A DNA stretch of 41,849 nucleotides from a virus: the IMG/VR virus record IMGVR_UViG_3300022701_000081, positions 1 through 41,849 of that record; one strand, 5' to 3'. This document shows positions 1-41,849 of this stretch, in pieces. Within the stretch, counting starts at the first letter, position 1; each line of letters begins with the position of its first letter. The notes beneath the pieces are model-generated. The model was given only the letters and a program-made list of their open reading frames with translations. It ran no database searches and was not told where the DNA came from. Position numbers and translations under genes: made by a program.

Positions 1-99
1 CTGGTGGGTCTATATCTCTTAAAGCTGAAGAAGGTTTGACAACAGATGAAGAGATTGTGATAACAAAGGCTTTTGGTATCGAGAGTGCTGAAACAGGCA
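1..99. repeat. Assembly overlap: first copy of 99-base terminal identity
   Basis: Bases 1-99 are identical to 41751-41849. The overlap lies within one reading frame that continues cleanly across the join, and 99 bases is a typical assembler overlap length. I read it as the closing overlap of a circular contig, not as a biological terminal repeat. Unit genome length is then about 41,750 bp. Confidence 0.9.
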
Positions 100-383
100 T
101 AAATGAATTTCGCAGAGAGGGATATACCAAGTTCCCTGACGGTACTTTGATATGCTATACCAATAATTATATAGAGGCTGGTACAGAAGATTTCAGATGG
201 GAGTTTATGCACCCTTTCATACAAAACCCTGCTGTGACTTTGGGTGACGCTACGGCAAATTCTTTGTCAGTATCAAATAAACTCAGACTATTTTGGTCAT
301 CAGACCTTACGGGTGTAGACTTTGTAAACGATGGCTCGGGTGAACGTCAATATAGTGCAATAGCAATAGGGAGATGGAAATGA
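1..383 (+). CDS. Tail fibre tip protein, third paralogue (3' part; start at 41720)
   Basis: This is the downstream part of a 137-residue protein whose ATG is at 41720. The reading frame crosses the circular join (codon 41750/1/2 is GCT, Ala), so a TTG at 36 is not the true start. The C-terminal half carries the signature shared by the two preceding genes: TKFPDGTLICY in the middle and AIAIGRWK at the end. This matches the C-terminal tip domain of phage tail fibres of the gp53-like type, a beta-rich receptor-binding domain. The gene is the last of a tandem trio after the main fibre gene. Its N-terminal third differs from the other two, so the copies share the tip and vary in front of it. Binding specificity cannot be inferred. 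The TGA stop overlaps a five-codon ATG reading frame that leads into the lipoprotein gene at 394. Confidence 0.75.
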   Translation, partial: GGSISLKAEEGLTTDEEIVITKAFGIESAETGINEFRREGYTKFPDGTLICYTNNYIEAGTEDFRWEFMHPFIQNPAVTLGDATANSLSVSNKLRLFWSSDLTGVDFVNDGSGERQYSAIAIGRWK

Positions 384-393
384 GTACAGAATT

Positions 394-543
394 ATGAAAC
401 TAGCAATTAAGGCAGTATTGGGTTTTATAATAGCTTGGCAGCTCTCAGGATGCTGCTTTGTAATGATGGACAATGAGATATTGGCTTTCGTAGACAATGA
501 AACAAATTTAAAAAAAGATAGAGGTATTCTTAGGAAACCTTAA
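394..543 (+). CDS. Small predicted lipoprotein (49 aa)
   Basis: This is a 49-residue reading frame in the gap between the last fibre-tip gene and the gene at 574. The N-terminus has a Lys, a hydrophobic stretch (about residues 5-16) and a lipobox LSGC at residues 17-20, so Cys20 would be lipidated by signal peptidase II after export. The mature part is only about 30 residues and ends with charged residues. No strong ribosome site sits directly upstream; GGGAGA lies about 20 bases away, and a five-codon ATG reading frame at 380 ends by overlapping this start (ATGA), suggesting translational coupling. Possible roles from known small phage lipoproteins are an outer-membrane spanin (Rz1-like) or blocking of the receptor against superinfection. 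No partner spanin was found nearby, so the role is open. Confidence 0.6.
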   Translation: MKLAIKAVLGFIIAWQLSGCCFVMMDNEILAFVDNETNLKKDRGILRKP

Positions 544-573
544 TTTTAGATACAATATGGAAAAGGAGATAAG

Positions 574-1161
574 ATGGCGTATAAAAGTGGATGGATAAGT
601 ATTGTTGAATTCCAAACTGGACAAGAAGTGTCCACTAAGTTTGACAATGCGTTTACTAACATTGACTTAGGACTTGCAGCGGTAACTCAAATTGAAGAAG
701 GTTTGACAAGTTTAGGATTAAGAGTTGATGAGGTTGAGAGCGCGATTGCTACGTTAAACAGTAGAGTTGCGGCGCTTGAGGCAGCTACTACACCTATCTA
801 TGAGTTTGATAAGAAGATTGATGTCAACCTTCCTATAACTTGGACTGATTTAGGTACTGTAAATATCGCTTCTCATCCAGCTGGTATCTATCAATATCTT
901 GTGTCGTTCACGTTTGTGCTTGATAGTATAAATAGTTCAGGTGAGTTTAGATATTCGATTGATGGCGGCTCAACTTGGTTTGAGTTTAGTATTGAGCCTA
1001 AAGATATAAATAATACCCAGCCCTATACCCATGTATTCCCTTACGAAGCAACTGAGGATGAGGGTTTAAGCCTTATGCTACAAGGGCAGAAACAAGATGC
1101 TGGAGATACGCTGATAGTACAGTTCTCAGATGTAGCTATTGAGAAGAAAGTAAGTTTATAA
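574..1161 (+). CDS. Putative virion appendage protein with N-terminal coiled coil
   Basis: This 195-residue protein has a good ribosome site (AAAGGAG) before ATG 574. Residues 1-30 form a short unique head, about 40-72 are predicted coiled coil (repeating Leu/Val with Glu, including RVAALEAATTP), and the rest looks like a beta-sandwich with the phrase SIDGGSTWFEFS. A trimeric coiled coil followed by a beta domain is typical of phage fibres and adaptor proteins. It sits between the fibre-tip genes and the internal virion proteins, which fits a minor tail or head-fibre component. I do not recognise a named family. Confidence 0.5.
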   Translation: MAYKSGWISIVEFQTGQEVSTKFDNAFTNIDLGLAAVTQIEEGLTSLGLRVDEVESAIATLNSRVAALEAATTPIYEFDKKIDVNLPITWTDLGTVNIASHPAGIYQYLVSFTFVLDSINSSGEFRYSIDGGSTWFEFSIEPKDINNTQPYTHVFPYEATEDEGLSLMLQGQKQDAGDTLIVQFSDVAIEKKVSL

Positions 1162-1171
1162 GGAGTAGGAT

Positions 1172-1762
1172 ATGGCAGCAGGGGCAGCAGCATTAGGACT
1201 GAGCAGTAAAGCTGCTGGTGCTATGGCAATAGGTGGCGGCTTATTAAGCGGTGCAATGACGGATAAAGCCAATAAAGCAGATATCAAGGCACGAGGTAAC
1301 GCAGTAAGACGTAACATTGAGTCCGAAGCGAGCGCGGTAAGATTTTCCCAATTTCAGAATGAGACACAACTTAATCAGGTCAATGAGGTATTGGGTAACC
1401 AACTTTCAATGAGCGGGTTAGAAGCGTTAGAGCGTGAAGCGACACTCAAAGCAGCGTCAGCTGAGACTGGTGGAACAACAGACGGAGAAGTTATTCAAAC
1501 TGCATTTGTTCAAGAGAATATGCGTAATGCCCAGTACGTTAGAGATGCTAGGGTAAAACGTGACTCACTTAAGATGAACATGGTGGCAGATGCGCTCAAC
1601 TTTAAAAGAGGCTCTGAAGCTGCTATTTATCAAATGCAATCTCCTACAAGCGCAGGGTTACAACGCTATACGAAAACCTTACAAGGCTTTCAGGGAGGTA
1701 TGCGTCTGTTTACTGACACATCTAAGTTACTGGGTTATGGAATTAAAGGAGCAGAGTCGTGA
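1172..1762 (+). CDS. Internal virion protein, T7 gp14-like
   Basis: This 196-residue protein has the same length as T7 gp14 and the same place, immediately before the two large internal virion proteins. The N-terminus is rich in Ala and Gly with a hydrophobic stretch (residues 1-30), as expected of a protein that leaves the capsid and enters the outer membrane during ejection. The remainder is helical and polar. T7 gp14 forms the first part of the channel built by gp14, gp15 and gp16 across the envelope. AAGGAG precedes ATG 1172. The TGA stop overlaps the next start (GTGA). The assignment rests on length, composition and order, not on a strong motif. Confidence 0.7.
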   Translation: MAAGAAALGLSSKAAGAMAIGGGLLSGAMTDKANKADIKARGNAVRRNIESEASAVRFSQFQNETQLNQVNEVLGNQLSMSGLEALEREATLKAASAETGGTTDGEVIQTAFVQENMRNAQYVRDARVKRDSLKMNMVADALNFKRGSEAAIYQMQSPTSAGLQRYTKTLQGFQGGMRLFTDTSKLLGYGIKGAES

Positions 1763-4596
1763 GAAAAACAGTAGAAGGAAGAGCAGGTCGGTTAACTGCT
1801 GAAAAAGATTTATCAACATCTACAGTGCAAGAGGCAAAACTTAATGCGCCAGCGGTGCAGGTAGGTGAGAGCTTAGCCAATGACCTTCTTGGTGCAATTG
1901 GTGAGACTGGCAATGTTGCTCAGGACTATTATCAGGCTTCTAAGGAAGGCGCGTTAAGAGTAGCTGCGGATAAGCGTAATGAGATGGCGCTATACATTGA
2001 ACAACAAAAGTCAATGTATAACATGAGTGACCCTGACCATCTAAAAATCATGGAAAACAATATCGGTCTTAAGTTCGCTGAGCTTAGTGACCAAGAGTTC
2101 ACACTTCAGGACTCACAACTTGCGTTTGATAATGCGTTTACACGTCCAGTGGGTGAGAGTACGGCAAGAGTTAATAGGGTATTGTGGCAAGAGCAGGTAA
2201 AACTTACCGATGAGAAAAACACAGCAATGCTTCTTGACAGTACATTACTCGGATATCAGAATGGACTCCCATTGACAGAAGAGCAGTTACGTGTCACATC
2301 TGACTCAATGCTTCACTTAAAAGGTGAGCAGGGAAGGGAAGGGGTATTCCTCAATATTGCTAAAACAGCAACGCAGAACTTTGATACAGCAGCTCAGACA
2401 TCATTTGAAACTGTTCTCAAGATGGGTGATTATAAAGCAAAGGATGGCTTAGACCTCCCTACTCAGAAACGTATCTTCGAAGCATACTTCGGCTCAGCAT
2501 ACGGCTCTATCGATGATAGTGGTAAGATTGCGTGGACTGATACCTTTAACAGTGAGACGGGTCGTGACGAAATACTGCGTTCTTGGGGAGGTTTTAAATC
2601 TTCTTATGCAAAAATAAAGAAAGATGCTCCAAACTATCCGTTACAAGAGTATAAGACTAGGAGTAGTGAGTGGGCGTCAACTGCAAAAGAAGGTAAGTCA
2701 ACTCCTGAGATTATCCGAACGCAAATAAATGAGATGGACAAAAGGGTTGAAGAGATGAAAGACCCTAACGCTGTGCCTCTCTCTGACTCAGACCTTGAAC
2801 TGTTTTATAAAAATCGCGATGCGATGATGATAGAATTGACTAAAGCAAGTAAAGTTCAGAACATCCTTATTGGTAGTACGGACGAGGTTAAGGGTGCAGT
2901 GGCTAACGGTATCAAATGGAAAGAGAACGGTGTGGCTTTCGAAGCTGATGCCGAGTATGTAAAGAATACAATTATATCTTCCCATGAGAGAATTAACGAG
3001 ACGATGAGCTCAAGTGATGTAAACTCACCTGAATTTGAACAAGCTGTAGATACATCTATCCAGCTTGAAAATAAGAGTGGTGTAAAGAGCGGTGTACTTG
3101 AAGCATACAGAGATGGTGTAACGGGTAACGGTCTTTTTGAGTCTGTTGACCATGTTAAGAAGGCACTCAATGTCAGTAGAAAGCTCCAGTTTAAAGGCTC
3201 GGACAACTCACTTATTAAAAATATCGCATTCAACGCTGCGTTAGAACAGCTTCAGGCTCGTTATGACAACGGTGAGTTTAAGAGTGACCAAGAGTTTGTT
3301 ACAGCCGCTAACATGAAGATGCAGACTTTAAGACAAGGTATCTTTTCACAAGCGGACAGTGGACAATTCAAGAGGGATTGGCTCACTGCGATGGGTGAGT
3401 CTAAGGATAGATGGTTTCACAATGTTGACTTTGAGAACAAGACACGTGAAGCACTCATGTATAAGTTTATTGCTGAGGGTGGTGGTAGATTTAACAACGC
3501 TCAGGAGATGGAGAAGTTTATCAACGAAAATACGACAACCTTCGTAGGGTCTGCAACAGTATTTGCCAACTTCATCAACCCGTTCAGTGAGAACGCGACC
3601 GCGGCAATTAGGCTTCAGGATGCAGAGGGCAACCCTTTGAAGGACAATGTTTATGAGGATGGTATTGACAATCTTGTCGAGAAGTACAACTTGCAATATC
3701 CTGACTCTAAGATTGCAACATCAGATATCAGGGTGGAGAGCATTTACCTCGGTGGTAAAGGTGCTGAGGTTGCGTCGTGGGAAGTAAGTATTCTCAAAGA
3801 TGATAACCTTATCCCTATCGGAGTTTACAATGGACAGCAGATACTAGAGCTTGCGGCATGGCGTCCTGACCTACCTGAAACTGATGAGAGATTGGAAGGA
3901 CTTCAGCCAGTTGAGGAAGCAGCAGTTGAGGAAGCACCAGTTGAGGAAGCTCCAGTTGAGGAAGCGCCTCAGCCAGCAGAAGAAGCTCCAGTACCCGCTC
4001 CAGTTGTTGAAGAGCCTAAGGAAAAGCCGTTCCAAATTTCAACCGACTCAGCCGAGATTGAGCCAGTTGAGAGTAGCTTCTTTGAGACAATAAGAAGTGA
4101 AGAAAATTCAACAGCAAACCCTAGAGGTGGTTTTGATAAGCAGACGAACAGATGGCATCCGCATAAATCGTTTGAGGGTGGTGCTAAGACAATTGCATAC
4201 GGACACAAGCTCACTAAAGAGGAACAGAAGAGCGGTAAGATTATGATTGGTGACACATACTATGACCTTGCGTATGGTCTGACTGAAAATCAGGCGCAGA
4301 GACTCTTTAAACAGGACTTTCAAGTTGCTATAGGTAATGCTGAGAAAGCTATCGGTGCTCAGAAGTGGGCAAGTATGAGTAGAAAAAATCAACTCCTTGC
4401 TGGTGAGATACAGTTCAATGTAAGAGGTGGGGTCAAGAAGTTTAAGAAGTTTATTAAAGCAGCGACATCACCTGACCCGAAGATGCAAGAGAACGCGGTA
4501 AATCATATAGGAAGGACTGCAACGTCTCCTGATGGTAAGAAGATTTCACTTACTAAAAGAACAGATGCTCTTAAGAAATGGTATAATGAGGGCTAA
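1759..4596 (+). CDS. Internal virion protein, gp15-like, with C-terminal lysozyme-like domain
   Basis: This 945-residue protein starts at GTG 1759, overlapping the previous stop by four bases, with GGAG just upstream. The long helical body (residues 1 to about 710) matches the position and character of T7 gp15, part of the ejected core and periplasmic tunnel. A Pro/Glu/Ala linker follows (about 716-755). From about residue 772 a separate domain begins with FFETIRSEENS, then KTIAYGHKLTKEE and a YGLTENQAQ stretch. This resembles a phage lysozyme (GH24-like) with a Glu in the ETIRSEE region and a T-x-A/G-Y-G-H core, and it should cut peptidoglycan during DNA entry. T7 gp15 is shorter (747 residues) and has no such domain; T7 carries its murein hydrolase at the N-terminus of gp16. 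Confidence 0.75.
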   Translation: MRKTVEGRAGRLTAEKDLSTSTVQEAKLNAPAVQVGESLANDLLGAIGETGNVAQDYYQASKEGALRVAADKRNEMALYIEQQKSMYNMSDPDHLKIMENNIGLKFAELSDQEFTLQDSQLAFDNAFTRPVGESTARVNRVLWQEQVKLTDEKNTAMLLDSTLLGYQNGLPLTEEQLRVTSDSMLHLKGEQGREGVFLNIAKTATQNFDTAAQTSFETVLKMGDYKAKDGLDLPTQKRIFEAYFGSAYGSIDDSGKIAWTDTFNSETGRDEILRSWGGFKSSYAKIKKDAPNYPLQEYKTRSSEWASTAKEGKSTPEIIRTQINEMDKRVEEMKDPNAVPLSDSDLELFYKNRDAMMIELTKASKVQNILIGSTDEVKGAVANGIKWKENGVAFEADAEYVKNTIISSHERINETMSSSDVNSPEFEQAVDTSIQLENKSGVKSGVLEAYRDGVTGNGLFESVDHVKKALNVSRKLQFKGSDNSLIKNIAFNAALEQLQARYDNGEFKSDQEFVTAANMKMQTLRQGIFSQADSGQFKRDWLTAMGESKDRWFHNVDFENKTREALMYKFIAEGGGRFNNAQEMEKFINENTTTFVGSATVFANFINPFSENATAAIRLQDAEGNPLKDNVYEDGIDNLVEKYNLQYPDSKIATSDIRVESIYLGGKGAEVASWEVSILKDDNLIPIGVYNGQQILELAAWRPDLPETDERLEGLQPVEEAAVEEAPVEEAPVEEAPQPAEEAPVPAPVVEEPKEKPFQISTDSAEIEPVESSFFETIRSEENSTANPRGGFDKQTNRWHPHKSFEGGAKTIAYGHKLTKEEQKSGKIMIGDTYYDLAYGLTENQAQRLFKQDFQVAIGNAEKAIGAQKWASMSRKNQLLAGEIQFNVRGGVKKFKKFIKAATSPDPKMQENAVNHIGRTATSPDGKKISLTKRTDALKKWYNEG
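3907..3966 (+). repeat. Tandem 15-base repeat coding VEEAP-type linker
   Basis: There are four near-identical 15-base units (consensus CCAGTTGAGGAAGCN), each coding Pro/Ala-Val-Glu-Glu-Ala. They form the flexible linker between the body of the gp15-like protein and its lysozyme-like domain. Slippage here could change linker length without breaking the frame. Confidence 0.85.
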
Positions 4597-4610
4597 TTAA
4601 AGGAGATAGC

Positions 4611-7600
4611 ATGGCTCAATTCATAGAAGATTTACAAGCGCAGGAAGACTTATCACGTGAAAGTATCATCTCTCCCGATATGGCGGGAGCATCAAATTAC
4701 TATTCTTTCGTAGCCAATAGGGAGCGGGAAAAGTCTGCGGCAGATGCAGAATGGTATCAAAACCTAGCCGCTCACGGGATGAGTTTCCGTGCGTTGAATG
4801 GTGCTGCAAATATTTGGGATTGGGTTGAGTTTGATGGTTACAATGCTTTAAGAAACGTATGGGATGAAGACAAAGCGTTTAAAGACAACTGGTCTTTGGA
4901 TGCGCAAATGCGTTATCTTGACACTAACAATCTAGCTATGAAATATCTCCCAAGAGTTGCTAAGGCAAACTCTCAGGAAGGTCTTGCGTTAATCACAAAG
5001 GGTATTCATCAGGATGATGCTATTGATGACTACATCAATAAGAATATTACTGGAGGGTGGCAGGCTTCAGCGGCTATTGCTGGTGCGATTTTTGACCTTG
5101 ATATTGCAATTCCTTTTAGTAAGGTTAGGAAAGCTAAGAGTGTGTTGGAGAATATTAGGACACCCTTAGCGGCTCAAGCCGCATGGGAAGCAACTCACTC
5201 AATGATGAACGATGATTACACTGCTTCTGATGCCGTATTAGGTTTCGCAGGGATGTCTTTATTCGTTGCAGGGATGACAAAATATCAACTCAATAAGATG
5301 AATAAGATTACAGCGGGTTACTCAAATACTTTTCCCGATGTTCCATATAGTTCAAGAATTGGTGCAGAGACTCCTACGGCTGCCCAACGCTTAGAGATAG
5401 AAGAGCTAAAGTTCATAAATAACCCTTCTGAAGCTGGGGCTCATGTTGAGGACTTTTTACAGACATATAAGTGGTCAGCTGTTGACGCTAAAGCATCTAA
5501 AGCCGCAGATGATATTGAGCTTGGTGCAACGAGAACTGCTGAGGAGATTGAGGAGGGTGTTGTTTATAAAGACCCGACCGATACTGGTACGTTCAATACC
5601 CAACTCGGTGACCTTATTAAGAAAGCCTCGAGCTCAGATATTAAATCAATCGATAATATGATTGAGGAAGTCACAAACATCTTAGAAAACGTAAAGCTCG
5701 GTCACGGTGTTGAAGGTGCAACAGATATCGAGAAAGAAGTTAACGGTCTTTTACGTCTTATCAGAAAAGAGTCTAAAGAGACAGCGTTCCAACTCGAGGA
5801 TATTGTTGAGGTCAAGATGACAAAGCAGCCTGACGGCACGTATAGACTCAAGACAAAGAACGGCAAGACGTTCGGTAAACCAGTGGCAGCGGCAGTAGTT
5901 GTAGGGCTTGGTGCTACTGGGGCTCAGGCTGGCGACAGTGAAGTCACTGCATCGACCATCGGTAGTGGGATTATGATGCTCGCTATCGGGCTCGGTGGTA
6001 CAATGGCGATAAGGGCTTGGATGAAAAACGGCGGGTCTATGTCAAAGGTTGTCGGTAGAGTTAAAGCAAACATCGATGCGTCAATGCGTTCAGTAGATGT
6101 CGCTACAAAAAATAAAATTGTGGGTAATGTTCAACAGTCCTCAGCCGTGCTTCGTACAAGACTGACCGAGACATATCAGAGATTTGCAGATGCGGGCGGA
6201 GTTGCTGTGGATATGGCTGATAAACTTCTCGTTAACTTCGCTAACGGACTGGTACACTCAGCTGAAATCACTAAGAGACGTTTCGCAAGAATTGCTGAGG
6301 CGAATGTTGCAAAGGTTGAGCAGGATGAGTTTAAGAAATGGCTTGAAGCTCAGGGTATGGGCTATCATCCAGTCGTGAACTTCGTTGAGAACAATAAACA
6401 GCTCCATCGATTTAGAGAAGAGATAACCGATGCTATTGATGGCGGTACTGGTGCAACAACTGTATCACCGCACGCTCAGAATGTTGCAAAGACGTTCAGA
6501 GAAGAGATGAAGAAGCTTTATGATGAACTTGTTGCGGCGGATGTGAAGGGGTATAGGGAGATAGTGCTTGAAGATGGTACGAAAATACCTGCGATTAAGT
6601 TTACTGAAGATTATATCCCGCGCTACTGGCAAACAGCAGACATGAGGGCAATGATAAGTAGTGGTGGCAGTACGAACAAGAATAGAATAGCTATTCATAA
6701 GGCTATTGCCGAGATGCGTTATTCCGCATTGCAAAAATCATTCCCTGAGAAGTTGCAGAAATGGATTGATGATGGTAAGAAGGGTAAAGAGCCCAAACCA
6801 CCTATAATGAAAGATGCTGAGTCAGATGCGAACTCAATCCTTAAAGCCGTTGAGGGTGAGATGGTCGGCGCACGTGGTCGTGTAAATGACTTATCTGTTG
6901 CGCGTATTGAGAAGCAGATGGAGCTTGAGGGTATTGAGATGTCAGATGCAGTAAGACGTCAGCTTGAGATAGAGGCGGATAAAACCTTTAGAGCTATGCA
7001 CAGAATGGACTTAGATTACACTGCGTTCAAACCGTTCAAGATACTTGAGGAGGGTAGAGAAGTAGAAGTGCCTCTTAGCCGATTGATGGATAGAGACTCA
7101 CACTCGATTATGAGCAGATACGCAAATGAGCAAGGTGGTAATATTGCCCTTGGTAAAGCTGGTTATCCGACAGTACAAGCTGCAAGAACAAACGCGGGTA
7201 AAATTACAGACCTTGAGTTACGTGAGGATATGAACTTGGTGATTGACTCATTGGCTGGTGAGGACTTGGTTGGGATGACCACAAGACAGCGACAGATGTA
7301 CGAAGTGATGACTGGTGTTGCCTTTATTGGTAAGTTACCGCTTGTAACGGTATCTATGTTGACTGAGTACGCGAAGATACTTACAACTAAAAGCGGTTTT
7401 CACTCACTGATGAACCAAATTGTTGAAGGTGCATTGGGTAAATATCCGAAGCACTCTATGCTCATGGATGAGTTATCGATGGCAACAGGTCAGGGCACTG
7501 CATCATTAAGACATGAGGTTAATCCTAAAGGTCTTGATGACATCTCCAACATCGCGGATAATCAGGCATCAGCATTTACTGGTACGATTGGTAGAGTCTC

Positions 7601-8315
7601 TGATGTTGTGCGTCAGGGTAAAGAGGGTGCAAGTAGGTTTTACGGACTGCTTCGTTTTTCTGACTTCCTTCAGCGTCACGCGCTCGTAACGAATACTCAG
7701 GTATTGAGCGAGATGATTTACAAGGGCAGAAAGATGTCGCCGACACGTATGCAACAGTACGGTATCACGCCTGAGATACTTGAGGACTTCAAGAAGTCAG
7801 GACTCTTGGGAGCAGATGAGGCGTCAGGGTATGTGAATAAGCTTGAGTGGGATAAATTTACTCCTAAGCAGAGGGATGAGTTCGTCAATATCACTTTCAG
7901 AATGGGTCAAAACTTAACGCAGGAGACAACACTTGGCGGTACTGCATTGTATATGCACAACGACTATATGTTCAAGTCTCTCTCGTACCTATTGACCTTC
8001 CCTGCTGAAGCGTTCGCCAACCACGGGTTAAGAGATATCACTACGATGGATAACGAGGCGTTTAGAAGTATGTTCTCCATGTATATGGGTGGCTATATGT
8101 CACTCAAGATACGTTACGCACTTGAAAATAAAGAGGTTACTGATGAAGAAGTAGCATACAGAGCACTTGTTGGTATGCCGCTTTTCGGAGCTATTGGTAC
8201 TGCAACGGGTATCAGTGACCCAGTGGTCTTGGCGTTCTTTCAAAATATGGCAGAGCTTGTAAAGCTTTCTAACTATGAGGATGTAGTAGTAGGGGATGGG
8301 AATGAGTATGACTAA
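4611..8315 (+). CDS. Internal virion protein, T7 gp16-like (large ejection protein)
   Basis: This 1234-residue protein is close in length to T7 gp16 (1318 residues) and holds the same place, after the gp15-like protein and before the terminase genes. AAAGGAG precedes ATG 4611. Most of the chain is helical and charged. Two hydrophobic Gly/Ala-rich stretches lie around residues 425-435 (AAAVVVGLGATGAQA) and 450-470 (IMMLAIGLGGTMAI), suited to membrane insertion when the protein crosses the inner membrane. The N-terminal lytic transglycosylase domain of T7 gp16 is not visible; the hydrolase appears to sit on the preceding protein instead. The end overlaps the small terminase gene. Assignment is by size, order and character. 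Confidence 0.7.
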   Translation: MAQFIEDLQAQEDLSRESIISPDMAGASNYYSFVANREREKSAADAEWYQNLAAHGMSFRALNGAANIWDWVEFDGYNALRNVWDEDKAFKDNWSLDAQMRYLDTNNLAMKYLPRVAKANSQEGLALITKGIHQDDAIDDYINKNITGGWQASAAIAGAIFDLDIAIPFSKVRKAKSVLENIRTPLAAQAAWEATHSMMNDDYTASDAVLGFAGMSLFVAGMTKYQLNKMNKITAGYSNTFPDVPYSSRIGAETPTAAQRLEIEELKFINNPSEAGAHVEDFLQTYKWSAVDAKASKAADDIELGATRTAEEIEEGVVYKDPTDTGTFNTQLGDLIKKASSSDIKSIDNMIEEVTNILENVKLGHGVEGATDIEKEVNGLLRLIRKESKETAFQLEDIVEVKMTKQPDGTYRLKTKNGKTFGKPVAAAVVVGLGATGAQAGDSEVTASTIGSGIMMLAIGLGGTMAIRAWMKNGGSMSKVVGRVKANIDASMRSVDVATKNKIVGNVQQSSAVLRTRLTETYQRFADAGGVAVDMADKLLVNFANGLVHSAEITKRRFARIAEANVAKVEQDEFKKWLEAQGMGYHPVVNFVENNKQLHRFREEITDAIDGGTGATTVSPHAQNVAKTFREEMKKLYDELVAADVKGYREIVLEDGTKIPAIKFTEDYIPRYWQTADMRAMISSGGSTNKNRIAIHKAIAEMRYSALQKSFPEKLQKWIDDGKKGKEPKPPIMKDAESDANSILKAVEGEMVGARGRVNDLSVARIEKQMELEGIEMSDAVRRQLEIEADKTFRAMHRMDLDYTAFKPFKILEEGREVEVPLSRLMDRDSHSIMSRYANEQGGNIALGKAGYPTVQAARTNAGKITDLELREDMNLVIDSLAGEDLVGMTTRQRQMYEVMTGVAFIGKLPLVTVSMLTEYAKILTTKSGFHSLMNQIVEGALGKYPKHSMLMDELSMATGQGTASLRHEVNPKGLDDISNIADNQASAFTGTIGRVSDVVRQGKEGASRFYGLLRFSDFLQRHALVTNTQVLSEMIYKGRKMSPTRMQQYGITPEILEDFKKSGLLGADEASGYVNKLEWDKFTPKQRDEFVNITFRMGQNLTQETTLGGTALYMHNDYMFKSLSYLLTFPAEAFANHGLRDITTMDNEAFRSMFSMYMGGYMSLKIRYALENKEVTDEEVAYRALVGMPLFGAIGTATGISDPVVLAFFQNMAELVKLSNYEDVVVGDGNEYD

Positions 8316-8553
8316 AGAACAGAAGCAGAAAAAGATGGAGAAGCTTGATGAGCTTCTTCTCGATAAGATGATAGACATAATGGAGTCTAAAGATAAGGAT
8401 GCGATTGATGAGTTATCGACGCTAAGCACACCTATGAACTATCTCAAGAACAATCAGATAGTGGCAGATAAGAGTAAGTCAACGGTTGAAGAAGAGACTG
8501 AGAAGAGGTTGGCTGAAGCACGTAAACGTAGAGCAAAAGGAGAGAGTAAATGA
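8302..8553 (+). CDS. Terminase small subunit, T7 gp18-like
   Basis: This is an 83-residue charged helical protein. Three in-frame ATGs (8296, 8302, 8308) lie over the end of the gp16-like gene; AGGGG at 8291-8295 gives the best spacing to 8302, so I choose that start. The sequence has a Lys/Glu-rich helix, an MDI-M-ES-D segment, the phrase TPMNYLKNNQI and a basic tail. This matches the pattern of the DNA-packaging small subunits of T7-like phages (T7 gp18 has 89 residues), which recognise concatemers and load the large subunit. The stop overlaps the large terminase start (ATGA), so the two are translated together. Confidence 0.7.
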   Translation: MSMTKEQKQKKMEKLDELLLDKMIDIMESKDKDAIDELSTLSTPMNYLKNNQIVADKSKSTVEEETEKRLAEARKRRAKGESK

Positions 8554-10277
8554 CACCAAGAGAACGGGTAGAGTTTTTCTGCGAGCCTGAGTGGGGGCGT
8601 ACCTATGAGGACGATAAATACTTCACTACGGAGCAGTTGGAGGATGACTTTATTATCTTCTATACCTATGCCTTTGCTTGGTTAGGTCTTCCCCGTCCTT
8701 CACGTGCCCAGTACGAGATGGCGTTGTTCGTCTCTGACCGTAACAATCCTCACCGTATGTTAATGGCGATGAGGGGTCTTGCAAAGTCACTGACCTCTCA
8801 ACTCTATGTAGTGTGGAGACTCCTTAACAATCCCGATGAGAAGATTTTGGTCATGTCAGCAGGGCGTACCCGTGCATCGAACTACTCACAATTCGTTCAA
8901 AAACTTATAAAGCTGTTACCAGTTACCAAACTCTTAGCCCCTCGACACAATATGGAGAGGACATCAGGAGAGAGTTTTGACGTTGCAGGAGCAGCGCCCA
9001 GTGACTCACCCTCTGTTTACGCCGTAGGTGCGGCGACTCAGGTAACGGGTTTCCGTGCATCCCTAATTGTCTATGATGACATCGAGACGGCGCAGACGGT
9101 AGAGTCCGCAGTCAAAACCGAGTCTATCGATGTGTATGCGATGGAAGCACAGAACTTATTGATGACGGGGAGGGATGAGTCAATCACCCTTTGTACTCCA
9201 CACTCTACCTCATCTATCTACATTAATTGGATAGAGGAGAAGGGGTTTGTGCCGTTCGTTATCCCTGCCTACTATCCGAAGAACGAGTCTATTTACTTTG
9301 GCGGTCTTGCTCCGTACATCAAAGAGCGTATCAAAGCAGACCCATCCCTTATCGGACAACCTATTGATGAGCGTATTAATGCCGAGTTCCTTGAGTCCAA
9401 GCGCTTACGTATCGGTAAGTCCAAGTTCAAGTTGCAGTTTGAGCTTGACGTCAGTGAGTCTGATACCCTCAGATACCCGCTCAAGCTTTCCGACCTTATC
9501 GTTACAGACGTTGACGACGAGGTTGCACCGCTTAAGATTGGTTACTCATCGATGCCTGACAAGCGTATCTATGTGAAGCACAACGGCTTTTCTAAGGACA
9601 AACTCTATATGCCGTCATACACTTCGGACGAGACTGCGCCGTATGAGTACAAGATTATGTCAATCGATACAGCGGGGCGCGGAGCGGATGAGTTGGGTAT
9701 CTCAATCCTCTTCTCACTGAGCACCAAGATATTCATTAAAAAAGTTATGGGGATGCAGGGCGGTTATGAGGATGAAGTGATGATAGGTATTGCTGAGCTT
9801 TGCGCCCAGTACGGCATACATACTTTGGTCGTTGAGGACAACTTCGGTGACGGTATGTTCACTAAGCTCATTGAGCCACACATCTTGAAAATATCGCCTA
9901 ATACTGAGGTTGTTGGGATAAAGGTAGGTGGACAGAAAGAAGTCCGTATCATCGAGACGTTAGAGCCTATACTCAATCAGCATAGACTTGTAATCTCTAA
10001 AGAGGTGTTGGAGTTCGATATAACTGCACCGCGTATTAATTCCTTAACGCATCAGTTATCTCATATAACGCGTGAGCGTCAGTCGTTAAAGCACGACGAT
10101 AGACTTGACTCGTTAGCCAATGGTGTTTCTTATATGGTTGATTTCCTCGCAGATGATGAGGATAGAGTGTTGGAGTACCACCAAGAGAAGGAGGCGCAGA
10201 TAACGCTTGAGTTTACCCTCGCTCGGTTTGGTAAAAATAAGAGAGATAGACGGTTGAATTACGGCAGTAAGTTTTAA
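8550..10277 (+). CDS. terL: Terminase large subunit, T7 gp19-like
   Basis: This 575-residue packaging motor has almost the length of T7 gp19 (586). The N-terminal ATPase has a Walker A-type loop AMRGLAKS (residues 73-80) and a Walker B region SLIVYDDIET (Asp176 and Asp177 with following Glu). The C-terminal RNase H-like nuclease shows SIDTAGRGADE (about 372), VVEDNFGDG (about 427) and DDRLDSLANG (about 516), which would supply the metal-binding acidic residues. It pumps DNA through the portal and cuts concatemers. It is the last late gene; its TAA ends at 10277 and the opposite-strand gene ends at 10278, so no terminator fits between them. Confidence 0.95.
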   Translation: MTPRERVEFFCEPEWGRTYEDDKYFTTEQLEDDFIIFYTYAFAWLGLPRPSRAQYEMALFVSDRNNPHRMLMAMRGLAKSLTSQLYVVWRLLNNPDEKILVMSAGRTRASNYSQFVQKLIKLLPVTKLLAPRHNMERTSGESFDVAGAAPSDSPSVYAVGAATQVTGFRASLIVYDDIETAQTVESAVKTESIDVYAMEAQNLLMTGRDESITLCTPHSTSSIYINWIEEKGFVPFVIPAYYPKNESIYFGGLAPYIKERIKADPSLIGQPIDERINAEFLESKRLRIGKSKFKLQFELDVSESDTLRYPLKLSDLIVTDVDDEVAPLKIGYSSMPDKRIYVKHNGFSKDKLYMPSYTSDETAPYEYKIMSIDTAGRGADELGISILFSLSTKIFIKKVMGMQGGYEDEVMIGIAELCAQYGIHTLVVEDNFGDGMFTKLIEPHILKISPNTEVVGIKVGGQKEVRIIETLEPILNQHRLVISKEVLEFDITAPRINSLTHQLSHITRERQSLKHDDRLDSLANGVSYMVDFLADDEDRVLEYHQEKEAQITLEFTLARFGKNKRDRRLNYGSKF

Positions 10278-10517
10278 CTACTCTTCCTCATACCCATCAG
10301 GGCTTCTTTTATATAGTGACCAATTCCCATCACTAGGCTTACCACCCTCTATTGGCATGATACCTACCAACACCTGAACTATCTCACCATCCTCTACCCC
10401 ACTGTTAAGCGGAGTCCGAGGAGTTTCGATAATATAAGGCACGTTGTTGTACTCATACTTATATGCTATCCTATCTTTCTTGACCATAGCTTCAGCTACA
10501 ATGTTATTCATCATCAA
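10278..10517 (-). CDS. Hypothetical protein (79 aa), last gene of the minus operon
   Basis: This small acidic protein starts with three Met codons; GAGGAGG lies just before the first, inside the end of the upstream gene, so the exact start among the three is uncertain. A segment with alternating polar and hydrophobic residues (YKYEYNNVPYIIETP) suggests beta strands, followed by a conserved-looking GGKPSDGNWSLYKR stretch. I do not recognise a family. It overlaps the preceding gene by 14 bases and ends flush against the terminase stop on the other strand. Confidence 0.6.
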   Translation of the reverse strand: MMMNNIVAEAMVKKDRIAYKYEYNNVPYIIETPRTPLNSGVEDGEIVQVLVGIMPIEGGKPSDGNWSLYKRSPDGYEEE

Positions 10518-10758
10518 CCTCCTCTACATCGATTGCGTCTTCTTTAGGTTTCGGTTTCACGTTCACGTTCGCTTTCTCTTCATCGATTAGCTCGCGTATC
10601 TCATGTGCCTCAAGTCCAGTTTGCGAGTGCAAGTAGCCTTCAATTCCCATAAGCGCAATGATAAGTTGTGAGTTCATACCCACATGGATATCAAACTCTA
10701 CTCTCCCGCGCTCGTCAAAGACAATCTCTATCTTTCCCGTTGGTGTCGGCTTACCCAT
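10504..10758 (-). CDS. Hypothetical protein (84 aa) with acidic tail
   Basis: The N-terminal half reads like two beta strands (KIEIVFDERGRVEFDIHV), then a helix (NSQLIIALMGIEGYLHS) and a charged C-terminus rich in Lys, Pro, Asp and Glu. It is linked by overlaps of 8 bases upstream and 14 bases downstream, so it is part of one translation-coupled run. No family recognised. Confidence 0.6.
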   Translation of the reverse strand: MGKPTPTGKIEIVFDERGRVEFDIHVGMNSQLIIALMGIEGYLHSQTGLEAHEIRELIDEEKANVNVKPKPKEDAIDVEEVDDE

Positions 10759-10990
10759 GTTTCAACCTATCCAAATCATCTTGAAGGTATGCGATATCTA
10801 AATAAGCTCTACCGATTACCCTCTCTTTAGTTTCCCAGTCAATCCCGAGCTCGTTAGAAATGCTAACAAAGGTATCAAGTAACTCTTGCTTGCGCTTGAG
10901 TCTAGCCTTAAGTTCCTTCTTGCTTGGTCTACATTCAGCGACCGCCTCATCTTTTGGTAACCCACCTATTGCTTTAAAGTTTCTACTCAT
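10751..10990 (-). CDS. Hypothetical helical protein (79 aa)
   Basis: This is a basic, mostly helical protein: a Lys/Arg-rich stretch (KKELKARLKRKQELLD) precedes a hydrophobic helix and an acidic helix near the end. It may bind nucleic acid or a protein partner; nothing specific is visible. The start ATG overlaps the stop of the upstream gene as TAATG. Confidence 0.6.
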   Translation of the reverse strand: MSRNFKAIGGLPKDEAVAECRPSKKELKARLKRKQELLDTFVSISNELGIDWETKERVIGRAYLDIAYLQDDLDRLKHG

Positions 10991-11199
10991 TACACTACTC
11001 CTTCTTTTTTAAGTTCGCTTATCTCTCTAGCTGTGAAGCCTGCCTGCTTGAGTTTGATAGCCTGCTTGACTAAATTGTTACTATTACCTTTTGCTTCAAC
11101 GGGGTAAACACCATCGTTCAAGTAGATTGACCATTGTAGACCATTCGTATCTGTCCAAGCCCACGTATTAGGTGATACTTCTTTCAATTCCACTAACAT
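10990..11199 (-). CDS. Hypothetical protein (69 aa)
   Basis: The first half looks like a small beta unit (NTWAWTDTNGLQWSIYLNDGVYPVEA). The second half is helical and ends with AGFTAREISELKKEGVV, which resembles the second and third helices of a helix-turn-helix or a short protein-binding motif. It overlaps both neighbours by one base (TAATG). A DNA-binding role is possible but not supported by more than this pattern. Confidence 0.6.
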   Translation of the reverse strand: MLVELKEVSPNTWAWTDTNGLQWSIYLNDGVYPVEAKGNSNNLVKQAIKLKQAGFTAREISELKKEGVV

Positions 11200-11366
11200 T
11201 ACTCACCTCTTTTTTTCTTTTCACGTGCGTGCTCTTCTTCTACAAGCACATTGATTACACCACGCATCGAGCGGTGCTGCCACTTAGCTAACTCTTTTAT
11301 CTTGTCATGTACGGGTTTAAGTACCGTTACGTGCTTCTCATCAGGGTTACCTTTTTTCTTCGCCAT
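11199..11366 (-). CDS. Small ribbon-helix-helix-like protein (55 aa)
   Basis: This 55-residue reading frame has a very strong ribosome site (AAAGGAGG, six bases before ATG 11366). After a basic N-terminus comes KHVTVLKPVHDKIKELAKW, then HRSMRGVINVLVEEE and a Lys/Arg tail. A short beta strand followed by two helices, with SMRGVIN beginning the second, fits the Arc/MetJ/CopG ribbon-helix-helix fold, which binds DNA as a dimer. It could regulate phage promoters. The start lies inside the upstream gene, and the stop overlaps the next start by one base. Confidence 0.6.
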   Translation of the reverse strand: MAKKKGNPDEKHVTVLKPVHDKIKELAKWQHRSMRGVINVLVEEEHAREKKKRGE

Positions 11367-11520
11367 CTTCATCCTCCTTTACTTCGATATAGTCTTTCTC
11401 ACTCTTAGTCCATCCATGCTCTTCGTTGATGTATCGGTCGCCGTCAGCAAAATAATCTTTGGTGACCTCCAACATTGTCGGGTTGTCTCTCACTTGCTTA
11501 TACCACTTATAATATAACAT
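11347..11520 (-). CDS. Hypothetical acidic protein (57 aa)
   Basis: This 57-residue reading frame begins with MLYYKWYKQVRDNP and ends in an acidic stretch (KEDEDGEEKR). Its start lies 14 bases inside the VRR-NUC gene, and its 3' end carries the ribosome site of the small ribbon-helix-helix gene. Tight overlap with both neighbours supports that it is translated. No family recognised. Confidence 0.55.
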   Translation of the reverse strand: MLYYKWYKQVRDNPTMLEVTKDYFADGDRYINEEHGWTKSEKDYIEVKEDEDGEEKR

Positions 11521-11806
11521 CTTCTAATCCTTCGATTGCTTTTTTTACCTCTTCCACGTTATCGCAGATGAGAGCTATCCCACCCGCCTTAATGACATCA
11601 AGTTGGTGTCTCTTTTGTAGCTTGGTCGCAGTGTTCTTCTTCCCTTCCGCCTTCACTTCGATTGCGATAAAGAAGCCGTGGACACAGCAGATGATATCAG
11701 GTACGCCGTTCATGTTCGAACGCATCGTCTTAACAGTGTAAAAGTTTTTTGATTTGAGGTACGCGAGTATTTCCTTTTGTACCACACCTTCTAATTTCTT
11801 CTTCAT
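11507..11806 (-). CDS. VRR-NUC domain nuclease
   Basis: This 99-residue protein is nearly all one domain. The motif GVPDII (about residue 34) followed by a strand ending AIEVKAEGKK, then the helix KLQKRHQLDVIKAGG and the strand IALICDNVEEV, is the classic VRR-NUC arrangement of the PD-(D/E)xK nuclease superfamily. The Asp of PD and the E-x-K pair are the expected metal and catalytic residues, and an N-terminal Glu-bearing helix (VQKEILAYLKSK) is present. Stand-alone phage VRR-NUC proteins act on branched DNA and are thought to resolve junctions before packaging, a job done by gp3 in T7. The gene lies downstream of the SNF2 helicase, as is common in phage replication modules. Confidence 0.88.
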   Translation of the reverse strand: MKKKLEGVVQKEILAYLKSKNFYTVKTMRSNMNGVPDIICCVHGFFIAIEVKAEGKKNTATKLQKRHQLDVIKAGGIALICDNVEEVKKAIEGLEDVIL

Positions 11807-11833
11807 AAGGTATGGTAACTAAGGTTACATTAA

Positions 11834-12055
11834 TTAATCCTTAATGTTTCGCTCTTCTAGTAGTTTTTTTGTGTGGTTATACGCCTTATCAACGTAAAAC
11901 ATTCTATCCTCTTCCTCTTTGTTACGTTTTGGGATGAGGAATAGTTTACGATACAGACGAGTGCCTGCTTCGAGCTTGTACTGCAAAGCTTCCCAGTACA
12001 TCTTGTTGTCTAACTCTTTCGGCTCTATCCCGTAGAGGTAATTTGTACTATGCAA
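11834..12055 (-). CDS. Hypothetical helical protein (73 aa), TTG start
   Basis: The protein is charged and helical, with a tail of EERNIKD. The start is TTG at 12053-12055: GGGAGG lies five bases before it, at the end of the upstream small membrane gene, and the next Met is not until residue 19. Coupled translation with the upstream gene is likely. No family recognised. The 27 bases after its stop contain a short GTAAC/GTTAC hairpin before the VRR-NUC start. Confidence 0.55.
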   Translation of the reverse strand: MHSTNYLYGIEPKELDNKMYWEALQYKLEAGTRLYRKLFLIPKRNKEEEDRMFYVDKAYNHTKKLLEERNIKD

Positions 12056-12057
12056 AA

Positions 12058-12201
12058 TTACCTCCCTAAAATAATCATCGCCATTATAATACCAATAAAG
12101 ACAGCTATAAGAAGGAGCGTGATATCTATTCCCACCTCAACACTATCCCATTTGTTGTTCACATCTTTCCATCTCATTTTTTTCAATAGTTCATTTAACA
12201 T
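12058..12201 (-). CDS. Small single-pass membrane protein (47 aa)
   Basis: This 47-residue reading frame is preceded by AAAGGAAA. A polar, basic N-terminus (about 27 residues) is followed by one strong hydrophobic segment (ITLLLIAVFIGIIMAMIIL) and ends Gly-Arg. It is a predicted inner-membrane protein. Its size and single segment would suit a pinholin-like or inhibitor protein, but nothing else marks it as a lysis gene, and it sits among replication genes rather than late genes. Its last codons carry the GGGAGG ribosome site for the next gene. Confidence 0.6.
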   Translation of the reverse strand: MLNELLKKMRWKDVNNKWDSVEVGIDITLLLIAVFIGIIMAMIILGR

Positions 12202-12241
12202 TTTTAATTTCCTTTGTGAAGTTGACCCCACCTTGCAAGGG

Positions 12242-12376
12242 TTATCCCGTAGATAACTTGGGGTCTGCGGTCTTTCCCGCTGTCAAATCATAATCATAAT
12301 CATAGTCATCATATGTGACTAAGCAAGTACGAGGTTTCTTATACCCCTCGCTGTATTTATTAGGGCTTAAGCCCAC
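12242..12376 (-). CDS. Possible small protein with YD-repeat (44 aa)
   Basis: This is a GTG-started reading frame in an otherwise empty gap. It codes a basic N-terminal half, then TYDDYDYDYDLTAGKTADP and a short tail. The Tyr-Asp repeat arises from a run of ATGATT on the minus strand. No clear ribosome site precedes it, and the start overlaps the GGGCTTAAGCCC palindrome. It may be noncoding leader; I list it because the lower half looks protein-like. Confidence 0.25.
   Translation of the reverse strand: MGLSPNKYSEGYKKPRTCLVTYDDYDYDYDLTAGKTADPKLSTG
12363..12374. promoter_or_regulatory. Perfect 12-bp palindrome next to a -10-like box
   Basis: GGGCTTAAGCCC is a perfect palindrome. On the minus strand it begins seven bases after a TAGAAT preceded by TG (12381-12389), an extended -10 form, so it would overlap the transcription start. 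This arrangement fits an operator. No good -35 box is visible. Confidence 0.35.
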
Positions 12377-12392
12377 CTATATTCTACCACAG

Positions 12393-12560
12393 TTATTTTA
12401 ATTTCATATAAATCTTGAATATCTCGTCTATAAGTTTCCCCTTACTTATGTTGGGCTGTTGAGCTTTCTCGAGCAGGGTCAGGAGTTCAGCTTTAATCTC
12501 GCGTTGCTTGTCGCGCAGTTCTGTCAGGGCTTGTCGCGCGTGCCCTTTAGGTCTATTCAA
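12393..12560 (-). CDS. Hypothetical helical protein (55 aa), TTG start
   Basis: This reading frame starts at TTG 12558-12560, with GAGGGG six bases upstream inside the end of the preceding gene. It codes a basic, helix-rich protein (RQALTELRDKQREIKAELL) that would form an amphipathic or coiled-coil helix, then a linker and a second helix. It overlaps the upstream stop by eight bases. No family recognised. Confidence 0.5.
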   Translation of the reverse strand: MNRPKGHARQALTELRDKQREIKAELLTLLEKAQQPNISKGKLIDEIFKIYMKLK

Positions 12561-12750
12561 ACTTAAACCCCTCAGGCTTGATAATACGGATGCAGTTGGC
12601 GCTCTTGGTTAAGTATCTCCCTCTTGTCTCTTCAAGGAATACTTTTCTTACCGCAAGGCATCCTGCCTCGTCGTTAAATCTAACGGTCTCTATCTCTCCC
12701 GCTCCGTCCATTGTGGTCAATGTCATTAGTAATAGCCATTCTATAATCAT
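12553..12750 (-). CDS. Small predicted exported protein (65 aa)
   Basis: I choose ATG 12750 because it overlaps the helicase stop as ATGA and has GGAG eight bases upstream; a longer frame from 12846 would run over the helicase. The N-terminus (MIIEWLLLMTLTT) is hydrophobic like a signal peptide or anchor. The rest has two Cys (in EAGCLAV and SANCIRI) that could form a disulfide in the periplasm. Function unknown; similar short exported proteins are common in phage early regions. Confidence 0.6.
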   Translation of the reverse strand: MIIEWLLLMTLTTMDGAGEIETVRFNDEAGCLAVRKVFLEETRGRYLTKSANCIRIIKPEGFKFE

Positions 12751-14093
12751 TTTAAACTCTCCAGTAATTTTGCTTGCGTCATATCCTTTTGGGCTAACGC
12801 TGTCATCAGGGCGTACTCTACGTCGCCGACCGCTATGTGCATACATCTCACGTGCTCCTGCTGTCCTTGACGGTGCAGTCTTTTGTTGAACTGTTGGTAA
12901 AGCTCAAGTGACCATGTGAAGCCATACCACACGATAAGACTTCCACCATCCTGCAAGTTGAGTCCGTGCCCCGCAGATGCAGGGTGAGCCAAGAGCATTT
13001 TAATCTCGCCTCTGTTCCACGCCTCAACCGCCTTACCTTCCTTGTCCATCACCACTGCATCAGGGAAACGCTTCGTTAGAGCTTCTAACTCATGTTTGTA
13101 ATTATACGCCACCAACATATTATCCGTTGGGTTTTCGGTAATTATCTCTTCCAGCGTCTCCAGCTTTAGGTCGTGGATGTGGTGCGTCTTATTATTCTCA
13201 TCATAGACATTACCCGAACAGAATTGCAGCAGCTTGTTCGTAAGTGTCGCTGCACTCATCGCGGTAATATCTTCCTCTTTACTCATCGCAAGGGTCATAT
13301 CTTTCTTAAGGGTGTCATACTCCTTCTTGAGCTTGCCCTCCAACTTGTTGCCCAGTACAGTAGGGATAAAGTCAGGTAGCTCCAAGTAATCCTCAGCGCT
13401 CATTGACAATACCAAGTCACCTATCTTCTCTTGTATTCTCTTCATTGAGCCGTCAAGTATCTCGTAGTTGTGCCCGAAGTAGTCCTTCTGAAAATACCTC
13501 TCACGGAACAATGTAATTGTACGTCCAAGCCTATACCCACCATCAAGCAGATAGAATTGTGACCATAAATCGTGATACCCGTTAGGCGCAGGCGTACCCG
13601 TAAGCAGTACGAAATACTTTGCCTTGTGTGCTACCTTCTTCAACGCTCTAAACCTTTGGGCTTGATGCGATTTAAAGGATGAGCTTTCATCTATCACTAT
13701 CATGTCGAAAGGGAAGTCCTTGACACTGAAGTTCTCCACCAGTGATTTGACATTCTCTCTGTTAATGAGATAGACGTCAGCCTTACGCTGTAATCCCTTG
13801 AGCATCTTCTTCTTACCGCCTGCAAGGTTGACGAAGGTGAGGTCTTTTGTGTGCTCCCACTTCTTCGCCTCCTGCATCCATACCGAGTTACATACACGCA
13901 ACGGCGCGATGATGAGTACCTTGCCGACTTCGAATGAGTCATAGAGCAAGTCCTCTATCGCGGTCAGTGTTGTAATTGTTTTCCCTAAACCAAGTCAGCC
14001 CATATCTAAGAAAAGAGCGCATTTACTCTTATCTAAGATATGGTTAACTCCTTTGTGTTGGTATTCGTGTAAATGGTTTTTGTTTAGTATCAC
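12747..14093 (-). CDS. SNF2-family helicase with in-frame UGA inside the ATP-binding motif
   Basis: Start is GTG 14093, overlapping the upstream stop as GTGA and preceded by GGAGGTG. The first 32 codons give a Q-motif (LHEYQHKGV) and end with ALFLDMG. Then come UGA, CUU and GGU, after which LGKTITTLTAIEDLLYD continues. Leaving out UGA-CUU-GGU restores DMGLGKT, the standard motif I. Downstream all other SF2 motifs are intact: APLRV, VIDESSSFK (motif II, about codon 135), LTGTPAPNG (III), then SAGHGLNLQ and the QFNKRLHRQGQ arginine motif (VI). The C-terminal part could also start at TTG 13949 but would lack ATP binding. No other lesion is visible in 449 codons. SNF2-type phage helicases remodel DNA during replication or recombination. 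Whether the UGA is bypassed, read through, or a real null mutation is open. Confidence 0.85.
13989..14000 (-). promoter_or_regulatory. Candidate recoding site: GGC-UGA-CUU-GGU
   Basis: On the minus strand the glycine codon GGC (13998-14000) is followed at once by UGA (13995-13997), CUU, and a second glycine codon GGU (13989-13991), then UUA GGG AAA ACA. The same tRNA-Gly can read GGC and GGU. A nine-base hop between them would yield DMGLGKT. UGA followed by C is also a leaky stop context. No long hairpin is evident around it. Confidence 0.4.
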
Positions 14094-14449
14094 TCTACAC
14101 CTCCGTGATAATCTATTGTCTCTTGTATCGACATAATCTTTGGATGGAACTCTCCGCTCAACTGCATATATAAATGTCTCCAAGCAGGGTTGTCAAGCTG
14201 TTTGCCCGACATGAACATACTCTCAACATAACCTCTGCATACTTTGAAGGTATCTTTATCCTCAGCGTACTGCTCAACGCCAGTGTTCTCACTGCCCGTT
14301 ACAGCTTTTAAGTGGAGGTGGCAGGGGAAAATGACACCCTTCTCTATGATGTCCAGTAACCCCATACTCTCCTTGAGTACACCCACCTGCGAGTCATTCA
14401 AAAACCCGCACTCATTACATACCTCTTTACATGGTGCTATCTTTTGCAT
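14090..14449 (-). CDS. Cys-rich putative metal-binding protein (119 aa)
   Basis: The N-terminus holds CKEVCNECGF, followed by FPCHLHLKA near residue 42 and VCRGYVESM near residue 70. The spacing of Cys clusters (CxxxCxxC, then CH, then CRG) parallels that of the next gene upstream and of DUF6283-type phage proteins, which have CxxCPF, CHK and CAG signatures. A metal site, zinc or iron-sulfur, is likely; the role is unknown. The start is preceded by AGGAG. Its stop overlaps the helicase start and its tail carries the helicase ribosome site, so the two are co-expressed. Confidence 0.6.
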   Translation of the reverse strand: MQKIAPCKEVCNECGFLNDSQVGVLKESMGLLDIIEKGVIFPCHLHLKAVTGSENTGVEQYAEDKDTFKVCRGYVESMFMSGKQLDNPAWRHLYMQLSGEFHPKIMSIQETIDYHGGVE

Positions 14450-14745
14450 TTCTCTACTCCTAATCTTTCAGCCACTTGCATTATCTGATTGGGCTTACCT
14501 TCTCTCTTTAGGAACGCATACGCTCCCGCACACATTTTAGGTGATTGACTTTCTGTTAACCCCATATTTGTATCAAGGTCATAGACGGTCTTGTGACAGT
14601 TAAAGCTACCACCCTCGAGTAACATCTCTTTAATCTTGTCAACACCACCTTCTTCCAAGTGTATCGCCTTGCCATTGTCATTAAACGGACAGTTGGGGCA
14701 TTGCTCCAACACTCTATAAATATTACTCTTTACTAATTCAGACAT
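14437..14745 (-). CDS. DUF6283-like Cys-rich protein (102 aa)
   Basis: I place the start at ATG 14745 because GGGAGG lies six bases upstream; an ATG at 14760 would put this ribosome site inside the coding part. Visible motifs are CPNCPFNDNGKAIHL (CxxCPF), then FNCHKTVYD, then PKMCAGAYAFLKREGKPNQ. The CxxCP...CHKT...CAGA order matches the DUF6283 group. These four Cys and the His could hold a metal ion. It overlaps the next gene by 13 bases and looks like a divergent tandem paralogue of it. Confidence 0.65.
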   Translation of the reverse strand: MSELVKSNIYRVLEQCPNCPFNDNGKAIHLEEGGVDKIKEMLLEGGSFNCHKTVYDLDTNMGLTESQSPKMCAGAYAFLKREGKPNQIMQVAERLGVEKCKR

Positions 14746-15131
14746 GGTACTTCCTCCCATTTGTTATTACGCCATAACTCAATTTTCTGAAATTGAGTTA
14801 TATCCACAACGTCCGCTGAGACGTGCCAATCATTGATGTCACATCCCACTTGCAACCCGCTCAACTCAAACCCTTCTATGTTCGGGATAAGGTGACGATA
14901 CTCCCTATAGTGAGGGAAGTCACCCTTTAGGGTGATACGAATACGCCCTGCATTATCAAGCACCTCATCAGGATAACCATAAAAGGCTGTTCTATCCCAC
15001 TCAGGATTAGTTGTAAGCCATACAAGCTGTGGCTCATTTGGCTCAGGGTCAGCGGGTGTAAGTTTAAGATATCTACTGATTAAGATTTTTACTAACCTAT
15101 CAGCTATCGTGTAATGATAAAATGTTTTCAT
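14733..15131 (-). CDS. Hypothetical protein (132 aa), possibly ADP-ribosyltransferase-like
   Basis: It starts MKTFYHYT with a helix (ADRLVKILISRYLKL) and then QLVWLTTNPEWDRTAFYG and RIRITLKG. The pattern 'YHYT - helix - [VL]W[LF][ST]TNP-W--TA' recurs in small phage and bacterial proteins and recalls the start of ADP-ribosyltransferase-like or RNA phosphotransferase-like folds, but I cannot identify a full catalytic triad. It is coupled to the polymerase gene by an ATGA overlap with GGAGTG upstream. Treat the family suggestion as weak. Confidence 0.55.
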   Translation of the reverse strand: MKTFYHYTIADRLVKILISRYLKLTPADPEPNEPQLVWLTTNPEWDRTAFYGYPDEVLDNAGRIRITLKGDFPHYREYRHLIPNIEGFELSGLQVGCDINDWHVSADVVDITQFQKIELWRNNKWEEVPCLN

Positions 15132-16924
15132 AGCTTCACTCCTAAATCTTCTAAAGCCTTTTTTGCCTCATTGAAATACCACTCGTAATCCAAGTCCTCA
15201 GGTATCTCAGAAGTCAAGTCCATCATCGGCTTGACACCATTTCCTTCACCAGTCTTAGGCACTTGATTACCGTTGCTCTTATAGTTGATTGTGCTACCCT
15301 CTGTTGAGTAGTACCATCGCACCATCTTCCCGAGGTATTCACCTTTCCATTCTCCGCCACCCTTGACCGTACGGGCAGATACAAAGTTATTCACGTTTTC
15401 ACATTGTGTTATCGTGGTCTTAATCGGTGTACCTTTCAGCAGATATTCACGCACTGCTTCATATACGATAGGCGTTGAGCGCCCTTTGCTCAGTGTTGTC
15501 TCCGCATAGATACCCTTCGCCTTAGCGTGGTCTTCATATATCGCAACGTAGTTATTCACATCCCTTGCGTAAAGCCCTTCGTACTCTCCATGCTCCATCT
15601 CGTACCCGCTCGCCATCTCCAAGTCAAAGATGATAGCTTCAGCCAACTGCACCTTGCTTCTCTCACAGTAATACTCAAGCCCGTCCGTGTTCGCAGATAC
15701 CACTGAGATACCTTCGTTCTCTAACTCTTCTATGAGCATCAGCAGGGTTAACTGCCCCGTTATCGTAGTAGCCAGTAAGAGGTCAGGTGAGTAGAGCTTT
15801 GAGTATTTACTTCCGAACTTTCCAAAGCTACCGTTAATCGTAATCTTAAGTGAGTCAGCTACAAGTTTATCACCTTCAGCTTTCGCCTTCAGTCTTGTCT
15901 CAACTATCTCCCTATACACATCAAGGAACTTCTCACCCAAGTGTTTAGGGGCAAGACCTTGCTTCAGGATGATGAACGGATAGTAGGAGGTAAAGTCAGC
16001 GTTACGCATTACGTACTTACTGTTACTTGTTCTTACTAATGACTTCTCAGTCGAATGCAGTCCGCCTATCCCCATCTGATATGTCGTCTCACCTATCGTT
16101 ATCTTTTTGTTCTTCAGCTCCAACGGCATCTTGACCGCACCGTTCTTAGCCAGTGTGAACTCCATTGACTCGATATCCTTTACCAACTGTTTAAGCTCAG
16201 GGCTTTCGAAATGGATGTAATCAGGCGCTTTGTATCTCGGCTTGTAGCCTTCGCTATAGTTGGGCTTGAACGCGGAGACACCTACCTTCTTAAGCTCCGA
16301 AGTGATGACCGCCTCGGCTATCTGTGCATCAGACTTTGAGCGCAGGTCTAACCCGTACTTCTCACTCATACTCTTACGCAGGTTTATTCTGTCCTCTATG
16401 GCTCTGTATAAATCTATCGTTACGTTGAGGTCGTTCATACAATACTCTTTAAGCGCGGGTATCTCTGTGCTTAATATTGGTGCGTGAGGGTCAAGATAAA
16501 ACTCCTGCAACTTAGGTGAGCCAATACGTGTACCGTAATTCTTAAGTGATATCATCACCGCGGGTGACGGCTCTGAGACATCGAAGTGGTCGAAGTTGTA
16601 AGGCTCGATATCCAACTTGCGATATACCATCCAAGCCTGCTTACGTTCCCTTATTATTGACGCGGACATCCTATATATCTCTTGACACGTTGCACCAGTG
16701 AGGGCATAGTTAATCAGTGGCATATCATAATTGATTGAATTGAAACCGAATGTTGTCAGATTGTCTAGCGCTTTGTAGAGTCTCTTGCGCTGTGCTTTTG
16801 ATAGTGTTTTGTTCTGTCCGAACATATCTATCTCTAATGTGTTACCGCTTTCCAATCCCTTGAGTGAGACAAGAAAATAGTTTGGTAGTACCTCGATATC
16901 GAGGACGGCTAACCGTTTACTCAT
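15128..16924 (-). CDS. Family B DNA polymerase with 3'-5' exonuclease
   Basis: This 598-residue replicative polymerase has a proofreading domain with LDIEVLPNYF (Exo I, Asp9 and Glu11), FGFNSINYDMPL (Exo II) and EYCMNDLNVTIDLY (Exo III, YxxxD). The polymerase domain has motif A DFTSYYP (about 310-316), motif B KITINGSFGKFG (about 360) and motif C SANTDGLEY (about 410-418). In motif C the first of the two usual Asp (D-T-D) is Asn412, the second is kept. Length is close to phi29-type enzymes, but I see no terminal-protein gene or clear TPR inserts, so priming is probably by the prim-pol protein. T7 relatives use an A-family enzyme, so this gene marks the foreign origin of the replication block. 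AAAGGAAA precedes ATG 16924. Confidence 0.88.
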   Translation of the reverse strand: MSKRLAVLDIEVLPNYFLVSLKGLESGNTLEIDMFGQNKTLSKAQRKRLYKALDNLTTFGFNSINYDMPLINYALTGATCQEIYRMSASIIRERKQAWMVYRKLDIEPYNFDHFDVSEPSPAVMISLKNYGTRIGSPKLQEFYLDPHAPILSTEIPALKEYCMNDLNVTIDLYRAIEDRINLRKSMSEKYGLDLRSKSDAQIAEAVITSELKKVGVSAFKPNYSEGYKPRYKAPDYIHFESPELKQLVKDIESMEFTLAKNGAVKMPLELKNKKITIGETTYQMGIGGLHSTEKSLVRTSNSKYVMRNADFTSYYPFIILKQGLAPKHLGEKFLDVYREIVETRLKAKAEGDKLVADSLKITINGSFGKFGSKYSKLYSPDLLLATTITGQLTLLMLIEELENEGISVVSANTDGLEYYCERSKVQLAEAIIFDLEMASGYEMEHGEYEGLYARDVNNYVAIYEDHAKAKGIYAETTLSKGRSTPIVYEAVREYLLKGTPIKTTITQCENVNNFVSARTVKGGGEWKGEYLGKMVRWYYSTEGSTINYKSNGNQVPKTGEGNGVKPMMDLTSEIPEDLDYEWYFNEAKKALEDLGVKL

Positions 16925-16981
16925 AATGTTTCCTTTACGCTATGCGATTTTATTTATTGTGTTGAGTTTGAATACTCATAA

Positions 16982-17033
16982 AGACGGCGGGAGAGAAAGC
17001 CGTCTGTATCAATATTCACGCCCCGAAGGGCGT
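16982..17033 (-). terminator. Two hairpins after the ssDNA-binding protein gene
   Basis: Directly after the stop of the ssDNA-binding gene the minus strand forms ACGCCC-UUCG-GGGCGU (17018-17033), then AGACGGC / GCCGUCU (16982-16988 with 16999-17005) followed by UUAU. The first has a very stable UUCG loop, the second a short U-run. They may lower readthrough into the polymerase gene or protect the 3' end of an abundant message. Confidence 0.55.
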
Positions 17034-17039
17034 AGGTTT

Positions 17040-17546
17040 TTATAGCTCGTCTTCCAAGTCGTCGAACTCATCAGCACCCGCTACCTTAGCACCGTCACCG
17101 AACTCTTCGCCGTCTTTAACGAACTGAATACCTAAAAGGTTTGCGTTGATACGCTTACCCCATTTGTTATTCTGACTCCATGGCTCAATGATTGCATTCA
17201 CATAGCAACCCGCATAAAGCACCTCGTCCTCTTTTACAAGTGGTGTCTTATCTCTGTTCAATACAGTAGGTCTCTTATCGTTACCCGCTTTGACCGCCCA
17301 CATACCTTCGTAACCATCGTACTCTTTCTCATCTCCATCTTGAATGAAGTATTTAGCCGCAGGCACTTTAGTGTTCTTGTTCTCTTTTTTACACTGCTCA
17401 ATAGCCGCAATGATTTTGTCGTATGTCTCTGTATCTGATTTAGGGAAAAGGATTGTCGCCTCGTACTTACCTTCTTGACCTTCAAATGAAGCTCTCTCGA
17501 AAATGTTTGGGAAACTCAATCTACCTTGTAATTTAATCTTTGCCAT
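17040..17546 (-). CDS. ssDNA-binding protein, DUF2815 family
   Basis: This 168-residue protein shows the family pattern along its length: LSFPNIFERASFEGQEGKYEA, then TILFPKSDTETYDKIIAAI, KYFIQDGDEKEYDGYEGMW, KRPTVLNRD, the YAGCYVNAIIEPW strand and ANLLGIQFVKDGEEFGDG. DUF2815 proteins (related to the phage Enc34 ssDNA-binding protein) have an OB fold that coats single-stranded DNA. The last residues (DEFDDLEDEL) form an acidic tail, the usual contact site for polymerase or helicase in phage SSBs. It sits between the nuclease and polymerase genes. AAAGGAT precedes the ATG. Confidence 0.9.
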   Translation of the reverse strand: MAKIKLQGRLSFPNIFERASFEGQEGKYEATILFPKSDTETYDKIIAAIEQCKKENKNTKVPAAKYFIQDGDEKEYDGYEGMWAVKAGNDKRPTVLNRDKTPLVKEDEVLYAGCYVNAIIEPWSQNNKWGKRINANLLGIQFVKDGEEFGDGAKVAGADEFDDLEDEL

Positions 17547-17651
17547 ATTTTATCCTTTTAGTTTTAGCATTATATTTTTATCTGTTTATGAAGCGGGTCT
17601 TGTTCAAGTGTTTCAACTGTATTTAAAAGTATAGCCTAAGTTTACTTAAGG

Positions 17652-18770
17652 CTAACTTAGGTCTTCGAAGTCTTCGGTAACGGGTGTGACCGCTTCCCTT
17701 TTGTCCGAGTTTGGAGCAAGTACGAGCTCACCTTGTGGTCTTGCCATCAGCTTTTGGATGAACTTATTATCTTTACCCAGTGCCTTGACCGCTTGAGTAG
17801 GTGTGATAAGTTTTCTTGTGTACGTTCCGTCCTGCTTGAGTTTACGTAGCAAGTAATTCTCTGCCCGCTCCGCGTCAGTCCAAGCCAAGTGTTTGGTCTT
17901 GCGTACCATCTTATAGCCATCCACCATGTTACCTGCCTGCGCGTTCTCTAACGCACGGTCTTCCACTGCATCGATGAACGATAGTATCAGCTTCTTGTTA
18001 TCAAGTATCGCTTTGATATGGTCTCTACCTATGTCATCAGCCTTGCCGTCTATGTCGGTCAGGTCTTCGAACTCACCCTGCACCGTACTGAATACATGGT
18101 CAGCGAGCGCTTTACAGTCCACCTTATGAGCGCACCATTTACACGCCTTCTCATTAGGGTTGAACGAAGTCTCACCACGCATGATTTTTGACGCCTGCGC
18201 TATGACAAAGCGTTGGAACTCCATCAGCTTATCGACCGATATCTCGTAGGTATCTGTATGGTTGGCTCTTGTCTGTACGATATGGAGTGTGACCGTATCG
18301 ATATCATAGATGTCTTCCAAGTCAATCCAAGCACCTAAGCCGTAAAGCATAAGCTGTGTATTGTTCTCAGCCATCACGATATTATGCCCCGTCTTAAGGT
18401 CGATGATGTGGAGGTGATTATCATTGAGTATCGTACAGTCACCCGTACCGAATGTATCAGGCGCAATGAACGTCAAATCAAATCTCTCTTCAACCATCAC
18501 CACCGACTCAGGTGTCATAAGTGAGCGACAGTAATCTACATACTGCATCGCTGTGTTCATCATATCGACGTCAACAGTGACGCCCTCTATCTGCTCACCC
18601 GTTTTAGGGAACGGCTCATCTCTAAGCATTAGCTCGCCTAACGCGTGGCAGGCTGTACCCCATTGAGCGGCAGGGTTTGTTTTATCTTCGTACGGAGCGC
18701 ACGCTTCTACTGAAGCCGTGCACGACAGCCATCTGTGTGATGACGAAGGGCTAAGGAGTGCGTGTTGCAT
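17652..18770 (-). CDS. DUF2800 family, RecB/Cas4-like PD-(D/E)xK nuclease
   Basis: I start at ATG 18770 (MQHALLSPSSSHRW), which begins two bases after the upstream stop with AAAGGGG before it; the longer frame adds nine unsupported residues. The protein has 372 residues. Visible parts are the SPSSSHRWLSCTASVE opening, AAQWGTACHALGE helix, GTGDCTIL (Asp about 111), IIDLKTG (Asp and Lys about 124-126), QLMLYGLGA, and the Cys cluster ACKWCAHKVDCKAL. The D...DxK...Q series is the RecB/Cas4 nuclease core and the Cys group may hold an iron-sulfur or zinc centre. It lies with DUF2815 and polymerase genes, a standard phage recombination-replication grouping. Confidence 0.85.
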   Translation of the reverse strand: MQHALLSPSSSHRWLSCTASVEACAPYEDKTNPAAQWGTACHALGELMLRDEPFPKTGEQIEGVTVDVDMMNTAMQYVDYCRSLMTPESVVMVEERFDLTFIAPDTFGTGDCTILNDNHLHIIDLKTGHNIVMAENNTQLMLYGLGAWIDLEDIYDIDTVTLHIVQTRANHTDTYEISVDKLMEFQRFVIAQASKIMRGETSFNPNEKACKWCAHKVDCKALADHVFSTVQGEFEDLTDIDGKADDIGRDHIKAILDNKKLILSFIDAVEDRALENAQAGNMVDGYKMVRKTKHLAWTDAERAENYLLRKLKQDGTYTRKLITPTQAVKALGKDNKFIQKLMARPQGELVLAPNSDKREAVTPVTEDFEDLS

Positions 18771-18771
18771 C

Positions 18772-19197
18772 TTACGCCCCTTTGATAGTTGCTTCAAGGT
18801 CGTTATAAAGCGCCTCGTAGTTGTTCTCAGTTACTACTGCAAGCTTCGCACCGTATCTTGAGATGACTTTCTTTACTGTGTCAACGTCCGTCTTAGCTAC
18901 CGCCTCTTTAGCTTTTGCCTTGAGCGTACCCAAATCAACTGTACCCACTGCCTCTTTTGGCTCAGGTTTTACCTCTTCCTTAACGGGCTCTTTAACGGGC
19001 TCTTCTCCCTTAGGCATATCAGGGGTAGGGGTCGCTTTAGTTTTTGGCTTGACGGGCTTAGCAGGGGTCTTAGTTTTGACTTCCGCTTTCTTATCATCTA
19101 CTACACTTGCTCCATCTGCTGTAAAACCAAGTAGAATACCTATTGCTTCTACTACCTCTTTCTCATTTTGTGTGTCAACTGTGAAATTCAATTTCAT
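18772..19197 (-). CDS. Hypothetical protein with Lys/Pro/Glu-rich linker (141 aa)
   Basis: There are three parts: an N-terminal domain (1-32) that begins MKLNFTVDTQNEKEVVEAI; a long low-complexity linker (33-82) of Lys, Pro, Glu, Thr; and a C-terminal helical domain with VKKVISRYGAKLAVVTENNYEALYNDLEA. The C-terminal pattern (helix - YGA - strand - helix ending in L-x-D-L/E) recurs in small phage proteins beside recombination nucleases and may be a docking domain. It is two bases from the DUF2800 gene, so likely a partner of it. Function unknown. Confidence 0.65.
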   Translation of the reverse strand: MKLNFTVDTQNEKEVVEAIGILLGFTADGASVVDDKKAEVKTKTPAKPVKPKTKATPTPDMPKGEEPVKEPVKEEVKPEPKEAVGTVDLGTLKAKAKEAVAKTDVDTVKKVISRYGAKLAVVTENNYEALYNDLEATIKGA

Positions 19198-19248
19198 TTT
19201 TTATCCTTTTAATTTTTAGTTTACTTTGTAAGTTTACCTAAGGCTAGC

Positions 19249-19737
19249 TTAAAGCCAACTTAACTTCTTTTTTATATACCGTTGTATTTTCAATTCAATC
19301 TTGAAAGCGGTCTTATCTTGTTTAACTGAGGTTGTATCACGAGAGATTTTATATCTGACGTTATTTAAAAAATCATACTCCCATTCGTTAATAACTCCCC
19401 ATCTACCGTAGGCTTCATCCAATAAATCTTCATCAATGAAGATAGGTTTATGTAATTTTACTTCAAACTTCTTGTACCAAGCCACAGCTTTTGTGACCAC
19501 ATCGAACTCGTAACGGTTGAAGTGTTTGATGCAGACGTTACCTACTACTGCCCGCTCTCCCGTCACTGTATTTACAATGTGATAGTTTTCTTTGATAGGC
19601 TTATGACCACATAAACATTTGTCTGTATAGTCATTCTCCTCACCGTCTATATCCCACTCTTTTAACATCTCACCCTCTATCTGAGAGTGGGATAGTTTTA
19701 AGAGCTTGTCCATAAGTTTTTGATAATTTCTACTCAT
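19249..19737 (-). CDS. Putative zinc-binding protein (162 aa)
   Basis: Residues about 40-75 read CLCGHKPIKENYHIVNT, VVGNVCIKHF. A CxCG turn, a strand with I-N, and a later CIKHF form a small treble-clef or ribbon-like zinc site of a type often seen in phage and plasmid proteins that share the phrase 'VGNVCIKHF'. The C-terminal half is helical and Lys-rich. The start overlaps the prim-pol stop (TAATG). The biochemical role is not known; a nucleic-acid contact is plausible. Confidence 0.65.
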   Translation of the reverse strand: MSRNYQKLMDKLLKLSHSQIEGEMLKEWDIDGEENDYTDKCLCGHKPIKENYHIVNTVTGERAVVGNVCIKHFNRYEFDVVTKAVAWYKKFEVKLHKPIFIDEDLLDEAYGRWGVINEWEYDFLNNVRYKISRDTTSVKQDKTAFKIELKIQRYIKKKLSWL

Positions 19738-22136
19738 TATAACTCCTCTATGTCGAGGTCATCGAACATATCCGTAATCTGTTGGCTCTCATCGAGCGTG
19801 TATGTCAGCATATTCAACGGGTAATACTTAATTGGTTTACCATCTACCTTCACGCTCTTGCTTGGAGCAGTGATAAAGTGAGAAGTGAGTTTGTCAGCGT
19901 ACTTAGCGTGGTCTATCGATGAGACTTCCCTTAGAAGGTCTAACGCACTGTCGTGGATATCCTTCTTACGCTTGATGTAATACTCACCCTGCCTTACAAT
20001 TACGTCACCCGTAGCTCCTGCGACACTCTTGAGATTTGACACCATCTTTTCAGATACCTCGTACACGAACTCATCCAAGTCTGAATTAATAGGTAATCTG
20101 TACCTATCTTGCAGTGACTTGAGATACTGTCTTGTGTATTGGTCACCCATTAAGCATTGTTTGAAGTGGTAACGCAAGTATGACGATACCACCTCAGTAT
20201 ATCTGTCAGGGTTTTTCTGAAAGACGGGGCTGTTGGTCACGTGATATTCTGACTCACTCTCCAATAGCTCCACTTGTAAGAAACGATTGAACAACTCATC
20301 TGAATTGTTACGCGTTGCTTCTTTGTGTGTTGATGTCAGTGCGGTGAAGTGCAGCTTTATCTTTTGTGTACCGCCACCCGCTCCGAACTCATCGACATAT
20401 AACTCTTTGTCAAGGTCTTTTATCTCCTGCTCTAAAGCGTCATTGGTCTCATCTATCAGAAGGAGTCCGCTGTTCTTGATACCGTCCACTACCTGCGACC
20501 CAATACCCTTATCACCACGTAATCCGTTAAGCAATCTCTTCATTGTGATTTTCTGAAAGCCTAGCATCGTGTATATCTCAGTCTTACCAGTGTTAGATGG
20601 TGCGACTGTCATCAGTCTGTTCAGCTTTGTCTCACCGTGACGTATAGTAAGCGCGATTATCTCTACGATATCCTGCGCCTTACCGTTCCAAATCTTATTG
20701 AGGAAATCATCTAGTATCTCTTCATCATCGATGAAGGACGTCACATTATGAAAGGGGTCTTTACGTGCCACAAGATAGGGTAGTTCTTCAACCCCGACAC
20801 CCTCACTTTCGATAGAGAAGCTTACCTCTTTACCAAGCATATAGTCTGTCGTTGTTTTAAACCCGCTTATCGCTACGGCTCTGTTGAAGTAAGCCCCCGA
20901 CTTCATAGGATGAATACCCATTGAAGCGCAGTGCGATGTCACCGCCTTCTCTGTCAAGTTCTCTACCACCTTCTTACCTATCCGTACAGTGTATGCTTTA
21001 CCGTAGAGATAGATAGCCATATCTTCAGCTTCACCGCTCTCTTCCAGTTCTTCCACTGTCATCTCGTGCTGTAGCTCTTTGAGGATGGTACGTGCCTGCT
21101 TTACTTTCAAGCTCGGCTCATCCTTCTTCACCTCTTTCATACGCAGGTTAATCCTTTCGGATAGTTCCTCTCGTACTACTGAGTCCATCTTACCACGTGT
21201 GTTGAGGTATCGAAGTTTTGATATATCATCGATGATGTTATCAAAGTCTTTCTTCTCCGCCTTATCAATACGCTTGTTAAGTGAGTTAAGTTGTGCTTCG
21301 TGTGCCAATGAGCGCAGTCTTCTGTATGTTGTCTGCGTTGGTTTGAAGTGACCATTGTTCCACTTGGCTTCCGTTCGGTTAGGCTCATCCTTTTCAGGTG
21401 AACGCGCGCCAAACTCTAAAAACTTTTGTAGTCCTATATCACTTGCTTCATATCTGTCATAGAGACACATACCAACGGCAAGCCAGTCATCATAGTGTAC
21501 GTTGTCAGGCAGGATAGCAAGTAGCTCGTCCACCTCTTCATCACTCATATCATCAGCCTTGATAGCAAGCTCTAACGCATTGTCCTCTTCGTAATGAGTA
21601 TCATCCTTTGACGCACGTTCGCGCATTTTAAGGACGTTAACCATCTTCTCATCAAATGGATTGACGTTTAACTCTTCGAATAATTCATCAGCCCATTCGT
21701 AAGACGCCAGCTCACCCTGCTTATTTACCACTGTCGTACCCACTAAAGGGATGACAGACTGATAACCGCTGTATATATCAAGGGCAGGGTAGATATCACC
21801 TAGGTTACCTATTACCATTGTCTCGTAGGGGTTTTTAAAAGCGTAATGCTCACCCCCGCTCGGAGTAGTTGCAAAGGGTTTAGGCTCATAAGGTAAATTC
21901 AAATCAGCCTTCAGTCTCTCGAAAGATTTACCACCATCCTCATACTTATCGTTATCCACAATAATTATATTGGGAGGGATGATACCTACATACCCCGTAG
22001 CTGTTGAGTCATAAGGCTCATTCTTACGGTCGATGTATGCACCCGTTCGATACGCGTGCTTTTTATACTTAGCTGACTTGTGCATCACAAAACCTAAGGC
22101 TCGGTATTGCTCGTAAGCGTCTTGAAGTATAGTCAT
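19737..22136 (-). CDS. Primase-polymerase / SF3 helicase fusion protein
   Basis: This 799-residue protein has an N-terminal prim-pol domain (about 1-155) with IIIVDNDKYEDGG (catalytic acidic pair), TTPSGGEHYAF (SxGxH-type motif) and ALDIYSGYQSVIPLVGT. A primase C-terminal domain follows (about 195-270, DDWLAVGMCLYDRYEAS ... EAKWNNG). A D5/SF3-like helicase follows, with Walker A APSNTGKT (about 512), Walker B LLLIDETND (about 556) and sensor-like LTSTHKEATRNN. Such proteins both prime and unwind DNA and act at the origin. AAAGGAG precedes ATG. Directly upstream lies a 507-base noncoding stretch with iteron-like repeats, fitting an origin next to its initiator. Confidence 0.9.
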   Translation of the reverse strand: MTILQDAYEQYRALGFVMHKSAKYKKHAYRTGAYIDRKNEPYDSTATGYVGIIPPNIIIVDNDKYEDGGKSFERLKADLNLPYEPKPFATTPSGGEHYAFKNPYETMVIGNLGDIYPALDIYSGYQSVIPLVGTTVVNKQGELASYEWADELFEELNVNPFDEKMVNVLKMRERASKDDTHYEEDNALELAIKADDMSDEEVDELLAILPDNVHYDDWLAVGMCLYDRYEASDIGLQKFLEFGARSPEKDEPNRTEAKWNNGHFKPTQTTYRRLRSLAHEAQLNSLNKRIDKAEKKDFDNIIDDISKLRYLNTRGKMDSVVREELSERINLRMKEVKKDEPSLKVKQARTILKELQHEMTVEELEESGEAEDMAIYLYGKAYTVRIGKKVVENLTEKAVTSHCASMGIHPMKSGAYFNRAVAISGFKTTTDYMLGKEVSFSIESEGVGVEELPYLVARKDPFHNVTSFIDDEEILDDFLNKIWNGKAQDIVEIIALTIRHGETKLNRLMTVAPSNTGKTEIYTMLGFQKITMKRLLNGLRGDKGIGSQVVDGIKNSGLLLIDETNDALEQEIKDLDKELYVDEFGAGGGTQKIKLHFTALTSTHKEATRNNSDELFNRFLQVELLESESEYHVTNSPVFQKNPDRYTEVVSSYLRYHFKQCLMGDQYTRQYLKSLQDRYRLPINSDLDEFVYEVSEKMVSNLKSVAGATGDVIVRQGEYYIKRKKDIHDSALDLLREVSSIDHAKYADKLTSHFITAPSKSVKVDGKPIKYYPLNMLTYTLDESQQITDMFDDLDIEEL

Positions 22137-22165
22137 CTGTTCTCCTTTCTTGAAGCATTAAAATA

Positions 22166-22273
22166 GCTACGCTCGGAGCAGGGAGGGCTTCACTTTCCTC
22201 TGCTCCTTGTGAGCGATAGCTTTAAGGGAGACTCTTACGAGTCTGTCCTGAGGAAAGTGAAGCCCCCCTTAAA
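22166..22273. other. Interleaved inverted-repeat structure (pseudoknot-like topology)
   Basis: Arm B1 (22185-22200) pairs perfectly with B2 (22250-22265), 16 bp. Arm A1 (22166-22181) pairs with A2 (22200-22220) over 7+5+4 bp with small bulges. The order is A1-B1-A2-B2, so the stems interleave. A small hairpin AGACTC-TTAC-GAGTCT (22229-22244) and a further 8-bp match (22221-22228 with 22266-22273) lie within. It is noncoding and directly upstream of the prim-pol gene. Confidence 0.75.
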
Positions 22274-22324
22274 ACTATCATTGTCATTATTGCACATCAA
22301 ACCTTAAGTTACCCTTTAAAAGCA

Positions 22325-22610
22325 AGGTAGTAAGTCAAAACACCTTACTACCCCTACTTACTACCGCTCTAAAGCCCGTGTCACTGGGGCTTTGAGCAGA
22401 TTTTCAGTATCAGGTAGTAAAAATGACGTGTTAGTAGGTATTTTAAAACTTTTTTTTCTATTTTTTCCAAAATAATATATTCCCATGGGGGTATAAATAA
22501 GTTACTACCTTACTACCTTTGGCGGAAAGCCCGATACAGTGGGGCTTTGCTTCAGTAGTAGCAGGGTAGTAGAAAGTAGTAGAATTTAATACCCTTTACT
22601 ACTTCCCTTA
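22325..22610. other. Candidate replication origin: TACTAC/GTAGTA iterons, twin hairpins, AT-rich stretch
   Basis: At least eight TTACTACC or GGTAGTA motifs occur, in inverted pairs around two similar 23-base hairpins, AAAGCCC-N9-GGGCTTT (22371-22393 and 22526-22548). TTACTACC is repeated back to back at 22502-22517. Between the hairpins lies an AT-rich run (about 22436-22500). This is what a prim-pol initiator origin could look like. No gene was found in 22137-22643. Confidence 0.5.
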
Positions 22611-22643
22611 CACTTTCGTGCAATTCTACGACATCATGTAATC

Positions 22644-23036
22644 TCACGACATGAATTTATCTTTGGTTGGTATGATACTCACTAACGTGTAATCTCGCAA
22701 CACGTAAGTCCATCCCCCTTTTACATAGAAAGTTATATCCTTTTGCATTATCTCATGTTGTTCTTCCACGCTCAAGATTTGATTTCTAAACTCTAAACCA
22801 TCAAGCCCGTTGCGTGTAAGATATTTAACTACACTGTCCTTCTCACCTAAATGAGACTCAGGTACTTTCTCACCCAATACCCTTTCAATATATCGGACGA
22901 TAGCGTGGTCACTAATCCACACTACTTGTACGCCCTCATATTCTTTCAGGTATTCTTTCTTGATACACTGTATCTCCGCGTTGATATCCTTGCGTGCTCT
23001 CAGCATCGCTCTTAATCGTTCTCTACTTTTTCCCAT
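22644..23036 (-). CDS. Hypothetical phage protein with SDHAxxRYxERV motif (130 aa)
   Basis: A basic N-terminal helix (residues 1-35) is followed by VVWISDHAIVRYIERVLGEKVPES, a signature of a small-protein group in phages and some bacteria. A later beta part reads FYVKGGWTYVLRDYTLVSII. The H-A-x-x-R-Y-x-E-R core with following strands recalls RelE/BrnT-like or DUF4258-like folds, some of which are RNases, but this is only pattern likeness. It is the last gene before the origin-like stretch and overlaps the coiled-coil gene upstream by 14 bases. Confidence 0.6.
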   Translation of the reverse strand: MGKSRERLRAMLRARKDINAEIQCIKKEYLKEYEGVQVVWISDHAIVRYIERVLGEKVPESHLGEKDSVVKYLTRNGLDGLEFRNQILSVEEQHEIMQKDITFYVKGGWTYVLRDYTLVSIIPTKDKFMS

Positions 23037-23271
23037 CTTCTACTCTTTCCAATTCTGCTAACTCTTCCTCAAGCGTATTGATATCAAGGTCGCGGTCGAT
23101 AATATCACTCTCCAGCTGTTCGACTTTATACTTTAACTGCTCCATCTTCTCTATCTGCTCATCCATATCAAGCTTGAACAGTGCCACACCGTTCTTACTC
23201 TTTTGATACTCGCTCTCATGCCCTCTTAAGGCTCTGATAACTTCTGTCTTAATTTCTTCTAGTGTTCTCAT
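23023..23271 (-). CDS. Coiled-coil protein (82 aa)
   Basis: It has a polar N-terminal helix and then about 45 residues of heptad pattern (DEQIEKMEQLKYKVEQLESD ... NTLEEELAELERV), strongly predicted as a coiled coil. It overlaps the upstream stop as TAATG and the downstream gene by 14 bases. It could be a scaffold or regulator; no family recognised. Confidence 0.6.
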   Translation of the reverse strand: MRTLEEIKTEVIRALRGHESEYQKSKNGVALFKLDMDEQIEKMEQLKYKVEQLESDIIDRDLDINTLEEELAELERVEDGKK

Positions 23272-23531
23272 TATTTCTTTCCTTTATTTTTCATAATGTG
23301 TTTAGCCATAACCCCTGCCATAATATGCTCGAAGTCTTCACCACTCTCTTTAGCTACCTGCTCCATTAGGTCTCCAATAAACATCTCTATCTCTTGAAGT
23401 GATACATAGTTGATTGTGGTGTTAACTCTCAGGTCACCTTTTACTCCATCTGTAGGGATGAAGGTAGCGTGTATAAAACGCTCACCCATATTATCCCGCT
23501 CCTCTATCAGTTGCTTTAATGTCTTGCTCAT
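23271..23531 (-). CDS. Hypothetical protein (86 aa)
   Basis: A helix (TLKQLIEERDNMGERF) is followed by a beta segment (IHATFIPTDGVKGDLRVNTTINYV), then a helix (LQEIEMFIGDLMEQVAKE) and a basic tail ending NKGKK. It is the middle gene of a tightly packed set of four small genes. Function unknown. Confidence 0.6.
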   Translation of the reverse strand: MSKTLKQLIEERDNMGERFIHATFIPTDGVKGDLRVNTTINYVSLQEIEMFIGDLMEQVAKESGEDFEHIMAGVMAKHIMKNKGKK

Positions 23532-23532
23532 C

Positions 23533-23910
23533 TTATAACTCCTCTTCTGTGTCTTTGATTAAGGCTACATCCACTTTGGTATCGATACGCCCACCCGCTA
23601 CAATAGCCATCATCGCTTCACGATATGAAGCCTCGTTTGCAAACTGATATACGGGTGTATCAGGCTCAACAAAGGTCTCACGTACCTTAGTGATAATGTT
23701 ACTCGCGTCTCCCTTAATACTTACCCCTTCATGCTTTGTATATCTAGGTGTTTGAGAAGGTACGACACAAACTGCCATCCAACTTCTCTGCCCTTGTCTG
23801 TATATCCTATACCATCCTGCCTTTACGTGCATTAGGTACACTCTGTTTTCTCTCACCTTAATCGCGCTGTATATTGCGTGATTGTGTTGGTCAAGTCTAA
23901 TCTTTTTCAT
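23533..23910 (-). CDS. Hypothetical protein (125 aa)
   Basis: A beta-rich first half (NRVYLMHVKAGWYRIYRQGQRSWMAVCVV) precedes a mixed second half with ASYREAMMAIVAGG. It ends one base before the next ATG. Its leader carries one copy of the duplicated 59-base hairpin element (23929-23987), which suggests that expression is set by this leader. No family recognised. Confidence 0.6.
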   Translation of the reverse strand: MKKIRLDQHNHAIYSAIKVRENRVYLMHVKAGWYRIYRQGQRSWMAVCVVPSQTPRYTKHEGVSIKGDASNIITKVRETFVEPDTPVYQFANEASYREAMMAIVAGGRIDTKVDVALIKDTEEEL

Positions 23911-23928
23911 TAGATATCCTTTTGTTTT

Positions 23929-23987
23929 TTATTTGAGCTTATCAGGCTCTATGAGACGCACCACTATGCGTCCTAAGAGTTGACAAA
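23929..23987 (-). promoter_or_regulatory. Duplicated leader element, copy 1
   Basis: This 59-base element is 55/59 identical to 24754-24812. On the minus strand it has a hairpin GACGCA-UAGUGG-UGCGUC, then GAGC-CUGAUAA-GCUC, then AAAUAAA, and lies just before the gene starting at 23910. It begins inside the last codons (F-V-N-S-stop) of the T5orf172-like gene. Confidence 0.8.
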
Positions 23988-24737
23988 GTTGTGTAATTCA
24001 ATGACCGCTTCCTTATATTTCTCTTCAGCTTTTTTCAAGTCTACCTTATGGTTATCCAATGCTGTTGACTTGAAAGGGATTAGTAGGTATGTAACTACAA
24101 TAAGTAGGAAATTTCCTATAGTAAGCATAAAGCCCAAGCCCATAGATAAACAGCTCAATACTATAACAATAAATTCTATAGATTGGTTATAAATATTAAA
24201 ATTTTTAAGTAAGAGAGCAACGAGCATTAAAATAATACCTACTAAAAGGTATTCGACATTTTCTGCTATATCTTTCTTTCTTGAATTAATAATAAATTCT
24301 CTATCCTTTATATCTTTCTTGATACTTCTAACTGTTTCACCTCTCTCACCGCGTATTTTTTCAAATTTCTTTATTTGTTCTTCTCTCTTCTCAACTTCTA
24401 ATATACGTTGGAACTCTTTGTTACGTGGTGTATAATGCTCACCCTTTGCCTTAGAAAATAAAATATTTTGTATCTCTATGATGTCGCGGTCATTTAGGTT
24501 AAACCATTCGTTAACTCTTCCACTCGGATTAGATAACCTCTTGTCTTTGAATTTTCCGTGCAACATATACTCCAATGCTTCACAGTCATCTACTTCAGCG
24601 AACGCCACTAACTTTGTCAACCCGTCACTTCCCGTCTCAGCGTTTAGTTGCCTAACTCTTGCTGTATGTGTCAATGTGGTCAAGCCTATTTTGCTATAAC
24701 CTCCGCTGTTTTTTAAAAGATATACTGTACCTCTCAT
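23973..24737 (-). CDS. T5orf172/Mug113-type (GIY-YIG-like) protein with membrane anchor (254 aa)
   Basis: Residues 1-90 show the T5orf172/Mug113 pattern: GTVYLLKNSGGYSKIGLT, then TARVRQLNAETG, VDDCEALEYMLHGKF with the E-x-x-x-H-x-x-F helix, then NEWFNL. This domain is related to GIY-YIG nucleases. Residues about 115-160 form a charged coiled coil, and about 161-223 hold two or three hydrophobic membrane segments (NVEYLLVGIILMLVALLL, IEFIVIVLSCLSMGLGFML, NFLLIVVTYLLIPF). The chain ends with a charged helix. A DNA-cutting domain tethered to the inner membrane would meet incoming or extruded DNA there, for example in superinfection exclusion; this is inference. TTAAGG precedes ATG 24737. Confidence 0.8.
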   Translation of the reverse strand: MRGTVYLLKNSGGYSKIGLTTLTHTARVRQLNAETGSDGLTKLVAFAEVDDCEALEYMLHGKFKDKRLSNPSGRVNEWFNLNDRDIIEIQNILFSKAKGEHYTPRNKEFQRILEVEKREEQIKKFEKIRGERGETVRSIKKDIKDREFIINSRKKDIAENVEYLLVGIILMLVALLLKNFNIYNQSIEFIVIVLSCLSMGLGFMLTIGNFLLIVVTYLLIPFKSTALDNHKVDLKKAEEKYKEAVIELHNFVNS

Positions 24738-24753
24738 AATTTTTCCTTAATGT

Positions 24754-24812
24754 TTATTTGAGCTTATCAGGCTCTATAAGACGCACCACTGTACGTCCTA
24801 AGAGTTGATAAA
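24754..24812 (-). promoter_or_regulatory. Duplicated leader element, copy 2
   Basis: This is the second copy of the 59-base element, in the leader of the T5orf172-like gene. The first hairpin is GACGUA-CAGUGG-UGCGUC: a C to U change relative to copy 1 turns a C-G pair into U-G, so the stem survives as minus-strand RNA. It starts in the last codons (F-I-N-S-stop) of the small membrane gene upstream. Confidence 0.8.
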
Positions 24813-24893
24813 TTGTAATATATGTGCACCTATAATAGTTGCACTTACAAGCACCATTAAAACTACTATTGCTGTTCTTATAATTTGAAACAT
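24798..24893 (-). CDS. Tiny membrane protein (31 aa)
   Basis: This 31-residue frame has AAAGGAG before ATG 24893. Almost all of it is one hydrophobic segment (IVVLMVLVSATIIGAHIL). Its last four codons lie in leader element copy 2, as the end of the T5orf172-like gene lies in copy 1, so the element was duplicated together with a gene end or captured one. Function unknown. Confidence 0.5.
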   Translation of the reverse strand: MFQIIRTAIVVLMVLVSATIIGAHILQFINS

Positions 24894-24894
24894 C

Positions 24895-25005
24895 TTATTT
24901 CTCCTTTATTATTTGATGTATCATACGCTTACACGCTCTAACGTCGCTCATCGTCCTGCACCCTAACTGTGCATAAATTCTTAATTGCTTCAATGTCATT
25001 CTCAT
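24895..25005 (-). CDS. Tiny basic protein (36 aa)
   Basis: This 36-residue frame starts at the TAATG overlap with the VWA-like gene, with AAAGGAGCG upstream. It is basic with two Cys (LGCRTM and RACKRM). Its end carries the AAAGGAG for the next small gene. No family recognised; the overlaps on both sides support translation. Confidence 0.45.
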   Translation of the reverse strand: MRMTLKQLRIYAQLGCRTMSDVRACKRMIHQIIKEK

Positions 25006-25841
25006 TATTTCGCTCCTTTGAACAATCTTTTTTCTAGGTCGTTAATCGCTCTGTCATTGTGCATTTGAACAAACCCTCTTGTATCATGTGGACGTCCATA
25101 ACCCCCGCTTACTTTACCTTTGGTCTCCACTTCCATAAGTTTAAAAATACCTCTTCTGTGGTAGGTAGGTGAGATAAGCGCACTCACTTTTTTATAGTTG
25201 ATAGGCTCATCGTAATCTTTGATAAGCGTGCTCATATAGATTTTATTACGCCCTTTTGCTCTGTAGTTAACATTGCCCGATACAATTCTCAAACGTACCT
25301 CGACGTCAAGCTCTTCTAAAAGCTTTGTCATAGCTAATATACGGCTACCATTCTTGATAATTTTATCTTTGTTAACCCCTGCACTGAACGCGCCGTCAAT
25401 AACAATCTCCACCTGCACTTTCTCTTCTTGCTCTACTTCAGGCTCAAGCCACGCTTCAGGCACGCCTGCCAATACAAGCCCCACGTCGAAAAATTGACCC
25501 GATACGTCGAACTTAAAGCCATGAATTACGTCTTCATATTTTTTCGCTAATTCATTGACCTCTTTGGTCGTTGCTTTTTTCATAGCGCTCATCACTTCAT
25601 TATCACCACTCTCAAGGATGTCTAAAAAGTCCGCGTATGTATATGACCCGCTCCAACTTCCAACCTTCATTGAAGAGTCAGAATAACCCTCGTTGAAGTC
25701 CTCGTATTGCTTCATAAAGTTTTTATAGTCATAGAGTCCGTCGAACTCAGTCAGCAAATCATCTTCACCAATATTCGCCTGCTTTAGATACTCAGGCACT
25801 TTACGCATAACTCTTATTCCTTCAATCTCTCTTATTTCCAT
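25005..25841 (-). CDS. VWA-like (DUF7192-type) partner of the AAA+ ATPase (278 aa)
   Basis: I choose ATG 25841 because AAAGGAG sits seven bases before it; ATG 25859 lies over the ATPase stop. The C-terminal half reads VQVEIVIDGAFSAGVNKDKIIKNGSRILAMTKLLEEL, then VEVRLRIVSG, which looks like a degenerate von Willebrand A fold: a first strand with acidic end, then a long helix of the type 'NRG.AI..L...LE'. In phages such proteins stand next to CobS/MoxR-like ATPases, as here. MoxR/VWA pairs remodel protein complexes with metal help; the phage target is unknown. The strict MIDAS DxSxS is not present (DGAFSAG instead). Confidence 0.65.
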   Translation of the reverse strand: MEIREIEGIRVMRKVPEYLKQANIGEDDLLTEFDGLYDYKNFMKQYEDFNEGYSDSSMKVGSWSGSYTYADFLDILESGDNEVMSAMKKATTKEVNELAKKYEDVIHGFKFDVSGQFFDVGLVLAGVPEAWLEPEVEQEEKVQVEIVIDGAFSAGVNKDKIIKNGSRILAMTKLLEELDVEVRLRIVSGNVNYRAKGRNKIYMSTLIKDYDEPINYKKVSALISPTYHRRGIFKLMEVETKGKVSGGYGRPHDTRGFVQMHNDRAINDLEKRLFKGAK

Positions 25842-25852
25842 AACTTCTCCTT

Positions 25853-26890
25853 TTACCATTCACCGAACGCTTTCACGTCTTCATCTTCTATCTCTTCATA
25901 ATCCGTCTCATAGTCTTCAGTCTCAAGCTCTTCAGCTTCAGGTTTTACCTCTTCGACTTTACGCTTATGCCCTGCATCCTTCACCGCCACGCTTTTATCG
26001 TTCTCAGTGATATTCTTAAGCAATACGTCGCGCTCATCCTGCCCCAATGCCTTAACCAAAGTCCACTCAATAACCTTCTCAATATCGATACCCGCCTTAA
26101 GTAGCTTCGCACCTTTGTAAGAAGGACGTGGAGTAATCACCACGTTGTCAAGTTGTTTTTCAGCGATATCTCTACATTTGCGAACAATAGCAAGCCATCC
26201 GTCGTTGCTTGTTATTTTCTGCTCTAGCTCTTCATCCAAATACCACTCTATAGTTACAAATCTATCCAATGACGCGATATCCATTTTGTTACGTGCAGTA
26301 AAGCCGTCTTTTGCCCCACGTCCATTAGTGTTTGCAGTACCTACAAATCTAAAATTTTCGTGCGCTCTAATCTCTCTATTGTCAGGAGTCAGTAAAAACC
26401 CATTCTCAATAGCACTGTTAAGCAATACAAAAACGTTTGCGCTACACGCGTCCATCTCATCACCTAAAAACAGTTTTCCATTCTCGAACGCGTCCACAAA
26501 ACCGCTCATTCTATAGATACCATTCGCGTCCACAAAACCAAAAAGGTCTGTTTTCGTCGTTTGGTTACTGAAGCTCATAGGTACTAAGTCAAGCCCTAAC
26601 GCTTCACTTGCCTGCTCTACCGCGGTTGACTTTGATAGTCCTGCACCACCAGTAATCATCACGTTCTCACCTACCGCTACCACGCTTAAAAGGTCTTCAA
26701 ATTGGTTATGTACCAAAGGAAATTTTTTACCTTCTCCCTCTTCACCTTCTAGCTTTACAGTCAGCACTTTACTTGCTTTTTTAGCCGTCTCTTCTAGCAT
26801 AGCTTTCACTTGACCCTCGATATCGAACTCACCCAATTTATGGTCGATAGCCTCATTTACAATTCCGCTTAAATCTAATGTTAAACTCAT
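25853..26890 (-). CDS. MoxR/CobS-like AAA+ ATPase (345 aa)
   Basis: After a helical N-terminus comes the AAA+ core: Walker A TGGAGLSKST (residues 80-89), Walker B LFLGDEMDA (about 140-148), sensor 1 FRFVGTANTNGRG and the arginine-finger stretch LDRFVTIEW. The TNTNG/FTARN and LDRF phrases are typical of CobS/MoxR ATPases. In the P-loop the usual Gly before Lys is Ser86, which is uncommon. The C-terminus (from about 310) is an acidic tail with repeated E-D-Y. It lies 12 bases before the VWA-like gene and surely works with it. The leader carries a TACGCAATA/TATTGCGTA hairpin (26931-26962). Confidence 0.8.
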   Translation of the reverse strand: MSLTLDLSGIVNEAIDHKLGEFDIEGQVKAMLEETAKKASKVLTVKLEGEEGEGKKFPLVHNQFEDLLSVVAVGENVMITGGAGLSKSTAVEQASEALGLDLVPMSFSNQTTKTDLFGFVDANGIYRMSGFVDAFENGKLFLGDEMDACSANVFVLLNSAIENGFLLTPDNREIRAHENFRFVGTANTNGRGAKDGFTARNKMDIASLDRFVTIEWYLDEELEQKITSNDGWLAIVRKCRDIAEKQLDNVVITPRPSYKGAKLLKAGIDIEKVIEWTLVKALGQDERDVLLKNITENDKSVAVKDAGHKRKVEEVKPEAEELETEDYETDYEEIEDEDVKAFGEW

Positions 26891-27429
26891 AATTTTTCCT
26901 TAGTGTTTATTTTTGTTAGCTCTTAAAAGCTACGCAATACACCCCTTAAGACATATTGCGTAACTTTACGCCCTGCATTGGTAAAGTTTTTTTATTATCT
27001 CAAAAAAACGCCTATACAGTGCCCGCCGTTACGTTGTATTGGATATATCCCGTCCAATACGTTACGGTTGAACTTATACTCATACGCTCCGCTACTGCCT
27101 AAAAGCCCGCCCACCACTGCGTTTAAAGTAGTTTATTTTGCTTGCTTTGTTCTCAGGGTACGTGCTCCTTAACGCCTGCACGCCTGCCCCTTTCACTTGC
27201 ACATATTTTCGAAATGTTAATACTTCAACCTATACGCGGTCGAAGCGCTCACGCTTAACTCTTATTCGCCTAAAAGCTTAAAGGCTCATCAAAATTCATT
27301 GCACTTAGAAGGATAGGGTCGCCACTGCGCCGTCACTTCACCTTAATGGACTTTAAAAGAGATTATAAGAGGGTCGCCACCTGCGCCGTTATAATCTCTT
27401 TATGAAGCCCACCCAAAGGGCGGTAGGCG
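26891..27429. other. 539-base noncoding stretch between two minus-strand genes
   Basis: It contains the leader of the AAA+ gene with a 9-bp hairpin (26931-26939 with 26954-26962), an 8-bp inverted repeat GTATTGGA/TCCAATAC (27036-27060), two copies of GGGTCGCCAC(C)TGCGCCGT (27316-27333 and 27371-27389) and a terminator-like hairpin at 27356-27401. No convincing gene; the plus-strand frame in 26978-27172 looks spurious. Confidence 0.6.
27356..27401 (-). terminator. Terminator-like 13-bp hairpin
   Basis: AAAGAGATTATAA (27356-27368) pairs perfectly with TTATAATCTCTTT (27389-27401). Read on the minus strand the stem is followed by T-rich sequence and lies 29 bases after the stop of the gene at 27430. 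The stem is AT-rich and the 20-base loop holds one copy of the repeated GGGTCGCC sequence, so strength is uncertain. Confidence 0.5.
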
Positions 27430-27888
27430 TTACGCCTTATATTGCTTCGCCTTAGTGCGGTTGAATACCTTCGCACCCTTAACCACTTTAGCGGTATTTA
27501 TAAGCGCCTTCACCGCGTCGATATACTCATCACCTTCAAGCGCCATTAGTGCATTGACTATATTTTTATTGAACGCCGTCACCTGCTCCATTTGCGCCAC
27601 GCTTAACAATTCGATTTTAAGCTTATACCCGTCCACTTCGATAGCATATGCAATACCTACCGCACGCTTAAAGTATTTATCCGCCTTTGACGCGTCGTCA
27701 CCTAATACAGTGTTTAGGAAATGCGCTTTAGCGCCCTTTTTACTTGTAAAGCTATCCGCGTGTTGTTTACTGTAATCGATAGCGCCGTTAATGATATCTC
27801 TTACACCTTCAAGACGTGCTACGTTGATTTTAGTGATTGTATCGCTTGCTTTGTTCAATGTGTTGTTGATTGTTGTAAATTTTTTCAT
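27430..27888 (-). CDS. Hypothetical early protein (152 aa)
   Basis: This is a Lys/Ala-rich helical protein with a basic C-terminus (KVVKGAKVFNRTKAKQYKA). A central stretch ADKYFKRAVGIAYAIEVDGYKLKIELL looks like helix then strands. It is set apart: its own promoter candidate lies upstream (27958-27966) and a terminator-like hairpin downstream. This suggests a strongly expressed early gene, perhaps DNA-binding or host-directed. AAAGGAAA precedes ATG. No family recognised. Confidence 0.65.
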   Translation of the reverse strand: MKKFTTINNTLNKASDTITKINVARLEGVRDIINGAIDYSKQHADSFTSKKGAKAHFLNTVLGDDASKADKYFKRAVGIAYAIEVDGYKLKIELLSVAQMEQVTAFNKNIVNALMALEGDEYIDAVKALINTAKVVKGAKVFNRTKAKQYKA

Positions 27889-27957
27889 GTGTTTTCCTTT
27901 GCCTTTTAGGACTTTTCAAATTTCGCTTCGGAGCGTGTATCTCCTTTGCTTAATGAC

Positions 27958-27990
27958 AGTATAACACCTAAAGGTTAACGGAAGGTTAAC
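27958..27990 (-). promoter_or_regulatory. Early promoter with two 11-base-spaced repeats
   Basis: On the minus strand TG-T-TATACT (27958-27966) is an extended -10 box. Upstream, GTTAACCTT occurs twice, 11 bases apart (27971-27979 and 27982-27990), about one helical turn, where a -35 box would be. The repeats fit an activator or operator site. The gene starting at 27888 follows. Confidence 0.55.
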
Positions 27991-28695
27991 AGAATGTAAA
28001 TTTATGAAAAATTTATCGAAATTTATGCAATTACAACGCGTAACGCCCGCCACGCCGTTACGTTACGCGTTGTAATTTTGCACGCTGCGAACACATTACG
28101 CCAAAACTACCTGCATTATATATTATTTTATTTTCAAGGATATAATCACGCCACGCCCGCACGCCTTCACGCTATAGGACTACACGCGGTAACTACATTA
28201 CGCCAAAACTACCTGCATTATATTATTTTATTTTTTATTCGATTATTATTTTATTTTTTATTCGATTATTTTTTACGCTTCACGCTATAGGATTACATAT
28301 CAATATATCTACATATCAATATATGTTGATATATTGTTAAGGTTGACGTGTTATCATCGCGCGCACGCTTCACCCTGCAACGCTAAGTTTAATCCTGCAT
28401 CGATACACGCCTACACCCTACACCGCCTACACGCCTACACCCCCTTAAGCGCCTGCAACGATACACGTCACCGCGTCACCGCGTCACCGCCTGCACGCCT
28501 ACCCATTACGCCTACCCTGCACGTCAACACCTGCAACGATACACGCCTAAAATCAAGGGCTATGGGGGGAATTGAGATTTTCCTTTACGCGGGGGTATGC
28601 CCCTAACCGTTTCCCCAGCAAAAATCATAGCCTTAAGGTGTCATTGAGGTAAGGGGTTAGCATTTCCCCAGCAAAAATGATAGTGTTCGGGCTCA
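27991..28695. repeat. Repeat-rich noncoding region (about 0.7 kb)
   Basis: No credible gene. In order: a 17-bp inverted repeat (28029-28045 with 28061-28077); a direct repeat of about 40 bases (28093-28134 and 28195-28234); a perfect 23-base AT tandem (28221-28243, 28244-28266); a repeated TTCACGCTATAGGA (28166 and 28279); ATCAATATAT repeats (28308-28345); three CTGCA[A/T]CGATACACG copies (28395, 28453, 28531); three CGTCACCG units (28466-28489); and TTTCCCCAGCAAAAAT twice (28610 and 28663). The second half is strongly C-rich on the plus strand. Confidence 0.8.
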
Positions 28696-29232
28696 CTACT
28701 CGCTATCCGCGTAATATTCGAACCTTTTAGACCCCTCCTGCGTTGGCTTGCGTCGTTCACGCAGTCCTACACCCTGCCTTCGCTTCACCATATCATCCAT
28801 GTGCGCTACAAACTCACCGTTATCTATCACCCTGACCATCTCTTCCACCATCCGTGCAACACCACGACGCAAATTCTTAACGTGCGTTGCGTAATAACGG
28901 TCAAAGTCCTCAACCCTGCCGTATCTCTTCTGCACCATGAGCCACTTTCTCCACATGGTCACCGTTATCTGAGGGATAATGTTGTCTATCGCACCGCCAA
29001 TCTGCGCCATGTTCTCACGTGCCCACACCACATAGGAGTACAAGACCTGCGCCATCATCCGAACGTCGTGACGCCGACGCGTTTCGCTATACATCACTCC
29101 CCATTTGTGTGTCGGCGACAAGAACACTGCATCGAGCTTGTCCATCAGGTCGTCGGAGAACTTGTAGGGATAAGGACACTCCTTCTTTATCTCTCTCCAA
29201 AAGGGAACGGGATAGTCAAAATAGTCATTCAT
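28696..29232 (-). CDS. Hypothetical protein (178 aa), first minus-strand gene
   Basis: This is a basic, helix-rich protein with many Arg, Met and Trp residues (WRKWLMVQKRYGRVEDFDRYY, RRGVARMVEEMVRVI). It could bind nucleic acid. It is the gene nearest the divergent promoter region and would be the first transcribed on the minus strand; early phage genes at this place often act on the host. AAGGAT precedes ATG 29232. No family recognised. Confidence 0.65.
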   Translation of the reverse strand: MNDYFDYPVPFWREIKKECPYPYKFSDDLMDKLDAVFLSPTHKWGVMYSETRRRHDVRMMAQVLYSYVVWARENMAQIGGAIDNIIPQITVTMWRKWLMVQKRYGRVEDFDRYYATHVKNLRRGVARMVEEMVRVIDNGEFVAHMDDMVKRRQGVGLRERRKPTQEGSKRFEYYADSE

Positions 29233-29261
29233 TTGTAATCCTTATTAAAGTCTGTTATACT
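29233..29261 (+). promoter_or_regulatory. Late promoter, plus strand
   Basis: TTGTAA (29233-29238), a 17-base spacer and TATACT (29256-29261) with TG one base before the -10 box. It heads the late block; the first ATG is at 29298. Confidence 0.6.
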
Positions 29262-29266
29262 TACAT

Positions 29267-29296
29267 ATTATATACACATTTTTCCAAAGGAGTCAA
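29267..29296 (-). promoter_or_regulatory. Early promoter, minus strand (divergent)
   Basis: On the minus strand TTGACT (29291-29296), an 18-base spacer and TATAAT (29267-29272). It faces away from the late promoter in the same 65-base gap, and its -35 box overlaps the ribosome site of the first late gene. The two promoters may interfere, giving simple early/late balance. Confidence 0.6.
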
Positions 29297-29297
29297 G

Positions 29298-30233
29298 ATG
29301 CTAAGAGGTCAGGTGGTTGTACCAGTATTGCTTAAGGCAGGTAGAGGTAAGGATGGTGATGAGCCACTAAAGCCCATAGGAGACAATTTTTATACGAACG
29401 CTGCATTGATAAACGGGTCGGATATCGTTCAGGATGTACCGACTGGCACACTGCCTGATGACCATAATCTTGTGTTCAATACCTCAGACCCGTGTAATGC
29501 TACCTATCAGGACTTGGGTGACGGTACGTTCAACTATATCTTTAACCCCGAGATGGCAGTCGTCAGGCTCGCACTTCAGAACACTGTAGGTGGCTTTGAT
29601 GAGGGTAAGACCTATAGGTATCAGGTGATGGTAAGGACAAAGAACGACAACCCTGCTGCTATAGTTGAGCGGGCGATACACATAGCAGCCATGGTGAACA
29701 TGGAGTTTGTTGATACTGACCATGCGTCCATGCGTCAGAACTCGGACTTCTACCTGAGGTGGATAGACTTCAAGGCTACGGGTGACAATGCACGTGGCAA
29801 CTTCAGGCATGGGGCTGGTGTGTGGAACACTACCCCTACAGAGTGGGAGTATAAGGACATTGCGATATATGAGCTTGAGGAGTTTGGAGACAACCTCATT
29901 GACTTCAGTGCACCTATTGAGGTTGGTGACGGATGGACGGACAACCTTGACGGTACATACACCTGCGACGGTACTAATGTTGCCGATAGCGATATCACCT
30001 TCACCCTGCCTGCACACAAGACTGGCAGGTCTATATCAAGTATCACCATAGCCAACTATAACGAGGGGGAGATATGGTTTGGTAGGAACGGTGGTGTCTT
30101 GCCAGCTTCCCAAAGTAACGGTAAAAAGGGTTTTGAGGGTGAGACAACGGGTGCTGCTGGTACATTTATAGTAAGAGCTGTTGCTGGTACGAGACTCACT
30201 GTTTCGCTGGGCTCATTCGAGGCGGAGATATAG
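29298..30233 (+). CDS. Putative virion appendage or fibre protein (311 aa)
   Basis: AAAGGAG precedes ATG 29298; a longer open frame from 29019 would run over the opposite gene and is rejected. After a short head (MLRGQVVVPVLLKAGRGKDG) the chain is beta-rich, with two segments resembling carbohydrate-binding sandwiches: one from about 45 to 195 (with GTFNYIFNP and YRYQVMVRTKN) and one from about 195 to 311 (GWTDNLDGTYTCDG, ITFTLPAHKTG). CBM-like folds are common in fibres and head decorations. It is the first late gene, far from the tail fibre, so a head or neck appendage is possible. No exact family identified. Confidence 0.55.
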   Translation: MLRGQVVVPVLLKAGRGKDGDEPLKPIGDNFYTNAALINGSDIVQDVPTGTLPDDHNLVFNTSDPCNATYQDLGDGTFNYIFNPEMAVVRLALQNTVGGFDEGKTYRYQVMVRTKNDNPAAIVERAIHIAAMVNMEFVDTDHASMRQNSDFYLRWIDFKATGDNARGNFRHGAGVWNTTPTEWEYKDIAIYELEEFGDNLIDFSAPIEVGDGWTDNLDGTYTCDGTNVADSDITFTLPAHKTGRSISSITIANYNEGEIWFGRNGGVLPASQSNGKKGFEGETTGAAGTFIVRAVAGTRLTVSLGSFEAEI

Positions 30234-30234
30234 G

Positions 30235-30627
30235 ATGGGGGCAAAAGGCAGCATCAGATACCCAGTGGCTACAGCAGAGGAGGTGGTCAGCATTGTCGGT
30301 AATGAGGATGCCTCTATCCCCGAGTCTTGGCTGGTGACCAACGCAAGGGTGTTCTACAAGAACGACCTGCCTTATGGCTTGGTGAGCGTGATAGAGAGTG
30401 AGGATGACCCACAACACGCCTTTATCGCAAGTACGGTCACGCATCCCGACCATCCATTTACCTTAGGTATGGTAAAATATATTCTGAGTCAGGCTAAAGA
30501 GTACACTATTTCTGTCATCACTGATGAGCCTGCGTATCAGGACGCTATCAGAGAGAGCCTTAGCGGGCACGGGTTTGAGTTCGTCACCGATGGTGATGTG
30601 TTATACAGTACAAAGGAGAAGTTATGA
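30235..30627 (+). CDS. Small virion-associated protein, possibly T7 gp13-like (130 aa)
   Basis: The start ATG 30235 follows the previous stop by one base. The fold reads like a GNAT acetyltransferase remnant: YPVATAEEVVSIVG, a strand pair (GLVSVIESEDDPQHAFIASTVTHPD), a helix (TLGMVKYILSQAKEY), then ISVITDEPAYQDAIRESLSGHGFEFV. T7 gp13 (138 residues) and related podoviral proteins have such GNAT-like character. Here it lies upstream of the portal rather than after gp12, so the match is tentative. No acetyl-CoA loop is evident. Confidence 0.5.
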   Translation: MGAKGSIRYPVATAEEVVSIVGNEDASIPESWLVTNARVFYKNDLPYGLVSVIESEDDPQHAFIASTVTHPDHPFTLGMVKYILSQAKEYTISVITDEPAYQDAIRESLSGHGFEFVTDGDVLYSTKEKL

Positions 30628-30923
30628 GAAAAATTTTATTGAGCGTGGCAATGTTCACGGTGTTATTGAGTGCGGAAGTCAATGTAAAGAGTCAGTTAGC
30701 GGCTGCAACGCTTGTCACTGTCAGTGGTGCAGTTCTCTTCCCTGCGATAGTGGTTGGAGATATACAGTACGGCATCCTGAAGAGTAGAGACAGATGTGAC
30801 AGAGGCAGGATATATGTCGTTGCACCGTATATCGACAACGGTACACGCTTTGGTCTCAAGTTCGTACTTACCTGCAAAGAGTGGGAGCACTTGGGTACGG
30901 GTAGAAATATAAAGGAGAAGTGA
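30624..30923 (+). CDS. Small exported protein with signal peptide (99 aa)
   Basis: The start overlaps the previous stop as ATGA with AAAGGAG upstream. MRKILLSVAMFTVLLSAEV is a clear signal sequence. A second hydrophobic stretch follows (LAAATLVTVSGAVLFPAIVVG, about 25-45). The rest has two Cys (DRCDRG, LTCKEW) that may pair in the periplasm. It could act in lysis or in blocking superinfection; nothing decides between these. Confidence 0.6.
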   Translation: MRKILLSVAMFTVLLSAEVNVKSQLAAATLVTVSGAVLFPAIVVGDIQYGILKSRDRCDRGRIYVVAPYIDNGTRFGLKFVLTCKEWEHLGTGRNIKEK

Positions 30924-31306
30924 TGGGTAGAAGAGCAGCTAAGAAGGCTGGTAAACAACAAGCCAAACAAATTGCAGCGAGTGAAGCACTGGCAGAACAG
31001 AAGGAAAAAGAGTTGCAGGAGGAGAGAGAACGTATCTTCCGTATGACAAAACCTGAGCAGGAGAGCGCCAGCTTCCAATTCGGGCTTCAGGACAGAGGTG
31101 AGATGGATGCGTATTCGGACTTTGTGACGGGTACAGACCAACCGCTTCCCGAGCTGGACTCAACACCGCCAGTCGCTACTGCATCCTATACACCCCCGCC
31201 TGAGCAGGAGGGAGACACAACAAGCAATGTACGTAACTGGTTTAGCGGTCTCTTCCCGAGAAGGGCAGGAGTGGGTGGCAGGAACTTTTTCAATAGGGGG
31301 TTTTAA
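30923..31306 (+). CDS. Putative tail assembly protein, T7 gp7.3-like position (127 aa)
   Basis: AAAGGAG stands before ATG 30923, which overlaps the preceding TGA by one base. The N-terminus is very basic (MGRRAAKKAGKQQAKQ), then a charged helix, then a Pro/Thr-rich linker and a C-terminal NWFSGLFPRRAGVGGRNFF with aromatic and Arg residues. The basic head, flexible middle and place two genes before the portal recall T7 gp7.3, a small virion protein needed for adsorption. Sequence likeness is not strong. Confidence 0.45.
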   Translation: MGRRAAKKAGKQQAKQIAASEALAEQKEKELQEERERIFRMTKPEQESASFQFGLQDRGEMDAYSDFVTGTDQPLPELDSTPPVATASYTPPPEQEGDTTSNVRNWFSGLFPRRAGVGGRNFFNRGF

Positions 31307-31477
31307 ATGACACATACAGCCCTACTTGAGAAGCTGGAGCAGGACTATCCTGACTCTATTGATGCAATTAAAGACCTCAACCACGATGACCGCATTGCCT
31401 ATATTGCAAAGCGTGAGCTAATCGGGCATATCAAACTCATCTTCGAGGGTGATACACCAAAAAAGAAGAAAGGATAA
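31307..31477 (+). CDS. Hypothetical small protein (56 aa)
   Basis: ATG 31307 starts directly at the preceding TAA, with AGGGGG seven bases upstream. It is a helical, acidic protein (LLEKLEQDYPDSIDAIKDL, RIAYIAKRELIGHIKLIFEG) with a Lys tail (PKKKKG). It lies three bases from the portal gene. No family recognised; a head-assembly helper is possible. Confidence 0.6.
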   Translation: MTHTALLEKLEQDYPDSIDAIKDLNHDDRIAYIAKRELIGHIKLIFEGDTPKKKKG

Positions 31478-31480
31478 GAG

Positions 31481-32998
31481 ATGGGAACACCTAAAGAGGA
31501 CTACGTAACGGGGCTTACAGACCGTAAGCCGTATGAGGACAGAGCCAAGGAGATAGCTAAGGTGACACTGCCTTACCTTATCCGTGACGACGGTGCATCA
31601 GGCTCGACAGAGTTAGAGGACACCCAGTCACAGTCGTACGGTGCACGTTTGGTCAACACGCTCAAGGCGAAGATGGGGATGGCACTCCTGCCACCGTCCA
31701 CTTCGAGCTTCAGACTCACACCCGACGCTAAGGAGCTGATGGCATTGACCGAGGGAGACCCGAACAACATCGCAGAGGTCAACAATTTGCTCTCTACATC
31801 TACCATCACTATCAACACAGAGCTTGAGTCGCAGCAGATACGTCCGACACTCTATGAGATGCTGGCTCAGCTTATCGTTGTCGGCTCTGTCGTCACGGAT
31901 AAGAAGAAAGATAAGGGTATTCGCCTGCACACTCTCAAGTCTTTTGTCGTCAAACTTGATGCTCAGGGTAAACCGCTTTCTATCATTATCTATGAGGAGC
32001 TGGCGAAAGAGAGGCTGCCTGAGGGTGTCACTCCTGAGGATGAGAACTTGGAGAAGTACGGACTCTATACGCGTTACAAGCTTGAGGATGTGCAGAACGC
32101 AAAGAAGTGGATAATGACACAGAGTATTGAGGATGTTATGGTCGGTACTGAGAAGACCTTCAAGGACTATGATGCCCTGCCAGTGAGATATTTCGGATGG
32201 ACATGGACAGTAGGCGACCAGTATCACCGTCCATACGCTGAGGACTACTATAAAGACCTTCAACAGCTTGACAAGATGGCTAATCTCTTGACCGATGGCT
32301 CTATCATCTCAGCCAAGTCACTGCTTCTAGTCAACGAGAGAGGCGGACGTACACGCAAAGACGATGTAGCCGACTCATCTAACGGTGACGTTATCGACGG
32401 ACACGCTGAGGACATCACAGCCTTTCAGTTCAATAAGAACTATGACTTCCAAACGCCGATGGAGCGTGAGACTAACCTTAAACGTGAGCTTGCCGCAGCG
32501 TTCCTGCTCAATGAGAGCGCGACACGTGAGGCAGAGCGGGTCACGGCTGAAGAGATACGCTTCATGGCTCAACAACTGGAGTCTTCAGCACTCTCGGGCT
32601 TCTACTCAACGATGGCGTTAGAGTGGTCTAAGTGGATTGTTCAGAAGATAATGGGTGAGCTTGGCATTAAGTTCCAAGCCATCAATGTCAATATCATCAC
32701 TGGTCTTGATGCACTGGGTCGCTCTCAGGAGGCACAGAAACTCGACGCCTACCTAATGAGACTGGATCAGATGAACATGATGCACTGGATAAACGAGGCT
32801 GAAGTGGCATCACGTTATGCTGCATACGAGGGTATCGATACCGTCGGACTTGTTAAAACACCTAAAGAGGTAGAGGAGACAATGGCGCAGCAACAAGAGA
32901 TGCAGGCTTCACAAGAAGCTCAGGCAGCTGCGGCTCAAGCGGGTGGAGCTGCGGCTGGACAAGCTGCGGCACAACCACCTGAAGGTTTACCTCAGTAA
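31481..32998 (+). CDS. Portal (head-tail connector) protein, T7 gp8-like
   Basis: This 505-residue protein compares with 536 in T7 gp8. Family features are KPYEDRAKEIAKVTLPYLI near the N-terminus, QSYGARLVNTLKAKMGMALLPP (about 50-72), the SSFRLTP stretch, and a long C-terminal part with NESATREAERVTAEEIRFMAQQLE (about 340-365), the conserved helix of podoviral portals. The last 50 residues are Gln/Ala/Gly-rich. Twelve copies form the channel through which TerL packs DNA and to which the gp11-like adaptor binds. The stop lies in an inverted repeat that also holds a promoter-like box. Confidence 0.93.
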   Translation: MGTPKEDYVTGLTDRKPYEDRAKEIAKVTLPYLIRDDGASGSTELEDTQSQSYGARLVNTLKAKMGMALLPPSTSSFRLTPDAKELMALTEGDPNNIAEVNNLLSTSTITINTELESQQIRPTLYEMLAQLIVVGSVVTDKKKDKGIRLHTLKSFVVKLDAQGKPLSIIIYEELAKERLPEGVTPEDENLEKYGLYTRYKLEDVQNAKKWIMTQSIEDVMVGTEKTFKDYDALPVRYFGWTWTVGDQYHRPYAEDYYKDLQQLDKMANLLTDGSIISAKSLLLVNERGGRTRKDDVADSSNGDVIDGHAEDITAFQFNKNYDFQTPMERETNLKRELAAAFLLNESATREAERVTAEEIRFMAQQLESSALSGFYSTMALEWSKWIVQKIMGELGIKFQAINVNIITGLDALGRSQEAQKLDAYLMRLDQMNMMHWINEAEVASRYAAYEGIDTVGLVKTPKEVEETMAQQQEMQASQEAQAAAAQAGGAAAGQAAAQPPEGLPQ

Positions 32999-33020
32999 TA
33001 TATGTTATAATATTGAGGTA
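32988..33020 (+). promoter_or_regulatory. Promoter-like box inside an inverted repeat
   Basis: TACCTCA (32988-32994) pairs with TGAGGTA (33014-33020), with further AT pairing inside. The loop side carries TG-T-TATAAT (33003-33011), an extended -10 box. It could be a terminator for the portal message combined with a promoter for the next genes. Confidence 0.5.
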
Positions 33021-33047
33021 ACATTAAATTTTATATAAAGGACTTAC

Positions 33048-33539
33048 ATGGCTGAAAAAGAAGAGCTAGAACAGACAGAAGAACAGACAAAGCAAGAGGT
33101 TGAGAAGAAGAAACCTTTGACAATGAAAGAGCTTGAGGCACGTCTTGATGCAATGCAGCAGACTGAGGAAGAGAAAGAGGCTGAGATTGAGCGTAGGGTA
33201 ACTGAACGTATCGAGGCTATGGCTGACCAAAACTTCACTGCTGTCGGTGGTAAAATCGCTGGTACAAAAATCACGGTTGAGACACCTGACCAGTACAGAG
33301 AGTCGTCTAAGAAGCGTGGACTTGTGATGGGTAGACATCCTAGTCAAAAGACCAAGTGTACGGTTGAGGAGCTCCGTGCCTTAATCAACTCCAACTGGAC
33401 TCCATCGATGATTATGGAGAAGCATGGTATATCTGCTGAAGACTTTAAACAGCTTGTATGGAAGTTGAGCAAGAAAGAGTTGCGTGATACGCCTATCCGT
33501 TTCTCAATCGAGAGAGACACTATCTCACAACAAGGATAA
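33048..33539 (+). CDS. Hypothetical protein between portal and scaffold (163 aa)
   Basis: AAAGGAC precedes ATG 33048. Residues 1-60 are strongly charged and helical (Glu/Lys/Gln). The C-terminal part reads KCTVEELRALINSNWTPSMIMEKHGISAEDFKQLVWKLSKKE, a helix-turn-helix-like succession. A DNA-binding or assembly role is possible. T7 has no counterpart here. Unknown family. Confidence 0.6.
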   Translation: MAEKEELEQTEEQTKQEVEKKKPLTMKELEARLDAMQQTEEEKEAEIERRVTERIEAMADQNFTAVGGKIAGTKITVETPDQYRESSKKRGLVMGRHPSQKTKCTVEELRALINSNWTPSMIMEKHGISAEDFKQLVWKLSKKELRDTPIRFSIERDTISQQG

Positions 33540-33542
33540 GTT

Positions 33543-34322
33543 ATGGCTGACTTCAAACCGAATGAAGGGCAACCGCCCGTAGAAGGTCAACCGCCCGTAG
33601 AAGGTCAACCGCCAGTAAAGGCGGATGCTCCAGCAGAGCCGCCTTCAGGTCTGCCGAGCGACCAGCCGTCCGAAGATTTAATCGGCGGTAAGTTCAAGAG
33701 TACGGAGGAGATGCTTGCACACATCAAAGAGATGGAGGACAAGTATGCTGATGCTCGTAGAGAGCTTTCCAATAAAAACAAGGAGGGTCAGCAGGAGCAG
33801 GAGCAGCAGCAAGAGCAGTTGACTCAGGTTCAGAAACAGCAAGAGGTTGTCAATGGCATGATACCTGAGTTCCTGACTAACGGTATGGTGGTCACTCCTG
33901 AGATGGAGGCTGCTGCCGAGGCTGTTGGTATCGACCCTAGAGATTTGAAGCTTGATGCCTTTGCATTTAAAGAGCAGATAAACAAGTCTTACGAAGTGGT
34001 CGGAGGTCAGGAGCAGTATGATGCAATGACAGCTTGGGCTATCGAGAACAAAGTAATACCTGAACATGACAAGTACAACCTAAATGAGTTGGCGGTCGAG
34101 GGGTTACAAGCTCGGTACAAGAAAGCTTTGGATGCTGACCCGAACACTCCAAGAATTGAGGGTGAGCCAGCTTACTCAGGACTGCAACCTTACAAAGACA
34201 GACGTGAGCTTTACAAAGATAAAGACTACATCGAGTCGGTACAAGGTCGCAATGATAAAGCAGCAATCAAGCGTTATCGTGACAGATTACGCATTACTCC
34301 AAATGAGGTTTTGGGAATTTAA
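33543..34322 (+). CDS. Capsid scaffolding protein, T7 gp9-like
   Basis: This 259-residue acidic protein lies directly before the capsid gene, as in T7 (gp9, 307 residues). The N-terminus has three GQPPVE-type repeats. Then comes GGKFKSTEEMLAHIKEMEDKYADARREL, a helix common in podoviral scaffolds, a Gln/Glu-rich coiled coil (about 77-103), and a helical C-terminus with LQPYKDRRELYKD and ending DRLRITPNEVLGI, the basic end that usually binds the capsid. It shapes the procapsid and then leaves. Confidence 0.85.
   Translation: MADFKPNEGQPPVEGQPPVEGQPPVKADAPAEPPSGLPSDQPSEDLIGGKFKSTEEMLAHIKEMEDKYADARRELSNKNKEGQQEQEQQQEQLTQVQKQQEVVNGMIPEFLTNGMVVTPEMEAAAEAVGIDPRDLKLDAFAFKEQINKSYEVVGGQEQYDAMTAWAIENKVIPEHDKYNLNELAVEGLQARYKKALDADPNTPRIEGEPAYSGLQPYKDRRELYKDKDYIESVQGRNDKAAIKRYRDRLRITPNEVLGI
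33564..33617 (+). repeat. Tandem 18-base repeat in the scaffold gene
   Basis: Three 18-base units (consensus GAAGGTCAACCGCCCGTA) coding E-G-Q-P-P-V. It makes a flexible N-terminal arm. Confidence 0.85.
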
Positions 34323-34343
34323 TTCCCTTCCTCATAAATTCCC
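34313..34343 (+). terminator. Hairpin after the scaffold gene
   Basis: GGGAATTTA (34313-34321) pairs with TAAATTCCC (34335-34343), followed by CTTTG. The first arm overlaps the scaffold stop. The stem is good, but the T-run is short. It may partly stop upstream transcripts just before the capsid promoter. Confidence 0.45.
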
Positions 34344-34345
34344 CT

Positions 34346-34374
34346 TTGACTTCTTAATTAAAATAAGTTATACT
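34346..34374 (+). promoter_or_regulatory. Strong sigma70-like promoter for the capsid gene
   Basis: TTGACT (34346-34351), a 17-base spacer, TATACT (34369-34374). It stands about 175 bases before the capsid ATG, the best promoter match seen here, as expected for the most abundant product. Confidence 0.7.
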
Positions 34375-34550
34375 TCCTTTAATGTAGTTAGATTAACAAC
34401 CTGACTAAATCATTTATCACGCAGACTCTTCGTATGGTTTCGAGGTTTCGAAGTTGATACTTGTTTTGAATTGTTAGAACTACGATGGTTTAAGGCAAGA
34501 GGTGGGCTCACTTGAGTTCCAATCAACAAAGAAATTGAAAAGGAGCTATT
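34375..34550 (+). promoter_or_regulatory. Long capsid mRNA leader
   Basis: About 170 noncoding bases follow the promoter. They hold short stem candidates (around TTCGAGGTTTCGAA, 34438-34452) and end with AAAAGGAG before ATG 34551. Probably a stabilising leader. No small gene seen. Confidence 0.4.
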
Positions 34551-35465
34551 ATGGCTTACGAAGGAAATACTAACCCGAATGTCGGTACAGACAGTGCTGC
34601 TGACTTAACAAGAGACATAACACTTGACGTGTTACAAGCGTTCGAGAGAAAGACAAGATTTGTAAATCTTCTTAGAACTGACACTATCCCTAACGGGTCT
34701 GCTGCTGGGTCTTTCATTATCGAAGGTAAAGAGGACAGAGACGATGGAGCATTGGCTGAATACCCTGCTGGTACTCAAGTTAACGTATCTAACGGTACTC
34801 AGGACGAAATCATCATTCCACTTGACAGACCTCAGTATGAGTCAAGAAGAATTGACAAATGGAAAGAGGCAGTTGCTCGTTATGACACAGTTGCGATGAA
34901 CGTACGCCAGTTGGGTACACGTTTGGCAAATGCGATTGACCGTAAAGCTGCTGCTGCTGTTGAGGCTGCGTCTCTAGCTACTGGTTTGGTTGCCAATGGT
35001 GACGGTACAGTTGTAACTAACACTGACTTGGCTTCAGGTACAACTGCTGAAGAGCTTGGTACAGCGTTGGCTGAGTCTATCTATGCTTCCGTTGCAGCAA
35101 TGCAAGAGAATGATGTTGAGGAGCAGGTATATGTAGCTGTTTCACCAACATGGTATTCGTACCTACCACAGACATTCAACGCGGTGAGCAAAGACTTTAC
35201 AAACGATAACGGTGGATATGACACTGGTATCATCAAGATGGTTGGTGGTGCAGAGGTATTCTCTACGAATAACCTTCCTGACACAGCTGCTCTTGTAGGG
35301 CTTGCGTTCACATCTGAGGCTGCTGGTATCGCTAAGCTTTGGGATGTTCAAATCGACATCGATAAAGAGCCAGCGTTCTTGAACGCTAAGCTTATCTCAG
35401 CGTATTTCTCGAATGGTATAGCTGCCCTCAGAGCTCAGTGTGCGGTATCAATCAAGTCTGCGTAA
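34551..35465 (+). CDS. Major capsid protein, T7 gp10A-like
   Basis: This 304-residue protein follows the scaffold gene. The HK97-type fold is suggested by an N-terminal arm (DLTRDITLDVLQAFERKTRFVNLLRT), the E-loop stretch with GSAAGSFIIEGKEDRDDGA, and the long P-domain helix (YDTVAMNVRQLGTRLANAIDRKAAAAVEAA). T7 gp10A has 345 residues. The end reads AAGIAKLWDVQIDIDKEPAFLNAKLISAYFSNGIAALRAQCAVSIKS, with Val/Ile strands as in related podoviruses. It has a dedicated promoter and leader and a UUCG hairpin directly after the stop. No slippery site for a gp10B form was noticed. Confidence 0.93.
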   Translation: MAYEGNTNPNVGTDSAADLTRDITLDVLQAFERKTRFVNLLRTDTIPNGSAAGSFIIEGKEDRDDGALAEYPAGTQVNVSNGTQDEIIIPLDRPQYESRRIDKWKEAVARYDTVAMNVRQLGTRLANAIDRKAAAAVEAASLATGLVANGDGTVVTNTDLASGTTAEELGTALAESIYASVAAMQENDVEEQVYVAVSPTWYSYLPQTFNAVSKDFTNDNGGYDTGIIKMVGGAEVFSTNNLPDTAALVGLAFTSEAAGIAKLWDVQIDIDKEPAFLNAKLISAYFSNGIAALRAQCAVSIKSA

Positions 35466-35477
35466 CCTTCGGGTTAC
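35462..35477 (+). terminator. UUCG-loop hairpin after the capsid gene
   Basis: GUAACC-UUCG-GGUUAC spans the capsid stop and the first bases after it. No U-run follows, so it is more likely a 3' stabiliser or processing site than a full terminator. Confidence 0.5.
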
Positions 35478-35499
35478 CTGACTCTATAAAGGAGATATT

Positions 35500-35832
35500 A
35501 TGGCAACTGTAGCAACAGACTGTGACACAGCTGGACTTGGTTATGAGGTAATCGACGAGAATACTGCCAATGTTCCTACTTACTGGACTGGTGTGATGGG
35601 TGGTGAACAGCCTAACCCTGACAGACCAATGCCCAATGAAGAGGAAATTAGAATTGTAAACTCGGGGTCACTTCTAACATTCGCACTGAATGAAACTGAG
35701 TCGGCATTGTGTCAAGAGATTGTCGGGCTTCAATCTTACGGTAACGTCACTCTATCTAAGTGGAGAAGAGCTAAGGGTGCAGACCCAGCTTTACCAGTAG
35801 ATGAGTGGTCACGTTGGAAGAAAATCGACTAA
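35500..35832 (+). CDS. Small post-capsid protein, possible head decoration or neck protein (110 aa)
   Basis: AAAGGAG precedes ATG 35500. The sequence begins MATVATDCDTAGLGYEVIDENTAN and has NSGSLLTFALNETESALCQEIV and a Trp-rich end (LSKWRRAKGADP, DEWSRWKKID). It is flanked on both sides by stable hairpins, suggesting its own stable message. Position right after the capsid gene suggests a decoration or head-completion role; no family recognised. Confidence 0.55.
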   Translation: MATVATDCDTAGLGYEVIDENTANVPTYWTGVMGGEQPNPDRPMPNEEEIRIVNSGSLLTFALNETESALCQEIVGLQSYGNVTLSKWRRAKGADPALPVDEWSRWKKID

Positions 35833-35841
35833 TAGTTTTAT

Positions 35842-35863
35842 CTAACCCTTTTCGGAGGGTTAG
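35842..35863 (+). terminator. 8-bp hairpin before the tail tube A gene
   Basis: CUAACCCU-UUUCGG-AGGGUUAG, with no long U-run afterwards. It probably trims or weakens transcription after the capsid genes, like the T-phi terminator after gene 10 in T7. Confidence 0.55.
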
Positions 35864-35886
35864 GCTAAACCTATAAAGGAGTACCT

Positions 35887-36474
35887 ATGAGCGAGATGCT
35901 GAATACAGAACACTTACTGCTCGATGCGGTGAACATTCTACTTAAATCTATAAACCAATTACCAATCGAAACTGAGGCTGACTTTGACGTGATTATGGAA
36001 GCAAGACTCGCTAGGGAAACTCTTTTTGAAGTTAAACGTGCTGTACTGAGTGAGCGTTGGGATATCAACCGTGACAATAACTATGAGCTCCCACTAGAGG
36101 CTGGTACTAATATGATTGCAATTCCAGCCAACGTGCTTGATGTAAGTTCTTCTGACGGTGACCTTATCAACCGTAACTGGAGACTCTACTCCAAATCGGC
36201 ACAGTCGCACGTGTTTGACTCTGCTCAGACAGTGGATATCGTTTGGGATATGATGTTCAACTCACTGCCTCATCCAATCAGACACTACATCACTATCAGG
36301 GCTGCCCGTATCTTTGCAGCGAGGACTATCGGTGATGAGAAGGCTGTGACTTATACAGCAAGGGATGAGGAGGATGCTCATTTAGCTGCGAGGAGAAGTG
36401 AGACCAAGACTGGTAGATACAATATGCTTACAAGCGGTAACTATGGTATCAATAACAAAATAAATAGGGGATAA
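35887..36474 (+). CDS. Tail tubular protein A (adaptor), T7 gp11-like
   Basis: This 195-residue protein matches T7 gp11 (196). It has LDAVNILLKSINQLPIETEADFDVIMEARLARETLFEVKRAVLSERWDIN, closely following the gp11 family pattern (L-AVN-IL-sIGe-Pv... A...L....r.vq--GW-fN), then PLEAGTNMIAIPANVLDV and, near the end, RHYITIRAARIFAARTIG. Twelve copies bind the portal and join it to the nozzle. AAAGGAG precedes the ATG; the nozzle gene follows after one base. Confidence 0.92.
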   Translation: MSEMLNTEHLLLDAVNILLKSINQLPIETEADFDVIMEARLARETLFEVKRAVLSERWDINRDNNYELPLEAGTNMIAIPANVLDVSSSDGDLINRNWRLYSKSAQSHVFDSAQTVDIVWDMMFNSLPHPIRHYITIRAARIFAARTIGDEKAVTYTARDEEDAHLAARRSETKTGRYNMLTSGNYGINNKINRG

Positions 36475-36475
36475 T

Positions 36476-39400
36476 ATGGCACTGGTAACCCAAGATAAAT
36501 CTAGCCTCTTCGGAGGTGTGTCTCAACAAGGTGCTAACGTACGTCCTGAGCATCAGGTAGAGGAGATGATAAACTGTCTTCCTACTTTGGATAGTGGTCT
36601 TAGAGTTCGTAACCCATCACTCCCTATCAGACTTGTTGACGTTGACGGCATACTCTCTGAGCCTACTTTCCCATTCAATAATAAAACTGTATATGTATAT
36701 GAGCACGATAGAGGTAATGCTGAGGAACAGAACAACAAACTAGCATTTATGATTACCGACTTAGGTGGTCTTGAGATTATTGACCTTAACTTTGATATTG
36801 ATATTGATGATGACGGCTTACCACACTATACTGGTGTTGTTTATCGTGACGGTCAAGGTATCAATTACGAGGACGACTTCGCTAGACATTATGCGACTTC
36901 CTATGCAAGTAAGTCAAACTTTGCGATGACTGCGATTAAAGATACTGTCTTCTTGGCGAACAAATCAATCCAGCCTACAATGTCTGATATTGGTAATGCT
37001 AATAATATCGGAACATTATCTAAGGACAGATATTATGACGGCTTCGTGAATATCGGATATGATGCAGTTATCAGTGGTGTTACCAGTACGGTAAGCAAGA
37101 CTGGTGCTGGACGCTTTAATTTTACTGTACCTGAGAATGTAAGTGAGGTTAGAGTCTGTATGATTGGTGGTGGAGGCGGTGGCTCATCTGTCCGTATTAA
37201 TTCAGCTGGTAGACTGGCTGGTGGTGGTTATGCTGGTCAACAAATCAATCAGGTCGTATCTGTTAATGCTGGTCAAACTTACCAAGTTGTTGTTGGTAAA
37301 GGTGGTTTGAGCGAATGGCGTTCTGACTCAGGTGGTGATAAAGACGGTAATAAGGGTGGTACAACAAGTTTTGCTGAATTATCTGCCAATGGTGGCAATG
37401 GTGGTACTAGGCTGACAAATGTATATGGTGGCGATGGTCGTCAGCAGTTCAGATGTTATCCTAATTCTCCATTTAATGATGGCAGCTTGTTACGACTTAG
37501 TGAAATATTATCTAACAATATCGCATATGGTGGTCAGGCTGGGTTTGCCAAAGGTGGTCAAGGTGGTTATAACGTCTATGAACACACGTTTCCGACATCT
37601 GCGACTAAAGGTTCAGGTGGTGGAGGAGGACTCTCTTCATCTAAAAATAATGGTGCGTTTGGTGGTACTGGTGGTGACGGTGAAGTAAGGATTACTTGGT
37701 CTGAAGATTTACCAGTTGACCCTGATGAGCCTGTTCGTAATGTAATGTTATATGAGCGTAGAGGTTTTATATGGGTAAAACAAGCTAACCCTGAGTTTGG
37801 CTGGAAGTATGGTGCGATACTTACAATTAGAAAACAAAATGGTACACTTGAATATATTGATTGTGGTTTTACCGAGGAGATTGCTGAAGATACAACAGCG
37901 ATTGCTGCGGAACTCGCAGCACTTATTGGTGATAAACTTGGTACTAGAGCCAATGTGACTTGGGAGAACTCTATTGTTGAGATATTCCTAACCAATGAGA
38001 ATGAATTGCTTTATGATGTGTCTGCTCAGGACAGTTTTGGTAATAGTGCATCGTATGGTTGGTCACACAAGGCTGACTTTATCACGGACTTGCCTCAGAG
38101 TATGGGTACATTGACTGGTATTGTTGAAGTTGGTGAACGTGAAGGTGCAAAGATTTGGGTTGAATATCGTGAAGGTGCGTGGGTTGAACACCATGACCCT
38201 AGAATGATTACAGAGATTGATGCTACGACCATGCCTTATGCTATCTATCGGAGATACAATAATACTACTGAGCGTTACGAGTTCTATGTTGAGCGTTTTG
38301 ATTGGAACGATAGACTTATTGGTGATGACGGTACGAACAGACTGCCTCAATTCTTAAATGAGCCTATTAAGGACATCTTCTTCTTCCGTAATCGTTTTGG
38401 GATTATGAGTGAGAATGGAGTGAGTATGAGTGAGATTGGTTACTACGGCAACTTTTTTAGGACGACTGTTGCTACCGTACTTGACTCTGATAGAATTGAT
38501 GCTGGTATAGAGAGCCCTAACTCAATCAATCTTGAACACGCTATCTTACTCGAAGACTCTGTAATGATGTTCTCAGATAAGGCGCAGTTCAGATTTAGAG
38601 GTGGAGATGTTCTTAGTCCATCATCATACACCATTACTCAAGAGTGTGCGTACAACGTGAATATTTCAGTTCGTCCTCTGTTGATGAACAATCGTATCTT
38701 TTTTGTATCACGTCAGAGCTTGAGAAACAGTGCCGTTTATGAGATGATGATATCGAACAATGCAAATCAAAATTCGGTAGCGAATGAGATTACAGTGCAG
38801 TGTAAACAGTATGTTGACGGTAGGGTGGATAAACTTACTGGCAGTTCGGTTAACAATATGCTCTTTGTTACGGCTGGTGTGAATTATGACATAGTAAATG
38901 GTGACATACTTGAGAGCAGAAATACTGTGTACGTCTATAACTTCTTTGATGCTGGTAATGAGCGTATTCAGTCTGCTTGGCATAAGTGGGAGTTCGCTGG
39001 AGACATCTACAGTGGTTTCTGTATGGGTACTGGACTTTATCTAATGATTAACCGTGAGAACAGAATTACTCCTCCAGCTTGGATATTGTCTTCAGGTTTA
39101 TGGAATAATACTAGAGGATGGTTGATGAACGATGGATTATGGTTGATGACTCCTGACACTCTTGAACGTCAGAAGCAGTTTGAAATTATACCGTTACACG
39201 CTTGGGAAGAACACAGGACTTTCTTGGATAACTATAATAATCCAGTTGCCGCAGTCGTTAATCTCGGTGAGTGGATGATGGGTAGAGACGGTAAACGTTC
39301 TCCGAGAGGGGAGTTGCAGTTCAGGACTGTTGAGGTTGATGCAAGTGATAAATCAACAGTTGGCTTGATTGTGACTGACTTACAGAGGACGACAAGTAGA

Positions 39401-39556
39401 GTCATACCTTCTAACTATGTTAAGGGGAGACAACCTTACATTGGAGGTAAAGCTGAGGATATAAGAGTTCTCCTTACCAACGAGCAAGGTAAAGGTTTCA
39501 GGATAGAGTCAGTATCATATGAAGGTACGATAACAAAAAGAGCAAGGAGCACATAA
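36476..39556 (+). CDS. Tail tubular protein B (nozzle), T7 gp12-like, with inserted glycine-rich domain
   Basis: This 1026-residue protein compares with 794 in T7 gp12. The start (SSLFGGVSQQGANVRPEHQVEEMINCLPTLDSGLRVRN) and the core with RFDWNDRLIGDDGTNRLPQF, FRNRFGIMSENGVSMSEIGYYGNFFRTTV, and PLLMNNRIFFVSRQS are typical for the family. The extra length comes largely from residues about 205-410: a beta segment (GRFNFTVPENVSEVRVCMIGGGGGG) and then many GG-rich turns (LAGGGYAGQQ, GGQGGYNVY, GSGGGGGLSSS). This is a glycine-rich domain of the kind found at phage tail tips and bacterial surface proteins. Six copies of the protein form the tail tip, so six inserted domains would surround the nozzle and could contact the host. 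The stop overlaps the fibre start. Confidence 0.92.
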   Translation: MALVTQDKSSLFGGVSQQGANVRPEHQVEEMINCLPTLDSGLRVRNPSLPIRLVDVDGILSEPTFPFNNKTVYVYEHDRGNAEEQNNKLAFMITDLGGLEIIDLNFDIDIDDDGLPHYTGVVYRDGQGINYEDDFARHYATSYASKSNFAMTAIKDTVFLANKSIQPTMSDIGNANNIGTLSKDRYYDGFVNIGYDAVISGVTSTVSKTGAGRFNFTVPENVSEVRVCMIGGGGGGSSVRINSAGRLAGGGYAGQQINQVVSVNAGQTYQVVVGKGGLSEWRSDSGGDKDGNKGGTTSFAELSANGGNGGTRLTNVYGGDGRQQFRCYPNSPFNDGSLLRLSEILSNNIAYGGQAGFAKGGQGGYNVYEHTFPTSATKGSGGGGGLSSSKNNGAFGGTGGDGEVRITWSEDLPVDPDEPVRNVMLYERRGFIWVKQANPEFGWKYGAILTIRKQNGTLEYIDCGFTEEIAEDTTAIAAELAALIGDKLGTRANVTWENSIVEIFLTNENELLYDVSAQDSFGNSASYGWSHKADFITDLPQSMGTLTGIVEVGEREGAKIWVEYREGAWVEHHDPRMITEIDATTMPYAIYRRYNNTTERYEFYVERFDWNDRLIGDDGTNRLPQFLNEPIKDIFFFRNRFGIMSENGVSMSEIGYYGNFFRTTVATVLDSDRIDAGIESPNSINLEHAILLEDSVMMFSDKAQFRFRGGDVLSPSSYTITQECAYNVNISVRPLLMNNRIFFVSRQSLRNSAVYEMMISNNANQNSVANEITVQCKQYVDGRVDKLTGSSVNNMLFVTAGVNYDIVNGDILESRNTVYVYNFFDAGNERIQSAWHKWEFAGDIYSGFCMGTGLYLMINRENRITPPAWILSSGLWNNTRGWLMNDGLWLMTPDTLERQKQFEIIPLHAWEEHRTFLDNYNNPVAAVVNLGEWMMGRDGKRSPRGELQFRTVEVDASDKSTVGLIVTDLQRTTSRVIPSNYVKGRQPYIGGKAEDIRVLLTNEQGKGFRIESVSYEGTITKRARST

Positions 39557-40911
39557 TGGCAGTACAATCAACTATATACGGATATGAGGGTGGGAATACT
39601 TACCCATCAACTAAAACCATAGCAACTAAGCAACACGTAGCTGTTTGGTATCATAATGAGGAGAATGATACGTGGAGTCAGCTTAATGTATCTCAGTATG
39701 ACCTGATTAACAATTCTATTGTTTTAAGTGCCGATGCAATAAGTGACTTTGATGGTGTTGTAAACCTGATAGAGCTCCGTGTGGTTGACCATCCTGCCGA
39801 ACTTGCACTTGCACCGAGCGATATTGCGATTATTGTTAGTATTGCAGATGAGATTGTAACGGTAGCTGGCGCTGCTGCTGAAGTGGTAATTGTGGCTGGA
39901 AACATTGACAATGTAAATATTGTTGCTGACAACATCGATGATGTGAATACTTGTGCTACGAATATTCAGGCTATCATTGATGCTTATGGCAATGCTCAGG
40001 CTGCAGCAGCTTCAGCTACTAAGGCAGAGAATGAGGCTGACCGTGCTGAAGCTGCTGCTGACGATGCTGAGGAGAGAGGTCAACTAGAGGTTTGGAAGGC
40101 TGAAGCTGAAGCTATGACCTCTGACTCTTATGCAACTGAACCTGAAGATGTGAACGTGAAAATATATACATCTAACGGTGATGGGTCTTTCACTCCCACT
40201 GATACTGGGGATTACTCATCTTATCATTGGGCGCAGAAGGCTAAAATTGCTGCTATCGGACTTGAGTTTCAGGGTACTTGGGATGCGTCAAGCGGTGCTT
40301 ATCCTACAACTCGTCCACCTGAGGGTGCTGGTGACCCGTTAGAGCAGGGAGATTTGTTTATTATTGATGTTGATGGTAATATTGATGGTATTGATTATCT
40401 TGATGGTGATTGGATAGTTTACAATGAAGATACATCAGGTTGGTATTCAATCCATAGAAGCACTGAGTGGGGTGATATTATCAATATTCCTGATAATGTA
40501 ATCTTTGCTGTTGATAGTCGTGGTGATACAATGACTGGTGCGTTAAGCGGTGTAACTCCAACAGAGGACGGACACCTTACTCGTAAAGACTATGTTGATA
40601 CAAAAGAGCCTGACTTGGGTATTCCATCAGAAGATAATCAGATGCTTACATCAGACCAATCGGGTAACAGAAGTTGGGTAAACGTGCCAGTAAGCGTGCC
40701 TGATGCAACAGATATGGCTGGTTATGAGCTTGGCACAAGAGGTAGGGATGCTGAGGATGCAGAGTGGTCACCGATAAGAACTAATCCAAATCTTCTTACT
40801 CACGACTTTACGCTTGAAGATGGAACAAGTGGCTCGGCAGTTTCAGGTTTCACGATAGATGATGATGTTACACTTACTGTACCTGATGGGTCGGTATTCA
40901 CAATAGTATAA
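39556..40911 (+). CDS. Tail fibre protein (451 aa) lacking a tip domain
   Basis: The N-terminal 60-70 residues (GYEGGNTYPSTKTIATKQHVAVWYHNEE) look like the virion-attachment domain of T7-type fibres. Next is a repeated pattern IVAGNIDNVNIVADNIDDVNTCATN and a coiled coil (QAAAASATKAENEADRAEAAADDAEERG), common in fibre shafts. Then AAIGLEFQGTWDASSGAYP, WYSIHRSTEW and GALSGVTPTEDGHLTRKDYVDTK, known fibre-shaft phrases. The end (FTLEDGTSGSAVSGFTIDDDVTLTVPDGSVFTIV) has no receptor-binding tip of the IGRW type; those domains stand in the three following genes. So the fibre is probably built from separate polypeptides. Confidence 0.85.
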   Translation: MAVQSTIYGYEGGNTYPSTKTIATKQHVAVWYHNEENDTWSQLNVSQYDLINNSIVLSADAISDFDGVVNLIELRVVDHPAELALAPSDIAIIVSIADEIVTVAGAAAEVVIVAGNIDNVNIVADNIDDVNTCATNIQAIIDAYGNAQAAAASATKAENEADRAEAAADDAEERGQLEVWKAEAEAMTSDSYATEPEDVNVKIYTSNGDGSFTPTDTGDYSSYHWAQKAKIAAIGLEFQGTWDASSGAYPTTRPPEGAGDPLEQGDLFIIDVDGNIDGIDYLDGDWIVYNEDTSGWYSIHRSTEWGDIINIPDNVIFAVDSRGDTMTGALSGVTPTEDGHLTRKDYVDTKEPDLGIPSEDNQMLTSDQSGNRSWVNVPVSVPDATDMAGYELGTRGRDAEDAEWSPIRTNPNLLTHDFTLEDGTSGSAVSGFTIDDDVTLTVPDGSVFTIV

Positions 40912-40920
40912 GGAGTTTAC

Positions 40921-41349
40921 ATGGTACGATTAGAAAGCATATTGGGTAAGCTGTTTGCTAATGATAAACAGATAGTTGTCTTAGATGATACAGCAGAGAA
41001 CGGTGGGATAGAGAGCGGTAGCAATGCTGATGGAAGCTATATTAAATACCCTGACGGTACAATGATACAATGGGGTGCTAACAAAACAGTAGGGGAAAAC
41101 GAAACCAATTCAAATAACTTATTTGGGTCAACGGCTGGAAGCACCATTAGGTTTGATGCCAACGTGAATTTTCCTTTGACTTTCATTGATACCCCTGTGG
41201 TCGTTTGTGCACCTAGAAGCAATTTTTTAATATCGGTTAATGCTTTAGGCGCAAGTGATACGGGTTTCTTTGTAAGAACACATCTAACAAATACTGCCGA
41301 CGTGACAAGCTCAAGAATAGACTATATTGCAATAGGGAGGTGGAAATAA
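40921..41349 (+). CDS. Tail fibre tip protein, first paralogue (142 aa)
   Basis: AAGGAG precedes ATG 40921. The N-terminal 40 residues (MVRLESILGKLFANDKQIVVLDD) are unique. Then come YIKYPDGTMIQWGANKTV and FPLTFIDTPVVVCAPRS, ending DYIAIGRWK. The 'YPDGTxIQWG ... FP..F...P.V ... AIGRW' layout is that of the gp53-like C-terminal fibre domain, which binds surface polysaccharide or protein. The GGGAGG coding part of the final IGRW codons is also the ribosome site for the next gene, which starts in the stop (TAATG). Confidence 0.8.
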   Translation: MVRLESILGKLFANDKQIVVLDDTAENGGIESGSNADGSYIKYPDGTMIQWGANKTVGENETNSNNLFGSTAGSTIRFDANVNFPLTFIDTPVVVCAPRSNFLISVNALGASDTGFFVRTHLTNTADVTSSRIDYIAIGRWK

Positions 41350-41720
41350 TGAGTAAAATAAAAGCAAATATAATCGAAAATGTAGCAGGGACAGAGACAC
41401 ATGATGTAGCTACTATGGGTATTGAAAACGGTGTGGGTTATACAAAATTTCCTGATGGGACATTAATATGTTATGGCACAGCAATAGCTAACGGGACTGA
41501 TACAAGTCCTAATACTTTTCCTCATGCATTTATAACAGCACCGTCTGTCACTCTATGTAGAAATGCATCATCAATTACTAAAACTATGATTAGTGGTAAA
41601 GCTGACAGTATAACAACAACTGGGTTTAATTGTATTTTTGTGGTTAATCCTGACGGGTCAACATCGCACTCATTATCAGCTACAAATGGAACATATCAAG
41701 CAATAGGAAGGTGGAAATAA
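41349..41720 (+). CDS. Tail fibre tip protein, second paralogue (123 aa)
   Basis: I use ATG 41349 (MSKIKANIIENVAG) rather than GTG 41340, because GGGAGG at 41335-41340 is eight bases away from it. The middle reads YTKFPDGTLICYGTAIANG, then TFPHAFITAPSVTLCRN, and it ends YQAIGRWK. It shares the tip layout with both neighbours but differs in the loops between the motifs. The stop overlaps the third paralogue's ATG (TAATG), and again the ribosome site lies in the IGRW codons. Confidence 0.8.
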   Translation: MSKIKANIIENVAGTETHDVATMGIENGVGYTKFPDGTLICYGTAIANGTDTSPNTFPHAFITAPSVTLCRNASSITKTMISGKADSITTTGFNCIFVVNPDGSTSHSLSATNGTYQAIGRWK

Positions 41721-41849
41721 TGTCAGGTAAAATAAAAATAAATAGTGATGCTGGTGGGTCTATATCTCTTAAAGCTGAAGAAGGTTTGACAACAGATGAA
41801 GAGATTGTGATAACAAAGGCTTTTGGTATCGAGAGTGCTGAAACAGGCA
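41720..41849 (+). CDS. Tail fibre tip protein, third paralogue (5' part, continues at base 100)
   Basis: The ATG at 41720 starts MSGKIKINSDAGGS, with GGAAGG coded in the end of the previous gene as ribosome site. The window ends after 43 codons, but because 41751-41849 equals 1-99 the frame continues from base 100 to the stop at 381-383, giving 137 residues. The tip motifs lie in the other part. Confidence 0.8.
   Translation, partial: MSGKIKINSDAGGSISLKAEEGLTTDEEIVITKAFGIESAETG
41751..41849. repeat. Assembly overlap: second copy of 99-base terminal identity
   Basis: Identical to bases 1-99. It closes the circle within the third fibre-tip gene. Confidence 0.9.

Follow-up and report, generated by a model that had tools for sequence, protein, structure and literature searches.

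The interrupted SNF2 helicase gene

The stretch of DNA analyzed here (hereafter the window) is a 41.8-kb virus record, which carries on its minus strand an SNF2-family helicase gene interrupted within its P-loop. The GTG start of this gene (14093-14091) overlaps the stop of the upstream ORF (GTGA). The features of the locus, including the parts proposed under the bypass reading developed below, are:

14090..14449, minus strand: upstream ORF, 119 aa, not an HNH gene (no Pfam match; the leader encodes its C-terminus, GGVE)
14098..14104, minus strand: Shine-Dalgarno leader GGAGGTG, a shortened version of AAGGAGGTGAT, the typical leader of interrupted genes (from the sequence and leader comparison)
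12747..14093, minus strand: SNF2-family helicase gene taken as one discontinuous unit (GTG start at 14093, stop ending at 12747; from alignment with the intact genes L002, L003 and L056)
13995..14093, minus strand: 5' ORF of 32 codons to ...ALFLDMG, then TGA (homologous to the N-termini of intact genes)
13998..14000, minus strand: proposed take-off codon GGC (Gly) (GGT or GGC at take-off in 36/36 interrupted genes of the after-first-Gly type)
13992..13997, minus strand: proposed skipped gap TGA CTT (absent from L002, L003 and L056)
13989..13991, minus strand: proposed landing codon GGT (Gly) (GGN at landing in 32/36 interrupted genes)
13977..13988, minus strand: resumed reading TTA GGG AAA ACA (L G K T), the rest of helicase motif I (window sequence and alignment with intact genes)
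12750..13985, minus strand: 3' ORF encoding 412 aa with SNF2-rel_dom and Helicase_C; motifs II (IDESS) and VI (QFNKRLHRQGQ) are preserved (domain match and motif check)

An initial sequence-only reading had placed an in-frame TGA inside the SNF2 P-loop, and minus-strand positions 14006-13977 indeed read GAT ATG GGC / TGA CTT GGT / TTA GGG AAA ACA. The stop (13997-13995) lies directly 3' of GGC (14000-13998) and is followed by CTT (13994-13992); the reading frame of the window thus lacks an uninterrupted Walker A (GxGKT), the TGA coming right after DMG. Beyond TTA (13988-13986) and GGG AAA ACA (13985-13977), no further stop occurs in frame until 12747. The same reading had described the rest of the gene as intact, which we can confirm: the 5' ORF already encodes conserved helicase sequence, the 412 aa after the interruption match SNF2-rel_dom (3e-20) and Helicase_C and keep motifs II and VI, and the GGAGGTG leader is in place at 14104-14098.

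In L002 and L056, the nearest relatives without an interruption, this site reads GAT ATG GGT TTA GGT, and L003, also uninterrupted, has GAT TTA GGT TTA GGA (DLGLGKT). Since L002 and L056 lack the nine bases, the window holds a 9-nt insert. Its two flanking Gly codons (GGC and GGT) are present and synonymous, as first noted from the sequence. The insert can be written as GGG[CTGACTTGG]TTT, however, so that a 2-base repeat yields both codons and the pair is weak evidence when taken alone; it gains meaning only across the interrupted family.

The window has no HNH gene adjoining the SNF2 gene, no tRNA or suppressor tRNA was found in it, and no group I intron or other catalogued RNA was matched in Rfam for the window, L002, L003, L004 or L056. 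Other loci of the window include a small nuclease with an Hjc match after the SNF2 gene (11507-11806; relatives have VRR_NUC-like genes on either side of SNF2), a protein with a T5orf172/MUG113 (GIY-YIG-like) domain and a hydrophobic C-terminal part (23973-24737), and three ORFs at both contig ends (3-383, 40921-41349 and 41340-41720) ending in a similar ..AIGRWK module, for which tail-fibre tip repeats and a circularly permuted end are alternatives.

Recurrent interruption of one motif in phage helicases

Comparison with homologous phage SNF2 genes, one of the checks proposed by the sequence-only reading, revealed what that reading of the window, correct in its own observation, had missed, namely the recurrence of the interruption in relatives and its homing-endonuclease context. 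Beside the insert-free L002, L003 and L056, ~40 further phage and prophage SNF2 genes are interrupted within the P-loop by inserts of 2-9 nt. In nearly all of them a stop comes straight after a conserved P-loop codon, and skipping the insert would usually reach a synonymous landing codon and so restore exactly DMGLGKT. With this many related genes bearing the same kind of interruption, the window insert is more than chance. Named phages with a P-loop interruption are NatCom_38182, NatCom_29429/23091, Pd_22F and Fusobacterium phage phiPaco (in the latter after the second Gly of the motif), and most of their genes are annotated in GenBank as a short ORF plus a helicase ORF. A search of genome contigs added isolate genomes of Veillonella atypica (L466) and Acetoanaerobium pronyense (L464), and the interruption also recurs in independent assemblies (L488/L489 and L509/L510). 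L004, one of the window's closest relatives, has another insert at this motif (GGA CTT/TGAC/CTT GGC); searching with its HNH gene retrieved L136 and L137/L061, which share both its arrangement and its insert. The heptamer CTT TGA C does not vary among L004, L061 and L136, three divergent phages.

A pattern scan for TGA after DMG yielded more SNF2 genes, and a control scan with TAA or TAG (TAR) yielded as many again, which rules out a UGA-specific effect. UGA reassignment is likewise rejected, as the gene upstream in the window ends in TGA and the relatives use all three stops. Pattern matches with 10-nt spacing (L249, L251, L254, L282, L300 and L315) were discarded as uninterrupted W-x-[DE]-x-GLGKT genes in another frame, and matches to the CTTTGA pattern in L217-L219, L221 and L222 as not SNF2.

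Because pattern searches are biased, a further set was assembled from relatives of L412, retrieved through the protein encoded downstream of its insert, and 79 were examined. The P-loop was disrupted in 21 of these, and in 20 of the 21 the stop was the codon immediately after a conserved motif codon, against an expectation of 3/64 (~5%) for random inserts. The sole exception is L549, with a 5-nt insert near 2490 (GGT/CCAGC/AAG) and no adjacent stop. Among the window's own relatives, the disrupted L004, L061 and L125 likewise have a stop as the next codon. The position of the insert varies, falling after D, the first G, L or the second G of LDMGLGKT, and the stop adjoins each time.

A further comparison is offered by the 36 genes interrupted after the first Gly, in which TGA, TAA and TAG each occur 12 times and inserts of 4-9 nt cover all three frames. 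The take-off codon is GGY (GGT or GGC) in all 36, and the same Gly in the uninterrupted genes of the L412 set is GGA 24 times, GGT 11, GGC 10 and GGG 5. Immediately ahead of the resumed Leu stands GGN in 32/36 and AGC in 4/36 of these genes. Landing codons that do not match are AGC in L319, L386 and L543/L544, GAC in L566/L567, AGA in L571 and GTC in L525; the L525 interruption (around 760-800) follows Asp (CTT GAC/TGAGTGTC/ATG GGA), has no matched landing codon and adjoins a NUMOD4-HNH gene. Within one clade of helicases that are 83-92% identical, inserts measure 6, 7 and 8 nt.

Selection, ancestry and endonuclease context

The 3' ORFs of the interrupted genes are complete in all but L004, which has a second lesion (a 53-nt deletion), and motifs II and VI are conserved in nearly all. 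Evolutionarily, dN/dS among interrupted genes is low (0.035-0.07, about 0.04) and similar to that of uninterrupted pairs, the best pair being L503/L509 (no HNH gene, dS 1.3), with the qualification that gene conversion near the P-loop, as in L543/L544, whose 5' parts are identical through local conversion, weakens the dN/dS argument.

In a quick tree with many weakly supported forks, interrupted and uninterrupted genes are interleaved, which rules out common ancestry of all inserts as far as such a method goes, and suggests that inserts come and go, so that many could be young. Compared with L491, L490 seems to have lost the 7-nt insert precisely, with the leader kept and GGG repeats flanking the site. 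At the RNA level, no consistent signal of a conserved stimulatory hairpin around the take-off was found across the interrupted genes: some members fold with the take-off in a loop, and the mean z (~ -0.5) is within synonymous resampling.

Two features of the surroundings set interrupted genes apart. One is a strong, long Shine-Dalgarno leader and the other a neighboring HNH gene. A leader match of at least 8 nt to AAGGAGGTGATC is present in 19/19 interrupted vs. 11/50 uninterrupted genes (p = 1e-9; the window match is 7 nt only), and an HNH gene lies directly upstream of 14/41 interrupted vs. 10/162 uninterrupted genes (p = 1e-5). The adjoining HNH genes fall into at least three HMM groups, all HNH_3 and some with NUMOD4. 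Ten uninterrupted SNF2 genes thus also have an HNH neighbor; beside the uninterrupted helicases of L513, L517 and L485 it is a NUMOD4-HNH gene, and the N-terminus has ..VGIWQDMGLGKT in place of ..LFLDMGLGKT, perhaps another way of escaping the nuclease.

Several of these loci bear marks of exchange. In L484/L485 the flanks are 96-100% identical, the HNH gene and the helicase 5' coding region are unrelated, and the break lies at the P-loop; HNH gene and gene start appear here to have been replaced as a block ending at the P-loop. L543 has an HNH gene and L544 has none, and their inserts are identical. The HNH gene of L004 adjoins the helicase on its upstream side and is itself preceded by an additional, truncated copy of the helicase start. 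In both L004 (3400-4150) and L137 (2926-3626) a copy of the SNF2 5' end stands on either side of the HNH gene; the two copies in L137 share an identical stretch of ~39 nt (TATCAAGAAAAAGCTGTTAATCATATCCTAACTACTCAA), which suggests a recent conversion.

A proposed bypass and its alternatives

The reading that we favor, with a probability of roughly 0.6, is that the window insert is a very short translational bypass element. Once the ribosome is at GGC and UGA occupies the A site, the peptidyl-tRNA(Gly) would detach, slide across TGACTT and re-pair with GGT, and decoding would restart at TTA to give an unbroken LDMGLGKT. A bypass had already been suggested from the sequence alone, and it fits the comparative data better than readthrough, frameshifting, a split gene or decay, the hop itself and its efficiency being what we infer. 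Bypass is favored by the varied length and frame of the inserts, the use of all three stops, the stop adjoining the take-off, the usually synonymous landing, the purifying selection downstream and the HNH association. As insert length and frame differ among relatives that are 83-92% identical, no single frameshift or readthrough fits, whereas a hop does: moving from one Gly to the next would always give DMGLGKT, whatever the frame. Against a hop count the unmatched landing codons of a minority, the lack of a consistent hairpin signal, the inefficiency of simple hops in reporters, the second lesion in L004, the interleaved tree with its possibly young inserts, the ten uninterrupted genes with an HNH neighbor and, for the window, the missing HNH neighbor and the 7-nt leader match.

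As DNA, the insert most likely sits at the recognition or cleavage site of free-standing HNH homing endonucleases targeting the conserved P-loop codons, where it would protect the helicase gene from cleavage. HNH gene, leader and helicase 5' end would form one mobile cassette in several relatives, and in the window lineage the HNH gene, now absent, may have been lost or may never have adjoined. A broader reading, at odds that we would put slightly above even, is that 2-6 nt bypass elements are widespread and have repeatedly evolved in phage SNF2 P-loops, tied to HNH homing endonucleases that they work with or that left them behind, and keeping endonuclease resistance and helicase function together.

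Among the alternatives, the one with most in its favor, unlikely as we consider it, is a null allele. The insert would then be a repair scar, or a change that protects the gene at an endonuclease site, and would inactivate a dispensable helicase without any recoding. The P-loop as a breakpoint hotspot, the scattered distribution of interrupted genes on the tree, the second lesion in L004 and the apparently clean revertant L490 beside the interrupted L491 are all consistent with this, and some inserts may indeed be young nulls. Yet loss of function leaves unexplained why the stop adjoins the last good codon in nearly every case and why a synonymous Gly follows, and it sits poorly with intact 3' ORFs, a dN/dS near 0.04 and motifs II and VI conserved in nearly all genes.

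Ordinary recoding, i.e., readthrough of UGA-C in the window (giving DMG-x-LG-LGKT) together with +1 or -1 shifts that differ from relative to relative, is the other serious rival, though in our view rather improbable. Readthrough would suit the window, where the 9-nt insert keeps the frame in the context UGA C (L318 and L340 have the same layout), but the relatives use UAA or UAG and out-of-frame inserts. A frameshift is suggested by CTT TGA C, the RF2 (prfB) shift site, in L004, L061 and L136; this heptamer is confined to those three phages, and the window and other interrupted genes are without it. In the window, the sequence is GGC UGA C, a +1 shift runs straight into TAG, and the helicase frame is never entered by a -1 shift. 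Such recoding would need three mechanisms within one clade, including UAA readthrough, it would put 1-3 extra residues inside the P-loop, and it would leave the GKT motif destroyed in L566 and L571 and broken in phiPaco and NatCom_29429. The equal split of stop types also speaks against it.

An assembly or sequencing artefact seems very improbable: the window is a single metagenomic contig and the exact 24-mer of its insert site has no match in other IMG/VR contigs, but the same kind of insert occurs in isolate genomes, GenBank phages and independent assemblies. Two separate polypeptides are barely credible, despite a 400-aa ORF opening at TTG 13949 and the annotation of some interrupted genes in GenBank as a ~30-aa ORF plus a helicase ORF, because the Walker-A Lys and Thr codons (13982-13977) come after the stop but before any in-frame ATG, GTG or TTG, so that neither product would hold the P-loop.

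To our knowledge, natural bypass is known only from a few much longer cases, and phage T4 gene 60 is the one well-proven example in bacteria and their phages. The proposed SNF2 bypass shares with T4 gene 60 and mobA the matched Gly codons, the stop directly 3' of the take-off, an insert in an essential gene and an adjoining HNH homing gene (the last absent from the window), and conserved coding sequence again follows the gap, as seen in the intact 412-aa ORF of the window and the low dN/dS of interrupted relatives. In T4, mobA is an HNH homing endonuclease insertion beside gene 60 (PMC2988022), and the gene 60 insert is thought to protect against this nuclease (PMC5009743). The SNF2 genes differ in a gap of 2-6 nt instead of 50 nt, a GGY rather than GGA take-off, landing codons that do not always match, a helicase as the target, many independent inserts, no consistent sign of a take-off stem-loop and no known nascent-peptide signal; the hop here is also deduced from sequence.

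Closer in size are the stop-hops of synthetic constructs, in which matched codons surround a stop and 9 nt yield one amino acid; phage inserts such as GGT TAG GGC and GGC TGA GGC have exactly this layout. The initial remark that so short a gap was undescribed for bypassing therefore stands for nature, as a 2016 review knew of no natural in-frame occurrences, but not for synthetic stop-hops, which have been made at this size (PMC5009743). The byp elements of Magnusiomyces capitatus mitochondria are similar in that many short blocks are skipped and matched landing is not always required (PMC5009743); they are mitochondrial, whereas the phage inserts affect one motif of one gene family and place a stop in the A site. 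In the literature that we searched, of incomplete coverage and including PMC11855218, no description of bypass in SNF2 genes was found.

In practice, gene callers report each interrupted helicase as an ORF of ~30 residues and a separate, headless helicase. If the bypass reading is true, dozens of minimal, convergent stop-hops would turn a curiosity into a testable class, in which natural variation in gap length, stop and landing codon would inform what a ribosome needs to hop. The pattern further suggests an arms-race logic, in which a nuclease targets codons that must stay as they are, and the gene responds with an insert that the ribosome can skip.
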